Shown: positions 1-53,815 of the stretch, piece by piece
Layout: every line of letters starts with the position of its first letter
How positions within the stretch are numbered: the first letter of the stretch is position 1
Virus record (IMG/VR): IMGVR_UViG_3300044715_000434
Span: 1-53,815 of that record
Source: a virus
Length of the DNA stretch: 53,815 nt
Direction: 5' to 3' (one strand)
The notes under the pieces: model-generated
Told to the model about the DNA's origin: nothing
The model's input: only the letters and a program-made list of their open reading frames with translations
Databases searched by the model: none
Position numbers and translations under genes: made by a program

Positions 1-213
1 TTGTGGCTTACCCTCTGGATTATCAATAAACAATGCTGCAACTAATCTGTGGACTCTGTGTCTTTCTCTAATACCATCATAAAATAGATCTACACATAAA
101 TAGCTTCTATTATTAGGAAATGGTTTTAATAATTCGTTATTTGAATTATAAATATTACCAAAATTGCTTATAGTATATTGTGTATCTTTAAATCTTTTAA
201 ATTCTTCTTTCAT
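1..213 (-). CDS. Intron-encoded HNH-type homing endonuclease, N-terminal part (runs off window)
   Basis: The 71 codons visible from ATG 213 to the window edge match the start of NUMOD4/HNH homing endonucleases: a YTISNFGNIYN stretch (NUMOD4-like) at about residues 13-23, then a VHRLVAALFIDNPEGKPQ stretch that normally leads straight into the HNH core. The catalytic histidines lie beyond the edge. The gene sits inside the group I intron, just 3' of the ribozyme core, which fits a mobility gene that cleaves intronless terL alleles. The ribosome site is weak, as is common for intron ORFs. The family call rests on motif recognition only. Confidence 0.85.
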   Translation of the reverse strand, partial: MKEEFKRFKDTQYTISNFGNIYNSNNELLKPFPNNRSYLCVDLFYDGIRERHRVHRLVAALFIDNPEGKPQ

Positions 214-461
214 TGTAAATTTCACATGTACTCGGCAAAGTACTTCTATATATTACTATATAGATCAGACTATATCTTAACATAATAAATTATGTCTTCC
301 GCTTTTCGAGATCACTTGACCTCTATGAATTTCATCATCTGTTCTAGATGGTATATTCTAGTCGTTGAACCTTCAAAGTCTTCCCAGACTAGGCTTGGCT
401 GCTGATTGTCCTTAAAGAGGAGTTTCCAGCAATTAACGGAATTTTACAAGGGCACTTGTTT
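1..461 (-). ncRNA. Group I self-splicing intron interrupting terL (3' end outside window)
   Basis: Reading the minus strand down from 461, the conserved blocks appear in order: P-like AATTGCTGGAAACTCC, Q-like AATCAGCAGCCAAGC, R-like GTTCAACGACTAGA and S-like AAGATATAGTCTGA. GACTA in R can pair with TAGTC in S (P7). The exon ends in AAGGGT and the intron carries GCCCTT at 448-453, forming P1 with the required U-G wobble at the splice site, so the 5' splice site is placed between 462 and 461. The HNH ORF begins at 213, after the core. The 3' splice site is outside the window. Confidence 0.93.
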
Positions 462-830
462 ACCCTTACCACGCATACGTTCAACCGATTCGTACGAGAG
501 TAGTATTAACTCTACATTACTAGGAAATAAGAACCGTCCTGTATCGCGAGATGCTTTAATTGCATAATGCTCCATCCCAAGATCATAATGGATTAGCGGA
601 TAATAAATATCTTTTACCTGATCAAAGGTAGGAGCAATAATATATACCTTTTTATTAGGCACATTAGCTGGTAATTCGAGTAGTTCGAACACAGCAGATA
701 TAGCAGCTACAGCAGCCTTATAGGACTTGCCCCAGCCACGAGCACAACACACAGTGGCATATCTAACACTACGCTCAATAAATAAAGCACGATAAATTTC
801 TGATTGTGCTGGATGTAATTCAATGGCCAT
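462..830 (-). CDS. terL: Terminase large subunit, first exon (ATPase N-terminus)
   Basis: The packaging motor ATPase of tailed phages. Exon 1 encodes 123 residues in phase 0. A Walker A-like ARGWGKS lies at residues 30-36, and the exon ends in SYESVERMRGKG, the segment that precedes the Walker B acidic pair in terminases. The Walker B and nuclease domain must be in exon 2, beyond the intron. ATG 830 is chosen because GGAG lies 7 nt upstream; ATG 848 in frame has no ribosome site. Read through the intron, translation stops at 444 after three intron codons and a leucine. The gene follows terS and a small hydrophobic ORF that overlaps its start. Confidence 0.9.
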
Positions 831-1002
831 GAATAATCTCCAAGGCATCCGCTAATAATCTTAATAACGTAATGGCCATTACTAGTACTATCCAGCTGGA
901 TGTACTGAGCCATATACTTGATAGTACAATAATTATATTGAGGAACATACTTGGTACCATATATAAAGAAAAGAATTTAAGACGCAAATAGAGAGCATCC
1001 AT
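820..1002 (-). CDS. Small hydrophobic protein overlapping terL start (uncertain)
   Basis: A 60-residue ORF with one long or two short membrane segments (IIIVLSSIW and WIVLVMAITLLRLL). It overlaps the terL start by 11 nt, which would allow translational coupling. No ribosome site precedes its ATG. Its frame is -1 relative to the 933-1058 ORF, so the two may be parts of one membrane protein. In T7 the slot between the terminase subunits holds spanin genes, but no lipobox or spanin signature is visible here. Function unknown. Confidence 0.35.
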   Translation of the reverse strand: MDALYLRLKFFSLYMVPSMFLNIIIVLSSIWLSTSSWIVLVMAITLLRLLADALEIIHGH

Positions 1003-1058
1003 TTAAGGGCACGATCAGTTACTTCAGGCACATAAAGAGAATAAGCAATAAAAGACAT
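933..1058 (-). CDS. Small hydrophobic ORF directly after terS (uncertain)
   Basis: A 41-codon ORF begins 10 nt after the terS stop. It has a short polar N-terminus (VPEVTDRALKW) followed by a membrane segment (MLSICVLNSFLYIWY). There is no clear ribosome site, so it would rely on coupling to terS. A -1 shift in the overlap with the 820-1002 frame would give one protein of about 80 residues with two membrane segments, as in small holins. Without that shift both pieces are very short. Possibly a frameshifted or mis-sequenced gene. Confidence 0.3.
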   Translation of the reverse strand: MSFIAYSLYVPEVTDRALKWMLSICVLNSFLYIWYQVCSSI

Positions 1059-1068
1059 ATAGTACAAA

Positions 1069-1464
1069 CTAATCGCTATCAGTAGATATGTCATGTGTCT
1101 CTCCTATGACGTATTGATCGCCTTCTTTGTTTAAATTAATAATTAATGGTACACGTTCTTGTGTTGTGTCATCATGTAGTTCAGGCACTCTACCGTACCC
1201 GTATCGAAGGAGCTTTTCACCGATTGTAGTTAACTTATCGTAGAGATTCATATGAACCTGCTGGTCATATGTACGTACTTTGCCAGTAGATGTCAAAGGT
1301 ACAATAATATTGGCTCTCCAATCATTATAGAATTCTATTTGTTGCTCTATCTCACGATATTTAGTAACTAATTCCACGATCGGATCGAATCTCAACTCAT
1401 TAAGTTTGTGTACAGCCGCATGACCTCCCTTCTTTATTTGATGGATTCTTGTCATTGCATTCAT
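1069..1464 (-). CDS. terS: Putative terminase small subunit
   Basis: A 131-residue protein. The N-terminal part is basic (MTRIHQIKKGGHAAVHK), followed by LNELRFDPIVELVTKYREIEQQIEF in short pieces typical of phage small terminases (a leucine-rich helix with a conserved D/N-P). It lies just upstream of terL, the usual place for the DNA-recognition subunit. The ribosome site is GAGG before ATG 1464. A phage promoter copy lies 64 nt upstream. The family assignment is from position and composition; no catalytic motif is expected. Confidence 0.55.
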   Translation of the reverse strand: MNAMTRIHQIKKGGHAAVHKLNELRFDPIVELVTKYREIEQQIEFYNDWRANIIVPLTSTGKVRTYDQQVHMNLYDKLTTIGEKLLRYGYGRVPELHDDTTQERVPLIINLNKEGDQYVIGETHDISTDSD

Positions 1465-1527
1465 ACAAACCTCTAGTTTTTCAGTAAGATAGCACTTTTC
1501 GTAGTACTATTCTTTATTTTTAAAATA

Positions 1528-1544
1528 AGGGTTAATTTAACGGG
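1528..1544 (-). promoter_or_regulatory. Putative phage RNA polymerase promoter, copy 2 (terminase operon)
   Basis: Minus strand reads CCCGTTAAATTAACCCT, one of six near-identical copies in the window. It lies upstream of terS. A 7-bp hairpin (TTATTTT/AAAATAA, 1512-1529) begins within the last bases of the motif and would be at or near the RNA 5' end. Confidence 0.75.
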
Positions 1545-1583
1545 TTCCATTAAAGGTACCTTTTAAGTATATTATTATAATAA

Positions 1584-1604
1584 GAATTATAATTCAGGGG
1601 GGAC
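1584..1604 (-). repeat. 21-nt leader element, copy 1
   Basis: A 21-nt block with core GTCCCCCCTG followed by an AT-rich part containing TATAAT (minus strand). It is identical in 20 of 21 positions to 25293-25313. Both copies lie 5-6 nt downstream of a promoter repeat in the direction of transcription. It may be a leader element or a host-type -10 region. Confidence 0.6.
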
Positions 1605-1609
1605 GTAAA

Positions 1610-1626
1610 GGGTTAATTTAACGGGG
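1610..1626 (-). promoter_or_regulatory. Putative phage RNA polymerase promoter, copy 1 (tandem)
   Basis: Minus strand CCCCGTTAAATTAACCC. It abuts the stop codon of the AP2-like gene at 1628 and lies 66 nt upstream of the next copy (1528), so terS and terL have two tandem promoters. Between them lie the 21-nt leader element and a KpnI-centred palindrome (AAAGGTACCTTT). Confidence 0.75.
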
Positions 1627-1627
1627 T

Positions 1628-1855
1628 CTAGTCATCGTACGGAATCAATTCCCATTTATGATCCGTTCTAGCCTCAAACTCTTTACGCGCTTTGTATGCT
1701 TTATGTGGGCACTCAAAAGAGCCAATATATTTCTTTTCAATTCTAAACTTTTGTACTATTCTAGTATCTGCTATCCACTTGCATCTTTTAGTATGCCAAA
1801 AGACTCCCTTATAAGGAGACGTAATATCACCATCTTTACTGTGTTCTGAGACCAT
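1628..1855 (-). CDS. AP2-like DNA-binding domain protein
   Basis: A 75-residue protein consisting mainly of one AP2/ERF-like fold: SPYKGVFWHTKRCKWIADTRI, then KKYIGSF and a helix AYKARKEFEA (about residues 13-60). In phages this domain usually forms the C-terminal DNA-binding part of HNH homing endonucleases; no HNH motif is present here. It overlaps the upstream AP2-like ORF by 20 nt in another frame, so it may be a detached half of a former endonuclease or a free-standing DNA-binding protein. A promoter repeat begins 2 nt after its stop. Confidence 0.65.
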   Translation of the reverse strand: MVSEHSKDGDITSPYKGVFWHTKRCKWIADTRIVQKFRIEKKYIGSFECPHKAYKARKEFEARTDHKWELIPYDD

Positions 1856-1991
1856 TGTTAAAGAATTCTCCGTATAGCGATTCTACCCAGGCCAAATGAG
1901 CTTCATATTCATTATCAAACTTACCGATATAATAAGTTTTATTATGGTACCTTATTTGGGCTATCCAAATTTTGCGTGTTTTATGGCTCAT
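1836..1991 (-). CDS. Second small AP2-like protein
   Basis: A 51-residue ORF starting at ATG 1991 with AAGGA 7-8 nt upstream. The sequence KIWIAQIRYHNKTYYIGKF, then AHLAWVESLYGEFFNN, matches the AP2 domain and the GEFxN ending that closes many AP2-type homing endonucleases. It overlaps the 1628-1855 gene by 20 nt. A very long terminator stem lies just upstream. Either a remnant of a homing endonuclease or a minimal DNA-binding protein. Confidence 0.6.
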   Translation of the reverse strand: MSHKTRKIWIAQIRYHNKTYYIGKFDNEYEAHLAWVESLYGEFFNNGLRTQ

Positions 1992-2008
1992 ATAATATCC
2001 TTAAAGCG

Positions 2009-2089
2009 AAAAAAAAAAATAAGGGGGAATCCCTCCCTACCCTCCCAAATGAACACCCGAAGGCATCCAAATGAGAGAGTAGAGAGGAG
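2009..2089 (-). terminator. Intrinsic terminator with very long stem and TTCG loop
   Basis: On the minus strand a stem of about 27 bp (2031-2057 with 2062-2089, two T-T mismatches, several G-U pairs) is closed by TTCG and followed by an 11-T run (2009-2019). It ends the unit containing the 2094-3334 genes. The stem is far longer than needed for termination and could also be an RNase III site. Confidence 0.85.
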
Positions 2090-2093
2090 TTAA

Positions 2094-2459
2094 TTAATTA
2101 GGAATTAGATTGCGCGAATCATCGCCTGATACGTCAGCATAGATATGACCTTCAATTGTAAAGCTTTCACAATGCGCATTATTTTTATTAATATTACGCA
2201 CAGCTAAAATAGGGTATCTAACGTTACCTTCACAAATACTAACAATTGTATATTTAGTACCTATACCATCTTTAACGGTCTCACCTAAGCTAAACTTAGG
2301 GACTAGCCTTAATTCTCTAAGAGAGTACCATGCAGCAGAAGAAGATGAATCTTCTTCTTTAAACACACACAAATAAGTTGAAAAATCAGGCGTTTTGTCA
2401 ATATACGCAATTACGCCTTTCTCATCTTCTTTATTTAAAATTACGTCGCCAACTCTCAT
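2094..2459 (-). CDS. Small repeat-domain protein (two copies of a G-YP-W domain)
   Basis: A 121-residue unknown protein. It appears to hold two copies of a ~60-residue beta-rich motif that recurs in its neighbours: a start like GDVIL or GETVKDGIGTKYTIV, a middle YPILAV or STYLCVF, then W/F-containing strands. The start codon overlaps the upstream stop (ATGA), with GAGGAAG as ribosome site. Probably a member of a phage accessory family of unknown function; no enzyme motif seen. Confidence 0.7.
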   Translation of the reverse strand: MRVGDVILNKEDEKGVIAYIDKTPDFSTYLCVFKEEDSSSSAAWYSLRELRLVPKFSLGETVKDGIGTKYTIVSICEGNVRYPILAVRNINKNNAHCESFTIEGHIYADVSGDDSRNLIPN

Positions 2460-2830
2460 AGTACTTCCTCAATTAAATCAAAAGATGCAAAACTACAATC
2501 GTGATGATAATGGCCTGTAATACTGTACCAACTGGCACATTCTTTTTTATCCTCTCTAAACACACCTAAACAAGGCATCTGGTCATTCTCATCAGAAGCA
2601 ATATAAACAATTCTAACAATTCTGCCTGCACGATCTTTATAGAGATGATTAGGTTCTAATCTTACTGGCATTAAGATATCAGCACCTGCAACACTCTTAC
2701 CATTGAGTCGATACCAATGTAGGTCTCCATTAAATAGGTTAACACCTACCAGTCTATCATCCTGTTCATGCACAGTTTTAATACGATGATTGTTAGAATC
2801 ATAATAAACTTTATCTAATTGTAGCATCAT
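2456..2830 (-). CDS. Small repeat-domain protein (two repeats)
   Basis: 124 residues with two related halves: LDKVYYDSNNHRIKTV ... WYRLNGKSVAG, and PNHLYKDRAGRIVRIVYI ... ASWYSITGHYHHD ... FDLIEEV. The second half resembles the YP-G/DLV domains at 4249-4920 and 5111-5323. It overlaps both neighbours by 4 nt (ATGA), so the three genes are translationally coupled. Function unknown. Confidence 0.7.
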   Translation of the reverse strand: MMLQLDKVYYDSNNHRIKTVHEQDDRLVGVNLFNGDLHWYRLNGKSVAGADILMPVRLEPNHLYKDRAGRIVRIVYIASDENDQMPCLGVFREDKKECASWYSITGHYHHDCSFASFDLIEEVL

Positions 2831-3021
2831 CTTAGTCCCATTGCAATTTCAATTTTAGCTAGATCTTCATCATTTAACAAATAGGTTGACCAAGCATTAA
2901 CCTCATCATATGAAATCCTTACAGAGAAATTCTTTCCACATTTTGAAATACATACTTCTGATATTCTATCAAGGTTAATCAATACATTAGTCCCTTGATC
3001 TGTGACTTTTATAAAGTTCAT
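2827..3021 (-). CDS. Hypothetical small protein
   Basis: 64 residues from ATG 3021, chosen because GGAG lies 8 nt upstream; an ATG at 3087 lies inside the preceding gene and has no ribosome site. The protein looks like a small beta-sheet followed by one helix (NVLINLDRISEVCI ... NDEDLAKIEIAMGLR). Not recognised. It ends in a 4-nt overlap with the next gene. Confidence 0.65.
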   Translation of the reverse strand: MNFIKVTDQGTNVLINLDRISEVCISKCGKNFSVRISYDEVNAWSTYLLNDEDLAKIEIAMGLR

Positions 3022-3022
3022 T

Positions 3023-3334
3023 TTATTTTCTCCCCGCATCAATAATTTCCATATAAGGATTGTATTCACTCTCTGCAATAATCTCAAACTTACGATTATC
3101 TAGAAATTTAATTGTGGCAAATGTATTACTAAATACCTTGGACATACCTTTCGGCAAATATCCAATAAACACAAATTTATCTACTTCATGATCCAATGCT
3201 AATACCTTAACAGCATTTGGATCAAACTCATTCTTAGGCTCTCTTTGGAGTAATCCTAAATTACCAGCTTGTATTCTATAATAAAACTGTTGAACACCTT
3301 CTGGCCTAAATGTGATACCTACTACCGAGTACAT
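3023..3334 (-). CDS. HIRAN-domain protein
   Basis: 103 residues, almost entirely one HIRAN domain: VVGITFRPEG at the start, REPKNEFDPNAVKVLALD in the middle (R-E-P-x-N-x-x-D-x-N-A-V) and FIGYLPKGMSKVF after it. HIRAN domains bind DNA ends or damaged DNA and are usually fused to helicases or nucleases; here the domain stands alone, as in some phages. Start ATG 3334 has GGGA upstream and overlaps the end of the exported-protein gene. A role in DNA repair or protection is inference. Confidence 0.8.
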   Translation of the reverse strand: MYSVVGITFRPEGVQQFYYRIQAGNLGLLQREPKNEFDPNAVKVLALDHEVDKFVFIGYLPKGMSKVFSNTFATIKFLDNRKFEIIAESEYNPYMEIIDAGRK

Positions 3335-3489
3335 AATAATTTCCCAAATCTATGTGTTGTTGCAAGTCCACCGAGAATATCATGTCGCTTCTCAGTAATT
3401 AATTGTACTTTACACTTACCTTTGCCTATCCACTTGACATCAGCATGTGCTGTTGTAATACATAAAATAAATAGTAATAGTAGTTTGAT
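3322..3489 (-). CDS. Small exported protein with non-ATG start
   Basis: The frame reads KLLLLFILCITTAHA then DVKWIGKGKC, a classic Sec signal peptide with an AHA cleavage site and a ~40-residue mature part containing two cysteines. The only in-frame ATGs (3528, 3519) lie inside the upstream terminator hairpin. The ribosome site CGGAG is followed by AATATTATCAAACTA, so ATC (3489) or ATT (3492) stands where other genes of this phage have ATG. The likely start is AUC or AUU, or an ATG has been lost. It overlaps the HIRAN gene by 13 nt. Role unknown, perhaps periplasmic. Confidence 0.6.
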   Translation of the reverse strand: MKLLLLFILCITTAHADVKWIGKGKCKVQLITEKRHDILGGLATTHRFGKLLCTR

Positions 3490-3502
3490 AATATTCTCCG
3501 TT

Positions 3503-3533
3503 AAAAACCCCTCAACCATAAAGGTCAAGGGGT
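3503..3533 (-). terminator. Intrinsic terminator
   Basis: Minus strand ACCCCTTGACC pairs with GGTTGAGGGGT (11 bp, two G-U) around a short loop, followed by TTTTT. It lies after the 3546-4121 gene and before the exported-protein gene, whose in-frame upstream ATGs fall inside this hairpin. Confidence 0.85.
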
Positions 3534-3545
3534 CTTATTAATTTA

Positions 3546-4121
3546 TTATTGTGCAGCGCGTTTTGCTAATAATGCTTCTACAGCATCTGGGCCTTCTGCA
3601 GTTGCAGCTTCCATTTCAGCTTTTTCAGCACGCCATTTAGCTAAACCAGCAACAGCTTTTTCTGATACTTCACGTTTCTCAACGCCAGCTTTATAGCCTT
3701 CTAATACTGCTTTTTGGTTTTCTACTACCCAACCAGCTAATTCAGCATTTTCAGAAGCTTTAAAGATAATGCTAGTAGCTTCAGTAGTCTTTTCTTCTGG
3801 TGACATACGTTTAACGGTAGGCCATCTGAATGATTCACGAACAGCTTCTAAGTTATCGAACAAGAAGCCTGATGTTAACTCAGCCAATGCCTTATCTAAT
3901 TTAGCATAGTCAGATTTAGTTACACGTCTAATTGTACCGGTTTCGAATGCGGCTTCAACCACTTCCTGATTTTCAACTAACCAACCGGATAACTCTTGAT
4001 TGTTATTTGTTAAGTCTAGGAATGCTTTCAAGATCAAAGGACGACGAATGAACGCTTGTGCTTCTGCTTTACTTGCAAAGATTTTTCCATCAATAACGAA
4101 AGCTTGTTGAATTTGTGACAT
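3546..4121 (-). CDS. Hypothetical protein with internal duplication
   Basis: 191 residues, acidic and helical. Residues 41-79 (NQELSGWLVENQEVVEAAFE...) and 125-163 (NAELAGWVVENQKAVLEGYK...) are clearly homologous, exactly 84 residues apart. It is the first gene after a promoter repeat, with ribosome site GGAG and a 5' hairpin leader, and is followed by a strong terminator. That pattern of one gene between promoter and terminator suggests high expression. Family not recognised; a DNA-binding or scaffold-like role would be a guess. Confidence 0.75.
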   Translation of the reverse strand: MSQIQQAFVIDGKIFASKAEAQAFIRRPLILKAFLDLTNNNQELSGWLVENQEVVEAAFETGTIRRVTKSDYAKLDKALAELTSGFLFDNLEAVRESFRWPTVKRMSPEEKTTEATSIIFKASENAELAGWVVENQKAVLEGYKAGVEKREVSEKAVAGLAKWRAEKAEMEAATAEGPDAVEALLAKRAAQ

Positions 4122-4183
4122 GATAATACTCCAATAATAAAATAATTAAATATGTGTGTTTTCTATCTTCGTTTTTGAAAATA

Positions 4184-4200
4184 GGGTTAATTTAACGGGG
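4184..4200 (-). promoter_or_regulatory. Putative phage RNA polymerase promoter, copy 3
   Basis: Minus strand CCCCGTTAAATTAACCC. An 8-bp hairpin (CTATTTTC/GAAGATAG, 4163-4184) begins at the motif's downstream edge. The 3546-4121 gene follows. On its upstream side it abuts GC-rich island 1. Confidence 0.75.
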
Positions 4201-4395
4201 TTGGACACACGCGTTAAAACCAACACCCGTCAAAGGGTACAAAATTTGCTACAGAGTGACGCGCTCTGCGCCGACTGCCGCAGGGTCTGGCTGGTGTAAT
4301 GCCCTGCCCACGGTTGCCACGCCTGCCCCTGCCTGCGCGGGAAATTCGATGCCTGCCGTCCAGTTTTGAAGCGGTGTGAAATCGATGTCTAGGCA
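4201..4395. other. GC-rich island 1
   Basis: About 195 bp of strongly GC-rich sequence (roughly 70% in the richest 60 bp by eye) in an otherwise AT-rich genome. It encodes the last ~45 residues of the 4249-4920 gene and then the gap up to the promoter repeat. Near the promoter a weak hairpin (GTACCC/GGGTGT, 4233-4240 with 4223-4228) plus TTTT could terminate minus-strand transcripts. It shares short words with island 2 (GGGGCAG then CGTG; GACGGGTG). Origin unknown: captured foreign DNA or a structured RNA. Confidence 0.6.
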
Positions 4396-4920
4396 CGACT
4401 GTTCATTTCCGACTTGATAAAAGCCGCCTTCAACACTCCATGTAGATGACTTCCATTCACCATCTGAAAGGTATGCGCCATGTATTTCATTAGGGTACCT
4501 TTCGTATATCTTAATAGGAGTACCATTACGTGCACGCAAATGATCAGTAGATACTTTTACAAGATCTAAATTACCCTCACAGCATATATCATAAATCCCC
4601 TCTTCTGTCCAGCAACGTAAATCCCAAGTATCATTTCTTTGGGAAAGGCCGACAATCGGGTAATCCCTACTAGGAGCCCTAGCAATAATTACTACTTTAG
4701 TTCCGCCTTTTGTTAAATAAGTTGCATTCAAATCAAACATATAAATCTCCTCAACTAAGTCGTTAACATGATTAGGGTGGTTTCTCAGGTATATACCTTC
4801 AGGTGTATATGAGCAGTCTTGGCTATCAATAAAAGGATATATCTCTCCCCCAAGCTCTTCTACAATCTCAATTATAGAGCCTTTACGATTTTTGTATTTA
4901 CCGCCTACTTTTAATTTCAT
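4249..4920 (-). CDS. Three-repeat small-domain protein with GC-rich tail
   Basis: 223 residues. Three copies of the same ~60-residue domain are visible: GGKYKNRKGSIIEIV ... EGIYL ... NDLV; ATYLTKGGTKVVII ... YPIVGL ... EEGIYDI ... LDLV; and LRARNGTPIKIY ... HGAYL ... EGGFYQV ... CLDIDF. The last ~45 residues are Ala/Gly/Pro-rich and fall in GC-rich island 1, so the native C-terminus has probably been replaced. It overlaps the upstream membrane-protein gene by 4 nt. Function unknown; the domain occurs in hypothetical proteins of many phages. Confidence 0.75.
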   Translation of the reverse strand: MKLKVGGKYKNRKGSIIEIVEELGGEIYPFIDSQDCSYTPEGIYLRNHPNHVNDLVEEIYMFDLNATYLTKGGTKVVIIARAPSRDYPIVGLSQRNDTWDLRCWTEEGIYDICCEGNLDLVKVSTDHLRARNGTPIKIYERYPNEIHGAYLSDGEWKSSTWSVEGGFYQVGNEQSCLDIDFTPLQNWTAGIEFPAQAGAGVATVGRALHQPDPAAVGAERVTL

Positions 4921-5114
4921 TTTCTTACCACCCCTTGCGCTGGATCAGATAACTCTACTAATTCGTAGATGTGCTTTCCATCGATGATTACACCACCGAT
5001 GTTTGTTTGGTGTACTAAGCGATAGCCATCATAGCTAAAGCTAGTAACAATCATTGATATTGCAACAGCTATCATAACCCCTATTGCAAATGCCATTACT
5101 TCTCTGTTTGTCAT
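4917..5114 (-). CDS. Small single-pass membrane protein
   Basis: 65 residues: a short polar start (MTNREV), one membrane helix (MAFAIGVMIAVAISMIVTSF) and a ~40-residue soluble tail (GYRLVHQTNIGGVIIDGKHIYEL). ATGA overlaps link it to both neighbours. Probably N-in, C-out in the inner membrane. Family not recognised. Confidence 0.65.
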   Translation of the reverse strand: MTNREVMAFAIGVMIAVAISMIVTSFSYDGYRLVHQTNIGGVIIDGKHIYELVELSDPAQGVVRK

Positions 5115-5323
5115 ACCCGCTCCACTAAGTCTAAATCATTGTCAACTACTTCTTCATCGCAAACACCGTTAAGTCTCCAACGCTCATCAATCCACTCTTG
5201 GTAGTCTGTATCAAAGTACCTACCTAACACTGGATAATCAGTCTTAACTGATGTGATGATTTGATTTATTTCAACTTTGAAGCCACATCGCGTTTTGTAC
5301 TTCTTTTGTATTTCGATTTTCAT
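5111..5323 (-). CDS. Single-repeat member of the small-domain family
   Basis: 70 residues equal to one domain of the family at 4249-4920: KKYKTRCGFKVEINQI, then DYPVLGRYFD, then WRLNGVCDEE and a closing LDLVERV. A one-domain version next to a three-domain version suggests local duplication. The ribosome site is AGG close to ATG 5323. Function unknown. Confidence 0.7.
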   Translation of the reverse strand: MKIEIQKKYKTRCGFKVEINQIITSVKTDYPVLGRYFDTDYQEWIDERWRLNGVCDEEVVDNDLDLVERV

Positions 5324-5326
5324 AAC

Positions 5327-5482
5327 CTACCCCGGTGGATTACATTGATAGCATTGACATCTCTTATCATAGCTGTGTGGCCCTGTGATACAATCACCAT
5401 CCTCTTCCCAATTCTGTTCTTCTGGTTCGGGTGAATAGTCTAGTTCTTGAGCTTCAGTTAGTCTGCCTCTATAAAATGTCAT
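5327..5482 (-). CDS. Small acidic protein with cysteine cluster
   Basis: A 51-residue ORF, ATG 5482 to TAG 5327. The N-terminal half is acidic (EPEEQNWEEDGD). The C-terminal part has four cysteines, C31 and then RCQCYQC (C42, C44, C47), which could bind a metal. A purine-rich GAGAGATAAG precedes the start. It fills the gap between genes at 5323 and 5493 in the same polarity. Confidence 0.5.
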   Translation of the reverse strand: MTFYRGRLTEAQELDYSPEPEEQNWEEDGDCITGPHSYDKRCQCYQCNPPG

Positions 5483-5492
5483 ATCTTATCTC

Positions 5493-5783
5493 TCAGTAAA
5501 TTTCTGTGTTAAGAAGATTTGTTAAGTGATCACTTTCTACGGCACCGTGCAGGGTGCCATAAGATGGAAAGTAGCCTGTCAGGCTACAAGTCCCTCCACC
5601 TTCAAAGTAGATGCTTTCATTAGAGAAATTGAAGCCAATTATCGTCTTCGGCCCTCTTCTCGCGGTTCCCCATGTCTGGCCTATTGCGAATTCAGTCCCG
5701 TTTACACGAATGCGTTTCTTTGACTTATGAATCTCCAATTCACCACCAAGACGATGGTAACGTTGCCACTCTTGATCACTCAT
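5493..5783 (-). CDS. Hypothetical protein
   Basis: 96 residues: basic, charged N-terminus (WQRYHRLGGELEIHKSKKRIRV) then glycine- and aromatic-rich strands (IIGFNFSNESIYFEGGGTCSLTG). GGAGAG lies upstream of the start, inside the end of the preceding gene. It may be a distant relative of the small beta-rich domain family next door; the family is not recognised with confidence. Confidence 0.65.
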   Translation of the reverse strand: MSDQEWQRYHRLGGELEIHKSKKRIRVNGTEFAIGQTWGTARRGPKTIIGFNFSNESIYFEGGGTCSLTGYFPSYGTLHGAVESDHLTNLLNTEIY

Positions 5784-5928
5784 GTCTCATCTCTCCACTC
5801 TGGTCTTTCAAATCAGCAACTGCATGTTCTAATTGTCTGATGTACACGTACACATCGTACGGTACTTTGAAATGCGCAAGTTTACGCGTCTTTAAATCGG
5901 GGATTGCTACATAGTATGAACCTGTCAC
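5776..5928 (-). CDS. Small hypothetical protein, GTG start
   Basis: 50 residues starting at GTG 5928, with GAGGAGG a few bases upstream and a 4-nt overlap (GTGA) with the acidic gene before it. It has a strand-rich N-terminus (GSYYVAIPDLKTRKLAHFKV) and a C-terminal helix (YIRQLEHAVADLKDQ). The end overlaps the next start by 8 nt. The good ribosome site and tight packing support translation. Confidence 0.55.
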   Translation of the reverse strand: MTGSYYVAIPDLKTRKLAHFKVPYDVYVYIRQLEHAVADLKDQSGEMRHE

Positions 5929-6101
5929 ATGTCCTCCTCGTCATCCCATTCATCTTCATCATCGTCAATCCAATCTTCATCATCATCGAATCTTAATGGT
6001 ACATAATTTTCCTGTTCGTCTAGTAAGCCTTCCCATTCTTCTAGCCAGGCTTCATAATGTTCTTGTTCTTTATCTCTTTTTTCTTGTTCAGTTAGTTTCA
6101 T
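5925..6101 (-). CDS. Very acidic small protein
   Basis: 58 residues, ATG 6101. A charged helical N-terminus (KLTEQEKRDKEQEHYEAWLE) leads to an Asp/Glu/Trp-rich tail (DDDEDWIDDDEDEWDDEED). Such acidic miniproteins can mimic DNA or bind basic host proteins, as T7 Ocr does, but there is no homology evidence here. 4-nt overlaps link it to both neighbours. Confidence 0.55.
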   Translation of the reverse strand: MKLTEQEKRDKEQEHYEAWLEEWEGLLDEQENYVPLRFDDDEDWIDDDEDEWDDEEDM

Positions 6102-6295
6102 TTTAATGCCCCTCCTACTAAGGCCTTTTTACGAAGTTCAACATAACGTTGTCTTTGGTGTTTAAGCTCTGCATTAAGCTCTTTAATTGCATACCTAGCA
6201 TCAAGTATCTCTAGAGCTGCATGCCCTAATATATTGTCTAAGTCAGCAGGCTGGTCAAAGCCTAATAAGTCTACTAATTCATCAAAATTACTCAT
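6098..6295 (-). CDS. Hypothetical helical protein
   Basis: 65 residues, mainly alpha-helical: an acidic N-terminus (NFDELVDLLGFDQPADLDNI) then a charged helix (RYAIKELNAELKHQRQRYVELRKKAL). It overlaps the polynucleotide-kinase gene by 4 nt and the acidic gene by 4 nt. Function unknown. Confidence 0.6.
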   Translation of the reverse strand: MSNFDELVDLLGFDQPADLDNILGHAALEILDARYAIKELNAELKHQRQRYVELRKKALVGGALK

Positions 6296-6924
6296 GGTCT
6301 CACATCCATTAGTGCTAGTTCTCTAATATCATCTCTTAGGTCTTGTACTACATTTTCAGCTAAGACATGCCCAATATAAACACCGTTTACAGATACCTCA
6401 TCAATATCTCCTGTCATACAGTCTAAAATTACATCAAAAGGTACACCGTTGTAATCAAGCCGTATAGGTGCGCCTCTGAATGCGTTATAAGCTGTGTACT
6501 GATTTTGTAATAAATGTTCAGGTACAACATCACGTCTATTTACATTTCTGTACTTAGCATCTTCTAGCGTTGTTGGAAAGAATTTAAACTCAACGCTATA
6601 GTCTGCTCTGATCAACCGTTGCATTAAAGGCTGCAGTTTGTTATAGTTAAGGTTTGTATCTGCAAAGATTATATTACTACCCTCATATAATGCAGCTTCA
6701 ATAAGCTCTTCTCTACGTCGATTGCATGTGTTCTCCATTGTTTCGAAATCCCAATGCTCCCACATATTATCCTCTGCAGGGTCGTATTCCTTAACATTGA
6801 GGATGAGATGCGTACGTCTAATAACATCTCTATCGATTACACGCCACGCGTCTTGATGAGACCATGCCCAAGTTGACTTGCCTGAACCACTAATACCTAC
6901 TGTAAATATTGCTTGTTTACTCAT
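6292..6924 (-). CDS. Polynucleotide 5'-kinase-like P-loop protein
   Basis: 210 residues. P-loop GISGSGKSTWAW near residues 9-20, then DRDVIRR (the R-D of the kinase lid/substrate motif), an FADTNLNYN strand and a VVPEHLLQNQYTAY segment, all as in the kinase domain of T4 PseT. The phosphatase domain of PseT is absent. Likely phosphorylates 5' ends for repair together with the ligase encoded just upstream. Start ATG 6924 overlaps the small membrane gene (ATGA). Confidence 0.8.
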   Translation of the reverse strand: MSKQAIFTVGISGSGKSTWAWSHQDAWRVIDRDVIRRTHLILNVKEYDPAEDNMWEHWDFETMENTCNRRREELIEAALYEGSNIIFADTNLNYNKLQPLMQRLIRADYSVEFKFFPTTLEDAKYRNVNRRDVVPEHLLQNQYTAYNAFRGAPIRLDYNGVPFDVILDCMTGDIDEVSVNGVYIGHVLAENVVQDLRDDIRELALMDVRP

Positions 6925-7052
6925 TTCATTAAATCCTGATATAAGTGTTTAATAGAATATACTGCAAACCCAACTGAAATTACTGATAATGCTACTACAC
7001 CAACTGTCATTGCAAGCTCCAGAATAAATTGTAATACTTCACTTTTCATCAT
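6921..7052 (-). CDS. Small single-pass membrane protein
   Basis: 43 residues from ATG 7052 (AAGGA 6 nt upstream), with one membrane helix (MTVGVVALSVISVGFAVYSI) flanked by short polar ends. It overlaps the ligase stop and ends in ATGA with the kinase gene. Function unknown. Confidence 0.5.
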   Translation of the reverse strand: MMKSEVLQFILELAMTVGVVALSVISVGFAVYSIKHLYQDLMK

Positions 7053-8362
7053 ACAAGTTCCTTTAATGTTTCTAAAGTGTCTGCAGTGTCTTTATCATAT
7101 CGACGTTCTACAAACTTAGGTTCAAACAAACTATACTCACCCTTCTCATTAGTGATCACGGATGAATACGTTACTTCAATGATAGCATACATCCAGCCAT
7201 CATAATTTTGGTGGATTTCCCACGTTAATTCATTGGTAAGATTACCTACGTTAACTATAAGTTGTCCATCTTCTGTACTACATTTAAGAGAGCCAAATGT
7301 ATCAGCATTCTCTCCTGTGCCTGGATTAAAATCAATTACTCTCAATTCACAATGTAACTCTTTTTTAAACTTAACAATCTCTTTACTAACACCATTCTTC
7401 CAAACAGCTCTGTAAGACTTTAATACAGTACCTTCCTTACCTTGCTTAGCTAGCTCTACAAAGTGATCTTCAGCTTCTTGTAGTGTTGTAACTAACTTAG
7501 ATGGAATTGCCTTAACATACTTCCGATCATAGTTATTAATAGATTGATACCTATCTATATACAGGGTATGGTCTATATTCTTTCTGATAGATGTAATTGG
7601 TACAATATCCCAATAATAAAATACGGGATATTCTCCATTTTTAAATTCTCCGCCTAGGTTGACACGTCTTAAAACACCATTACTAGTTTTACGTTCTAGC
7701 GGTACACCATTGACCTCTACAATCAACTCACCATGTGTTTGGTATCCTTCCTTGATTACACCAAGCCCTTCTGCTTGTATTAGGAGTTCTCTATAAGAAT
7801 CAAAAGGCATCTCTTGGTACTTACGGCTTAGCATTGTAATGGCTGAACCCTCTATAGTAATGTTTACAAATAGGCCATCAGCCTTTTCCTGACTAAATGC
7901 AGGGAAATGAAACTCATCCATTTTAACATGTTTAGGTAAGCTACATCTCATATAAGCTGCTACAGGTATTAGGCCAGGAACAGCTTTGTTAATAGTCTTA
8001 GCATCAAAGCCTGCCCTGAGATCTTTTTCTAAAATACCCCTTAACACTGCCTCAGAGCCGTTATACAGCTTTCCCATTGTAGCTAATAAGGTTTCAATTG
8101 CAAGCTTACCTGTTACATATCTTTGGCTTAGCAAGTCGAGCAGACCCCATGTATCATAATCAAATGACTTCAGTAAGCCAACCTTATGTGAGACACTGGG
8201 CACTTTACGTATACCAAATGTAATAAATGGGTTGTACGCATATACAATTACTTTCTCAAATTCATCATCTTGTAAGTAAAATTCCAACATTTCTATCTTA
8301 GCATTCTTAGAAGGCTCTGCTGCAATACCCTGTAAGCATTCGTATATTTCATCTGTGTTCAT
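7049..8362 (-). CDS. ATP-dependent DNA ligase
   Basis: 437 residues from ATG 8362, chosen because CGGAG lies 6 nt upstream; an in-frame ATG at 8446 would place a terminator hairpin inside the gene. The nucleotidyltransferase motif I is EKADG near residue 160 (Lys is the AMP acceptor). HGELIVEV (motif III), KEGTVLKSY (motif IV) and EIVKFKK (motif V) follow in order, then an OB-like domain. The length is somewhat above T7 ligase. Seals nicks in replication and repair, in one operon with PNK, polymerase and exonuclease. Confidence 0.88.
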   Translation of the reverse strand: MNTDEIYECLQGIAAEPSKNAKIEMLEFYLQDDEFEKVIVYAYNPFITFGIRKVPSVSHKVGLLKSFDYDTWGLLDLLSQRYVTGKLAIETLLATMGKLYNGSEAVLRGILEKDLRAGFDAKTINKAVPGLIPVAAYMRCSLPKHVKMDEFHFPAFSQEKADGLFVNITIEGSAITMLSRKYQEMPFDSYRELLIQAEGLGVIKEGYQTHGELIVEVNGVPLERKTSNGVLRRVNLGGEFKNGEYPVFYYWDIVPITSIRKNIDHTLYIDRYQSINNYDRKYVKAIPSKLVTTLQEAEDHFVELAKQGKEGTVLKSYRAVWKNGVSKEIVKFKKELHCELRVIDFNPGTGENADTFGSLKCSTEDGQLIVNVGNLTNELTWEIHQNYDGWMYAIIEVTYSSVITNEKGEYSLFEPKFVERRYDKDTADTLETLKELV

Positions 8363-8375
8363 AATACTCTCCGTT

Positions 8376-8401
8376 AAAAAGGGAAGACCGAAGTCCTCCC
8401 T
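8376..8401 (-). terminator. Intrinsic terminator with TTCG loop
   Basis: Minus strand AGGGAGGAC-TTCG-GTCTTCCCT followed by TTTT; 9 bp with one G-U. It separates the ribonucleotide-reductase block from the ligase block, so ligase may depend on read-through. Confidence 0.9.
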
Positions 8402-8405
8402 ATGA

Positions 8406-8567
8406 TTAATTCCAACAAATATATGTGTTCTTAAACCAGTAACCAAAAGAGAACTTCATTTGTACATACCTATACGTACGATACAATTCTCTTAACTGCT
8501 TACGTCTTTGTTGGCTATCACCTTTTAATGTTACTTGTACTTCACCCGTGGCATGAGAGACACTCAT
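8406..8567 (-). CDS. Hypothetical small basic protein
   Basis: 53 residues from ATG 8567, which has AAGGA about 10 nt upstream; an upstream in-frame ATG (8588) lies further inside nrdA. It is basic (DSQQRRKQLRELYRTYRYVQMKF) with an aromatic C-terminus. It overlaps the 3' end of nrdA by 26 nt. It ends just before the terminator. Function unknown. Confidence 0.5.
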   Translation of the reverse strand: MSVSHATGEVQVTLKGDSQQRRKQLRELYRTYRYVQMKFSFGYWFKNTYICWN

Positions 8568-10251
8568 CTTTATTAGTCCTTGCACCATTAGTAGTGCGAA
8601 TATAATACAATGATTTAATACCTTCTAGCTCAAATGCTTCTTGATGTATTTCAGAGATATACTCTTCAGTTTCATCAGCATCAAAGAAGAGATTAATAGA
8701 TTGACCTTGATCAATATAAGGCTGTCTAGCTGCTGCTAGTTTCAAGATACTCTTTTGGTTAATTTCAAATGCAGTTTTAAATACATCTTTTTCATGGTCA
8801 CTGAGCCAATCAACATGCTGGACAGAGCCATTATTTCTGATGATATCCTTAAGAGTTTTTTGCACATCAAGACCAGCTTCTACAATTAAGTGCATCAATG
8901 CAGGTGATGATCTTCTCATCTTACCGCCTGCAGTGTTTTGTACAAATGCATTCTTATAAATAGGTTCAATACCTTGAGATGTACCGCCAGCTATTAAAGA
9001 GCTAGATAAGTTTGGTGCAATAGCCATTCGATGTGTATTACGAATGCCAAGCCCTAAGCACCATTCAGGTTCACCCCATACGCTAGCCATCCATTTAGAT
9101 GCCATTAGAGATTGAGTATTAAGGTATTTGAACATTTCTTGGCTAACCAAGTGAGCATCAAAGCTTTCAAATGCAATGCTGTGTTCTTGTAAGTAGCTAT
9201 GAAAGCCTAATAAGCCTAAACCTAATGCTCTAGACTTTTCAGCAAACCTTACAATACGCTCCATGCCTGGTTTTTCTTTACCAATACGAATTTGATCTTC
9301 ATTAACACAATCAAGAAACACAGTGGCATTAAAGACCGCGTCTGGTACAGCTTTCCACTCATCATACTTAGCAGCATTCATTGACGATAATACACAAGAG
9401 AATGTATACTCTTCGTTTTCATGGATACCACTAAACAGGGCAATCTCAGTACATAGATTAGAAGCTTTAACTTCTAGGTCTCTACGTCTATATGAATGTG
9501 GCAAAGCTCTCTTTACTTTGTCTGCAAAGAAGAAATAGCCTTTACCAAGCATTCTTAGCTTCATTGCCTTCTGGTAACGCCTTGTAGCATCTTTGTCCCC
9601 TGCGTTAAGTCTGCGTACAAAATCATCTGAAATGCACCAGCCAACATTAGCATCATCAGGGAAATTAAGTATATGTGTAGCCAGTTCATCAAAGTCTCCA
9701 TGTTCAATATCTAAATAACCTGCCCAAGCACCTCTACGTTGAGAGCCTTGACTAATGTCTTGTGCTACTTTAACAAATCCTTTAAATACTGGTAACACAC
9801 CTGAAGCAGATCCGGCCACACCAGAAATAGCGGCACCACGTTTACGAATATTACCAAGATAATTACTAGTACCATATCCCTGCTGCGAGAGGACTGCGGC
9901 TTCTTGTTGCTTGGCATAGAAGTCAAATACTGAATCCTGGACTGTACTTCCGGAACATGAAACCGGACATCCGTTACCCGTGCCCATATTGGCACAAACA
10001 GGCGTAGAAGGTATAAGCCAGCCTTTCCAGAGAAGTTCGAAGAATTTTTCTTCCCAAGCTGATTGATTATCTGTGTAAGAAGCCGCGTGCTTAGCAATAC
10101 GACGATAGATCGACAGTAGATCTGGATATTGTTCAGATACATATTTTTCCTTTAGTAGCTGCCAGCTATTGGTAATAATCCACTCAGGAAGTTTTCCTTC
10201 TTTTTGTAGACGTTTTCTTTCAATACTTAACTCACGATAAATACTGGTCAT
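8542..10251 (-). CDS. nrdA: Ribonucleotide reductase class I, large (alpha) subunit
   Basis: 569 residues, compact compared with about 750 for E. coli NrdA; the N-terminal ATP-cone is absent, so allosteric activity control by ATP/dATP is probably lost. Recognisable elements: PVSCSGS (redox Cys), the catalytic NLCTEI loop (Asn-Cys-Glu), TFSCVLSSMN with the partner cysteine, and a C-terminal ECLSCHG tail carrying the shuttle CxxC. Makes deoxyribonucleotides for phage replication together with NrdB. Start ATG 10251 has GGAAGG upstream and overlaps nrdB by 20 nt. Confidence 0.92.
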   Translation of the reverse strand: MTSIYRELSIERKRLQKEGKLPEWIITNSWQLLKEKYVSEQYPDLLSIYRRIAKHAASYTDNQSAWEEKFFELLWKGWLIPSTPVCANMGTGNGCPVSCSGSTVQDSVFDFYAKQQEAAVLSQQGYGTSNYLGNIRKRGAAISGVAGSASGVLPVFKGFVKVAQDISQGSQRRGAWAGYLDIEHGDFDELATHILNFPDDANVGWCISDDFVRRLNAGDKDATRRYQKAMKLRMLGKGYFFFADKVKRALPHSYRRRDLEVKASNLCTEIALFSGIHENEEYTFSCVLSSMNAAKYDEWKAVPDAVFNATVFLDCVNEDQIRIGKEKPGMERIVRFAEKSRALGLGLLGFHSYLQEHSIAFESFDAHLVSQEMFKYLNTQSLMASKWMASVWGEPEWCLGLGIRNTHRMAIAPNLSSSLIAGGTSQGIEPIYKNAFVQNTAGGKMRRSSPALMHLIVEAGLDVQKTLKDIIRNNGSVQHVDWLSDHEKDVFKTAFEINQKSILKLAAARQPYIDQGQSINLFFDADETEEYISEIHQEAFELEGIKSLYYIRTTNGARTNKDECLSCHG

Positions 10252-11248
10252 TTTTCACCTTCCATGTAAATTTAGTTTCAGTCCAATTACGCTTATAGTC
10301 GTTGCCCATTGCAATGAATGTATCATGCAAAGTACTACTTTCAATATCGTCATAGAACCAATCAGCGATTGGGTTATACTTTGGATCAAATAAAACCTTA
10401 GCGCCTAGCCTTGTTAAACATAGATCAAGTCTACTTTGTACAAAGTTTTCTAACATTAAAGATGTAATACCTTCAATCGGTCCAAACTCAAACATCTTCT
10501 TGATAATATCTCTTTCATTCTCTGCAATAATCCATGCAGTTACTTCTAGATCGTTGTATAAAACTTCCAAATTAATGTACTCTTCAGGATCATTAAGGGC
10601 TTCATGCAGTGTTGTATTAAAGATCCAGGCACCCGTTCTAGCATGAATGTCCTCATCAATAGCACTAAAATTAATCCCAGCATTGATATTCTGGAATTTG
10701 TTTTTACCGTCTGAATTAAAATGTTTCAAGAAAGCAAATGATGAATATAAGACTGCGCCTTCAATCATACTGAAGATTGCTACTGATGTTAACTTATCCA
10801 TTGTAGTTTCATGTTTAGAGACTACACGTTCCATCCACTCTAGCCTTTCAGCAAGAATTACGTCTTCTTGATAGGAATTCATAAACTCATCGGTATTTAA
10901 ACCTAATAGTTCATTTATTTTGAAATAAAATGGAGCATGGATATTCAATTCAGTCATTGCATGCACAGATGCAACTCTTTGTACGTCTGGTCTTGGAAAG
11001 AACTTAGGAATATAATCTCGCCAATAATTGTTACCGACATGGATTTCATAGTGTACAAAGATCTTTAATGTATTGACAATCCCATAGTACTCTGCCTCTG
11101 TGCAATTAGTTCTTAACTCATGGATATCTTTTTCAACTTCTATCTCGTGCGCAAACCATGCAATTTCCGCTTGCCTGATTGCAAACTCTACTGCAGCTGG
11201 ATAGTCTACACCATAGGATTCTCTAGGTGTTAATATTTGTGCTGTCAT
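10232..11248 (-). CDS. nrdB: Ribonucleotide reductase class I, small (beta) subunit
   Basis: 338 residues of ferritin-like fold. Candidate metal ligands: Glu in HYEIHVG, Glu and His in TELNIH, Glu in MIEGAVLY, and Glu/His in DEDIHARTG. A Tyr four residues after the His in NIHAPFY is the likely radical site. The second Glu is four residues before its His rather than three as in E. coli, so exact ligand assignment needs an alignment. Start ATG 11248 with AAGGA upstream. Supplies the radical to NrdA. Confidence 0.9.
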   Translation of the reverse strand: MTAQILTPRESYGVDYPAAVEFAIRQAEIAWFAHEIEVEKDIHELRTNCTEAEYYGIVNTLKIFVHYEIHVGNNYWRDYIPKFFPRPDVQRVASVHAMTELNIHAPFYFKINELLGLNTDEFMNSYQEDVILAERLEWMERVVSKHETTMDKLTSVAIFSMIEGAVLYSSFAFLKHFNSDGKNKFQNINAGINFSAIDEDIHARTGAWIFNTTLHEALNDPEEYINLEVLYNDLEVTAWIIAENERDIIKKMFEFGPIEGITSLMLENFVQSRLDLCLTRLGAKVLFDPKYNPIADWFYDDIESSTLHDTFIAMGNDYKRNWTETKFTWKVKNDQYLS

Positions 11249-11257
11249 TTATATTCC

Positions 11258-12880
11258 TTATACTAATGTAATAAAATCGTCTAGGCCAAAGTCACTAGCT
11301 CTTAATCTTCCTGTTTCATGTACGTAATCAACGCCAGGTATTGAACCAGTCAGTCCCGTGAATCTACTTTTTAAAACTCGCATATTAATATGATTTCGAA
11401 CTGATTCATCATCATTTGACATGTCTCTTGAAAAAGCTACAATCTCCATTGATACTTGCTTAATAGAGCCTGAGCCTTTAATATCATCTAGAGAAGGTAA
11501 TTGACCCTCTTCAAACGATTTCTTACCTGTTGGTGTTTTTCTTAAGTGTGATATTAAGCATAGCCAGACAGGATACTTATTTACTAACCTCAATAAGTCA
11601 TTCATCGTTCTATCAATAGCTTCATTACCTTGTAAGCCATCAACACCTTCAGATACTAGAATTGTTATGTGATCTAGGATGATATAACGGCATCCCGATA
11701 AGCACATATATTCTAATTTATCCATTAATGACGTATCATCCATAGAGCCTTGATGATCAAGCACCATGATTCTGTCATCTCCAAATACACTATCAAAACC
11801 GCATTTCAAATCATCTACAGACAGCTCTTCATTGGCTGGATTTCTACTAATAGCCATCCCTGCTAATTTACGTGCTGTCTCTGCTGGTGGTTCTTCTAAT
11901 GCTACAATACCAACCATTGTATCTTGCGTAGACACTAGATGTAATGCAATTTCTCTGGTGATTGTAGACTTACCAGAGCCTGTACCTGAAGTGAATAGAG
12001 TTATTGTGTGCTCTCTCATACCTTTCAGTTTAGTATTTAAGCCACTTAAACAATTTGGATACGGCACAACAGGAATTGAATTGTATTCAACCATTGCCTG
12101 CCATAACTCATCTCTACGCATAATACCAGAAGGTACATACTTAGCAGCTTCAAAGATACACATCATCAATGCATTACCACCCTTTTCAAGTAGTAATTGA
12201 TTGGGGTCTTTAACAGGCAGCTTTGTTAGACGTACCTTATCAACACCAATAATCTTAGTAGCCTTTTCTGTAGCTTCCTTACCTGCATCATCATTATCAA
12301 AGCATAAAACAACTTCATTAAATGATCTAATCCACTCTCTATTTTCTAGAAGAGCTTTTGTACCTGTTGCAGATGACATTGAAACTACTGGATAGACCTT
12401 ACCGTACTTTTCAAATGCTGCTTGTGCAACTGACATTGCATCAATTTCACCTTCAGTAATGATTAATCGCTTTCCATCTCCATTGAATTTTTCTTGACCA
12501 AATAGTTTATTTGTATTTGGACCAACCCAAGTAAATGTCTTAGGCAATGCTCTCATTTTATAAGAGTCACCGTATGGATAGAAATGTCCATCGACTTCTC
12601 CATCCTCACCAAAGCGCATTTTAACACCAAAGAATTCTGTTATATCCTTAGATATCTTTCTTTCTTTGATTGCAGTAGACCTCAATGTACTAATGTCTAC
12701 ATGAGCTACTTTACTCGTAACCGCTGGAACTGTACCTTTAAAGTCTGTTACCATTGCTGTATCCGGTTTAAATGATGTACCACAAGAAAAACAATGACTC
12801 TTGCCATCTGAATAAAGTGCTCTTGCATCTGAAGAGTTACACTTTGGGCAAGATGTTTTACCAATCTCTCTGCTCGTCAT
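11258..12880 (-). CDS. Primase-helicase, T7 gp4-like
   Basis: 540 residues. An N-terminal zinc finger CPKC...CFSC (Cys 11, 14, 30, 33) for primase template recognition; TOPRIM primase core with IITEGEIDAMS at 140-150 and CFDNDDAG at 193-200; then a DnaB/RecA-like helicase with Walker A SGTGSGKST at 298-306 and RYIILDHITILV near 398. Size close to T7 gp4 (566). Synthesises primers and unwinds DNA ahead of the PolA-type polymerase. Its start overlaps the GIY-YIG-like gene by 23 nt. Confidence 0.93.
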   Translation of the reverse strand: MTSREIGKTSCPKCNSSDARALYSDGKSHCFSCGTSFKPDTAMVTDFKGTVPAVTSKVAHVDISTLRSTAIKERKISKDITEFFGVKMRFGEDGEVDGHFYPYGDSYKMRALPKTFTWVGPNTNKLFGQEKFNGDGKRLIITEGEIDAMSVAQAAFEKYGKVYPVVSMSSATGTKALLENREWIRSFNEVVLCFDNDDAGKEATEKATKIIGVDKVRLTKLPVKDPNQLLLEKGGNALMMCIFEAAKYVPSGIMRRDELWQAMVEYNSIPVVPYPNCLSGLNTKLKGMREHTITLFTSGTGSGKSTITREIALHLVSTQDTMVGIVALEEPPAETARKLAGMAISRNPANEELSVDDLKCGFDSVFGDDRIMVLDHQGSMDDTSLMDKLEYMCLSGCRYIILDHITILVSEGVDGLQGNEAIDRTMNDLLRLVNKYPVWLCLISHLRKTPTGKKSFEEGQLPSLDDIKGSGSIKQVSMEIVAFSRDMSNDDESVRNHINMRVLKSRFTGLTGSIPGVDYVHETGRLRASDFGLDDFITLV

Positions 12881-13358
12881 AAGGAATATACCCGCTTGAA
12901 ATTAAATTCAGTCTACTTATATGCTCATTCGTAACGTCTTCACTAATCTTCCATGTGATTTCTTCTATCCTTTTATTGTACACTTCTTCTCTGAGCGGTG
13001 CTTTTATACTGACCAGCGACCATGTTTCGGCCCAAGCGAGTCCACTTTTTGTCTTGTATTCGCCCAAGCAGATATACATAAATTCTTCTGCTGGTCGTTC
13101 TTTGAGGTGAGCTGCAATTGTTGAACTACTACTCTTGTATCTCTTCCAATCAGACTCTCGTCCGAAAGTAGCCTTACCAGCACTTCTGTAATTCTTCTTC
13201 CCGATGTAAAATCGTTTAAGAACTTTATCATAGATAGCATATATAAATCCCACATACGCTGTACCCTCACTCATTTGTTTAAAATATCTCCAGTGTCCAT
13301 TAGAGAATTTACTAATAGAAACTGGAGCCGCTGCAGGAACGACTCCTTCAAATTTCAT
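12858..13358 (-). CDS. GIY-YIG-like nuclease-fold protein
   Basis: 166 residues. After a variable N-terminus, GFIYAIYD (about residues 37-44) and RFYIGKKNYRS (about 49-59) correspond to the GIY and YIG strands. A later AWAETWSLVS helix carries a glutamate in the place of the conserved GIY-YIG Glu. It lies between the 5'-3' exonuclease and primase-helicase genes with 4-nt and 23-nt overlaps, so it is an integral operon member rather than an obvious homing insertion. Role in DNA processing is inferred. Confidence 0.65.
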   Translation of the reverse strand: MKFEGVVPAAAPVSISKFSNGHWRYFKQMSEGTAYVGFIYAIYDKVLKRFYIGKKNYRSAGKATFGRESDWKRYKSSSSTIAAHLKERPAEEFMYICLGEYKTKSGLAWAETWSLVSIKAPLREEVYNKRIEEITWKISEDVTNEHISRLNLISSGYIPYDEQRDW

Positions 13359-14140
13359 GTACCTAACATTTCCTTAGCCAATGGCCATTCATCCAAGCTG
13401 AAGTAGTCTTCAGGCCAACGCCATAGATGAATAAGTTTTCCTGTAAGTGTAAGCTCTTCATGCCATTTGTCACCATACGCTTTAATATATTCATCAATTA
13501 CTACTTCTTGAAAGGACTCGAGTGTTGTGCAATCCTTTAAAGCCTTTGCAGACTTTACAGGTCCCATTTTCCAGATACCTGGTATACTATCTACAGCATC
13601 ACCCATTAGTAATTGTTGATGATAAGACATTAATGCTTCATGCTCAGTAACAGTACTAATTTGTTTAGTCTTTAAATGATAGTGCTTACCAGAGATCATC
13701 TTTAAATCTTTGTCTGTTGTACATACAATAAAATCTTTACCTTCTGCACGTAATTCTTCTGCCCACATTCGAATATAGTCATCAGCTTCACAGCCAGTAG
13801 AGGGTACAGCCATTTCTAAACTTAGTGCTACGTCTTTAATGCCATCTGCATAGTATTTAACACCACCTGAATTACGTTTGGATTTATAGAATGGATCTAC
13901 TTCATGTCTAAAGTTACCTTTACCCCGTAATACAATTCTAGCCTCTTCTGCAAATACGTTTTCGCTAACTTCTCTAAGATCTCTACAAAAATTTTTAAAA
14001 ATCTCTGCTTTGTACTGAGCTTCCTCTTCAGCTGTATAACTTGTATTACCGTCATCATCGAGGTTAACAATTGCACTCTGCTTCTCTCTATTGAAACAAA
14101 CAGAATAAGTTAAACCATCCGCATCGATTAGTGCTATCAT
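13355..14140 (-). CDS. 5'-3' exonuclease / flap endonuclease
   Basis: 261 residues of FEN/PIN type. LIDADGLTY at the N-terminus gives the first metal ligand, EADDYIRMW and TTDKDLKMI carry the acidic cluster, and GDAVDSIPGIWKMGPVKSA is the helix-3-turn-helix DNA-binding motif. Removes RNA primers and flaps during replication. Linked by 4-nt overlaps to its neighbours. Confidence 0.9.
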   Translation of the reverse strand: MIALIDADGLTYSVCFNREKQSAIVNLDDDGNTSYTAEEEAQYKAEIFKNFCRDLREVSENVFAEEARIVLRGKGNFRHEVDPFYKSKRNSGGVKYYADGIKDVALSLEMAVPSTGCEADDYIRMWAEELRAEGKDFIVCTTDKDLKMISGKHYHLKTKQISTVTEHEALMSYHQQLLMGDAVDSIPGIWKMGPVKSAKALKDCTTLESFQEVVIDEYIKAYGDKWHEELTLTGKLIHLWRWPEDYFSLDEWPLAKEMLGT

Positions 14141-14430
14141 TTTCCTAAAACTCCCATATCTTGTGACAAAATCATACGCATTTCTGTTTTGGCTATCTTA
14201 TCTCTTATGTGAGATTTCATATCGCAATTTAGTCTAATATTACACTCACTAGCCAGCATAATAAGAATAGCTTGTACATCAGCTAATTCATTCTTTAGCT
14301 TTTGCTTGTTACTATGTTCGTATTCTTCACACTGATGATCCAGTGTGAATCTAATACACTTAGAAGCTTCTTGTGCAGCTTCTGATAACTCTTCCATAAG
14401 GCATACTAATAAATATTGTTCTGAATTCAT
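14137..14430 (-). CDS. MazG-like (all-alpha NTP pyrophosphatase) protein
   Basis: 97 residues from ATG 14430, chosen because GGAG lies 8 nt upstream and the start overlaps the polymerase stop (TGATG). EELSEAAQEASK and KLKNELADVQAIL are the E-x-x-E and E-x-x-D helices that bind magnesium in MazG-type NTP pyrophosphatases. It may adjust nucleotide pools or (p)ppGpp during infection. The family call is by motif; no substrate can be read from the sequence. Confidence 0.7.
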   Translation of the reverse strand: MNSEQYLLVCLMEELSEAAQEASKCIRFTLDHQCEEYEHSNKQKLKNELADVQAILIMLASECNIRLNCDMKSHIRDKIAKTEMRMILSQDMGVLGK

Positions 14431-16379
14431 CAATGTGTCTCCAACCAATTATCTCCAAAGGAACCAGAGCCATCCATAATACTGACTCCAAATAATTTAG
14501 GGCCTTCTTGGAAAGCCTTAATGCCAAGCTCTACTGCACGTTCTGCATACTCTTCTGGTACCATTAATTGGAATTCATCATGGTACATAATTAAAGGTTG
14601 ATACGGAATTTTCTCTTCTTTAAGATACTGTTGTACTAGCATGCAAGCTGCACCACAAGTAATCTTCTCTGCGGATTGCAAGAGATACACTAATAGTTTA
14701 TGAAAGGAATCTACATATACTCTATTATGTGCTAGGCTAGGGATATACCCAAGTCCTCTTTGTTTCGTTTTACCAAAGATAGCTTCAAGTTTGTCTAAGA
14801 GTGCCTTGAATCCTGGCACAGCTTTAATAAACTCTTTTTTAACTTTAGCACCCTTTGTATCATTCATTTCACCATTAAACATGTAGCTCCAAAGCTTACC
14901 ACCTGACGCGCCAAACAAGAAAGCGTATAATACACGCTTAGCACAATTTCTTCTTCTTAATGCTAAATTCTCTTCTAGCGTATGTTTATCATCTGCTGTC
15001 ACGCCTTGTTTAGTCCAGTAATCATTCCAATCTATATTAATTGTTTCTTTCAGAATACGATTGAGAGTGTCTGCATTAAAAGTATGGATATCACCATTAA
15101 GTAGAATATCTGTAAAGCCTTCATCTTCTAGGAAATGTGCTAGACCTCTAGCTTGATTACCAGCGCTATCGCAGCCTACTACTTTCCAACCAGGAATACA
15201 CTTAAACAATGCTCTCATTTGTTTCCCGTATGGAGCATCAGGGCTAGGAATGTTAACAATAATACTATGACGTGAACGCATACTAGGGGTTCCGATAACC
15301 ATACAGTCCCCATGAAGTCTACCATTGTCATCTACATTCTCCAACCACGTTTTAACGATTGAGTGTCTTGCCTTTTCAGTTAAGTAATTACTATACAGCT
15401 TACCATCACCACCTAAAAATTCTAAACTATCTTCAGTAATCTTAGGTGTTGTTCTTTCACGCTTTAAATCTTCAGTTAACTTGTAGTTCCAATCTGTTGG
15501 TTTCCAACCATGTCTATACAAGAATACTTTTACATCAGTTACAGAATTAAGGCTAAGAGGTTCAATAGTAATACGGCAGTACTCGCCATCAACAATTCTA
15601 TCTTCAGGTTCAAAGCCACTCCAAGGATTGACATCAAACCATCTAGCTGTATGCGCATCATAGCTACCATCCTTTTTGTACTTAGGCTTTTTGGCTTCTA
15701 CTATGCCAAACTTCTTATCAACAGCAACCACCTTAAGGCCTAGTTTCTTATTCAGAATCTCATAAGTACTATTCATCTTGGCTTCGAGTTCATTATAAAG
15801 CTCATAAGCTTTATTTGTATCAAAAGGCCATCCATGAAGACTAGCTTCAGCACACCACTTAGCTACAGCGTGTTCTACCTTAATATATTGTGTCAAGAGT
15901 TTAAATTGTTCTGGATACTTCTCTTCACCTTTCTTAAGTTCATCTCGTAAATCTTTTAGGATTCTGAAGTTAACCTCTACGTCATTTTCGCAATACTCAG
16001 CCATAGTTTCTGAATACTGTGTCCAATCCTCAAATTCTTGTTTAGGATAACCTAGATGTTCACCCCATACTTTTAATGAGTGTCCTTTCTCTCCAAAACG
16101 TTTGTAGTCTAATACTTGAGAAAGAATTAATGTATCAACTATTTTAGTCTTCTCAGGTACTTTGTATCCAAACAATTTCTCTAGCACACAAATATCATAA
16201 CCAATTATATTGTGTCCAATCAGTTGGTTAGCATTATTAAATAGAGTTTTCCAACCGAAGTCTCCTTCTAAATAGCGTGTTTTCTTTCCTGTACTTAGAT
16301 CCTTAACGACCATAATCCACATACGTGTTACATTAGGTAAGAGACCATCTGTCTCTACATCGAATATATAATTCATCAT
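14430..16379 (-). CDS. DNA polymerase, family A (T7-like)
   Basis: 649 residues. 3'-5' exonuclease domain at the N-terminus: FDVETDGLL (Exo I), IGHNIIGYD (Exo II) and YCENDVEVN (Exo III). Polymerase motifs: A at about 400, GCDSAGNQARGLAH, in which the usual steric-gate Glu is Gln as in a number of phage PolA enzymes; B near 477, RNCAKRVLYAFLFG; C near 598, YHDEFQ. T7 gp5 has 704 residues. Start 16379 (or ATG 16376) follows GAGG. Main replicase of the phage. Confidence 0.95.
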   Translation of the reverse strand: MMNYIFDVETDGLLPNVTRMWIMVVKDLSTGKKTRYLEGDFGWKTLFNNANQLIGHNIIGYDICVLEKLFGYKVPEKTKIVDTLILSQVLDYKRFGEKGHSLKVWGEHLGYPKQEFEDWTQYSETMAEYCENDVEVNFRILKDLRDELKKGEEKYPEQFKLLTQYIKVEHAVAKWCAEASLHGWPFDTNKAYELYNELEAKMNSTYEILNKKLGLKVVAVDKKFGIVEAKKPKYKKDGSYDAHTARWFDVNPWSGFEPEDRIVDGEYCRITIEPLSLNSVTDVKVFLYRHGWKPTDWNYKLTEDLKRERTTPKITEDSLEFLGGDGKLYSNYLTEKARHSIVKTWLENVDDNGRLHGDCMVIGTPSMRSRHSIIVNIPSPDAPYGKQMRALFKCIPGWKVVGCDSAGNQARGLAHFLEDEGFTDILLNGDIHTFNADTLNRILKETINIDWNDYWTKQGVTADDKHTLEENLALRRRNCAKRVLYAFLFGASGGKLWSYMFNGEMNDTKGAKVKKEFIKAVPGFKALLDKLEAIFGKTKQRGLGYIPSLAHNRVYVDSFHKLLVYLLQSAEKITCGAACMLVQQYLKEEKIPYQPLIMYHDEFQLMVPEEYAERAVELGIKAFQEGPKLFGVSIMDGSGSFGDNWLETH

Positions 16380-16387
16380 AGCCTCGA

Positions 16388-16424
16388 ATAAAAGGCGCTC
16401 CGTATTAAACGAAACGCCCTTTTG
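16388..16424 (-). terminator. Possible intrinsic terminator
   Basis: Minus strand AAAAGGGCG...CGCCTTTT, extended inward by GTTTCG/CGGAG pairing with a bulged G, followed by a short T/A tract. Lies between the gp1.7-like gene and the polymerase gene; probably leaky. Confidence 0.6.
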
Positions 16425-16427
16425 TTG

Positions 16428-16928
16428 TTAAATTGAAGATATAATATCTTCGACCTCATCTACCATGATTGGTCTGCCTGAAACCTTATACGCAATCAAG
16501 TAGTTTAAATACCATCGTGCTTTAAGTAACTCTTGTACTTCATCATCCTTTTGACCATTGCGATCAAGGTATTTTCTAATTTGCATTTCTACAGCACCAG
16601 AAAATATTTTAGGATCTTTTAGCGTAGGGATACGGCTCATAGTATCAATCCACTGGAATTCCTCTACGTAGCCTTTATAATGTTTTGGATCTACAGCTTG
16701 TACAATTTCAGACTTTGGAAGCCAATGACAGCGATTAAGCATTTCGCGCCAAGCTTCATAATCCTCTCTGATTACTAAAGCACCTGCCATAGTATCGTCT
16801 TCACTGCGAGTAGCTCTTATATGTCCAAAATCACCCATAATAGCGTTAATAGGTATTAGATTGAAATCAGAATACTGAGAGCCTTCACTGCCATCTTCAT
16901 TAATAACTGTATAGAGATAGCGTGACAT
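16428..16928 (-). CDS. DUF3310 / T7 gp1.7-like protein
   Basis: 166 residues. The C-terminal half (HYKGYVEEFQWIDTM..., then IRKYLDRNGQKDDEVQELLKARWYLNYLI in parts) matches DUF3310 proteins, with the conserved H-Y-K-G, K-Y-x-x-R-x-G-x-K-D-D and K-A-R-W-Y-L. T7 gp1.7 of this family is a nucleotide kinase. The location between SSB and DNA polymerase fits a role in nucleotide supply. Activity here is inferred. Confidence 0.7.
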   Translation of the reverse strand: MSRYLYTVINEDGSEGSQYSDFNLIPINAIMGDFGHIRATRSEDDTMAGALVIREDYEAWREMLNRCHWLPKSEIVQAVDPKHYKGYVEEFQWIDTMSRIPTLKDPKIFSGAVEMQIRKYLDRNGQKDDEVQELLKARWYLNYLIAYKVSGRPIMVDEVEDIISSI

Positions 16929-17398
16929 TAGAATACATCCCCATCTTCATACTCAATAGCAGCCGGAGGGAAATCACCAGACTTTTTAGGTGTATACTCA
17001 ATTAACTTGACAATTTGTATCGCCATTAATAGATAACTTATTGCAGGCTTACCAGCTTTATTTACGTATTCCCGTTCAAATAATCTGACATTTACGATAC
17101 TACCATTACCAATATTATCTTTTGGCAATGGATTATCGTCCATATCTACAACACTAATAGGTGTGCTAGGCTCTCCCGTAAACTTTGTTACATTCTTGCC
17201 TACGTTAAATTTCCAAGCTATCTGACCTTCATTAGTTGTAAATGGAGTAACTTTAATCCCCATATTTGCAATTTCTTTTGCTTGTGTCTCTTTTTTAGTC
17301 ACTAGCATAGCAGACCATTTAGGTTTACTTGGATCATAATTATTTTTACCTTTTACAAGGTTTGGGTGGTGTATTTCCAAATTATATAAATTTGCCAT
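16928..17398 (-). CDS. Single-stranded DNA-binding protein, T7 gp2.5-like
   Basis: 156 residues. An OB-like body with N-terminal NLEIHHPNLVKGK and central KPAISYLLMAIQIVKLIEY, ending in an acidic tail closed by an aromatic residue (EYEDGDVF). That tail is the hallmark by which gp2.5-type SSBs contact polymerase and helicase. First gene after the promoter repeat at 17429, so first of the replication operon. Confidence 0.82.
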   Translation of the reverse strand: MANLYNLEIHHPNLVKGKNNYDPSKPKWSAMLVTKKETQAKEIANMGIKVTPFTTNEGQIAWKFNVGKNVTKFTGEPSTPISVVDMDDNPLPKDNIGNGSIVNVRLFEREYVNKAGKPAISYLLMAIQIVKLIEYTPKKSGDFPPAAIEYEDGDVF

Positions 17399-17428
17399 TT
17401 TTAAATCTCATGTATAAATGTTTAGAAG

Positions 17429-17445
17429 GGGTTAATTTAACGGGG
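17429..17445 (-). promoter_or_regulatory. Putative phage RNA polymerase promoter, copy 4 (replication operon)
   Basis: Minus strand CCCCGTTAAATTAACCC, 30 nt upstream of the SSB start and 1 nt after the stop of the preceding gene. No terminator separates it from the preceding gene, so transcripts from the RNA-polymerase block probably read through. Confidence 0.75.
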
Positions 17446-17446
17446 T

Positions 17447-17818
17447 CTAGCAATTCGAAAGATCAATACTTTCGGACACATGATCGTTAAGGTCTGCAAT
17501 TGCAGGTGGTATATAATAAATAGCACCTCCTAAATCAGAAGTAACATTCATGACTTTTACCCAGTCACCTGCAAATCTCTCAGCCATGTCAAATGAACCT
17601 GGCATAGTAAGTAATGTACCATTTCCATGATCTAAGTCATATACTTCGATACTTTCTAATTCTGCTTCTTCTTCAAGGATGTATACGTTACCACCTAGTT
17701 CATCCATCAGCTCATGGTGACTTGCTAGGTCACTGATAAAAGGTTTTAGATCATCAAGTACATCTTTATAACTTCCGGGTAATATACGCACATCATAAAC
17801 GGTTTTCAAGACTAGCAT
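17447..17818 (-). CDS. Hypothetical protein
   Basis: 123 residues, acidic, mixed alpha/beta (SYKDVLDDLKPFISDLASHH; GGNVYILEEEAELESIEVY; GDWVKVMNVTSDLGGAIYYI). A strong AGGAG precedes ATG 17818. It ends at the promoter of the replication operon. No family recognised. Confidence 0.65.
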   Translation of the reverse strand: MLVLKTVYDVRILPGSYKDVLDDLKPFISDLASHHELMDELGGNVYILEEEAELESIEVYDLDHGNGTLLTMPGSFDMAERFAGDWVKVMNVTSDLGGAIYYIPPAIADLNDHVSESIDLSNC

Positions 17819-17963
17819 GTAGCTTCTCCTTAAATTGGATAATTTTAATTGCAGTTAACTTATAATTATCTGCTTCATGATCTTCAGGCATTCCTATTAT
17901 AGCCCCAAGTAAAGTTAATAAGTGTAATAGCTCAAGGCTTTCATCGTTAGTGAAGGCTGTCAT
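17793..17963 (-). CDS. Small hypothetical protein
   Basis: 56 residues, ATG 17963 to TGA 17793. A leucine-rich helix (ESLELLHLLTLLGAIIG) and a basic C-terminal helix (YKLTAIKIIQFKEKLH). It overlaps both neighbours (17 nt and 26 nt). The ribosome site is weak, so expression would depend on coupling. Confidence 0.45.
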   Translation of the reverse strand: MTAFTNDESLELLHLLTLLGAIIGMPEDHEADNYKLTAIKIIQFKEKLHASLENRL

Positions 17964-18111
17964 CAGATCTTTTACCTAGTGTTGTTAAAATTAATCGTGC
18001 TTCTAACTCAGCACAATGTTCTTTGTATCGCATAAGCTCTTGTAGAACTTTGCCTAATCGATACGTAGCTAGTACAGCGTAGGCAATTATGATATAGTCC
18101 CACGCACTCAT
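17947..18111 (-). CDS. Small membrane-anchored protein
   Basis: 54 residues: an N-terminal membrane segment (WDYIIIAYAVLATYRLG) followed by a helical tail (VLQELMRYKEHCAELEARLI). Start ATG 18111 overlaps the upstream stop (ATGA). The layout resembles small Rz-like or anchor proteins but no family can be assigned. Confidence 0.5.
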   Translation of the reverse strand: MSAWDYIIIAYAVLATYRLGKVLQELMRYKEHCAELEARLILTTLGKRSDDSLH

Positions 18112-18377
18112 AGCGCTAATGCCATGACTTGATCTACTGTTAAATACAAAGGCTTTGCTACTCTATCAGCTTCTACCATTTTATCAAGCTCCCTTCTGGC
18201 TTTTATTGCTGTAGCATACGGATGATCTACATCAGGGTCTCGGAGAGCCCTATCGAACATGTCGCCATTAGCCAATGTGAAATCTTCTGTACCCCACGTA
18301 GCATCCATGTATTCTTCAAAATCATTCCCTTCTGAATATAGTACATATTGTACTGTTGCATATAAATCTTCGTACAT
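18108..18377 (-). CDS. Hypothetical acidic protein
   Basis: 89 residues, acidic and helical (YEDLYATVQYVLYSEGNDFE ... RRELDKMVEADRV). AGGA precedes ATG 18377. It follows the hydrolase gene. Not recognised. Confidence 0.6.
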   Translation of the reverse strand: MYEDLYATVQYVLYSEGNDFEEYMDATWGTEDFTLANGDMFDRALRDPDVDHPYATAIKARRELDKMVEADRVAKPLYLTVDQVMALAL

Positions 18378-18385
18378 AAAATATC

Positions 18386-18760
18386 CTAATAGAAAACTAA
18401 GTCATCAATTCTAACCAACGGTACATTAGTTTTGAATCGCCTGCCTAATTGCCAGTTATTAAAATGCTTATACTTACCTCGTAATAAAGGTGTTCTAAGC
18501 TGTTTGAAAAGCATTTTTCGCGCCAGCTTCTGCTGATGCTCAAAAACTTCAACGTCCGCCGGACTCTTAGGATTTGGTATCTTAACACCTTTCCTAGCCC
18601 AAGAGAACAGCCCTTTCTTTTTCAATGTGTCATACATAGTTTTGCCATTCTCTGTATTCTCCATCAATACTTGACCGACACCTAGCATGGCATCGGACGT
18701 TTGGTTTCTAGCCTCGAAGTACATTGCAGCAACGAGACATAGTGTTGGTGTCATTAACAT
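18386..18760 (-). CDS. SleB/CwlJ-type cell-wall hydrolase (endolysin candidate)
   Basis: 124 residues. LCLVAAMYFEARNQ carries the F-E-A-R motif with the catalytic Glu of the SleB/CwlJ (Hydrolase_2) family, followed by GVGQVLMEN, GLFSW and a later YKHFNN, all in the expected order. Strong ribosome site AAGGAGG. No separate signal peptide, so it would need a holin or other export. The most likely peptidoglycan-degrading lysis enzyme in the window besides the tape-measure domain. Confidence 0.75.
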   Translation of the reverse strand: MLMTPTLCLVAAMYFEARNQTSDAMLGVGQVLMENTENGKTMYDTLKKKGLFSWARKGVKIPNPKSPADVEVFEHQQKLARKMLFKQLRTPLLRGKYKHFNNWQLGRRFKTNVPLVRIDDLVFY

Positions 18761-18817
18761 GACGACCTCCTTCTGTCAGTTGTGGGTAGTTAAGAAGCAT
18801 ACCCAGGCTTTTAAAGA

Positions 18818-19288
18818 TTAATATTGTGAAATGTAAGCAAGCCAATTACTATCTTCAACGCTATCAATGCGCCATGTTGTTGTAGTGCCATTTGGTAGCA
18901 CAACACGATAATGTAAATAGAAATCTCTAATTGTATTATCATCTTGCAGTATTTGCACTTCAGCACTAAGTCCTGTCCCTTTACCTACTACAGTAGAGTA
19001 CGACACATCAAACACAAAGCCTACATCATTTGTAGCTAGGTGATGTTTATAACAAGTACCATTAGCTAAGATTTCTCTTAGGTACATATTAATCACATTA
19101 TTAACATATGCTAAGACTTCTGTAGAGAACTTTTCTGTTGCTGGCTCTCTTGTGTATGTCATAGCCTTATTAATAATCTCAACTACAGTTTCTTCTGGTC
19201 CCGAAGCAGCTGCATTTAAGAAAGCTGGATTAGCCACTCCCGTTGAACCTGATTCAATTTTGTGTAAAGGTGTTCTTAAGATCTTCAT
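18818..19288 (-). CDS. Hypothetical protein
   Basis: 156 residues, mixed alpha/beta; N-terminus KILRTPLHKIESGSTGVANP, a long helix (AYVNNVINMYLREILANG) and a strand-rich C-terminal half (DFYLHYRVVLPNGTTTTWRI). GAGGAG precedes the start. The region after it (18761-18817) holds a 6-bp hairpin TGGGTA/TACCCA. No family recognised. Confidence 0.65.
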   Translation of the reverse strand: MKILRTPLHKIESGSTGVANPAFLNAAASGPEETVVEIINKAMTYTREPATEKFSTEVLAYVNNVINMYLREILANGTCYKHHLATNDVGFVFDVSYSTVVGKGTGLSAEVQILQDDNTIRDFYLHYRVVLPNGTTTTWRIDSVEDSNWLAYISQY

Positions 19289-19491
19289 GACAATTCTCCT
19301 CTGGTTAATAAATAATGTGCTTCTCCTGGCAGGTTTGCAAAACCAGTAAGAGAAATAATTTCAGCTACCCTCCATCCGGCTTTTAGCATTTCATTGAGTT
19401 GCTCTATATGCTCTGGATTACCCTGTACGACAAGAAGTATTCTATCTTGTGGCTCTTTATTAATACCGCCTGTAAACATTGTTAAAGCCAT
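19285..19491 (-). CDS. Small hypothetical protein (DUF4177-like layout)
   Basis: 68 residues. ILLVVQGNPEHIEQLNEML, then KAGWRVAEIISL, then HYLLTRGE: a strand, a helix ending in G-W, a strand and a closing strand, the layout of small DUF4177-like proteins. GAGG precedes the start. Function unknown. Confidence 0.6.
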   Translation of the reverse strand: MALTMFTGGINKEPQDRILLVVQGNPEHIEQLNEMLKAGWRVAEIISLTGFANLPGEAHYLLTRGELS

Positions 19492-19784
19492 TTTAATTCC
19501 TCACTTCTATAGCCATACCAGCGATGTATGGGCGTTAAGGGAACACTAAGAAAACGAATTATATCTGTTTGCAAAACTGTAGGCTGTGGCTTACGCGGCA
19601 GTCTTCTCTTGTAGTTACCAGCAGCCTGTAGATCAGATAGCTTAAATAAACCTGCAAAATTCTTACCAACCTTTTTAAACTGATAAGGTCTGACACCTAT
19701 CAAGGTTAACCTGTGACTCAATGTTTGATAGCATACTTCAAACTCGATACTCTCTAAATACTCACGAATTGTCATTAGCTGCAT
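19482..19784 (-). CDS. Putative winged-helix DNA-binding protein
   Basis: 100 residues from ATG 19784, chosen for the GAGG before it. MTIREYLESIEFEVCYQTLS, then HRLTLIGVRPYQFKKVGKNF and AGLFKLSDLQAAG, read like a phage winged helix (turn Q-T-L-S-H-R-L, wing G-K-N, then S-D-L). The C-terminus is basic and proline-rich. It starts inside the 3' end region just after the RNA-polymerase gene, a place where a transcription regulator would be reasonable. Assignment tentative. Confidence 0.45.
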   Translation of the reverse strand: MQLMTIREYLESIEFEVCYQTLSHRLTLIGVRPYQFKKVGKNFAGLFKLSDLQAAGNYKRRLPRKPQPTVLQTDIIRFLSVPLTPIHRWYGYRSEELKWL

Positions 19785-19794
19785 TCTTAAACCT

Positions 19795-22014
19795 CTATGC
19801 GAAAGCATATTCACTTTCTAAAATTAAATTAACATCCAGTTCGCCCATATCTAAATAACTTAGATCACCATTGATATTATCGATTAGGGGGAACAAAGGA
19901 TTTTCTTGGTAAAGCTCGACAAAAGTATCACGCACACATTTATATAGCTTAGGCATATCTGCAAGCAGGCATCCATAAGAATCATGTATAGTCGTAATGG
20001 GAAAATCACACTTAACTGTTGTCATTGCTAAGTGCGCTGCATCCAATGAATGGATTACATTTGGTGCTGCTCCTTGAGACTGCTTTCCTTTTGAGGGTAC
20101 TTGATCCTCAATAAAACATATATGTAATTGTAGATCATTTCCAAAGTATCCCGTGGTTTCGCTTCTAGTACCAATTCTAGGGCCCCATTGGATATGTATC
20201 TTTTTAGTACGACCTTCTGTGTAATTTTGTACTACAGGGAAATTTGTAACAGGTACTGTCCATTCTAAGAATTTACCTTTCTTCTCAGCAGCTGCTCCAG
20301 CTTTCTCAAATACTTCTAATAGCATCATAGGCCTTTGCAAAGATTCTTTAGCATCTTCAAATACTAACCTCCCCATCCATGATGCCCATTTATGTTCCAT
20401 ATTCATTAACAACTCTATACCATGCTTCTTAGAGTCATCAATTTGTTGCTCTGACAAGCCATAACCTGAACCTCCATACGGTAACGTCATTACATTTCTT
20501 TTAACAATTTTTCTACGTTGCTTGCTATCTTTAATTCTATGCCAAAATACTGGAGAAGCCTTTTCACCGACATCTGTCCATTTTGTTTTGTATGCTCTTA
20601 TCTGTGACACTAATTGACTACGTAACTCTGATTTAGGTTCAGCAGCGACAATCTTTCTTTTTAACGCTATTAATCCATCAATAAACTCTTCGCACTCTAG
20701 TACTAAACTTGGTGACATTGCATTTACAATAGTCGAGATTTTACTCCATACATGATTAGCTACGTATGCATATAGATCTCCAGGCATCTCTAGTGGTACT
20801 AAATTAACATACGGTGCTGTAATTTCGTCTCTAGTAAGAGCACTTAGATGCTGTGAGCCATTAGTAGAACCGTCAATGAAACACTCCACGTGAGACTCAT
20901 ACTGAAGATAACTAGAGCCCATACTTAACGCGTTCTTAAGCTCAATACAGGCAGCTAGGAATTGCCAAGGCTTATCAGCTTCCATCCAGCCTTGATTTAA
21001 TTTAGGTGAGAGTGCATACGCTGTTAATATTTCTTCATTGTCTAGTACCCATTGATATCTATCTTTTAGTGGTATTTTATCTGTCTTAGCACCATCTTCT
21101 CTGCCTGAACTACCTGCCCAATTACTAGCAATTGATACACATAACCAAAAGAACCCATCTTGTCCAATAGCTTTCTTATCTTGACGCATTAAGAGACCCT
21201 TTGCAATATCAGAAGATTGTTCATGTAGATACGCTGTAGTTGGGTATTTACGACCTCTGAAGTCTAAATAGTACAAATGATAGAAAGGAATATCAGTAAA
21301 CTTGTCTGCAATACTAAGAATAGCTTTAGTCTCTCTTAGTTTAGTTGTACGTGCCTGTGGATTATGCTGTTCCCAAATATCGCTGAATGCTTCTGTTTTA
21401 TTACTCAAGGCCCATTTAGCCACATTATAGACTTCTTTGTTAATTAACCAACCTACTCTTTGACTTCTATTAATAGATTCAAATACAATTGGATGTGTTT
21501 CAGGTGTTAAGCTTTCTGCTACAACTCTTGATTGTGTCTTAACTAATACGGCACCTGCCTCGTGTCTAAAGCTTGTCCAATTTGCATATGGTGTTGCTGA
21601 GGGTAGTTTGCCTTTACCGCCTTGTCTTGATACTGTTTCCCATAGCTCCTGCATACTCTTTTCATCTACGACTTTAACTACGTATGTACCATGCCCATTA
21701 GCTGCACTAGTCATTACTATCTCTGTAAGGCCTAATTCTGCAAATGAGTATAAAATAAAAGCACCACATCTAGCTGCTGTAGCTGAATCCTTCTTTTCGC
21801 CTTTTCGCATATTGTGACCAATGGCACAAATTACTTCTGACATTATAATTTCCTTGTCAGAACCCTTTTTGGGTCTTGTGTACAAATATGTATTTGCAAT
21901 AATCTCATCTAGATGCTCTTCTATCTCAAGCTTCTTTAAAAACTTTATTGGAGATTGGGGTGCAATTTCTACAGCAATTCTTGTACGTAAAGACTTTAAT
22001 AACTTATTCCGCAT
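19795..22014 (-). CDS. Single-subunit DNA-directed RNA polymerase (T7-like)
   Basis: 739 residues, about 140 fewer than T7 RNAP, the difference being mainly in the N-terminal domain. Motifs: YYLDFRGRKYP near 248; motif A CFIDGSTNGSQHLSA near 378 with the catalytic Asp; motif B KRNVMTLPYGGSGYG near 504 with the Lys and Tyr of the O-helix; motif C TTIHDSYG near 672 with the second catalytic Asp; and a C-terminal SEYAFA foot like T7's FAFA. Very likely the enzyme that uses the six repeated promoters. AGGA precedes ATG 22014, which overlaps a small membrane-protein gene. Confidence 0.96.
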   Translation of the reverse strand: MRNKLLKSLRTRIAVEIAPQSPIKFLKKLEIEEHLDEIIANTYLYTRPKKGSDKEIIMSEVICAIGHNMRKGEKKDSATAARCGAFILYSFAELGLTEIVMTSAANGHGTYVVKVVDEKSMQELWETVSRQGGKGKLPSATPYANWTSFRHEAGAVLVKTQSRVVAESLTPETHPIVFESINRSQRVGWLINKEVYNVAKWALSNKTEAFSDIWEQHNPQARTTKLRETKAILSIADKFTDIPFYHLYYLDFRGRKYPTTAYLHEQSSDIAKGLLMRQDKKAIGQDGFFWLCVSIASNWAGSSGREDGAKTDKIPLKDRYQWVLDNEEILTAYALSPKLNQGWMEADKPWQFLAACIELKNALSMGSSYLQYESHVECFIDGSTNGSQHLSALTRDEITAPYVNLVPLEMPGDLYAYVANHVWSKISTIVNAMSPSLVLECEEFIDGLIALKRKIVAAEPKSELRSQLVSQIRAYKTKWTDVGEKASPVFWHRIKDSKQRRKIVKRNVMTLPYGGSGYGLSEQQIDDSKKHGIELLMNMEHKWASWMGRLVFEDAKESLQRPMMLLEVFEKAGAAAEKKGKFLEWTVPVTNFPVVQNYTEGRTKKIHIQWGPRIGTRSETTGYFGNDLQLHICFIEDQVPSKGKQSQGAAPNVIHSLDAAHLAMTTVKCDFPITTIHDSYGCLLADMPKLYKCVRDTFVELYQENPLFPLIDNINGDLSYLDMGELDVNLILESEYAFA

Positions 22015-22132
22015 TATGATTCCTAGGTAGTATTAAGGTTAAAAGGATAAACATCGTAAATGTTTCAATACGAATGCCATTAAATAAAATTAAAGCACAT
22101 AACAGAATCGAATCCTGTAGAATATTCTTCAT
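22004..22132 (-). CDS. Small membrane protein before RNA polymerase
   Basis: 42 residues, ATG 22132 with AGGA 5 nt upstream. Two hydrophobic segments (ILLCALILFNGI and TFTMFILLTLILP). Its stop lies 8 nt inside the RNA-polymerase gene, so translation of the two is likely coupled. Function unknown. Confidence 0.55.
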   Translation of the reverse strand: MKNILQDSILLCALILFNGIRIETFTMFILLTLILPRNHNAE

Positions 22133-22159
22133 AGCTGTCCTAGTAGGCTACAAAGATTC

Positions 22160-22175
22160 GATGCCCGAAGGCATC
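22160..22175 (-). other. Stable TTCG-loop hairpin
   Basis: GATGCC-TTCG-GGCATC, 6 bp, in the leader ahead of the small membrane gene and RNA polymerase. No T-run follows, so it is more likely a processing or stability element than a terminator. The same GATGCC-TTCG sequence also forms the top of the long 2031-2089 terminator stem. Confidence 0.6.
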
Positions 22176-22213
22176 AGTTATGAGCTAAGGTTACAAAGTT
22201 TGCAGTTTGAAAG

Positions 22214-22268
22214 AAAAAAAAAAATAAGAGAGAAAGCCCTCCCCAGCTCCCGAAGGAGCCAGAGAGGG
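22214..22268 (-). terminator. Intrinsic terminator with TTCG loop
   Basis: A 14-bp stem (CCCTCTCTGGCTCC with its partner, G-U pairs allowed) closed by TTCG, then a T/C stretch and an 11-T run. It lies after the 22275-22592 gene and upstream of the RNA-polymerase unit. The 22133-22213 gap otherwise holds only the short hairpin. Confidence 0.88.
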
Positions 22269-22274
22269 TTTGTT

Positions 22275-22592
22275 TTACACAGTTTCTATAAATCTTGGTT
22301 TGTACCTATTAACCAAGGTTAAAAGCCTTGGAATTTTTTCCTTTAACACATAAAATGGTATTGGAATTGTTCCTGTTAAATCTGCTACAGCTACTACATC
22401 TGCGAAGTCCCATCCGAAACCACACATGAATTTTTCTACATCTTCCATTACAACCAATTGACTTGCGTCAACTTCACGCACCGTTTGTCTATATACTAAT
22501 GGAGATAAGAATAGATCACCAGGAGCTTCTTCATTTAAAACCTTTTCAGTTGCAACTGGATAGAAACCTTGAAGTCTTATATTAGCTACCAT
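22275..22592 (-). CDS. Hypothetical protein
   Basis: 105 residues, mixed. QGFYPVATEKVLNEEAPGDL, then VYRQTVREVDASQLVVMEDV and a proline-rich end. CGGAG precedes the start. It is the last gene before a strong terminator. Not recognised. Confidence 0.65.
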   Translation of the reverse strand: MVANIRLQGFYPVATEKVLNEEAPGDLFLSPLVYRQTVREVDASQLVVMEDVEKFMCGFGWDFADVVAVADLTGTIPIPFYVLKEKIPRLLTLVNRYKPRFIETV

Positions 22593-22752
22593 TTGTAAAT
22601 CTCCGTGTCAATTCAGATACTTGGTACCCTATGATTAGCAATAATACAGCGATTAATAATAACGCTACTTTGTAAAGAAGCGCACCTACATACAACATTG
22701 TAATTGCTACTAAAATAGTTAGCAATGTATAGAAAGCAAATTTTAATTTCAT
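22582..22752 (-). CDS. Small two-helix membrane protein
   Basis: 56 residues, ATG 22752. Two membrane helices (FYTLLTILVAITMLYVGALL and VALLLIAVLLLIIGY) with a short basic tail (TRRFTNGS). It lies 3 nt after another two-helix gene, so the pair could be holin-like or envelope proteins. It ends 11 nt inside the next gene. Confidence 0.55.
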   Translation of the reverse strand: MKLKFAFYTLLTILVAITMLYVGALLYKVALLLIAVLLLIIGYQVSELTRRFTNGS

Positions 22753-22755
22753 AAA

Positions 22756-23013
22756 TCACCAAAAAACTGAAGGATGCATGATTGCATATACTAAGTTACA
22801 ACCAGAAGTTATAACAATTGATACCCAGAAGATCAATTCCCACAAGTTGATAACAACAATGTGCGCATGATTCTTTCTGGCTTGACGTACTTTGAAGTAA
22901 CCAACAATGGTTAATGCAAACGTTACAATCATAATTAAACCCATAGGGCTTAACAGTGTTTCCATAAAGATTTCAAATGGAGACATGAACAAGTGTGAAA
23001 TAAAAGTAAACAT
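22756..23013 (-). CDS. Membrane protein, holin-like
   Basis: 85 residues with about three hydrophobic segments: FTFISHLFMSPFEIFMETLL, GLIMIVTFALTIVGYF and IFWVSIVITSGCNLVYAIM, with a basic loop (KVRQARKNHAH). GAGGATATT precedes the start. Size and topology suit a class I/II holin, but the gene is in the early/middle region, not beside the hydrolase. Only the membrane location is secure. Confidence 0.6.
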   Translation of the reverse strand: MFTFISHLFMSPFEIFMETLLSPMGLIMIVTFALTIVGYFKVRQARKNHAHIVVINLWELIFWVSIVITSGCNLVYAIMHPSVFW

Positions 23014-23024
23014 AATAATATCCT

Positions 23025-23345
23025 CTATGCGAAATCTTCGCCATTAAATTTTCGTTGTAGTTTTTCGATCTGCTCTTCAAGATCTTTAGCTTTTTGATTA
23101 GCTTCTTCTGTTGGGATTTCAAACGTAGGCTTTCCGCCAATGTTGATTGTAAAGACAGGCGTTTGAAGCACATTAACCATCTCATTAAGAACTTTGAGCA
23201 GTCTTTGTACATTGGCTTTGTCTCCAGCCTTCTCGCTCTCTTCTAACTGTCTTTCCATCTCTTTGACAGCTTCATAGCTCATATCCGAAATATTAAGCCA
23301 AGCTATAATTGCATCGTCAACCTTTTTCAGCAGTTTATTAAGCAT
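23025..23345 (-). CDS. Coiled-coil hypothetical protein
   Basis: 106 residues, highly charged and helical with heptad-like runs (YEAVKEMERQLEESEKAG; QKAKDLEEQIEKLQRKFNG) around a short beta part (FTINIGGKPTFEIP). It overlaps the upstream gene by 8 nt. Probably self-associating. Function unknown. Confidence 0.6.
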   Translation of the reverse strand: MLNKLLKKVDDAIIAWLNISDMSYEAVKEMERQLEESEKAGDKANVQRLLKVLNEMVNVLQTPVFTINIGGKPTFEIPTEEANQKAKDLEEQIEKLQRKFNGEDFA

Positions 23346-23514
23346 GACGTTCTCTCGCTAATCTTTCAAGTTTCATTACTAAAGCTTTCGCTTCAAGCTT
23401 AGCTACTAGCTCATCAGCAGCCTGTTGATCTTCTCTCCAAGCATTTAAAAGCTCTCTAGCTTCATCAGTTGTTTTTCTGTCAGTTAAGAAATAATCTTTA
23501 ATTTTACTAAACAT
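23338..23514 (-). CDS. Small helical protein
   Basis: 58 residues from ATG 23514, chosen for the GGAGTATTACC ribosome site typical of this phage; a longer frame upstream would run through hairpins. MFSKIKDYFLTDRKTTDEAR then a charged helix (LVAKLEAKALVMKLERLARE). It is preceded by a leader with three hairpins. Function unknown. Confidence 0.6.
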   Translation of the reverse strand: MFSKIKDYFLTDRKTTDEARELLNAWREDQQAADELVAKLEAKALVMKLERLARERHA

Positions 23515-23542
23515 GGTAATACTCCAAATAATTAAGTGTTTC

Positions 23543-23619
23543 GGTTCTTTTGAACCATCATCAGTATGGGATACACATCCCTTAGACACTAAGCAGTTTA
23601 AAGACCTGCTCAGGTCTTT
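23543..23619 (-). other. Leader with three consecutive hairpins
   Basis: Three perfect stem-loops in 77 nt: AAAGACCT/AGGTCTTT (23600-23619), GGGAT/ATCCC (23568-23581) and GGTTC/GAACC (23543-23556), each with a 4-nt loop. The first follows the stop at 23622 by 2 nt and may terminate; the other two lie in the 5' leader of the 23514 gene. Confidence 0.6.
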
Positions 23620-23621
23620 TG

Positions 23622-23768
23622 TTAGCATTTAAGCTTAGCTTGCATTTCAGCTAGCATTTTAGCAAACTCTTTATCACCATCCAATGCTTTGATTCTAGCA
23701 TCGTGTTCAATTTTCATTGCTAATAATTTTGCATCAACAGATGCTTGTGCTGCTTGTACTGGGTTCAT
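23622..23768 (-). CDS. Small helical protein
   Basis: 48 residues, ATG 23768 with GGAGTATTATC upstream. Alanine- and lysine-rich helix (AAQASVDAKLLAMKIEHDAR; GDKEFAKMLAEMQAKLK). It is followed directly by a hairpin. The ribosome site is identical to those of proven phage genes in the window, which supports translation. Function unknown. Confidence 0.6.
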   Translation of the reverse strand: MNPVQAAQASVDAKLLAMKIEHDARIKALDGDKEFAKMLAEMQAKLKC

Positions 23769-23801
23769 GATAATACTCCAAAGTTAGTTGTTGGTACTAT
23801 A

Positions 23802-24038
23802 TTATACATTGACATACAGTTGAACATACTCGCCCAACTCACGTTCTTCTAGGCTCACGATGTAGACAGACTCTTCTCTGCCTTCTATAAGACGCGCGAT
23901 AGTTGCTGCCGCACCAGTGAGAAATGCAATCCCATTCAGTACGTGCCCTTTTACTTGTTCATTTTCGAATACTACGGTGCCAGCCTCTGTAGTTCTAGTT
24001 ATTGAAAATGTGTTATTGAATAATTTAATTGTGTTCAT
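23802..24038 (-). CDS. Hypothetical protein
   Basis: 78 residues; strand-rich start (TIKLFNNTFSITRTTEAGTV), a hydrophobic helix (LNGIAFLTGAAATIARLIEG) and a C-terminal hairpin (VYIVSLEERELGEYVQLYV). GGAGTATTACC precedes ATG 24038. Its leader contains the first copy of the repeated hairpin element (24068-24097). Function unknown. Confidence 0.65.
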   Translation of the reverse strand: MNTIKLFNNTFSITRTTEAGTVVFENEQVKGHVLNGIAFLTGAAATIARLIEGREESVYIVSLEERELGEYVQLYVNV

Positions 24039-24067
24039 GGTAATACTCCAAATAGTTAGTTGATTGA

Positions 24068-24097
24068 GGTACCTTATTGTACTTCATATAAGATACC
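24068..24097 (-). repeat. Repeated leader hairpin element, copy 1
   Basis: Minus strand GGTATCTTAT-ATGAAGTACA-ATAAGGTACC: a 10-bp stem with one G-U, and a 10-nt loop containing ATG. An upstream GCGG-A-rich stretch (to 24111) is shared with the other copies. It lies in the leader of the 24038 gene. Confidence 0.75.
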
Positions 24098-24111
24098 ATT
24101 ATTCCCGCGTT

Positions 24112-24309
24112 TTACAAAGACTCCCCATGCAGATGGGGCTGATACTCCCGGTGACCTGCACGTCCTCCGCATCCATCGCAGGACACATAGACTTCTGATA
24201 GAGTACCATTACGGTACACATTTAAAGAACAGTCTTCTACATCTAAGACTGCCGTCATAGGACTGCCACAATCGTAGCACTCACCATAGGGTTGTGATAG
24301 AATAATCAT
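24112..24309 (-). CDS. Small zinc-ribbon-like protein
   Basis: 65 residues with two CxxC-type pairs, CYDC near residue 11 and CDGC near 44, the spacing of a zinc ribbon. Hydrophobic strands lie between them (MTAVLDVEDCSLNVY). GAGG precedes ATG 24309. A 16-codon leader ORF from the repeat hairpin ends on its start (ATGA). It may bind nucleic acid or a host protein; no family recognised. Confidence 0.65.
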   Translation of the reverse strand: MIILSQPYGECYDCGSPMTAVLDVEDCSLNVYRNGTLSEVYVSCDGCGGRAGHREYQPHLHGESL

Positions 24310-24334
24310 TTTAAATTCCTCTTTAAAGTTAGTT

Positions 24335-24368
24335 GGGGTACCTTATTGTACTTCATATAAGATACCCC
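24335..24368 (-). repeat. Repeated leader hairpin element, copy 2
   Basis: The same element as 24068-24097 but with the stem extended to 12 bp by GGGG/CCCC on its two sides, changes that keep pairing. The loop is again ATGAAGTACA. ATG in the loop opens a 16-codon ORF (MKYNKVPQLTLKRNLK) ending in ATGA with the zinc-ribbon gene. Confidence 0.75.
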
Positions 24369-24381
24369 CTTTTCCGCGTTT

Positions 24382-24540
24382 TTATTTATAAGATTTTGTC
24401 AATCTTGTGCGATCCCACTTACGCACTCGTGTATACAATCTGTATTGCTCGCAGTCATCTGCAAACACATTATACAAAACATATACACAAAAGAACCCTA
24501 CAGCTAGCATAGCTTCTATAAAAGGAATCCAATCGTTCAT
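24382..24540 (-). CDS. Small membrane protein
   Basis: 52 residues from ATG 24540 (ATGA overlap with the upstream stop; the longer frame upstream is a shadow). One membrane helix (FIEAMLAVGFFCVYVLYNVF) and a basic cytoplasmic tail (RLYTRVRKWDRTRLTKSYK). Function unknown. Confidence 0.55.
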   Translation of the reverse strand: MNDWIPFIEAMLAVGFFCVYVLYNVFADDCEQYRLYTRVRKWDRTRLTKSYK

Positions 24541-24836
24541 AATACTAATAATCCTTGTTGATAGAGGTGTCCCTCTGTTAATACATTTAATTTGTAAACA
24601 TCTATTTCCAGCAGCTCTAATAATGCTGTGAACGACTCTAGCCGTTGGCCATCCCAATGTACATGATTCCAGCTATACTGGTAATTAGCGCCAATTTTAA
24701 GACGTGCCTCAGCACTATCTAGTAGTGAGATACATTCATTATAACATTCTGACTCAAATATTTCATACTCGAAAACACTGTGTGCTCTTACTCTTACATC
24801 CGTTACCATGTCAACTATAAACATTACTGTACTCAT
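24537..24836 (-). CDS. Hypothetical protein
   Basis: 99 residues, acidic, mixed alpha/beta (VMFIVDMVTDVRVRAHSVFE; CYNECISLLDSAEARLKIG; SFTALLELLEIDVYKLNVL). It shares its first base with the upstream stop. Not recognised. Confidence 0.6.
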   Translation of the reverse strand: MSTVMFIVDMVTDVRVRAHSVFEYEIFESECYNECISLLDSAEARLKIGANYQYSWNHVHWDGQRLESFTALLELLEIDVYKLNVLTEGHLYQQGLLVL

Positions 24837-25231
24837 TATTTAATCCCCTGTTCTTTAAGCCATTTCTTAATAGCTTTCTTATCTTCAAAGTTAGCAACGA
24901 CGCCCGTCAAGTCTTCATATACAGTATACAAAGTATAAGTACAATCAATATTCTGTATAAACCTGCTGTAAGCTTCATGTCCGTTGTGTCTAATAGTCAT
25001 TGTAGCTGGCACATAATAATGATCAGCCCAGGGTCTCCATTGAAACAACGAATCATTTTCCTCTAAAGATTTCCAAAGGAATTCTTCTAAAGACTTGTAT
25101 TCTAAGGTTGTATACATATTAAACCACTTGTGTGATCTCCACACAGGTAAAAACTCAGCCATGTCTGCAACGATATTGCCATAAACAACAGCAACTGTTT
25201 TACGATCTTTTGTAGCAATTAATCTTAACAT
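24836..25231 (-). CDS. Hypothetical protein
   Basis: 131 residues from ATG 25231, chosen for GGAG 7 nt upstream. An in-frame ATG at 25264 lies in the third hairpin-element copy and would add MKYYNNLWRYI, closely matching the leader peptides of the other two copies. Aromatic-rich sequence (WRSHKWFNMYTTLEYKSLEE; WRPWADHYYVPATMTI) with a basic C-terminus (KKAIKKWLKEQG). First gene after the promoter at 25320. Function unknown. Confidence 0.65.
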   Translation of the reverse strand: MLRLIATKDRKTVAVVYGNIVADMAEFLPVWRSHKWFNMYTTLEYKSLEEFLWKSLEENDSLFQWRPWADHYYVPATMTIRHNGHEAYSRFIQNIDCTYTLYTVYEDLTGVVANFEDKKAIKKWLKEQGIK

Positions 25232-25245
25232 AATGTATCTCCAAA

Positions 25246-25284
25246 GGTTATTATAGTACTTCATATAAGATACTATTATTTCCG
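25246..25284 (-). repeat. Repeated leader element, copy 3 (diverged)
   Basis: Shares GCGG-A-rich, GTATCTTATATGAAGTAC and ATAA with copies 1 and 2, but the right arm has changed, so the long hairpin is lost (a shorter TAGTA/TACTA fold remains). The ATG of the element is in frame with the 24836-25231 gene. Confidence 0.65.
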
Positions 25285-25292
25285 CATTATTA

Positions 25293-25313
25293 GAATTATA
25301 ATACAGGGGGGAC
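25293..25313 (-). repeat. 21-nt leader element, copy 2
   Basis: 20 of 21 positions identical to 1584-1604, in the same position relative to a promoter repeat. It contains GTCCCCCCTG and TATAAT on the minus strand. Confidence 0.6.
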
Positions 25314-25319
25314 GGAGAA

Positions 25320-25335
25320 GGGTTAATTTAACGGG
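25320..25335 (-). promoter_or_regulatory. Putative phage RNA polymerase promoter, copy 5
   Basis: Minus strand CCCGTTAAATTAACCC, upstream of the block that contains the RNA polymerase itself. A terminator and GC-rich island 2 lie on its upstream side. Confidence 0.75.
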
Positions 25336-25565
25336 TTTGTTGTGCGTAAAAAACGGGTAGCAACCAGCCACAGAACTACCCATTCTGCAACCAGAAACCA
25401 CCCGTCTTGCCCCGCAACTGCCGCCCCGATCCCTCAGCCATGCCCCACGCCACGCGTGCCACAGGCGACCAGTTTGCAAATCTGCCCCTCTCTGCCCCGT
25501 TTTCACTGCCCCATGCCTTCCGTGATGGTCTGAGGCCGGACGGCACGTCTGCCCCCGCTACTGGC
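25336..25565. other. GC-rich island 2
   Basis: About 230 bp with roughly 60-65% G+C by eye. It encodes the last ~20 residues of the GNAT-like gene, then about 165 bp without a gene. Minus-strand words GGGGCAG/GGGGCA recur about seven times. Near the promoter it holds an intrinsic terminator. Like island 1 it lies exactly between a gene end and a promoter repeat. Confidence 0.6.
25348..25381 (-). terminator. Intrinsic terminator in island 2
   Basis: Minus strand GGGTAG (25381-25376) pairs with CTACCC (25360-25355) over a 15-nt loop and is followed by G and TTTTTT (25353-25348). It stops transcripts arriving from the GNAT/late side before the promoter at 25320. Confidence 0.65.
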
Positions 25566-26021
25566 CAAATAATGGGGGGTTTTGCGTAGCATCAGTGTAC
25601 CGCGTTCTAGCCAGCCTTCTTGCGCTAAGATTCGATTAAAAGCACTCTTACTCGTAAGTATGGAATTTGTCACAACCAACTCAATTCCACGAGATGCCGC
25701 ATAATCATACAAATCTTCATGTATATCCAATAACGCAGTAATAGCAGACTTACCCTTAAGTACACATTGGTAACTAAGTACAGATAAGCACTGTCGTGAA
25801 TTATATAAATATACATTATTCAGCCCTGCAGCCATCCAACCAACTGCTTTACCATCTTTTTCTATTACCCTAAAATACTCTTCTTTAGTTAAATTGGAGA
25901 TTGCAGTTAATACATGCTCCTCATCTAAGCTAAATTCTGGTATCTTGCTTTGTAATGAACACTCTAAGCCAATTTTATAATATTGTCTAAGTTCACTGTA
26001 TTTTAATTTACGTATTATCAT
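25503..26021 (-). CDS. GNAT-type acetyltransferase-like protein
   Basis: 172 residues from ATG 26021; the frame extends upstream through a terminator, so the later ATG is preferred although its ribosome site is poor. MIIRKLKYSELRQYY, EKDGKAVGWMAAGLN, a long strand-helix and RILAQEGWLERGTLMLRK follow the GNAT order. Phages carry such proteins near the tail and lysis genes. The last ~20 residues (SSGGRRAVRPQTITEGMGQ) lie in the GC-rich island and look like an acquired tail. Activity uncertain, as the acetyl-CoA loop is weak. Confidence 0.6.
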   Translation of the reverse strand: MIIRKLKYSELRQYYKIGLECSLQSKIPEFSLDEEHVLTAISNLTKEEYFRVIEKDGKAVGWMAAGLNNVYLYNSRQCLSVLSYQCVLKGKSAITALLDIHEDLYDYAASRGIELVVTNSILTSKSAFNRILAQEGWLERGTLMLRKTPHYLASSGGRRAVRPQTITEGMGQ

Positions 26022-26024
26022 GTA

Positions 26025-26052
26025 TAAAAAGGCCCCAACCGAAGTCAGGGCC
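26025..26052 (-). terminator. Intrinsic terminator with TTCG loop (end of late operon)
   Basis: GGCCCTGAC-TTCG-GTTGGGGCC, 9 bp with two G-U, followed by TTTTTATA. It lies just after phoH and directly abuts the start region of the GNAT-like gene, so that gene probably depends on read-through. Confidence 0.9.
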
Positions 26053-26062
26053 AATCTCCTTT

Positions 26063-26731
26063 TTATAAGTAAGCTTTCACAATATCTTTACAGATACCAC
26101 TGCGTACAATATCATCCACATCAAAGGTAACAATACCAACCTTATTGATACCTTGTAGCCTAACAATAGCATCAGCTAATCCTGAGTTACCTTTAATATC
26201 TTTCTGTTGTATATCACCATCAATAACAACCTTGGTATTTTCACCAATACGTGTTAAGAACATCTTCATTTGAGCAGGCGTACAATTCTGAGCTTCATCT
26301 AATAGTATGAATGAATTCTCAAATGTACTACCTCTAATAAATGCTAATGGTCTTGCTTCAATTATTTTACGTTTAAACAGGTAGTCTGTAAACGAATGAC
26401 CTAGTCTTTTATTCAATATATCTTTTATTGGATCAATGTAGGGAGCATACTTTTCTTCTAGCTCTCCAGGTAAGAATCCAAACGATTCACCAGCTTCTAC
26501 TGCAGGTCTTGTCACAATTATTTTTGATATTCGTTTACTTTGTAGTAATTGTGCAGCATACGATAATGCTACATATGACTTTCCAGTACCGGCAACTCCA
26601 ACACCAAATGTTATTATATTTGATTTGATGGAATTTAAATATCGTTTTTGTGCATCTGTTAAAAGCTCTAAGGCTTTTTCACCAGTAGGTTCAATAGTGT
26701 TTTCTTGAGTACGTCTAGGTTTTTTCGCCAT
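26063..26731 (-). CDS. phoH: PhoH-like ATPase
   Basis: 222 residues. Walker A GVAGTGKSYVA, then IIVTRPAVEAGESFGFLPG, Walker B FILLDEAQNC and TKVVIDGDIQQKD (sensor-like), the full PhoH signature. PhoH ATPases occur in many phages; their role in infection is unsettled (RNA metabolism has been proposed). Last gene of the late operon. Confidence 0.92.
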   Translation of the reverse strand: MAKKPRRTQENTIEPTGEKALELLTDAQKRYLNSIKSNIITFGVGVAGTGKSYVALSYAAQLLQSKRISKIIVTRPAVEAGESFGFLPGELEEKYAPYIDPIKDILNKRLGHSFTDYLFKRKIIEARPLAFIRGSTFENSFILLDEAQNCTPAQMKMFLTRIGENTKVVIDGDIQQKDIKGNSGLADAIVRLQGINKVGIVTFDVDDIVRSGICKDIVKAYL

Positions 26732-26732
26732 A

Positions 26733-26927
26733 TTATTCAGGATCCTTTGAAGTTACGTGTCCACCGCCTAAAATGGCAACAGATAACGCTAATATACCGT
26801 CCATTTGTTCTGGTGATAACTCTACTATTTTAAAAGCGCTTAATGATGCTAAAGTAGAGGATATAATACCGAACCAAGTAGATGGTTCTTTTAGTCTAGC
26901 TATTAGATAATTCATAAAATGACTCAT
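26733..26927 (-). CDS. Holin-like protein
   Basis: 64 residues from ATG 26927. RLKEPSTWFGIISSTLASLS, then SPEQMDGILALSVAILGGG and a polar tail HVTSKDPE, match small phage holins of the r1t-like layout (K-x-P-S-T-W, two membrane segments, acidic C-terminus). It overlaps the fibre-accessory gene by 32 nt. It would permeabilise the inner membrane for the endolysin. Start choice (26927 or 26915) is uncertain. Confidence 0.65.
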   Translation of the reverse strand: MSHFMNYLIARLKEPSTWFGIISSTLASLSAFKIVELSPEQMDGILALSVAILGGGHVTSKDPE

Positions 26928-27426
26928 AAGTTGGTAATCCATTAATAAAATCTTCATTAGAAGGTGCTGTGTTATTAGCTAAAGCTATTTTTAATTCTTC
27001 TACTGAAATTCCCCACAACGTATCTCGCCATGCATTAAAAGCAATACTTTCAGCTTTCCATGCAGGTACAGCACTATTTGCATAAGAACAAGCATCGACT
27101 ATATTATCATAATCATATTCTTTAGCCTTATCTTGTAATAAATGCTCTATAGCTGGAATAAAATCAGATAATTCGGGTTCTTTTATTTTACTTTCTGCAA
27201 ATACATTTCCATTTAATTTAAATACAGGAATTCCTGTATCTAAAAATATTTGATGTATATCTAATTCTACACTAATATCAATTCCAGTTATTTGATCTTC
27301 AAGACCACTACAAGGCCCCCAATCAATATCTGTTGTAATAACAGGCGCATCGCCATAAATTATATGAAGATATTTTATCAAATCTTCAACATGTATTTTA
27401 TCATTTGGATAAACTAAATATATCAT
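26896..27426 (-). CDS. Tail-fibre accessory/assembly-like protein
   Basis: 176 residues. The C-terminal half (EHLLQDKAKEYDYDNIVDAC, then AESIAFNAWRDTLWG and FINGLPTYESFY) has the A-x-x-x-Y-D-x-I and E-A-x-x-W-R-D-x-x-W pattern of proteins encoded next to phage tail fibres, often fibre chaperones. It follows the tail fibre gene by 3 nt. Role inferred from pattern and place. Confidence 0.55.
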   Translation of the reverse strand: MIYLVYPNDKIHVEDLIKYLHIIYGDAPVITTDIDWGPCSGLEDQITGIDISVELDIHQIFLDTGIPVFKLNGNVFAESKIKEPELSDFIPAIEHLLQDKAKEYDYDNIVDACSYANSAVPAWKAESIAFNAWRDTLWGISVEELKIALANNTAPSNEDFINGLPTYESFYELSNS

Positions 27427-27429
27427 AAA

Positions 27430-29169
27430 TTAACCATAACTATTATTAAAACAAGGATAAAAGCCATCGTCCATGCCCCATATTATATACCTATAATAAG
27501 TATTTGCACCAGCGCCCTGATTTGCTCTTGATAGTAACTTAAGAGTTAAACTACCATCAATTAGTAACAATTGTATTCTACTACCTGCAGCGAAATTAGT
27601 ACCATCTGTAGTATCAGTGCTGATGTATGTAGTTGACATATATGCAGGTAAACCGCCTTTATTCTTAAATAAAACTTCTCCTGCCATAAATGCCGAATTA
27701 GCTGAAGAAGTTGTGTAAGTGGCATTTTCATAATATCCTACAACTTGAGCAAATACTCTAAAAGCTCCTGCAGAATATGCGCCTATATTTATCTCAGTTG
27801 TGATAGTACCTGCAATAGCCTGCGTTTGTCTTAACTTCCCTTCTAACAAACATGGAAAATTATATGATGTTCCAAACTTATTAAGTACTGCATTTCTAGG
27901 ATAAGTTACGAGGCCATTATCATCTAATGTAAACGTTTCAACACTACTTGAATTAAATCCTTTAATACCGTAGGTAAAGCCTAAATTACCCATTTTGATA
28001 CGTTCAACACCCGCTGAATATGTACTTATTTTAGGTACACTTGGATTTATTAAAATACCACTGGAATTACTATCTGGATTTTTATTTGCATCAAGAGTGA
28101 GACTACCGACTTTAACTACATCAGTGACAACTAATGCGCCTGTATTAGTTGTAAATGCCGCTAATGTATCTACCTTTAAATAGCTTAAATATGCATCACC
28201 CCATGTAGTTACTCCTGCAGCAGTAGTAATACCATCACATTGCCATTGTATTTTAATTGTTGTACCGTTTACCGTAACAGGCATTTGGTACCAAGTATCG
28301 ACAGCTGTACCCGAATTTGTAATTGCACTATAATTTACAGTTGGTTTACCAGGTTGAGTACTTGTTAAAGTACCGCGATATACACGTACTGCTGAATCAC
28401 CAGGATCTCCTTTAATGCCTACTCCTAGATCTCCTTTTTCACCTTTTATTAAAGCTGCTGCACTCCAATTACCATATGTCGTAACAACATTAGTGGTGGC
28501 ATTCAATATATTTACTTGAATACTCATCCATCTAGCAGTTGCCGTTCCATTTAATTTCCAATCTGTTGTGTCTGCTGTAATATTATTGGCAGGTAATGCA
28601 GGAGCCGTTGCACCTGTAGCTGCGCTAAAAATATATCTTATATTACTTCCAGCGCCTGTAGCACCTTTCGAAGACAGTAATGTCCACCATGTATTTGAAG
28701 CAGTTGCAGAGGTTGCAGGCGGTGCATTATTTTCAGTGGCTACAATACATGCCCATGAATCGCCATTAGCTGTTGATACAATATCGCCCACTACATAATC
28801 TTCTCCAGCTGAGTAAGGGCCTTTAGGCATGTTACGTGTTGCCCCTGCCTGTACACCGATATCAGAAGCTTGCGTTATAAGACTTGATAAAGAAGTCCAT
28901 TGTGGGCTTAAATACTTGTGAAAGATTTTAACAATAGGAGGTGCACTTGAAGTATCTATCCATTGCTGGCCTTCTATCGGATTAGAGGGCGCTGTTGTGC
29001 CTGAGGCTGTAGGTCTATCGGATATAATCCAAACATCACCTGCCCATGTAGCAGTAGCCCCCGCAGGTATTATCTGCGGAGAGCTTGCCAACAAAGGATT
29101 AGTATCTGTAACTGGACTACCACTTGTATTTACCCACGAATCTCCGACCATTATATAGTCAGTTGTCAT
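27430..29169 (-). CDS. Tail fibre / receptor-binding protein
   Basis: 579 residues, Thr/Ser/Ala-rich. GDSWVNTSGSP-type and IEGQQWIDTSSAPP-type repeats at the N-terminus, a short collagen-like stretch (GEKGDLGVGIKGDPGDS) near residue 250, and a C-terminal globular domain ending WGMDDGFYPCFNNSYG. Lies between the tip protein and the accessory gene. Likely adsorption fibre; the C-terminal domain would set host range. Confidence 0.75.
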   Translation of the reverse strand: MTTDYIMVGDSWVNTSGSPVTDTNPLLASSPQIIPAGATATWAGDVWIISDRPTASGTTAPSNPIEGQQWIDTSSAPPIVKIFHKYLSPQWTSLSSLITQASDIGVQAGATRNMPKGPYSAGEDYVVGDIVSTANGDSWACIVATENNAPPATSATASNTWWTLLSSKGATGAGSNIRYIFSAATGATAPALPANNITADTTDWKLNGTATARWMSIQVNILNATTNVVTTYGNWSAAALIKGEKGDLGVGIKGDPGDSAVRVYRGTLTSTQPGKPTVNYSAITNSGTAVDTWYQMPVTVNGTTIKIQWQCDGITTAAGVTTWGDAYLSYLKVDTLAAFTTNTGALVVTDVVKVGSLTLDANKNPDSNSSGILINPSVPKISTYSAGVERIKMGNLGFTYGIKGFNSSSVETFTLDDNGLVTYPRNAVLNKFGTSYNFPCLLEGKLRQTQAIAGTITTEINIGAYSAGAFRVFAQVVGYYENATYTTSSANSAFMAGEVLFKNKGGLPAYMSTTYISTDTTDGTNFAAGSRIQLLLIDGSLTLKLLSRANQGAGANTYYRYIIWGMDDGFYPCFNNSYG

Positions 29170-29171
29170 AA

Positions 29172-32100
29172 TTATACTCTAGTTGGAATTGTCGTTGATT
29201 TAATTAATTTTTTATCGTATGGACTAGCTGTTTGCCATTTCTCTGTTGTAGCGTATCTGTAAGAATATACAGGTAAATTTTGAGGTGACACTGTCTTGGC
29301 TTTAGCTAGTTTCAAATAATATAATTCAGTACTTGGCGCAGTGTTACTGGTACTGACTGCATTTGTATTAAACACTTTAAACGGAACCCATCCGCCATTT
29401 TTAGCAAGATACAATTTATATCCACCATCAATTATATCTGATGTTAAATACAAGTTACCCTCTAATACACTAGCAGGCTTAGCATTATCAGGCCCTATCT
29501 GTAATTTTTCAGCTACTGTAGCTGATGTCCATATGCCTAAGTTGTCATCAAAGGTTACAGTATCTCCAGCTTTAACACCAGAGATATCTTCTCCAGCTGT
29601 ATTCTTCCAATAGAAGCCAGAATGGTTTGGAACAGGCTCTACTGCACTAATTACTGTTTGCGTAATACCCTTAGTCTTTGCCTCGTCAGCTGTTATAGCT
29701 TCCCAGTTAGTACCGTTAAAGACTGCAGTCACAAAGCCTTCAATGCCTGAGATAGTAGCAGTATTAGTATTTAACCAATAATCGCCAATAACAGGAGTAG
29801 CAGGTGCTGATGTACCTTGAGTATCGCGTCTAGAATATTTTTGGCCACTTGTAATGGCCAATGTATAAGTATCATTAAACACAATAGGAGTATTAGCAAT
29901 CATAGTAATACGATTCTTAATCACACTAGTCTTGTAATTAGTTTGATAAACACTTGGCGATATAATATGATAAGGGATAACACAAAAGTTATAGAAATTC
30001 TTTAAGTCTTGAGCACTAAGTCTAAAACTTCTTTCACTAGGTTTTACGCTAAAGAATCCGTTGGTGGCCAATTTATCTACAGCAGGCTTTGCTATATTAG
30101 CTTTACCCCCTGTTTGAAAGTCTACTAAGAACCCATCAAGTAATGCCTCATTCCCTGTATACGTCCAAGATACAATAACATCAACATTTGTACTGTTACC
30201 CTCAAATGTTATTGGAGTTGCACTAAAAGTTACACCAGTTAGCGGATCTATCTTACTCATATTATCTTGGTTTGATAATACAAAATCAGCCACAACATTA
30301 GAAAAACTAATATTTTGGTTGTTGTAAGCTATAGAACCATACATCACAGGCGTTGTCATTGCTTGATATAAAGCCGCATTTGCATGACTTCTCAACGGAG
30401 CTGCTTCAGCTGTTGTTAAGAAATACCTGAGATTTGCTTTCTTACCTGTTGTAAATTTCTTTCTTGGTGCTAAATACAAATCGTAAAACTGTTTAGTACT
30501 TACTTCTCTATATGGAAAAATAAATACAGTGCGATACATATCTGCAGCAACACTAGGAAATACCACTGAGTGCGAAGTAAGAACAGTGGGCAATGCATTA
30601 CCATCCAGCTCAATAAACTTGGCTAGTGGATTTATCATCATATCCGCGTACTTAGGTACGGCAATAGTACCATTTGTTTTACTCTCAGCCATTAGCAAAC
30701 AAAAGCCATCAATAGAAGCAGCTTCAGGAATCCCTGTATAATCATAGTTAAAAGTAAATACAACATCAACATTACCATTTGCATACGTTTTATTTGTATC
30801 GTAATACAAAGACATTGTAGCAGGCAAAACTGTAATAGGCACTATTGAGTTTGCATTTTTAGCATTAAAATCAGCTACACTTTCATATAGTGATGTTGTA
30901 GAAACAGTGTTTCCATTGTCTAACAAAATACTATTTGCAGCAATTGTAATAGCATCTGTATAATTGCTAAGTGATAGATTCTCATGTGTTCTATAAACGC
31001 TTGACACAACATACGTATTAAGTTTCTTACTTGTATTATACACAACATTTGCAGCTGTTACATTTTTCTTAGTAACAACTCCACTAGAAACTTCTCTGAA
31101 CCCAACTATAAACATTGTACGGTGAGTTCTAGCTTTTGCGTCACTTACTCTGACATAGTAATTCTTAACTTGGTAAGAATCTACAACAAAGCTTTTAGCA
31201 TCAATTATAATTTTATATGGATCATCATAGATTTGCTGCGCTGTAGGTGCTACTATAGGCAGTGATGCTTCTGCAACCTCACGTTGTACTAGCCAAAACC
31301 CATCAATAGAGTTATCAAGGCTAGCTGCTTGGTTAGTCGTTGGATTTGGGTTCTGATCCTTAAAGTGTACTATGTAATCAATATTACCATTTTTATTTAA
31401 TGTACTATCATATGTAATTACAGGAACATTTGCGCCCGGGTTATAAGGAGCCAAAGGTACATTAACACTGCGATCATTAACTGTTTGAAAGTTAATAGAT
31501 ACATCATAAATATCTGAAGTGGTAATAGTATTTGTACCCACTTTAAACTGGTCACCGGCTAATGTTATGAATTCTTTCCATCTCTCAAGTGTAGCTGTTG
31601 TGTTTAATTTAACAATATCAGTAGCAAAGAAATATGTTGTACTTAAACCTTTCTTTATAAACTTCTTGAAGTTAACTTTGTTAGCTCCAACACCATAAGC
31701 AGGTGCCTTATCATAAGTTGCCTTATCAACAACCCTATACGCAAATAAGTAAATATTACGATACTTGGTTGCCTTGCGCTCATCAAAACTAGCACTATAG
31801 TTTCTAACGGCAGATACATCAACATTAGTATGGCTGTTGACATCAATAAATATAGTTCCTAGGTCTGTTGCCATTACATCAGGCGCTAACGCTTTGATAC
31901 TACTGCTTAATGCAGAATCCGAAACAAGCTCTAACATTGCAAATCCATCTATATCTTCGACAGGCTTTGCTGCGTCATTTGTAGGAATACTAAAATTTAC
32001 TACAAAATCTACGTTACCAGACGAAGAAGAAGTATCGTCATAGACAATTCCTGGCGTTGCAAACGTAGGCACTAATAAACTTTTTACAGAAGTATTATTC

Positions 32101-35100
32101 TTACTATTAAAGTCTTGTATATTGGCAGACATATCTGATAAAGCAAACAATGTACCGTCAGCAGATGCTATCTTAGCATTAAGTATAATAGAATCTGTAT
32201 ATCTAGATAAGTTAGTAGGACTGTGACTAGCCGCTACATTTGAAATTAACCAACCTTGTGTACCATTCTTAAGCACATTATTAGGAGCTGTAATCAGTGC
32301 TGCATTATATGTGTTTATACCAATATTTCTATAGGCAAATACAAAAGCACATACATACCGATTTGTACCTAGGTTTGTAATAAGAAGTGACGTAGTACCT
32401 TTTGGTAGTATTTTCTTTGTGCTAGATTGTAAGATCTCTTGTGCTGTTAAGGCATTTTGAGAATTAGCACGGGTTTCTGTATAGCATACCACATAGCCAT
32501 CGTAATCTACGAATCCAGCCTGAATAGACCATACAATAGTCCCTTCTGTTGTGCCATCATCATTTTGGTCAGCGACATATACTATTGGAGAGGCTGCAAA
32601 TACAGGACTAGGAATTGAACTAGTATTAGAGCTATTATCATTCTTATCATTGTCAATCGCCTTTTTCAAATCATCATACATTTCTGTAGATAACTGCGTA
32701 TATAGTTTTTGGATCTTAGCTGGAGTATTTGTTATAATATTTCCATTAAAATCTTTTACTACAACTGAAAATGTTACTGTAGCAACCTTTGTCTTATCCG
32801 AAACACCAAGGTAATCTGCAAATGAAACTTGACCTGTATTACTTACAATAGGTGCAAGAGTTGTATTAGTAAGATTACTAGGCACTGCTGATAAGTTATA
32901 AGTACCATTTGCGCCTACACTGGTTGTAAGAGTTGTAGCTGTATACGTAAGCTCTTTATTACCTAACAATACTTTTAAAGTAGTGCCACTACCTGTCATT
33001 ACAATAGTACCATCAGTAGCACTTGGTAAGATTTGAAATGAATTCCCAATATCTAATTGTACAGTTGGATTATTCTCTTGTACACCTAAGATTGTAACTG
33101 TATCTGCTGCAATTAGTTTATTAAGCTCTTTAACTTCTACCTTTAGTGTTTGTGGCATATTTTTAAAAGCCACATCAGGGGTATATTGGAATGTATTGTT
33201 AACACCTGTTTTCTCAACGCTATTTACATAATACTTAAATGTATATGGAGTGAGATCAGTAACACTAAGTGTAGTAGTAAAAGCAATTCCGTTAGCATCG
33301 CTCGAGGCAATGGCACCTTCTGCTGTATAGTTAATATAATACTTATCACTATTACTTGATAGCTTTGCAGTAATTACATCTGCGCCTGCTACAACTATAA
33401 TTTTAACCTTAGCAGTTAATGTACCATAAGTTACTATAGCATATATGTTTGAAGATGTAGTGCTTATAGCTGTAATCGAAATACCCGTAGTTGTTATAGT
33501 GGCAGTACAATCAGTTCCAACAACTGTGTATGCACCTGTAATTGGCTTAGCAATACCAGCTTCATAGTATGTTAATACTAATGGGATGCTATAGGAATCT
33601 GTAATGACTGATTTATTTAAAATTACATTATCATCACTTAATAAAATTCTTGGCGGAGAGTTAATGCCATTGAAGATTGGAATTGTCAAATAGTCTGTAT
33701 AATCATAAGGATCATTCGGCTCATCTATATCCGCTTCAAGGGTTGGCAACATAATATTAACAGCAATCTTTAGTGTATCGCCTGTAAGCACTGTTGGCAA
33801 TGTATACGTAACACTGGCTCCTGTGAGAGCTGTGTTTTGTACGCCATTTATATACCAAGCATAGACTAGACCTGCAGGTGCATCATTAGCTACTACAGCA
33901 GTTAATACTATAGATTTCTTTTGAGTTACATTTTCTCCTGTAAATAGAACACTAGTATCAGAAGCTAATGAAAGAATAGACTTTGTAAGACCCAGCGTGT
34001 GAGCACCTTCTAGTATACTATAGCTTGGCGCACTCCATTGATCTGTTATTGAATACACTCTAACTCTAAACACTCCATACTTATAAGCTGTTGGAGGTAC
34101 TTCGTAAAATGTAAGACTACTACGTGGCGCTAATACCGTAAAGTTTAATTCACCATTTGCATTTAGGTTGGTAGGCTCACCGTCTTCATCCAAGGTATCT
34201 GAGTAACATGCGGAATACTCGTAGCTAGCTGCTAAGTATCTATTTTCAGCTTGAACATAAAGTGTTCCTGGACTACCTGTTGTTTGATTCTGTTCAGCTG
34301 TGAAGTAAAAATAATTAGTATTAGTAACTACTGTGTTGTAAATTGGAGAAGGTTCGTTATAGTTAAAGTTAGGAAGATTAACGCCTTGCGTATACAAAGC
34401 CGTACTTAAATACGTTGCAGAGATTGAACAAATATTATTATCGTCTAATGCACTAGAAACTACCTTAAGTGGAATAGGACTTGTTGTCCAATCCAATGTA
34501 GCGGACTTTAATGTAAATACATCTCCTGGCTCTAAATACATATTCTTCACTAAGTATTTAAAATTAACTCGATAACTGTATCTACTTTCTCTAACTAACT
34601 CTTCTGCTCTTAACCATGCATGGTAGATAGTACTAACGCCTGGTAGCGTAAAGTCACCTTCGAAAAGCGCACCACCATCTTTAGCCTTAAGCTCTTCATG
34701 TAAAGTATTTGCAGCAAGGAGTGTATCCTTTGCGTAAGCATCTGCTATTACGAAACTTTTATAATATTCACGCCCTGTTTGCCATAATACTGTACCGCCT
34801 GTACTATAGTCTACAAAGCTAATGCCATACACAACTCCGGAAGATGGGTTATAATTTGCAAATCTACGGTAATTAAATGTATTGATAGCGCTGTTACGAT
34901 TTTTCCAGTAGTAACCCGTATCTCTTGTGTAAGTCACTTCTACTCTAAGAAAGTATTCCTGATCCTGAGATAGCGTTAAATTTTGTTGAGCACCTCCACT
35001 ATCTACTAATCGCGTTGCACCGCATAATAACGTACTATTAGCATACCCAATATTTACAATACTTGAGCCTGGCTTGATATTATAAGAGCCTGGGTGCGCA

Positions 35101-36725
35101 GGATTAAACATATCTGAGACTCTATTCCAAAACCATGGCGCACGTGCCTTATTACAAACAAATAATAATGTATCTACTCTACCAGGTTCTTTCGGATATT
35201 CTCTATAAACCTTGACATTATTAATACTGGCTGTACACACAGCTTCAATACAATAACTCCCACTTCTGTTTAGCACATGAAATCTGTAGCTATCTGTATG
35301 TGTTCCCGCTGTTTTGTTGAGACCTGCTACACCAAATTGTGTAAACATCTCTGGAAAAGCATATTTGCTAAAGTCTTTACCTGTCTTCTTGCCGTCTTGC
35401 CACTGCGATTCCCATTTATAAAAAGAGGCTACAGGATTAATAGTAATTTCAGATGTTGCAGAAATTGGTATCTGAGCATCTTCATACAGCACTGGCCACG
35501 ACACAACATCTTCTTTAAAATTTCTAGCTTCATTTTTGAAATGAACAGTTACTTTATTTAATTTGGTAGAAGCATCTGGCCATATTATTTCAATATCCTG
35601 CGACATAATTAAGTCGTCATCAGTCAATGCAGCAACTGTACTACCATTCTTTGCAATCAAGTTTTGTAGCATTGTACTACTAGTTGCTCTAACTAGATTC
35701 AGGCTGTATACGCCACCAGACCAAACTAGCATTGCCCCTGACATTGTTGTCAGAATAGTTTCAATATTCTCACGCAAAGGTTTTGAAGTATCTAATGTTA
35801 TATTACACTCAAAAGTCTTACGCTGAACTGGAACACCTGCACTTCCATTAATCTTACCACCAATTATAAACTCAGCATTCGTTCCATCAGCTTTCTTTAG
35901 AGGTGTATCACATATTGCTGCAGCTTCTATGAAACTTTTAATATTAAGTTCAAAGTTCTCATCAACACCTTTTCCATAGGTCGTGTTAGTAAGGTAATCT
36001 AATAAACACCATGCAGGATTATTTGAATAAGTCTTAGCACCATCTTTTTGTGGAATGCCATTAGCATTTAAATACCATTTTTGAACCTTTAAACCCTCAA
36101 TTAGAAAAGTAACTTCAGGTATATTAGACCATTGAGGAAAATACTCATCTAATTTAAAAGTACAATGAGCATAAGCAAGGCCTGTAAAGAAGTCAGTAGG
36201 CTTCTTAGCATTCGGATGCACCGCAGTTCCCTCAGTACATACATCAATCTGCCAAGAGGCTTCAGGCAATCCGCCAGAAATTTTGGTTGCTAGTTTGTGT
36301 GCAGAGTTGTCATTTCTGTAGGCAACGTTAGGGTTGTCGGAAGGCTGATCATCAATCAAAATATCAATTACTTGGTTGATAGGTGCATGACCGATTACGA
36401 CTTGTGTTGTAAGTACAGAATTCTTAGGAGATACGCCACTAGTTGTTAATAGCGCATTTGCGGCAGCGCCCACAGGGTCCATTCTTTTAGCAAAGCTAGG
36501 AGGTAATGGATAATTTCTATAGTGTGTTGAAATATGGGCATCTGACCTGATACCTACAACCTTGTTACGACCATACGTAATTGGCACAGGACTTGTAGTA
36601 CCGGTTGAAGTAATATCAACACCCGGTGTCTGTCTCATCGCTTCTGGAGGAGGTGCTGGAGGCTTAGGTTTATTGACAATTGTATAAATCATTATACCTA
36701 ATTGAAATAAAAATTCAAGTGTCAT
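29172..36725 (-). CDS. Tail tip / central fibre protein (lambda J-like), multi-repeat
   Basis: 2517 residues. N-terminal part (VNKPKPPAPPPEAMRQTPG; SPVPITYGRNKVVGIRSDA) is that of tail-hub proteins of the J/TipJ type, followed by a hub domain and Ig-like segments (ILLSDDNVILNKSVI...). From about residue 1400 to 2210 five related ~200-residue units recur, each with an IDGFxLxE-type strand (near 1408, 1594, 1810, 2005, 2200), like fibronectin-type repeats. The C-terminus resembles the tail-fibre N-terminus. Likely closes the tail tube and projects a long fibre. Confidence 0.85.
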   Translation of the reverse strand: MTLEFLFQLGIMIYTIVNKPKPPAPPPEAMRQTPGVDITSTGTTSPVPITYGRNKVVGIRSDAHISTHYRNYPLPPSFAKRMDPVGAAANALLTTSGVSPKNSVLTTQVVIGHAPINQVIDILIDDQPSDNPNVAYRNDNSAHKLATKISGGLPEASWQIDVCTEGTAVHPNAKKPTDFFTGLAYAHCTFKLDEYFPQWSNIPEVTFLIEGLKVQKWYLNANGIPQKDGAKTYSNNPAWCLLDYLTNTTYGKGVDENFELNIKSFIEAAAICDTPLKKADGTNAEFIIGGKINGSAGVPVQRKTFECNITLDTSKPLRENIETILTTMSGAMLVWSGGVYSLNLVRATSSTMLQNLIAKNGSTVAALTDDDLIMSQDIEIIWPDASTKLNKVTVHFKNEARNFKEDVVSWPVLYEDAQIPISATSEITINPVASFYKWESQWQDGKKTGKDFSKYAFPEMFTQFGVAGLNKTAGTHTDSYRFHVLNRSGSYCIEAVCTASINNVKVYREYPKEPGRVDTLLFVCNKARAPWFWNRVSDMFNPAHPGSYNIKPGSSIVNIGYANSTLLCGATRLVDSGGAQQNLTLSQDQEYFLRVEVTYTRDTGYYWKNRNSAINTFNYRRFANYNPSSGVVYGISFVDYSTGGTVLWQTGREYYKSFVIADAYAKDTLLAANTLHEELKAKDGGALFEGDFTLPGVSTIYHAWLRAEELVRESRYSYRVNFKYLVKNMYLEPGDVFTLKSATLDWTTSPIPLKVVSSALDDNNICSISATYLSTALYTQGVNLPNFNYNEPSPIYNTVVTNTNYFYFTAEQNQTTGSPGTLYVQAENRYLAASYEYSACYSDTLDEDGEPTNLNANGELNFTVLAPRSSLTFYEVPPTAYKYGVFRVRVYSITDQWSAPSYSILEGAHTLGLTKSILSLASDTSVLFTGENVTQKKSIVLTAVVANDAPAGLVYAWYINGVQNTALTGASVTYTLPTVLTGDTLKIAVNIMLPTLEADIDEPNDPYDYTDYLTIPIFNGINSPPRILLSDDNVILNKSVITDSYSIPLVLTYYEAGIAKPITGAYTVVGTDCTATITTTGISITAISTTSSNIYAIVTYGTLTAKVKIIVVAGADVITAKLSSNSDKYYINYTAEGAIASSDANGIAFTTTLSVTDLTPYTFKYYVNSVEKTGVNNTFQYTPDVAFKNMPQTLKVEVKELNKLIAADTVTILGVQENNPTVQLDIGNSFQILPSATDGTIVMTGSGTTLKVLLGNKELTYTATTLTTSVGANGTYNLSAVPSNLTNTTLAPIVSNTGQVSFADYLGVSDKTKVATVTFSVVVKDFNGNIITNTPAKIQKLYTQLSTEMYDDLKKAIDNDKNDNSSNTSSIPSPVFAASPIVYVADQNDDGTTEGTIVWSIQAGFVDYDGYVVCYTETRANSQNALTAQEILQSSTKKILPKGTTSLLITNLGTNRYVCAFVFAYRNIGINTYNAALITAPNNVLKNGTQGWLISNVAASHSPTNLSRYTDSIILNAKIASADGTLFALSDMSANIQDFNSKNNTSVKSLLVPTFATPGIVYDDTSSSSGNVDFVVNFSIPTNDAAKPVEDIDGFAMLELVSDSALSSSIKALAPDVMATDLGTIFIDVNSHTNVDVSAVRNYSASFDERKATKYRNIYLFAYRVVDKATYDKAPAYGVGANKVNFKKFIKKGLSTTYFFATDIVKLNTTATLERWKEFITLAGDQFKVGTNTITTSDIYDVSINFQTVNDRSVNVPLAPYNPGANVPVITYDSTLNKNGNIDYIVHFKDQNPNPTTNQAASLDNSIDGFWLVQREVAEASLPIVAPTAQQIYDDPYKIIIDAKSFVVDSYQVKNYYVRVSDAKARTHRTMFIVGFREVSSGVVTKKNVTAANVVYNTSKKLNTYVVSSVYRTHENLSLSNYTDAITIAANSILLDNGNTVSTTSLYESVADFNAKNANSIVPITVLPATMSLYYDTNKTYANGNVDVVFTFNYDYTGIPEAASIDGFCLLMAESKTNGTIAVPKYADMMINPLAKFIELDGNALPTVLTSHSVVFPSVAADMYRTVFIFPYREVSTKQFYDLYLAPRKKFTTGKKANLRYFLTTAEAAPLRSHANAALYQAMTTPVMYGSIAYNNQNISFSNVVADFVLSNQDNMSKIDPLTGVTFSATPITFEGNSTNVDVIVSWTYTGNEALLDGFLVDFQTGGKANIAKPAVDKLATNGFFSVKPSERSFRLSAQDLKNFYNFCVIPYHIISPSVYQTNYKTSVIKNRITMIANTPIVFNDTYTLAITSGQKYSRRDTQGTSAPATPVIGDYWLNTNTATISGIEGFVTAVFNGTNWEAITADEAKTKGITQTVISAVEPVPNHSGFYWKNTAGEDISGVKAGDTVTFDDNLGIWTSATVAEKLQIGPDNAKPASVLEGNLYLTSDIIDGGYKLYLAKNGGWVPFKVFNTNAVSTSNTAPSTELYYLKLAKAKTVSPQNLPVYSYRYATTEKWQTASPYDKKLIKSTTIPTRV

Positions 36726-37357
36726 TATTTCCCCCAGTGAAGTTCAGTACTTCTTGCAGACACATATACATTTTCTGCACATGTATCTTGGCTATTTCGC
36801 TCTTTAATTTTAGGATCAGAAAAGTAAATACCATTCTTTTGGTCTAATCCGTACATAGGAGAGCCTGCTGTTAATTTAATCATAGATTCACCAATCTCAT
36901 CAGTACGTCTGATATTTGTCACTCCGTTAACTCTTCCAGAGTATATTGTTAATATGTTTTCAGGTGAAACATTAATATCACCATTGGCTGTGAATATAGC
37001 AGATACTTTTAAATGGTTACCTACCAATCCCCAATCATGCGCAGCAATAGAAAGTATAACACTATCTGTTAATGTGATGGTATATAGCTCTCTATCAACA
37101 GAGGTAGAAAGCTTAGGTGCTTGAATACCAATCAAAGATCCATCAGCTAAGAATTCAATTTGATTTAGCGGCAATCCAGCTCCATCAGTTACTGTTGTAA
37201 TAGGAAATATAGAAGCCTTAGGTAGCGTCATGTTACTGAAATGGGAAGTAGAAGCATATATCAAATTACCTGTAGTGCCTAGTAAGGACACTAGAATAAT
37301 AGAATAAGCTCCAGGTGTATCTAACATTTGTCTACTGTGTTCTGAAAGGACGATCAT
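36725..37357 (-). CDS. Minor tail protein (tip complex)
   Basis: 210 residues. The C-terminal half (ENILTIYSGRVNGVTNIRR, then MYGLDQKNGIYFSDPKIKER, SARSTELHWGK) matches minor tail proteins that sit between the distal tail protein and the hub in siphoviruses; the closing W-G-K is typical. It shares its stop/start with the tip gene. Probably part of the tail-tip complex that joins tube to fibre. Confidence 0.65.
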   Translation of the reverse strand: MIVLSEHSRQMLDTPGAYSIILVSLLGTTGNLIYASTSHFSNMTLPKASIFPITTVTDGAGLPLNQIEFLADGSLIGIQAPKLSTSVDRELYTITLTDSVILSIAAHDWGLVGNHLKVSAIFTANGDINVSPENILTIYSGRVNGVTNIRRTDEIGESMIKLTAGSPMYGLDQKNGIYFSDPKIKERNSQDTCAENVYVSARSTELHWGK

Positions 37358-37995
37358 TGCAATGCCTCTATTAATTTGACTGTACCATTATCCATGAGAA
37401 TACCATCTTGATAAACCATACCTTGTACAGTATCGGTATCGTAATAACATTGCATTTCTACACCTACGTATCTTAATTTAACCCCAGTTTCAGTAGTTTT
37501 ACGCAATTCTGGATATAATTTAACTGTAATTGGGTTTATAGAATTTTTAACTGTATTCTCCATTACCATATAAACTTTAAGATCATCACTTAATGTTACA
37601 AGAGTTCCTTTAGTTAATGATACTGAATTAGCTGCAGAAATAGTTACCTCACCATGGCCGTCTACATTTGCGCGAGATAAAATAAGAGTTTCCTTAACAT
37701 TATTAATTGTATGTGTCGCTCTATCTTTTTCTATTACCCCAATATTCTGAGGTACCTTTATTTTAAATTTTGTATGATGCCCTTTCGTTACCATATTCAC
37801 AAAGAGTTCTTCTGCCGTAGCATTAAGAGGTCTCAGGTTGGAAGTTAATTCCCAACGCTGAGCGCCCCGTTTAGTTGTTCTTCGCTGCAAGGAAAGGGTA
37901 TCACTTGTGAAGACCGGCTGATTACTAACAAACGTCATTGGCGTGTTGAAGTTAGCAATTACATTTCCGTCATCATTCATGATACCGTAGTTCAT
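37354..37995 (-). CDS. Distal tail / minor tail protein
   Basis: 213 residues, beta-rich. Located directly after the tape measure, where distal tail (Dit-like) proteins are encoded; sequence such as FTSDTLSLQRRTTKRGAQRW and WELTSNLRPLNATAEELFVN fits such proteins weakly. 4-nt overlap with the next gene. Assigned mainly by position. Confidence 0.55.
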   Translation of the reverse strand: MNYGIMNDDGNVIANFNTPMTFVSNQPVFTSDTLSLQRRTTKRGAQRWELTSNLRPLNATAEELFVNMVTKGHHTKFKIKVPQNIGVIEKDRATHTINNVKETLILSRANVDGHGEVTISAANSVSLTKGTLVTLSDDLKVYMVMENTVKNSINPITVKLYPELRKTTETGVKLRYVGVEMQCYYDTDTVQGMVYQDGILMDNGTVKLIEALQ

Positions 37996-37997
37996 AA

Positions 37998-40900
37998 TTA
38001 TCCTTTATAGTTTTGCTCTTTATTATGAGTGTTAACACCTGATGCAATAGAAGGAATCATTCGATACACTTCATTGCGTGTTTGTCTGGAAATATCTCCA
38101 GTAATGCTTAAATTTACTATGGTGCTTTTACCTGCTTTTGAAGAGGTAGATAGTTGTTTCCCTAATGGTGCTGAAGGCACTGACATAATAGCTGCTGATG
38201 CGTCACCTACAGAACCCCCTACAGCAAACTTATGGAACTGCTTACCATCGTTAATTGCAGAAATAAGATCCATATGCTTAGAAGCTGCTTTAGCATTAAT
38301 TACAAATTCACCATTAGATAGCATTGTGGGAATAGAGTCGGAAGTGCCTGTGCCTGGTCCAGTGATAAAACCACCTGTAGCTGCCACTTGCCAAGCGGTT
38401 CCACCTACACTTGTCCCACTGGTAGGTGAAGCACCTGTAGAGCCACCTGAAGATCCTGCACCACTTTTAAACATCCCTAAGAAAGATGAGCCTAATCCTG
38501 CCCAGTTGATGTCACCACCGCTTGAAAGAGCTTGTAGTGCATTACCAATAGAGCCTAAGAATGTTTGTAATGGTTTAAATATCTCATCCCATTTGATAGT
38601 TTCAAAGCCAGTTTTTACACTATCAGTTACACTAGCAGACATATCAGTAGCTTCTGGCGTAGTAACGGCACCTGCATCAGAAGCTGGTACACCCTTACTT
38701 TCTCCGGGTTGTGTACCATCTCTTGGGCCACCCATACCAAATAGTCCGCCAAGCTTAGATATACCGCCTTTAGCTAGATTGAATAAGCCAGTACCGCCTG
38801 CTGCTAAAAACTTAGTTGCTGCTCCACCTTTGCCAAAGCCTAAGCCTTGTGAAACACCACTAGTAATAGAGTTCATTGCGTTATCAGCAACAGAACTGAA
38901 CATTTTCTTTTTGAATGTTCCAAATACTCCACCACCTTGTGAACTGTCTCCAGACAATACACCTTTAAATGCATCTCTAAAGCCACCGCCAATACCACTA
39001 GCATTTGCTTGGCCTGCTTCTTCAGCCGCCTTGGCATCTTCAACAATAGCTTCACCCATGTCTTTAAGCGCACTTGTTAATTTCTCAACCTTACGTTGTA
39101 AATCCGCTGTCGCTTCATTACGCGATTTGGCCATGTTAAGTTCTTTTTCAGCATTTAACAAGTCATCGGTCATTAGCTTAGCTTGATTCAATTGCATCTC
39201 ATTAAAGTATGCTGTAACATCTTCGCCTATCTTGCCAAACCTACCTACATACGCTTGTCTGTTACCGCCAGTGCCTTTATTAAATTGTTCAGCACTAATG
39301 ACAGGATTAACCTTAAGAGGCGTTTTAGCCGCAACACCTTCTGTGAATGCTTTTAACATCTCAAAGTAGTCAGTGATACTTTGTTGTAGGTCTGGCGTTG
39401 GTGCTGCTTCAAATTGCTGTTGAAGTTCTAATATTTTAGTGTTTAATTCAGTTGCAGACATTATCTGAGTAGCATCCATTTGAGACACTACATCTTTACC
39501 TAATTTAGCACCATGTTGTGTTAACATTTCTGCAGGTGTATTTAAAGTAGGATTTAACTTATTAATAGCTAAGTCTAGATTATATGCATCTAATGGCTTT
39601 TGCATATTAAGTTGTTTCAACTTTAATAATGAATCTGCAATGTACTGCTTGCTAAGTTCACCTTGCGGTGCTTGTAGTTGCTCTACAGGTTTTGATACGG
39701 CATCTGCAATAGGCTTGGCTATGCTCTCTCTTACTGCACTTTGAGAAGGTGCTGTAATTGGTGCAGATTTAGGGGCACGTCCAGTTGCTAATGTAGTCAT
39801 AAACTCATCAGCTTTATCTTGACCTCCTCCCCGCTTAGCACCTGTTGGGCCAACTGCAAATGCTCTAAATGCATCACGAACAGTACCAAACGTTTTCATA
39901 TTTAAAGATAAATATTGTGCAATGCCTTTTATTGTAGACGCAGGATCTGTCTTATCAATTCCAAGTGTCTTAGCAGTAATATCATTAAATTGACCTAAGC
40001 CAAATGAAGTTTCTTTATAGCCTGGTTTTGGAGTAATACCTGACTTAATATTTAAGCCACGAGATTCATGCTCAATAGCAGCCTTAACCATGTCTACTGT
40101 TACGTTTGGAAATTCTTTTACTGCATCTTGTATTAACGAATCCCACCGCTCTACATCAGGTCTGAATTTAGGCTTAGGCGTATTAGCTGACCAAGGAATA
40201 TCCTTAGCCATTTCAGCTAATGAAGTTACACCGCTTCGTGGACCTTTAGCTAATTCAACAGCTTGCTTAGACGCTTCTTTGAAAGGTGTTGATACTTCAG
40301 TCACCTTACCCTTAGCAGCTTCTAGATTCATCTTAGCAGCTTCTAACTGCGTATCAGCAGCTTTTAGTTGAAGATCTACAGGAGATGAAGTTAATTTTTC
40401 ATACTGTTTTAACTGATTAGTATCAAAAGATTTTATTAACTCTTCCATCATTTGATCAACTGGCAAACCCTTATTCATGATATTAGTTTGATTTTCAGTT
40501 AATCCATTTAAACCTTGAATAGCTGTTAATGCTGTCAAATCAGATGCTTGCTTAGAGTACTGATTACGAGTACCTTTATCCATCATTTGAAATTGAGACT
40601 GAGTAAATCCAAAATTAGGTGCTATGGATTTGATTTTGTCAAAAGCAGACTTCATGCCATCTGTTAAACTTTCTCTAGCATTCTTTCTAAAATCAGCAAA
40701 GAATTTCAAGTATGTGCCTGTATTTTGAAGACTATCCAATACCTTAATAATACTCTCAGCTCTAACACTTAAGAATCCTTGCTCCATTTCTTTTGCAAGT
40801 TCTGTTTTAAGGCTTTGAGCAACAGTTACTAGAGTACGGGTTAAAGAAGCACCTAGAGACACAAAATCAATATTACTAAAGCTAACACCAAATGCCTCAT

Positions 40901-43900
40901 TGACAGAACCAATCTTATCTTGGAAACTAGCATACTGATCTCTAACTGAACTTAATGCTTCCTCTGTTTTAGCAATTTCTTTATTAATTGCAATAAAGGC
41001 TTCAGGAGAAGTTGGCTGTTCTAAATCATGCTTAAGATCTTTAATGTAGTTGCTAAGCTTAATTACATTTTGTACAATTGCAGGCGGTAATAGATTTAAT
41101 TTACTAGCACCACTAAAATTAACATCAGCCAGTGATTGCATCATTCCTGCACCTGTTTTGGATGCAGCATTACGAGATGCTTGATAACGAGCTTCAGCTT
41201 GATCTGCCAGTGCTTTGAAATACTCTGTTAATGTATCTGCGTTAGCATTTGAACCGTCTAAGTCTAATTTAATTTTGGCTAAGTTTAATTCAGCCGCTTT
41301 TAAATTATCTACATCTGCTTGTGAGATTAATGATAACTGAGCCCCTGTAAGATTAGTTCCGATACGCGCTTGAAGTTCAAAAGAAGGTCTTCCAAAACTA
41401 GCACCTAATGCGGCTCTCTTTCCTGAAATTTGTTCATTTAATTTCTCTTGCAGCTTAGCTTGATAAGTGGCATCACTAATGGTATTCTTGTTCACCTCAA
41501 GATACGTATCAATCTCTTTGATCTTTTTGTAACCAGCTTCTAACGAATCTAAGACCTCTGTACTAATACCAGGAATTAAACTTTGATCAAGGCCCATTGA
41601 CTCTGCCATGGCGCCGCGAGATTTAAACTCAGGGATTGTCATGCTAGCTGTCAGTGCAGCTTTACGTTGTTTTAAAGCTGGCAATTTATCGTACTGTTGA
41701 GTAGCCATAGCACGGTCAATATCAGCAGCAATATCATCAGCTTGTTGTAGTAAACCTGCAGCTACATCGGCACCAAATGTATTATACAAATCGCCAATAT
41801 CGATATTAAGCTTATTAGCAACATCCGCCATTTGTCCTGGTTTTGTTTTAACATTACCCCAAAGCTCTTTACGTAACTGGTCACCAAGATCAAAAGACTC
41901 AGTGAGATTCTTCATGTACTTATCAAAATACTCAAAATTATCAGCGTTATAAACTGCTAATTTCTGTTTGTATTCAATACGAAGTTTTTCCATTTTAGCT
42001 TGTTGTGCTTTAGCATCTAGCATTGCTAATGCTGGCTTAACAGGCTCTTCCATCTGGATCTTAGTGGCTTCTCTCTTAGCTTGAATTAATGCAGCTTGAG
42101 TAGAACCTAGCTTATTATTTGCAAATTCTTCTTCAAGTGTTTTAATAACAGTTTCTTGGTTCTTTTTACGGGTCTGCCAGAGGCGCATATCACCTTGGTA
42201 TACCATTGTCTCATGCTTATTTTGTGCAGTTTCTTTTACAAAATCTTGAGGTATTGAATCAGGATTTACAGGTCTAACTGGCTTATTTAAAAAGTCTTCA
42301 CGCTGTCTTTTTAATTCAGTCATACGTGCTAATACAGGGCCTGATATATTTTCAGGTAATCCTGCAGCTGCCTTGCCTGCACCTAGTCCTAGCTCTTCTG
42401 CCATCTTAGGTATTACAGGAGATGCATACTTATAAGACTGTACAGAATCTTCTTTAAGTCTTTCTTTTTGCTTAACAACTTCTTCAATATTAAGAATAAT
42501 ATCATTCTTAGCTTTTATATCAAATACACCTTCAAGACTTTTAGAAAGTCTTTCAGCAGCTTCACCAAGCTTTTCCATTCGATTAACAGCAGTGTCACTA
42601 TTAGCAAATATTTTATTAGTGTCTAATTTACTTTCAACACCTTTCATGTCAAACTTGCTAGCAATAGAACTTATTCTGCCTGCAAAAGATTGAGCAGCTT
42701 TCATGATAGTACTATAACGCACAATATCTTCTGCAGTTGATTTATACTCTGCACGAAGCATTTTCATTTGTGCAATTAGCTTAGGGTCTGGAGCAGCATT
42801 TTCCCATATTTTACCGTTAGGATGTTCCCAGAACCAATACTTATTTTCATTTATTTGCTTAGTTAAGGCTATAATCTCTCTACCAGTATCTTTGAGATGT
42901 GCCATCATCTTAGGGCCAACAGGACCAAGATTATCAAAGCCTTTTGTAAGTTGTGCTAATTTAGCTGTTTCAGCATCTAATGGAGAATAATTTGCATTAT
43001 AAGTAGTATCTCTAGAAAGAGAAACTGCATCTCTTTGACTTTTAAGGTCTAGTCTAGCGGCTGATGTTTGGTTCCATGGCATTCTACTAGCTATAGACAA
43101 TTGCTTTAGTTTGACTTCAAATTCAGCATCTAAAGCTGCTTGTGCGCCTTGCTTCTGTAACTGCCCCCATAGAGTATCTGGACGATACCTTTGAGCTTGG
43201 GTTAAATTCTTTCCAAAGTCTTTAAATACAAAAGGAGTAGAAGCAGAAGCGGCGTCAACACGAGCTGCAGTAGCTTTTACTTTCTTCTGTAATAGATCTC
43301 TTTGATCCTGAGTTAACCCTGATATATCCCAATCTGCTTTTGCATCTCTAATAGCTTGTGCCAAATCTTCTGTGGCTTTTGTTACAGCTTCTTTGGAAGA
43401 GTCAGAAGCTAATGCAGCACTAATAGGATCAATTTTATAATCAATCTTGATACCCATTGTTGCAGCTGCTTGTAAATCGTCTAGACGTAATCCAGTTCTA
43501 AAGTCAACAGGATTAGGTTTCATACCAAATAAAGTACGAGTCTTTTCAATTACTTCATCTAAGTCTTGTGATAATGAGCTACTATCACTGCCAAATAGCC
43601 ATACATAAATTATACCAGCGGCAGTTAAGGCTAAACCTACCCAACCTAGTGTCATAAGTCTTGTACCAACAGCCAAGAACTCAGTGATACCTGTCATAAT
43701 TGATTCAGTAAACTTAAAGGCTAATAAAGCACCCGCAAGTCCACCTATCATAGCCATGTCATCGCCAAATTGACCACCTGCCCATGCGCCTGCAAAGGCA
43801 CCTGCAGCAGCTAATCCTAATGGTGCAAACATTAATAAGATTCTAGCGGATAATACACCAATAGCTTGCATAATCGTACCGCCAGTAAATGCTGCAGTAA

Positions 43901-46900
43901 TAGCAGCAGGAATTACCGTCAATCCGTCTAAAATAGGGTAAATAAATGCAGCAATTGCAGTAAAGCCTAACACAGACATTGCTGAGAAATCTGCAAATCC
44001 AATAGCCTCTGCAGAAAACGCTCCTAACAATCCAACAGCCATTGTTATGCCCAAGGTTCTCATTGCGCCCGCTAAAGCTGCTGTTGCTTGAAGTCTCATA
44101 ATAATTGAGATAATAGTATCTTTAAGTGCAAAGCCCATTGTTAAACCTCTATTGAGGTTTATACCAGCCCACCAGCCTGCTTTGAGCAATAGTGCGCCTG
44201 CTGCTAAAACTTCTACAGGACTAAACAATGCTGCAATACTAAATAAAGCTTTACCTGAAAATACTAATAAGTCTCCAGCTAATAACATAAGTGTTTTACG
44301 TACATTTGTACTAAACAACATTAAAGCTGCAGTGACTGCTGTTAGAGCAGCATATATAGAAACTTTAAAGTTTACGCCAAGCATTCCTCCAAAGTCAATT
44401 GCATCAAGCTTATCCTTCAATCCTCTAAAATAGCCTATAATATCAATATTAGCAATATTATCAGTTAAGTTTTCAAAGAAACCTTTGTTACTTTCTTCTC
44501 TAAAGGATTCAGCAGCATCAGCTGATTTGCTAAATAAAGAAGCAATTAGTCCAACAAGTATTAAAATTCCTGGTCCACCTAATAACATCCTTGTCAATGC
44601 AGCGATCCAGCCGCCCATAGCAATACCTGCAGCTCTTGCAGTCATTATAAAGCTTACAGCAGCTGCTTTCATAGCACTAATTGCAGCTACAAAAGATTGT
44701 GCTAACGGTGCAAAAGAATATGAGGCTGCAGTAATTGGACCAAAGATGCTTAAGTAAAAGTTTCTAAAGAATCTAAGGATATTGCCAGAAAAGCCTGTAA
44801 CAGCTATCCATCTACTAAAATATTGTGCCCAACTCGATAATGATGCTGCAAAGAACATTTCGGTCATCGCAGCAACACCTCTAAAGAAGTTTCTGAAATT
44901 ACGAATACCAGCCATTAGCATTGGACCAAAAGCACCGCCAGCTGCAATACTAGAAGCCAATCCTGCTGTTGCAGTAAACTCTGATAGTATGCCTACAATA
45001 TTAGCACGAACTAGCATACCTATTTTAGCAAAGCCAGCTAAACCGCCTTTACCAAATATTGCAAAATAGATTAAACCGCCGTTAATAATTAAAGCAGTAA
45101 GACTAGAATCATTATACAATGCATCAAAAGCACCTGATAGAGATGCTATCAACCCTATTATAGGAAGGAAATGCCAAGCTCTACCTGCTCCAAATAATAG
45201 CCTAGAGACTAAACCACCACCGCCTCCAAAGAAGTTACCAAGAATTGTCATTCTTGCCATAAAAGCCGTTATCGCATCAGTATAAAAGCCAAATGTTGCC
45301 AGGATGCCTAGTATACCTCTGCCAAAGAATATAGCGCCTACAAGACCTAAAGGGCCAGCCATGCCAAAAGCACCGGCTATTCCGAAAAGAGCTTTAAACG
45401 CCCATCCAATGATAGGTAATTGTTTTAAGAATTCTTTTGTAAATTCGCTAATAAAGCCAAGAAACGAGCTGACAAGCAATGGCATATTAGCAAGGAATGA
45501 TGCAAAAAGCTTTCCAGCTGCTGCGCCTAAATTATTGCCTAGGCCAGCTAAAAGACTTGCGTCACCTAAGTCTCTGCCAATTGTTTCTGCAAACATTGTA
45601 GCGCTTTGAATCGAAGCTGAAATTAAGGCTGCTTCAAGTAATAATGCAAAATTGCCAGAAGGTAAGAACATTCCTACAAGAATCGCACCAACACCTGCCG
45701 CTATTGCCTTGAATAGTAAAGGGAAATCATCTTTAAATTTATCAAACGTTTTAACAAAGCTATCATACACACCTTCAAACTGTACCTTAGCATCATCTAT
45801 ATTTATTGGTATTTTAAATGAGACTGATTTAGGCTCTATATTAAGCTTAACCATAGCATCATTAAATGCTGTAGTAACGGTACTGGCAATAGTTTTAAAT
45901 AACGCAATTACACTATCTCTAAAACGTATAAGGCCAGGAGAAGCCTTTTCCCAAAGAGATTTGGAAGTATCTATAATACTATCAATTGTATCAGTCCACC
46001 ACGAGTGGCCGATAACCGCATCCCATATTTTAAAGAAGATATTAATTACTTTATCTTTAAAGCTATTCAAGTACTCGTAAATACTGTCTAAATCACCTAC
46101 CTTAAGGGTAACTGAATCTACCAAATTTGCAACGCCATCAGCAAGCGAACTAGTAGCAGAAGCAGCACTACCTAAAGCTTTGGCTACTTTATTAAAGATT
46201 AGTACTAGTTGATCTGGTAACTTGGTCAACTCTCTAATAATAGGCTTAACAAACTCAGCACCAATTTCAAAACCGTCAGCAAGCACTGACATTGAGTCTT
46301 TTATGACACTCTTGAGGCCATCTAGAGTTGTTAATAACGCTTTTCTAGCTTTAGGGTACAAATCTTTAATCTTATCAATAACAGGCATAATAAACTTATC
46401 ACTAAGTTTTATTCCCTTATCTAACAGATCCCCAATACTTTTTACACTATCTACAATTGCAGTTTCTACTTTTCTAAATAAAATCTTAGTATCAGTTGCA
46501 GGATCTGTGTGTTTAAGCACAAATTTAAATACTGTAAACTTACGTATCAAATCATCTAGAGGTTTTTGGGAACCCTCTGGAATCTTCCAAGAAGAAAATA
46601 CTCTATAAAATTCTTGGCCAAGGGCTGTAACAACTTGTGTCAAAGGTTGCATATACGATTTGACACGTATAATTGCTTCTTTTAATTGTACATCAAAATC
46701 AGCTGCAAATACTCTAATGCCACTGGTTTTTGTGCCTAAGCCAGATGTTAGTTTAGAAACAGCTTTTGCAAGGTCTTGAGAGACGCCTAATCCCTTATCT
46801 AATTCAAAGGCAAACCGTTTAGCGCCTTCAAAGCCAGCTTCCATTGCATTACCTAGCGTTGGATTAATAGCTTTGAATTTCTCATTAATATAATCGGCTT

Positions 46901-47945
46901 GTTTTAGTAATGAACTGAAAACTACTGAAGTTGTTAATTTACCTTGTTCAGCAATTCCTTTTAATGCACCTACAGAAACGTGTAAAGACCGCGCAAGTGC
47001 GTCTGCAATAGCAGGTGCTTGTTCTAGCACAGAATTAAGCTCTTCGCCGCGTAGTGCCCCAGATGAAAGACCTTGATTCAACTGCATCATTGCCGCTTTA
47101 AAGCCTTCTGACGAGCCACCAGACAACGCCTGCGATTGCTGTAACACCTTAGTGACTCTGAACAGTTGCTCACTAGTTGCCCCAACGTCTTTCATAGCAC
47201 GCCCAACACCGGAGAAAGCATCTGCAGTAGATGCATAAGTGGTGCGTGTTTCTGCAGCAACCTTTAATAGTGCTTGTTGTGCTTCTGAAAATGCAACAGT
47301 ACGCCCTGTTACCATTGCAATCTTAGATTCTATTTCAGTAAAAGATGATGTAATATCTGATAATGACTTTACAAACATTCCAATAGTAGCAATAGAGCCA
47401 AAAGCGGCAATTGCAGTGCCAATAGAACCGACAGCACTTGTAATATTGCCTGAGATACCTGTAATACTTTTATTTATATTTAAGAGACTACTTTCAGTAT
47501 CTCTGAGGTCTTTCTTAGAAATACCCTCTGACATTTGTTTAGAAATCTTTTTAGATGTTCTATCAATCTCAGATGAAAAGCTCTTTAATGCAGCATCGTT
47601 AGGTTTTAACGTAATCTCATTAAAAGCCTTCTCTACTCGCTTACCTGCCATCTCTGCGGATACACCAATATTAACAAATTCTTTTGAATATCGGTTATCT
47701 ACACTAGAAGAACCTTTAAATAACTTATCAGTGCTGCTTTGCAACTTATCAATTTTAGGTGATAAATTATTTAAAGCTTTCTCTGTCTTGTCTAGTGGAA
47801 CTTCCTTTTTGAGTGATAGATTTTCTAAACCCTTATCAACAGCCTTAAGACTTGCTGTGATATTTCGTACTACATCGTTTAATCGTTCTAATGAAGTCTC
47901 TGCTTGGGATACCTTCGCTTCGACTTCGATGACTATACCTGACAT
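37998..47945 (-). CDS. Tape measure protein with lytic transglycosylase-like domain
   Basis: 3315 residues, about four times lambda gpH. N-terminal coiled coil, then a tape-measure domain (GRTVAFSEAQQALLKVAAET ... GALRGEELNSVLEQAPAIAD, about 211-352), long helical stretches and many hydrophobic segments at about 750-1450. Near 2590-2710 a lysozyme-like domain: MVKAAIEHESRGL with the likely catalytic Glu, SFGLGQFN and later IKGIAQYLSLN. Gly-rich C-terminus ends with NGEFVINAKAASKHM. Sets tail length and may puncture peptidoglycan. GGAG upstream of ATG 47945. Confidence 0.95.
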   Translation of the reverse strand: MSGIVIEVEAKVSQAETSLERLNDVVRNITASLKAVDKGLENLSLKKEVPLDKTEKALNNLSPKIDKLQSSTDKLFKGSSSVDNRYSKEFVNIGVSAEMAGKRVEKAFNEITLKPNDAALKSFSSEIDRTSKKISKQMSEGISKKDLRDTESSLLNINKSITGISGNITSAVGSIGTAIAAFGSIATIGMFVKSLSDITSSFTEIESKIAMVTGRTVAFSEAQQALLKVAAETRTTYASTADAFSGVGRAMKDVGATSEQLFRVTKVLQQSQALSGGSSEGFKAAMMQLNQGLSSGALRGEELNSVLEQAPAIADALARSLHVSVGALKGIAEQGKLTTSVVFSSLLKQADYINEKFKAINPTLGNAMEAGFEGAKRFAFELDKGLGVSQDLAKAVSKLTSGLGTKTSGIRVFAADFDVQLKEAIIRVKSYMQPLTQVVTALGQEFYRVFSSWKIPEGSQKPLDDLIRKFTVFKFVLKHTDPATDTKILFRKVETAIVDSVKSIGDLLDKGIKLSDKFIMPVIDKIKDLYPKARKALLTTLDGLKSVIKDSMSVLADGFEIGAEFVKPIIRELTKLPDQLVLIFNKVAKALGSAASATSSLADGVANLVDSVTLKVGDLDSIYEYLNSFKDKVINIFFKIWDAVIGHSWWTDTIDSIIDTSKSLWEKASPGLIRFRDSVIALFKTIASTVTTAFNDAMVKLNIEPKSVSFKIPINIDDAKVQFEGVYDSFVKTFDKFKDDFPLLFKAIAAGVGAILVGMFLPSGNFALLLEAALISASIQSATMFAETIGRDLGDASLLAGLGNNLGAAAGKLFASFLANMPLLVSSFLGFISEFTKEFLKQLPIIGWAFKALFGIAGAFGMAGPLGLVGAIFFGRGILGILATFGFYTDAITAFMARMTILGNFFGGGGGLVSRLLFGAGRAWHFLPIIGLIASLSGAFDALYNDSSLTALIINGGLIYFAIFGKGGLAGFAKIGMLVRANIVGILSEFTATAGLASSIAAGGAFGPMLMAGIRNFRNFFRGVAAMTEMFFAASLSSWAQYFSRWIAVTGFSGNILRFFRNFYLSIFGPITAASYSFAPLAQSFVAAISAMKAAAVSFIMTARAAGIAMGGWIAALTRMLLGGPGILILVGLIASLFSKSADAAESFREESNKGFFENLTDNIANIDIIGYFRGLKDKLDAIDFGGMLGVNFKVSIYAALTAVTAALMLFSTNVRKTLMLLAGDLLVFSGKALFSIAALFSPVEVLAAGALLLKAGWWAGINLNRGLTMGFALKDTIISIIMRLQATAALAGAMRTLGITMAVGLLGAFSAEAIGFADFSAMSVLGFTAIAAFIYPILDGLTVIPAAITAAFTGGTIMQAIGVLSARILLMFAPLGLAAAGAFAGAWAGGQFGDDMAMIGGLAGALLAFKFTESIMTGITEFLAVGTRLMTLGWVGLALTAAGIIYVWLFGSDSSSLSQDLDEVIEKTRTLFGMKPNPVDFRTGLRLDDLQAAATMGIKIDYKIDPISAALASDSSKEAVTKATEDLAQAIRDAKADWDISGLTQDQRDLLQKKVKATAARVDAASASTPFVFKDFGKNLTQAQRYRPDTLWGQLQKQGAQAALDAEFEVKLKQLSIASRMPWNQTSAARLDLKSQRDAVSLSRDTTYNANYSPLDAETAKLAQLTKGFDNLGPVGPKMMAHLKDTGREIIALTKQINENKYWFWEHPNGKIWENAAPDPKLIAQMKMLRAEYKSTAEDIVRYSTIMKAAQSFAGRISSIASKFDMKGVESKLDTNKIFANSDTAVNRMEKLGEAAERLSKSLEGVFDIKAKNDIILNIEEVVKQKERLKEDSVQSYKYASPVIPKMAEELGLGAGKAAAGLPENISGPVLARMTELKRQREDFLNKPVRPVNPDSIPQDFVKETAQNKHETMVYQGDMRLWQTRKKNQETVIKTLEEEFANNKLGSTQAALIQAKREATKIQMEEPVKPALAMLDAKAQQAKMEKLRIEYKQKLAVYNADNFEYFDKYMKNLTESFDLGDQLRKELWGNVKTKPGQMADVANKLNIDIGDLYNTFGADVAAGLLQQADDIAADIDRAMATQQYDKLPALKQRKAALTASMTIPEFKSRGAMAESMGLDQSLIPGISTEVLDSLEAGYKKIKEIDTYLEVNKNTISDATYQAKLQEKLNEQISGKRAALGASFGRPSFELQARIGTNLTGAQLSLISQADVDNLKAAELNLAKIKLDLDGSNANADTLTEYFKALADQAEARYQASRNAASKTGAGMMQSLADVNFSGASKLNLLPPAIVQNVIKLSNYIKDLKHDLEQPTSPEAFIAINKEIAKTEEALSSVRDQYASFQDKIGSVNEAFGVSFSNIDFVSLGASLTRTLVTVAQSLKTELAKEMEQGFLSVRAESIIKVLDSLQNTGTYLKFFADFRKNARESLTDGMKSAFDKIKSIAPNFGFTQSQFQMMDKGTRNQYSKQASDLTALTAIQGLNGLTENQTNIMNKGLPVDQMMEELIKSFDTNQLKQYEKLTSSPVDLQLKAADTQLEAAKMNLEAAKGKVTEVSTPFKEASKQAVELAKGPRSGVTSLAEMAKDIPWSANTPKPKFRPDVERWDSLIQDAVKEFPNVTVDMVKAAIEHESRGLNIKSGITPKPGYKETSFGLGQFNDITAKTLGIDKTDPASTIKGIAQYLSLNMKTFGTVRDAFRAFAVGPTGAKRGGGQDKADEFMTTLATGRAPKSAPITAPSQSAVRESIAKPIADAVSKPVEQLQAPQGELSKQYIADSLLKLKQLNMQKPLDAYNLDLAINKLNPTLNTPAEMLTQHGAKLGKDVVSQMDATQIMSATELNTKILELQQQFEAAPTPDLQQSITDYFEMLKAFTEGVAAKTPLKVNPVISAEQFNKGTGGNRQAYVGRFGKIGEDVTAYFNEMQLNQAKLMTDDLLNAEKELNMAKSRNEATADLQRKVEKLTSALKDMGEAIVEDAKAAEEAGQANASGIGGGFRDAFKGVLSGDSSQGGGVFGTFKKKMFSSVADNAMNSITSGVSQGLGFGKGGAATKFLAAGGTGLFNLAKGGISKLGGLFGMGGPRDGTQPGESKGVPASDAGAVTTPEATDMSASVTDSVKTGFETIKWDEIFKPLQTFLGSIGNALQALSSGGDINWAGLGSSFLGMFKSGAGSSGGSTGASPTSGTSVGGTAWQVAATGGFITGPGTGTSDSIPTMLSNGEFVINAKAASKHMDLISAINDGKQFHKFAVGGSVGDASAAIMSVPSAPLGKQLSTSSKAGKSTIVNLSITGDISRQTRNEVYRMIPSIASGVNTHNKEQNYKG

Positions 47946-47959
47946 CCTGTTTCTCCATT

Positions 47960-48001
47960 AAAAACCCCTCCACTAATACCATAAGGTAATAATAAAGGGG
48001 T
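47960..48001 (-). terminator. Intrinsic terminator before tape measure
   Basis: A stem of about 17 bp with one mismatch (ACCCCTTTATTATTACC with its partner) and TTAT loop, followed by TTTTTAA. It lies 4 nt after the 48006 gene and just before the tape-measure ribosome site, which would lower expression of minor tail genes relative to capsid and tube. Confidence 0.85.
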
Positions 48002-48005
48002 GTTA

Positions 48006-48302
48006 TTAGTTTGTAGGTGTAACAATAACACCATTAGAGTCTACTTGACTGTGTTCTAATAATGTTCGTTCAATGAAGTACGCAGGAGCTTGTTTACTAC
48101 TGCCTGAATTCAATTCACTGATATACTCAACATCATTAATTATTTTTCCATTCACATTTTGCCAACCATCTCTAGCGTGACCAGTGTCTACAGGAGTGGC
48201 AGCTTTTAATGCTTCTACTAAAGTATCTACAGTATCATTTATAACAACTTGTGCTTTTGCCTGTAGAATTTCATTTAGATTTAAAGTAACTTTGATACTC
48301 AT
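48006..48302 (-). CDS. HK97 gp10-like head-tail/tail completion protein
   Basis: 98 residues. Two helices around AATPVDTGHARDGW, the conserved T-P-V-D-T-G-x-x-R-x-x-W of HK97 gp10-like proteins, then strands and TLLEHSQ. These act at the head-tail joint or tail terminus. Its place after the chaperone genes, instead of next to the connector, is unusual. 4-nt overlap with the chaperone frame. Confidence 0.65.
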   Translation of the reverse strand: MSIKVTLNLNEILQAKAQVVINDTVDTLVEALKAATPVDTGHARDGWQNVNGKIINDVEYISELNSGSSKQAPAYFIERTLLEHSQVDSNGVIVTPTN

Positions 48303-48951
48303 TTTAGTACCTCTCCCCCAGACGCTTTCATTAGTTGCTGGAAGAATCCTGAGCGTTTGAAGTTACTTGAATCAAACTCGCCTTCCTCTTTATTGCCTTT
48401 AGATTTTGGATTGTAAATAGCATCTAATGAAGTAAACAGTTGCCAAGGTTTTTCCTTGACACCCTGTACTTGTATAAGCTTAGCTGCTCTATCATCTGCA
48501 CGCCATTCTACAGGTCTCTGTTCCAGATAGTCAAACCAACCTAGTAGTTCTTCATATGTCATCTGTTCATACACCTGATAGACTGGCATCTTCAAATGAA
48601 AAGCCAATTCAAAAATAGCTAGTTCATCTGAACTTAAGCTGACTTTCCCACTTCTTGACCTAGTCCAGAATACTTCATAATTTCATTAGATAGTCGTGAT
48701 AACTCATCCATTGGAAAATTATCAAAATCATTATCATCTAAATCAGTGCCACCTTCAACAGCAGAACAAATAACAGTCTTCAATAACTCTAAGCCTGCGT
48801 TTTCATCTTTTTCTGCGTCTTTAGCTTTTGCTTGAATTGCTAAAACTTCAGCAACAGTTAACTTAGAGATTTTAACATCTCCGCCTAAGAACTTAACTGT
48901 TTTGGTCATACGTTGACCAACAAGTGCTTTAATACCTTTTGCTTCTGACAT
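48299..48951 (-). CDS. Tail assembly chaperone GT, -1 frameshift product
   Basis: Joining the 48634-48951 frame to the downstream frame by a -1 shift at G GGA AAG (48643-48649) gives about 217 residues (103 + 114). The downstream frame begins VSLSSDELAIFELAFHLKMP and continues YQVYEQMTYEELLGWFDYLE, the T-like part, which has no ATG or ribosome site of its own. As in lambda gpGT, the fusion would recruit tube protein to the tape measure. Coordinates are the outer limits. Confidence 0.85.
48634..48951 (-). CDS. Tail assembly chaperone G-like
   Basis: 105 residues from ATG 48951 (AAGG upstream; the earlier in-frame ATG at 48981 lies inside the previous gene). KGIKALVGQRMTKTVKFLGG, then KLTVAEVLAIQAKAKDAEKD and an acidic end. 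Position between tube and tape measure, and the slippery site seven codons before its stop, identify it as the G-type chaperone that coats the tape measure. Confidence 0.85.
   Translation of the reverse strand: MSEAKGIKALVGQRMTKTVKFLGGDVKISKLTVAEVLAIQAKAKDAEKDENAGLELLKTVICSAVEGGTDLDDNDFDNFPMDELSRLSNEIMKYSGLGQEVGKSA
48643..48649 (-). other. Programmed -1 frameshift slippery site (G GGA AAG)
   Basis: Minus strand GGGAAAG read in zero frame as GTG GGA AAG, the same heptamer and phase as lambda G/GT. Slipping back one base enters an open frame of 114 codons; the zero frame ends at TAA 48634-48636. Confidence 0.88.
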
Positions 48952-48952
48952 G

Positions 48953-49168
48953 TTACTTACCTTTATTAATTTTGCGCTCATCTAATTGTGCTCGCATTTG
49001 ATGTAAAATTGAGAGAGTTTCGAAAGCCTCTGTTTTCTTTGCAGCTGACAAAGAATCATCTTTCGTTCTTTCGAATGTTTTATTAATACTTATATCTATG
49101 CTTTTCAACATATGCTTGACTGTAATACCAATTACATATTCCAAGCTAAATGGTTTATCAAAGTCCAT
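48953..49168 (-). CDS. Hypothetical protein between tube and chaperones
   Basis: 71 residues from ATG 49168 (AAGGA upstream; longer frame rejected for lack of a ribosome site). MDFDKPFSLEYVIGITVKHM, then a charged helical half (KKTEAFETLSILHQMRAQLD). It ends 1 nt before the chaperone start. Between it and the tube gene (49169-49248) there are only short palindromes (for example GTAGATTAATCTAC). Probably a tail-assembly accessory. Confidence 0.6.
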   Translation of the reverse strand: MDFDKPFSLEYVIGITVKHMLKSIDISINKTFERTKDDSLSAAKKTEAFETLSILHQMRAQLDERKINKGK

Positions 49169-49248
49169 AATCATCCTTAAATATAAAGACGGCCTTGTTG
49201 TTTTAATTGCTCCAGCCGTTAAGCATTCCATATAGGAAATAAGGTAGA

Positions 49249-50019
49249 TTAATCTACAGTGAAGGCACCATAAACATCTGATTGTACAGCAATTGTTAAT
49301 TTAGCTGTAATTGCATCAGTTAAACTTGGTGTTACTTCTAACGCTTCCATTTTGCCTAAGAAGTAATAACTTGTATTTTCTACAGCAGCTAATGGAGTAG
49401 AGCCGTCATCAGCAATAGAATCATCAGTAGCAGTACCAGCAGTACCTACAGTTGCATTATAGCCATCTGGTTTAGTGTCTAGCAGTGTAAATCTGAAAAG
49501 ATATACACGACCATCACCAACCTTTGCAAACGATGCAATTGGAGTTACATCTGTGCCACCATTTAGTGTGTTATTTGCCCATAGCGCAGGTACATAATTA
49601 AGCGTCAATTCCATAGTAGGAGAATCGGCTTGCCCTTGAATTTGCAATGAGTTCTTTTTACCGTAGTTAGGAACTTTTACAATATTGGCAGGTGTGCCAA
49701 TAGCAGGAAATTCTTTAACGTGACGAATTCTAATATAGTTTTTAGTATTAGCATAAGTTAGTGCTGCTTCTCCAGAAATAGAAACTTCCTTAACAAACAA
49801 GCCAGTTGCATTGCCAGCGGGTAGCGTATTTATTAGAGCCGTATTTGCTGCGCCTAATCCGGTGCCACCTGGAATACTACTAATAGTTGCAATAGTTTTT
49901 TCCATTTCAGCAAAAGTGACTTCGTCTGCACCACCATATTCTGTTGCCGTGCCTGTTGCTAATAAAGATACTGAGAGATCTGCGAAACGTGCAGCACCCA
50001 AAGATTTAATATGTGCCAT
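49249..50019 (-). CDS. Major tail tube protein, paralog 2
   Basis: 256 residues. It shares with the neighbouring gene the stretches VKEFPAIGTPANIVKVP, QIQGQADSPTMELTLNYVP, YLFRFTLLD and YYFLGKMEALEVTPSLTDA, so both are tail tube subunits from a duplication. Its N-terminus has an extra ~50 residues (TATEYGGADEVTFAEMEKTI...). AAGGAG precedes the start. It may form a different section of the tube or a decorated version. Confidence 0.8.
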   Translation of the reverse strand: MAHIKSLGAARFADLSVSLLATGTATEYGGADEVTFAEMEKTIATISSIPGGTGLGAANTALINTLPAGNATGLFVKEVSISGEAALTYANTKNYIRIRHVKEFPAIGTPANIVKVPNYGKKNSLQIQGQADSPTMELTLNYVPALWANNTLNGGTDVTPIASFAKVGDGRVYLFRFTLLDTKPDGYNATVGTAGTATDDSIADDGSTPLAAVENTSYYFLGKMEALEVTPSLTDAITAKLTIAVQSDVYGAFTVD

Positions 50020-50028
50020 GTCTGCTCC

Positions 50029-50589
50029 TTAAGCTGAGTATGCGCCAACAATTGAAGATTGAACAGAGATTGTTAATTTCGCTGTCATTGCATCGGTCAA
50101 GCTAGGGGTTACTTCTAAGGCTTCTAATTTACCCAAGAAATAATAGCAAGAGTTCGGTGTACCGCCAAAACCATCCTTAAGGTCAACAGCGCCTGCAGTT
50201 AAGGCAGGAGCTTTAGATAATAAAGCAAATCTAAACAAATAAATTTTCTTATTAGAAACTTTAACTGCGCCTCCAGTTCCGGTAACAACGTTACCAGCCC
50301 ATTCTGAAGGTACATAGTTTAATGTAATCTCCATTTGCGGTGCATCAGCTTGGCCTTGGATTTGGAAAGAAGTTTCTGAACCGTATTCAGGAACTTTTAC
50401 AATGTTAGCTGGAGTACCAATAGCTGGAAACTCCTTAATATTACGAATTTCAACAAAATCAGATGCAACAGCAAAGGCAGTAGGATTACCATCTACGGAA
50501 GGCAATGCTGTCGTATCTTTAGGCGCGATTGTCATGCACAAGTTTGTGAACATTGCGCTACTAATCGAACTAATATGGTTAATAGCCAT
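50029..50589 (-). CDS. Major tail tube protein, paralog 1
   Basis: 186 residues, beta-rich, with IKEFPAIGTPANIVKVP, QIQGQADAPQMEITLNYVP, YLFRFALLS and YYFLGKLEALEVTPSLTDA. Position after the tail terminator and before chaperones and tape measure is that of the major tail protein. AAGGA precedes ATG 50589. Forms hexameric rings stacked around the tape measure. Confidence 0.82.
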   Translation of the reverse strand: MAINHISSISSAMFTNLCMTIAPKDTTALPSVDGNPTAFAVASDFVEIRNIKEFPAIGTPANIVKVPEYGSETSFQIQGQADAPQMEITLNYVPSEWAGNVVTGTGGAVKVSNKKIYLFRFALLSKAPALTAGAVDLKDGFGGTPNSCYYFLGKLEALEVTPSLTDAMTAKLTISVQSSIVGAYSA

Positions 50590-50598
50590 TTTTATTCC

Positions 50599-51003
50599 TT
50601 AACAAAAGTAGTTAAACGTGATAGAGTAAGTGACTCTATATAGTGAGGGATTGTCCTTGTCGATCCCGTTAGGACTAATTGAACTGAACCCAAATTGAGT
50701 TTGAGCAGTATCAGTTAAATGGGTTATCGCCTTATTCACTAAATAGGAATCTAATGCGTCTGCAATCTCGAAAGCACGTCTTGTGCCTCCTCCGGCAGGT
50801 ATAAAAATATCAATCATGAGGATACCTTTAGTAGAGGTACGGTTTATGCCGTAACCGCTAGGTATCACAGAGACTCGGATAAATTCCTTGCCACTATTCA
50901 CAGTTATATAGTTCGATGGGAATGTCTTTATATTCTCTGCCACCCATGCAGAAGTAGCAAATACACTAAATATATCTCTCTCAACACCTACGAATTTTCC
51001 CAT
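50599..51003 (-). CDS. Tail terminator-like protein
   Basis: 134 residues. VERDIFSVFATSAWVAENIK, IDIFIPAGGGTRRAFEIADA then DALDSYLVNKAI and a strand-rich end (SLYRVTYSITFNYFC): the alpha/beta pattern of tail terminators of the lambda gpU/DUF4128 kind. It caps the tail tube and joins it to the neck. GAGG precedes the start. Confidence 0.65.
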   Translation of the reverse strand: MGKFVGVERDIFSVFATSAWVAENIKTFPSNYITVNSGKEFIRVSVIPSGYGINRTSTKGILMIDIFIPAGGGTRRAFEIADALDSYLVNKAITHLTDTAQTQFGFSSISPNGIDKDNPSLYRVTYSITFNYFC

Positions 51004-51344
51004 TATAATGACCTCGTAAGTTCTAATATACTTGTGTATGTATTTGAGATGATTGTAGCACTAATCGTCCATTCCACGCCGTCATTCACAACAGTAGAAA
51101 AGAGAGACAAATCACCAACATCCTTGTTCTTAATTAAGATTTGTAAGGATTCAGAGTCTTTTGTCTTTCTGGTTTTCACGGGAATAGCTTTTACAATAAC
51201 ACTACTTGAGGCAGTAGTGTCTACAGTACCAGTGCTAAAATCAAATTCTTTTGTGGCACTCATGAACGTCATTGACACAGCTAAATCCTTAGCCATGTTA
51301 AATGCCAATGTCAACTGGTTTCCAATAAGTCCTTTGTAGGCCAT
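51003..51344 (-). CDS. Head-tail joining (stopper/neck) protein
   Basis: 113 residues, mostly beta-strands (SVIVKAIPVKTRKTKDSESL; QILIKNKDVGDLSLFSTVVN). Position between connector adaptor and tail terminator is that of the stopper. It shares a base with both neighbours. Assigned by order and size, as sequence motifs are weak. Confidence 0.55.
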   Translation of the reverse strand: MAYKGLIGNQLTLAFNMAKDLAVSMTFMSATKEFDFSTGTVDTTASSSVIVKAIPVKTRKTKDSESLQILIKNKDVGDLSLFSTVVNDGVEWTISATIISNTYTSILELTRSL

Positions 51345-51820
51345 TAGTTAGCCCTCCACCATGTTCTTGCACCACTATTAGTTAATAAAGGTTTGATATA
51401 GCTCTTTACAATACGTGGTATTTTGTTAGCAGGCATTACTGTCTGTAAACTAATATCACCTAAATTAAGATTCTTTACCATACCTGTATCATCAAATAGG
51501 CCATCATTGTTTAAAAGATGATATGCAAGCTCATAGGTAGCGATTGTTATTCTCAATGGAATACCAGATAACTCTACCATAGTACCTTGTTTAGGATCGA
51601 AGTATTCTGCATCTTTTCGAGGGAATGCCAAACTTTGAGAAGGGTCATAAATGACTCCGATCCATACCAATTCATCGAGAATAGCTGTGGCTGTACATAA
51701 TGCTTGCTCTTTTTGAGTATCAGCAGCATCAAGCCAAGCAGCCACGTCTAACTTGTTTTCAAAATAAGTATCGGCCTCTGTCAAATTAGCATAAGAATTA
51801 ACACCTTTAACGAGTGCCAT
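51344..51820 (-). CDS. Head-tail connector (adaptor, gp6/DnaT-like)
   Basis: 158 residues. YANLTEADTYFENKLDVAAW, then AALCTATAILDELVWIG-type helix, LAFPRKDAEYFDPKQG and IATYELAYHLLN: the standard pattern of connector adaptors often labelled DnaT-like. It docks under the portal. AAGGAG precedes ATG 51820. Confidence 0.75.
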   Translation of the reverse strand: MALVKGVNSYANLTEADTYFENKLDVAAWLDAADTQKEQALCTATAILDELVWIGVIYDPSQSLAFPRKDAEYFDPKQGTMVELSGIPLRITIATYELAYHLLNNDGLFDDTGMVKNLNLGDISLQTVMPANKIPRIVKSYIKPLLTNSGARTWWRAN

Positions 51821-51830
51821 AACCTACTCC

Positions 51831-53051
51831 TTAAGAATGGAATACAGGCAAGATACCTAATGATAAAGCTGATTGTGCTTTACGTTTCCAAGCACCTTGT
51901 ACACTTGCACGGTTACCTGAAGTAACACCAGTAGCAGCAACAGTTGCGCCAGCAGCACGGAATTGAGAGTAATCAGAATCACTTGGGAATTTAGTTACGT
52001 CACCATTCCAATCATAACCAGCAGGTGCTAATACATAGCCCCAACGTGACCAGACAGAAGTAACACCACCACCTTTGTATTTGTTAGCATCACGATAAAC
52101 TTCAGTTGAATCAGGCACTGCCAATGATTCCATTGCAATTGCACCAGGCAAAATAATGAATGAAGTTTTAGTACCTGTAATGTCAACGCCAGCACCTAAG
52201 TTAAGTGCAGTCAATTCATCAGTGCTTAAAGATTGGTTAGCACGTGTAACAATCAAACGGAATTTACCGTTAAAGATTGTTTGGAAATTCATATTACCTT
52301 CAGTAATAGTAATTTCATCAACAAAATTAGCTGAACGGAAAGACGCTAATACTTCAGGAGACACAGCTAAGTATGCCCATTCTGGTTCGTAGTCTTTGAA
52401 AGCTTGACCAAATGCATTTAAAAGGCTTTCTGCACGTGATGCACCTTGGTATGCATAGTTAGCAACACCAGCAGGTGATACACCATTAGCACTAACAATT
52501 TTACCAGTAGAACCTAAGTCAACGTAGAAACCATTATTCATACTTGTAGGATCGTTAGTAAAGGTTTGACCGCCTAAGCCGCCTGTACCAGTACCTAACA
52601 AAGCTTCAGAAATAGCAACACCTTTCAATACAGAAAGAATTGCAGTGTGTTCGTCTTGCGCACGAGTTTCGCCAAAGTCACGACCAATTTTAGCTAAGCC
52701 ATCTTGACGTGTAACTACTTCAGTCATGTTGACTTTTTCAGCACCATGAGTACGAACAGTTTTAATGTAAGTACTAAATTCTGATTGATAGTTAGTTTTA
52801 GAACCGTCAGTAGCATCTGTTAAAGACGCAATGTTGACAGTTGGATTCAAAGGTTTTAACCAACGCATTTGACCAATAAAGGTTTCTGTGTTAGTATCAA
52901 TTTGTGGGTTGCTAGATGTGATTCCAGTACCAGAAAGTTTACGAGCACTGGTGTAAGCTTCATCGCTATAAGCACCAATAGCTTCTTGTAATACATAATT
53001 GTTATTATTACCAGATGTTCCGCTGGTATAGTTAACGCTTGTTGCAGCCAT
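51831..53051 (-). CDS. Major capsid protein (HK97-like)
   Basis: 406 residues, with a disordered N-arm (NYTSGTSGNNNNYVL), then TKTVRTHGAEKVNMTEVVTR-type spine segment, AYLAVSPEVLASFRSANFVD and WGYVLAPAGYDWNGDV near the end, as in HK97-fold capsid proteins. Position after the scaffold and before the connector agrees. AAGGA precedes ATG 53051. No protease gene is visible in this part of the window. Confidence 0.88.
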   Translation of the reverse strand: MAATSVNYTSGTSGNNNNYVLQEAIGAYSDEAYTSARKLSGTGITSSNPQIDTNTETFIGQMRWLKPLNPTVNIASLTDATDGSKTNYQSEFSTYIKTVRTHGAEKVNMTEVVTRQDGLAKIGRDFGETRAQDEHTAILSVLKGVAISEALLGTGTGGLGGQTFTNDPTSMNNGFYVDLGSTGKIVSANGVSPAGVANYAYQGASRAESLLNAFGQAFKDYEPEWAYLAVSPEVLASFRSANFVDEITITEGNMNFQTIFNGKFRLIVTRANQSLSTDELTALNLGAGVDITGTKTSFIILPGAIAMESLAVPDSTEVYRDANKYKGGGVTSVWSRWGYVLAPAGYDWNGDVTKFPSDSDYSQFRAAGATVAATGVTSGNRASVQGAWKRKAQSALSLGILPVFHS

Positions 53052-53070
53052 TTTTTAATTCCTTAGTAGA

Positions 53071-53718
53071 TTATTGGCGTAGTTTTCCTTCCGCCGCAAG
53101 TTTTAGTACCTCTTCCTGAGACATATGAAATATTGATTTCGGCTTTGTGTCAGTAGAAGGCGTAGTACTAGATGAAGTGCTACCTGCACCTGATGATGCT
53201 TTTGGTTTAAACAAGAAAGAATTATCGTCGTTTTCAGAAAATTGTTTTACAAACGTTCTAAGATCAGCACCACTCTTGTGAATCCAGACACCTTGTTCAT
53301 TTTGTACAAGTTGACTAGCTATATCCATATAGGCCATGTCTCGAGCTTTATCATTTCTAAGCGTATAACTTGCTAATACAGATTTAATTTCTGCATCACG
53401 AGCAAGCTCTATGTTACGCTTTGTTACAGCCTCTAATTTTGCATTAGCTTCTGCCAACTGAAGTTCATAAGCTTCTTTGTGTTTTCCTTCTTCTTGTAAA
53501 CGTGCTATATTAGCTTCTTTTTCTTTCTGTTCATACTCTGCTGCTTTTCTTAAAGCTTCGTCACGCTCTTTATACGCGTTATCGAGTTTCGATTTGATAG
53601 GCTTAAGTGCTTCTTGGATCTTGCTGTCCACGTCATCCACAGGAGGAGTGGTAGTAGTACTATCCGGAGCAGGAGTATTAGTTTCTTGTGTTTTTGTTTC
53701 ATCAGTTTCGGTAGACAT
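53071..53718 (-). CDS. Scaffolding protein
   Basis: 215 residues. Thr/Pro-rich acidic start (ETKTQETNTPAPDSTTTTPP), a long charged coiled coil (KSKLDNAYKERDEALRKAAE ... RLQEEGKHKEAYELQLAEAN), a linker rich in Ser/Thr/Gly and a basic capsid-binding end (MSQEEVLKLAAEGKLRQ). This is the layout of head scaffolds. First gene after the promoter at 53800. AAGGA precedes ATG 53718. Confidence 0.85.
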   Translation of the reverse strand: MSTETDETKTQETNTPAPDSTTTTPPVDDVDSKIQEALKPIKSKLDNAYKERDEALRKAAEYEQKEKEANIARLQEEGKHKEAYELQLAEANAKLEAVTKRNIELARDAEIKSVLASYTLRNDKARDMAYMDIASQLVQNEQGVWIHKSGADLRTFVKQFSENDDNSFLFKPKASSGAGSTSSSTTPSTDTKPKSIFHMSQEEVLKLAAEGKLRQ

Positions 53719-53799
53719 TTGTTTATTTCCTTGAGTACAACTCGTTTATATATTACAGATACAATCTATAATGATGGAATCTCTAAATTTCTATATTTA

Positions 53800-53815
53800 G
53801 GGTTAATTTAACGGG
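53800..53815 (-). promoter_or_regulatory. Putative phage RNA polymerase promoter, copy 6 (late operon)
   Basis: Minus strand CCCGTTAAATTAACCC at the right edge, upstream of the scaffold gene and the only repeat copy in the 28 kb of virion genes. A hairpin CTAAAT/ATTTAG (53783-53800) begins at its downstream edge. Confidence 0.75.

Follow-up and report, generated by a model that had tools for sequence, protein, structure and literature searches.

Group I introns have been found before in the large terminase gene (terL) of phages. They occur in the Bastillevirinae (SIOphi, phiAGATE), where the SIOphi terL intron self-splices in vitro (PMC11878797), and in Bacillus phage Moonbeam (PMC4299906), and the one in the terminase gene of Lactobacillus phage LL-H was among the early ones to be reported (Mikkonen and Alatossava 1995, as cited in PMC4299906). 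The intron-encoded HNH enzymes I-HmuI, I-HmuII, and I-BasI are nicking enzymes, and exon co-conversion has been described as a process that accompanies homing (PMC2988022). In mycobacteriophages, TerL is interrupted by inteins, which sit at the P-loop, Walker B, and C-motif of the ATPase (PMC5050341).

The window, by which we mean the whole stretch of 53,815 nucleotides analysed here, comes from an uncultured siphovirus whose relatives include EBPR siphovirus 1 and the DSS3 phages; bacterial genomes were searched for a terL relative that might point to the bacterial host, and none was found. terL and its intron lie on the minus strand at the start of the stretch (positions 848 to 1). We conclude, with a probability of roughly 0.95, that this terL carries a mobile group I intron, putatively of IA-like type. 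The contig stops at position 1 within the intron, so that the window contains under half of it (461 of 948 nt), and two further contigs help to define it: L001 (IMGVR_UViG_3300042462_000200), which runs on into the second exon, and L002, in which terL is uninterrupted. The features at the locus are as follows.

462 to 848, minus strand: terL exon 1, from the Walker A motif CCARGWGKS through SYESVERMRGKG; start at 848 or 830.
1 to 461, minus strand: group I intron, 5' 461 nt of 948; RF00028 match, 0 mismatches over 461 nt against L001, junction set by L002.
448 to 467, minus strand: P1, in which AAGGGU of the exon (467-462) pairs with the internal guide GCCCUU (453-448); the splice-site pair is U-G.
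399 to 432, minus strand: P4, P and Q blocks, 432-427 with 404-399; 6/6 pairs.
297 to 441, minus strand: P3, UUCCGU (441-436) with GCGGAA (302-297); 6/6 pairs.
268 to 363, minus strand: P7, formed by the R block (GACUA, 363-359) and the S block (UAGUC, 272-268), from the Rfam alignment.
246 to 295, minus strand: P8 (295-289 with 286-280) and P9 (263-257 with 252-246).
232 to 240, minus strand: 5' strand CUUUGCCGA of an ORF-bracketing helix; partner UCGGCAAAG outside the window, at L001:6270-6278.
1 to 225, minus strand: NUMOD4/HNH endonuclease gene, first 75 of 219 codons, the rest cut by the contig end; complete at L001:5606-6265.

Exon 1 has PHROG terminase matches (E 7e-6), and its protein shares 98-99% of residues with TerL of L002, where the gene is uninterrupted. 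The preliminary description had the ATPase exon stop at SYESVERMRGKG, and this is indeed its 3' end, at window 462 (residues ERMRGKG). The same description had placed the element at 1 to 830; the element is there, but the border between exon and intron lies at 462/461 and the exon starts at 848 or 830. L001 is 99.98% identical to the window over 5,831 bases and, judging by this identity, the two are one and the same virus. The full intron of 948 nt occupies L001:5370-6317, of which L001:5831-6317 lies beyond the window, and exon 2 follows at 6318-7277. A second contig of 20.6 kb, 3300044715_000427 (L034), starts inside the HNH gene, 75 nt past the window edge, and carries the 3' part of the intron and exon 2 with no mismatch. 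Exon 2, which had been expected in the adjoining DNA, is thus found in both contigs directly after the intron. The window and 3300044715_000427 together may represent about 74 kb of one virus. We rejected the idea of the window as a permuted circle with exon 2 at its opposite end, as the right end carries scaffold-like and capsid genes. Joining the exons in L001 gives a stop-free TerL of 448 residues in which VERMRGKG is followed by AYFVVWDEVSS; the intron lies between codons (phase 0). The joined protein has the motifs CCARGWGKS, VVWDE, STPKG, and IDFN and is nearly identical to the TerL of L002, whose Pfam Terminase_6N match (E 7e-4) is slightly under the curated cut-off; a search of the window with Terminase_6N gave no match. 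Homologues of this TerL are annotated as terminase. Read by eye, L001 (7198-8239) looks nearly identical to a related contig (L010) from the last terL codons onward, and the two differ strongly in most of terL; this change of identity near the end of terL is taken to be a recombination border.

The HNH fragment in the window (225 to 1) matches phrog_59 HNH endonuclease (E 9e-17) and, weakly, Pfam NUMOD4. In L001, the ORF of 219 residues is intact and matches Pfam HNH_3 (E 1.9e-8) above cut-off, with NUMOD4 and C-terminal helix-turn-helix matches below cut-off. Its closest match in an isolate is a protein of Bacillus phage BSP21 that is, by annotation, apparently free-standing. Two short ORFs on the minus strand (1628-1855 and 1836-1991) have weak AP2-domain matches, below cut-off, and are possibly remnants of homing endonuclease DNA-binding domains.

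The intron is inserted between GKG and AYFVVWDE, just upstream of Walker B. The junction with 12 nt on either side falls in the top 0.6% of terL windows for nucleotide conservation (19 thinned sequences), which bears out the suggestion that the insertion point is in a strongly conserved part of terL just before Walker B. L002 reads through at the exact junction predicted by P1 and the terminal G, and so do 38 other related contigs, although many of these 39 are near-identical and they are not independent cases. The filled site is seen in few contigs, probably all of one virus. Between the spliced terL of L001 and that of L002, 51 of 448 codons differ; four of these, all synonymous, are among codons 1-5 of exon 2, whereas the last 14 codons of exon 1 hold one difference. 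Only one of the 444 five-codon windows has four or more differences, and it is the one at the start of exon 2. We suggest that this patch is a trace of exon co-conversion in homing; by this count, such a window would fall there with a probability of roughly 1/444, so the sign is suggestive rather than proof. An exact pattern search of viral contigs for a donor found the patch only in this virus.

The intact endonuclease ORF, the patchy distribution, and the local divergence in exon 2 are all compatible with mobility. It could be argued that the intron is degenerate, still splicing but no longer mobile owing to an inactive HNH enzyme or the loss of its target, and the restriction of the filled allele to a few contigs, probably of one virus, would fit this. 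However, the HNH ORF is intact, its motif included, an empty target of almost the same sequence persists in close relatives, and the exon-2 patch suggests co-conversion. We consider loss of mobility unlikely.

The assignment as a group I intron comes from the match to RF00028 (85.7 bits, E 1.7e-20, window 503-246, full model 1-253; gathering score 50), the sole Rfam match within the window. Pairing is complete in P1, P3, P4, P5, P7, P8, P9, the ORF-bracketing helix, and the last hairpin, P9.2. The strands of the ORF-bracketing helix, CUUUGCCGA and UCGGCAAAG, are about 670 nt apart, make 9/9 pairs, and enclose the HNH ORF. Equivalent helices pair in homologous introns of related contigs (L010, L032, and L035), and for most helices at least one of these introns has other bases in the pairs; as helices were assigned by eye, the pairing is support and not a statistical test. 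P3 retains its pairing despite base changes in L032 and L035, as does P4 in L010 and L032, and P7 is invariant across the four introns. The ORF-bracketing helix is found in L010 and L035 only, with different bases (9/9 and 11/11 pairs). About 55 nt with self-complementary stretches (read by eye) separate P7 from the 3' strand of P3 and suggest an IA-like subgroup, extra helices P7.1/P7.2 at this place being an IA trait. At its 3' end, the intron reads ...AACACAATG followed by GCATAC, the terminal G preceding exon 2. The preliminary description, which had proposed a group I intron with an HNH gene inside terL, is upheld by the covariance match well above the gathering score, by exon 2, and by the intact ORF. 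Its canonical P, Q, R, and S blocks all lie inside window 441-268, its P1 of AAGGGT and GCCCTT with U-G is the helix found here, and the NUMOD4/HNH ORF does begin after the core, at 225.

These features also bear on a different reading, in which TerL is either cut short or produced as two proteins, with the intron-like element as an insertion and exon 2 translated separately. The frame of exon 2 is open with upstream start codons (TTG and ATG), the last three bases of the intron forming an ATG. Yet the insertion splits the ATPase, with Walker A on one side and Walker B on the other, and separate halves are therefore not expected to form a motor. The strong covariance match, the exact agreement of the junction with P1 and the terminal G, and the in-frame joining of the exons around the homologous introns of L010, L032, and L035 also argue against a split protein, which we regard as very improbable. 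That the assembly fused terL to unrelated HNH sequence is scarcely credible: the window does end within the intron, where assemblies can break, but L001 runs through into exon 2, 3300044715_000427 has the 3' part and exon 2 with zero mismatches, and the agreement is between contigs of different IMG/VR dataset numbers.

For a mobile, spliced intron, we infer steps of self-splicing, nicking, and homing. In the terL transcript, the intron would fold and guanosine would attack after the U-G pair of P1; the exons would then join between GKG and AYFVVWDE to give full TerL, while unspliced RNA would yield a dead product of 134 residues. The HNH protein would be made from the ORF within the P9-region loop and would nick intron-less terL of co-infecting relatives near the conserved junction. 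Repair would then copy the intron, with some flanking exon DNA, into the cut terL.

Related introns occupy other sites in this lineage. L010 has a homologous terL intron of 982 nt at the C-motif, between STPKG and Y (67.9 bits in a small search), and L032 has one of 651 nt at the nuclease motif, between IDFNVG and IQ (87.5 bits), with an endonuclease VII-type ORF in place of the HNH. In L035, the intron is in a MuF-RNA polymerase fusion gene, between KAAKA and HNMVTFYG. The introns of L010 and L035 resemble that of the window in their core (75-77% nucleotide identity), in their HNH proteins (39-54% amino acid identity: 39% for the terL-intron protein of L010, 54% for that of L035, the closest relative), and in the ORF-bracketing helix; they differ in insertion site and, for L035, in the gene.

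The second gene encodes a MuF-type head protein fused to a single-subunit, T7-like RNA polymerase.

MuF-RNA polymerase gene: L101:1203-7386 (exons), L035:510-5981, and some 40 further loci.

In L035, the fusion has 1,506 residues and unites a Mu gpF-like head protein with the polymerase. The fusion protein matches Pfam Phage_Mu_F (E 8e-16) and RNA_pol (E 3e-5), and the polymerase half is matched by gp49 of EBPR siphovirus 1 and by the DSS3 phage 'minor head protein'. The gene sits among head genes, which suggests a virion-packaged polymerase. A 16-base motif, CCCGTTAAATTAACCC, occurs on the minus strand of the window at 1529, 1610, 4184, 17429, 25320, and 53800. These six copies are exact and in one orientation (0.28 would be expected even with up to 3 mismatches), they are mostly in or near intergenic gaps, including a tandem pair ahead of the terL region, and the motif is present in 38 of 73 loci examined. 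It is a candidate promoter, perhaps for the MuF-fused RNA polymerase. The right ends of the window (53815) and of L101 both break at or near a copy of CCCGTTAAATTAACCC; L100 spans the gap.

Other contigs of the lineage have Rfam-supported introns in the polymerase gene near residues 1018 (between DAS and SSG), 1049, 1083-1087, 1110, 1376-1379 (between G and NHSND), and 1404 (between IHD and AF); these positions were read from the ends of alignments and are accurate to within a few residues. Three introns interrupt one such gene in L093 and three in L096 (one partial). Gaps in the polymerase alignments of L085 and L110 matched nothing in Rfam and were left out of the intron count. The window's virus also has an intron in this gene (3300044715_000427, L101; between NMV and TFYG, 868 nt, 73.8 bits), with a different ORF. 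The HNH proteins cluster by site for polymerase residues 1018, 1049, and 1404, the pattern that homing would predict. The HNH of the window terL, however, groups with that of L035 at polymerase residue 1083 (support 94/94), apart from the terL HNH of L010, and this pairing implies a jump between genes. On balance, we favour a reading in which HNH group I introns of a single family are spreading in one siphovirus lineage over catalytic codons of two late genes (three sites in terL, one with a different endonuclease, and at least five in the MuF-RNA polymerase gene, with up to three introns per gene), by ordinary homing, with HNH proteins sorted by site, and by jumps between genes, one of which would link the window terL intron to a polymerase-site intron.

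In automatic annotation, the window terL would pass for truncated or absent, a serious error for a gene that is a main marker in classifying phages. Together with the related HNH proteins at several sites, the occupied and empty sites form a natural data set on how homing introns reach new sites, and the lineage set also bears on why introns settle at catalytic codons.

When isolated phages were searched at the DNA level with the intron core, many phage introns matched over short stretches, but no match reached 80% coverage of the query; one match, in a Vibrio phage, has a toprim-like gene on one side and a GIY-YIG ORF on the other. LL-H is a phage that we take to be unrelated to the window's virus. 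In the Bastillevirinae and Moonbeam, as in the window, the large terminase gene holds a group I intron that contains a homing endonuclease gene, and phrog_59-type HNH proteins are also found in Bastillevirinae introns. However, these phages are of another lineage with another terminase family, and four Bastillevirinae terL introns in the published table have VSR-type nucleases as opposed to the HNH of the window. I-HmuI, I-HmuII, and I-BasI, of SPO1-like and Bastille phages, are like the window protein in being intron-encoded HNH enzymes with a C-terminal helix-turn-helix, but they reside in DNA polymerase genes and their activity is proven, whereas that of the window HNH is predicted. The mycobacteriophage inteins are likewise mobile and concentrated near the ATPase motifs of TerL, but use protein splicing instead of RNA splicing. 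With the terL introns of LL-H, Moonbeam, and the Bastillevirinae and the TerL inteins already described, the kind of element is known; what is new is the intron of this virus, its site, and the lineage-wide pattern.
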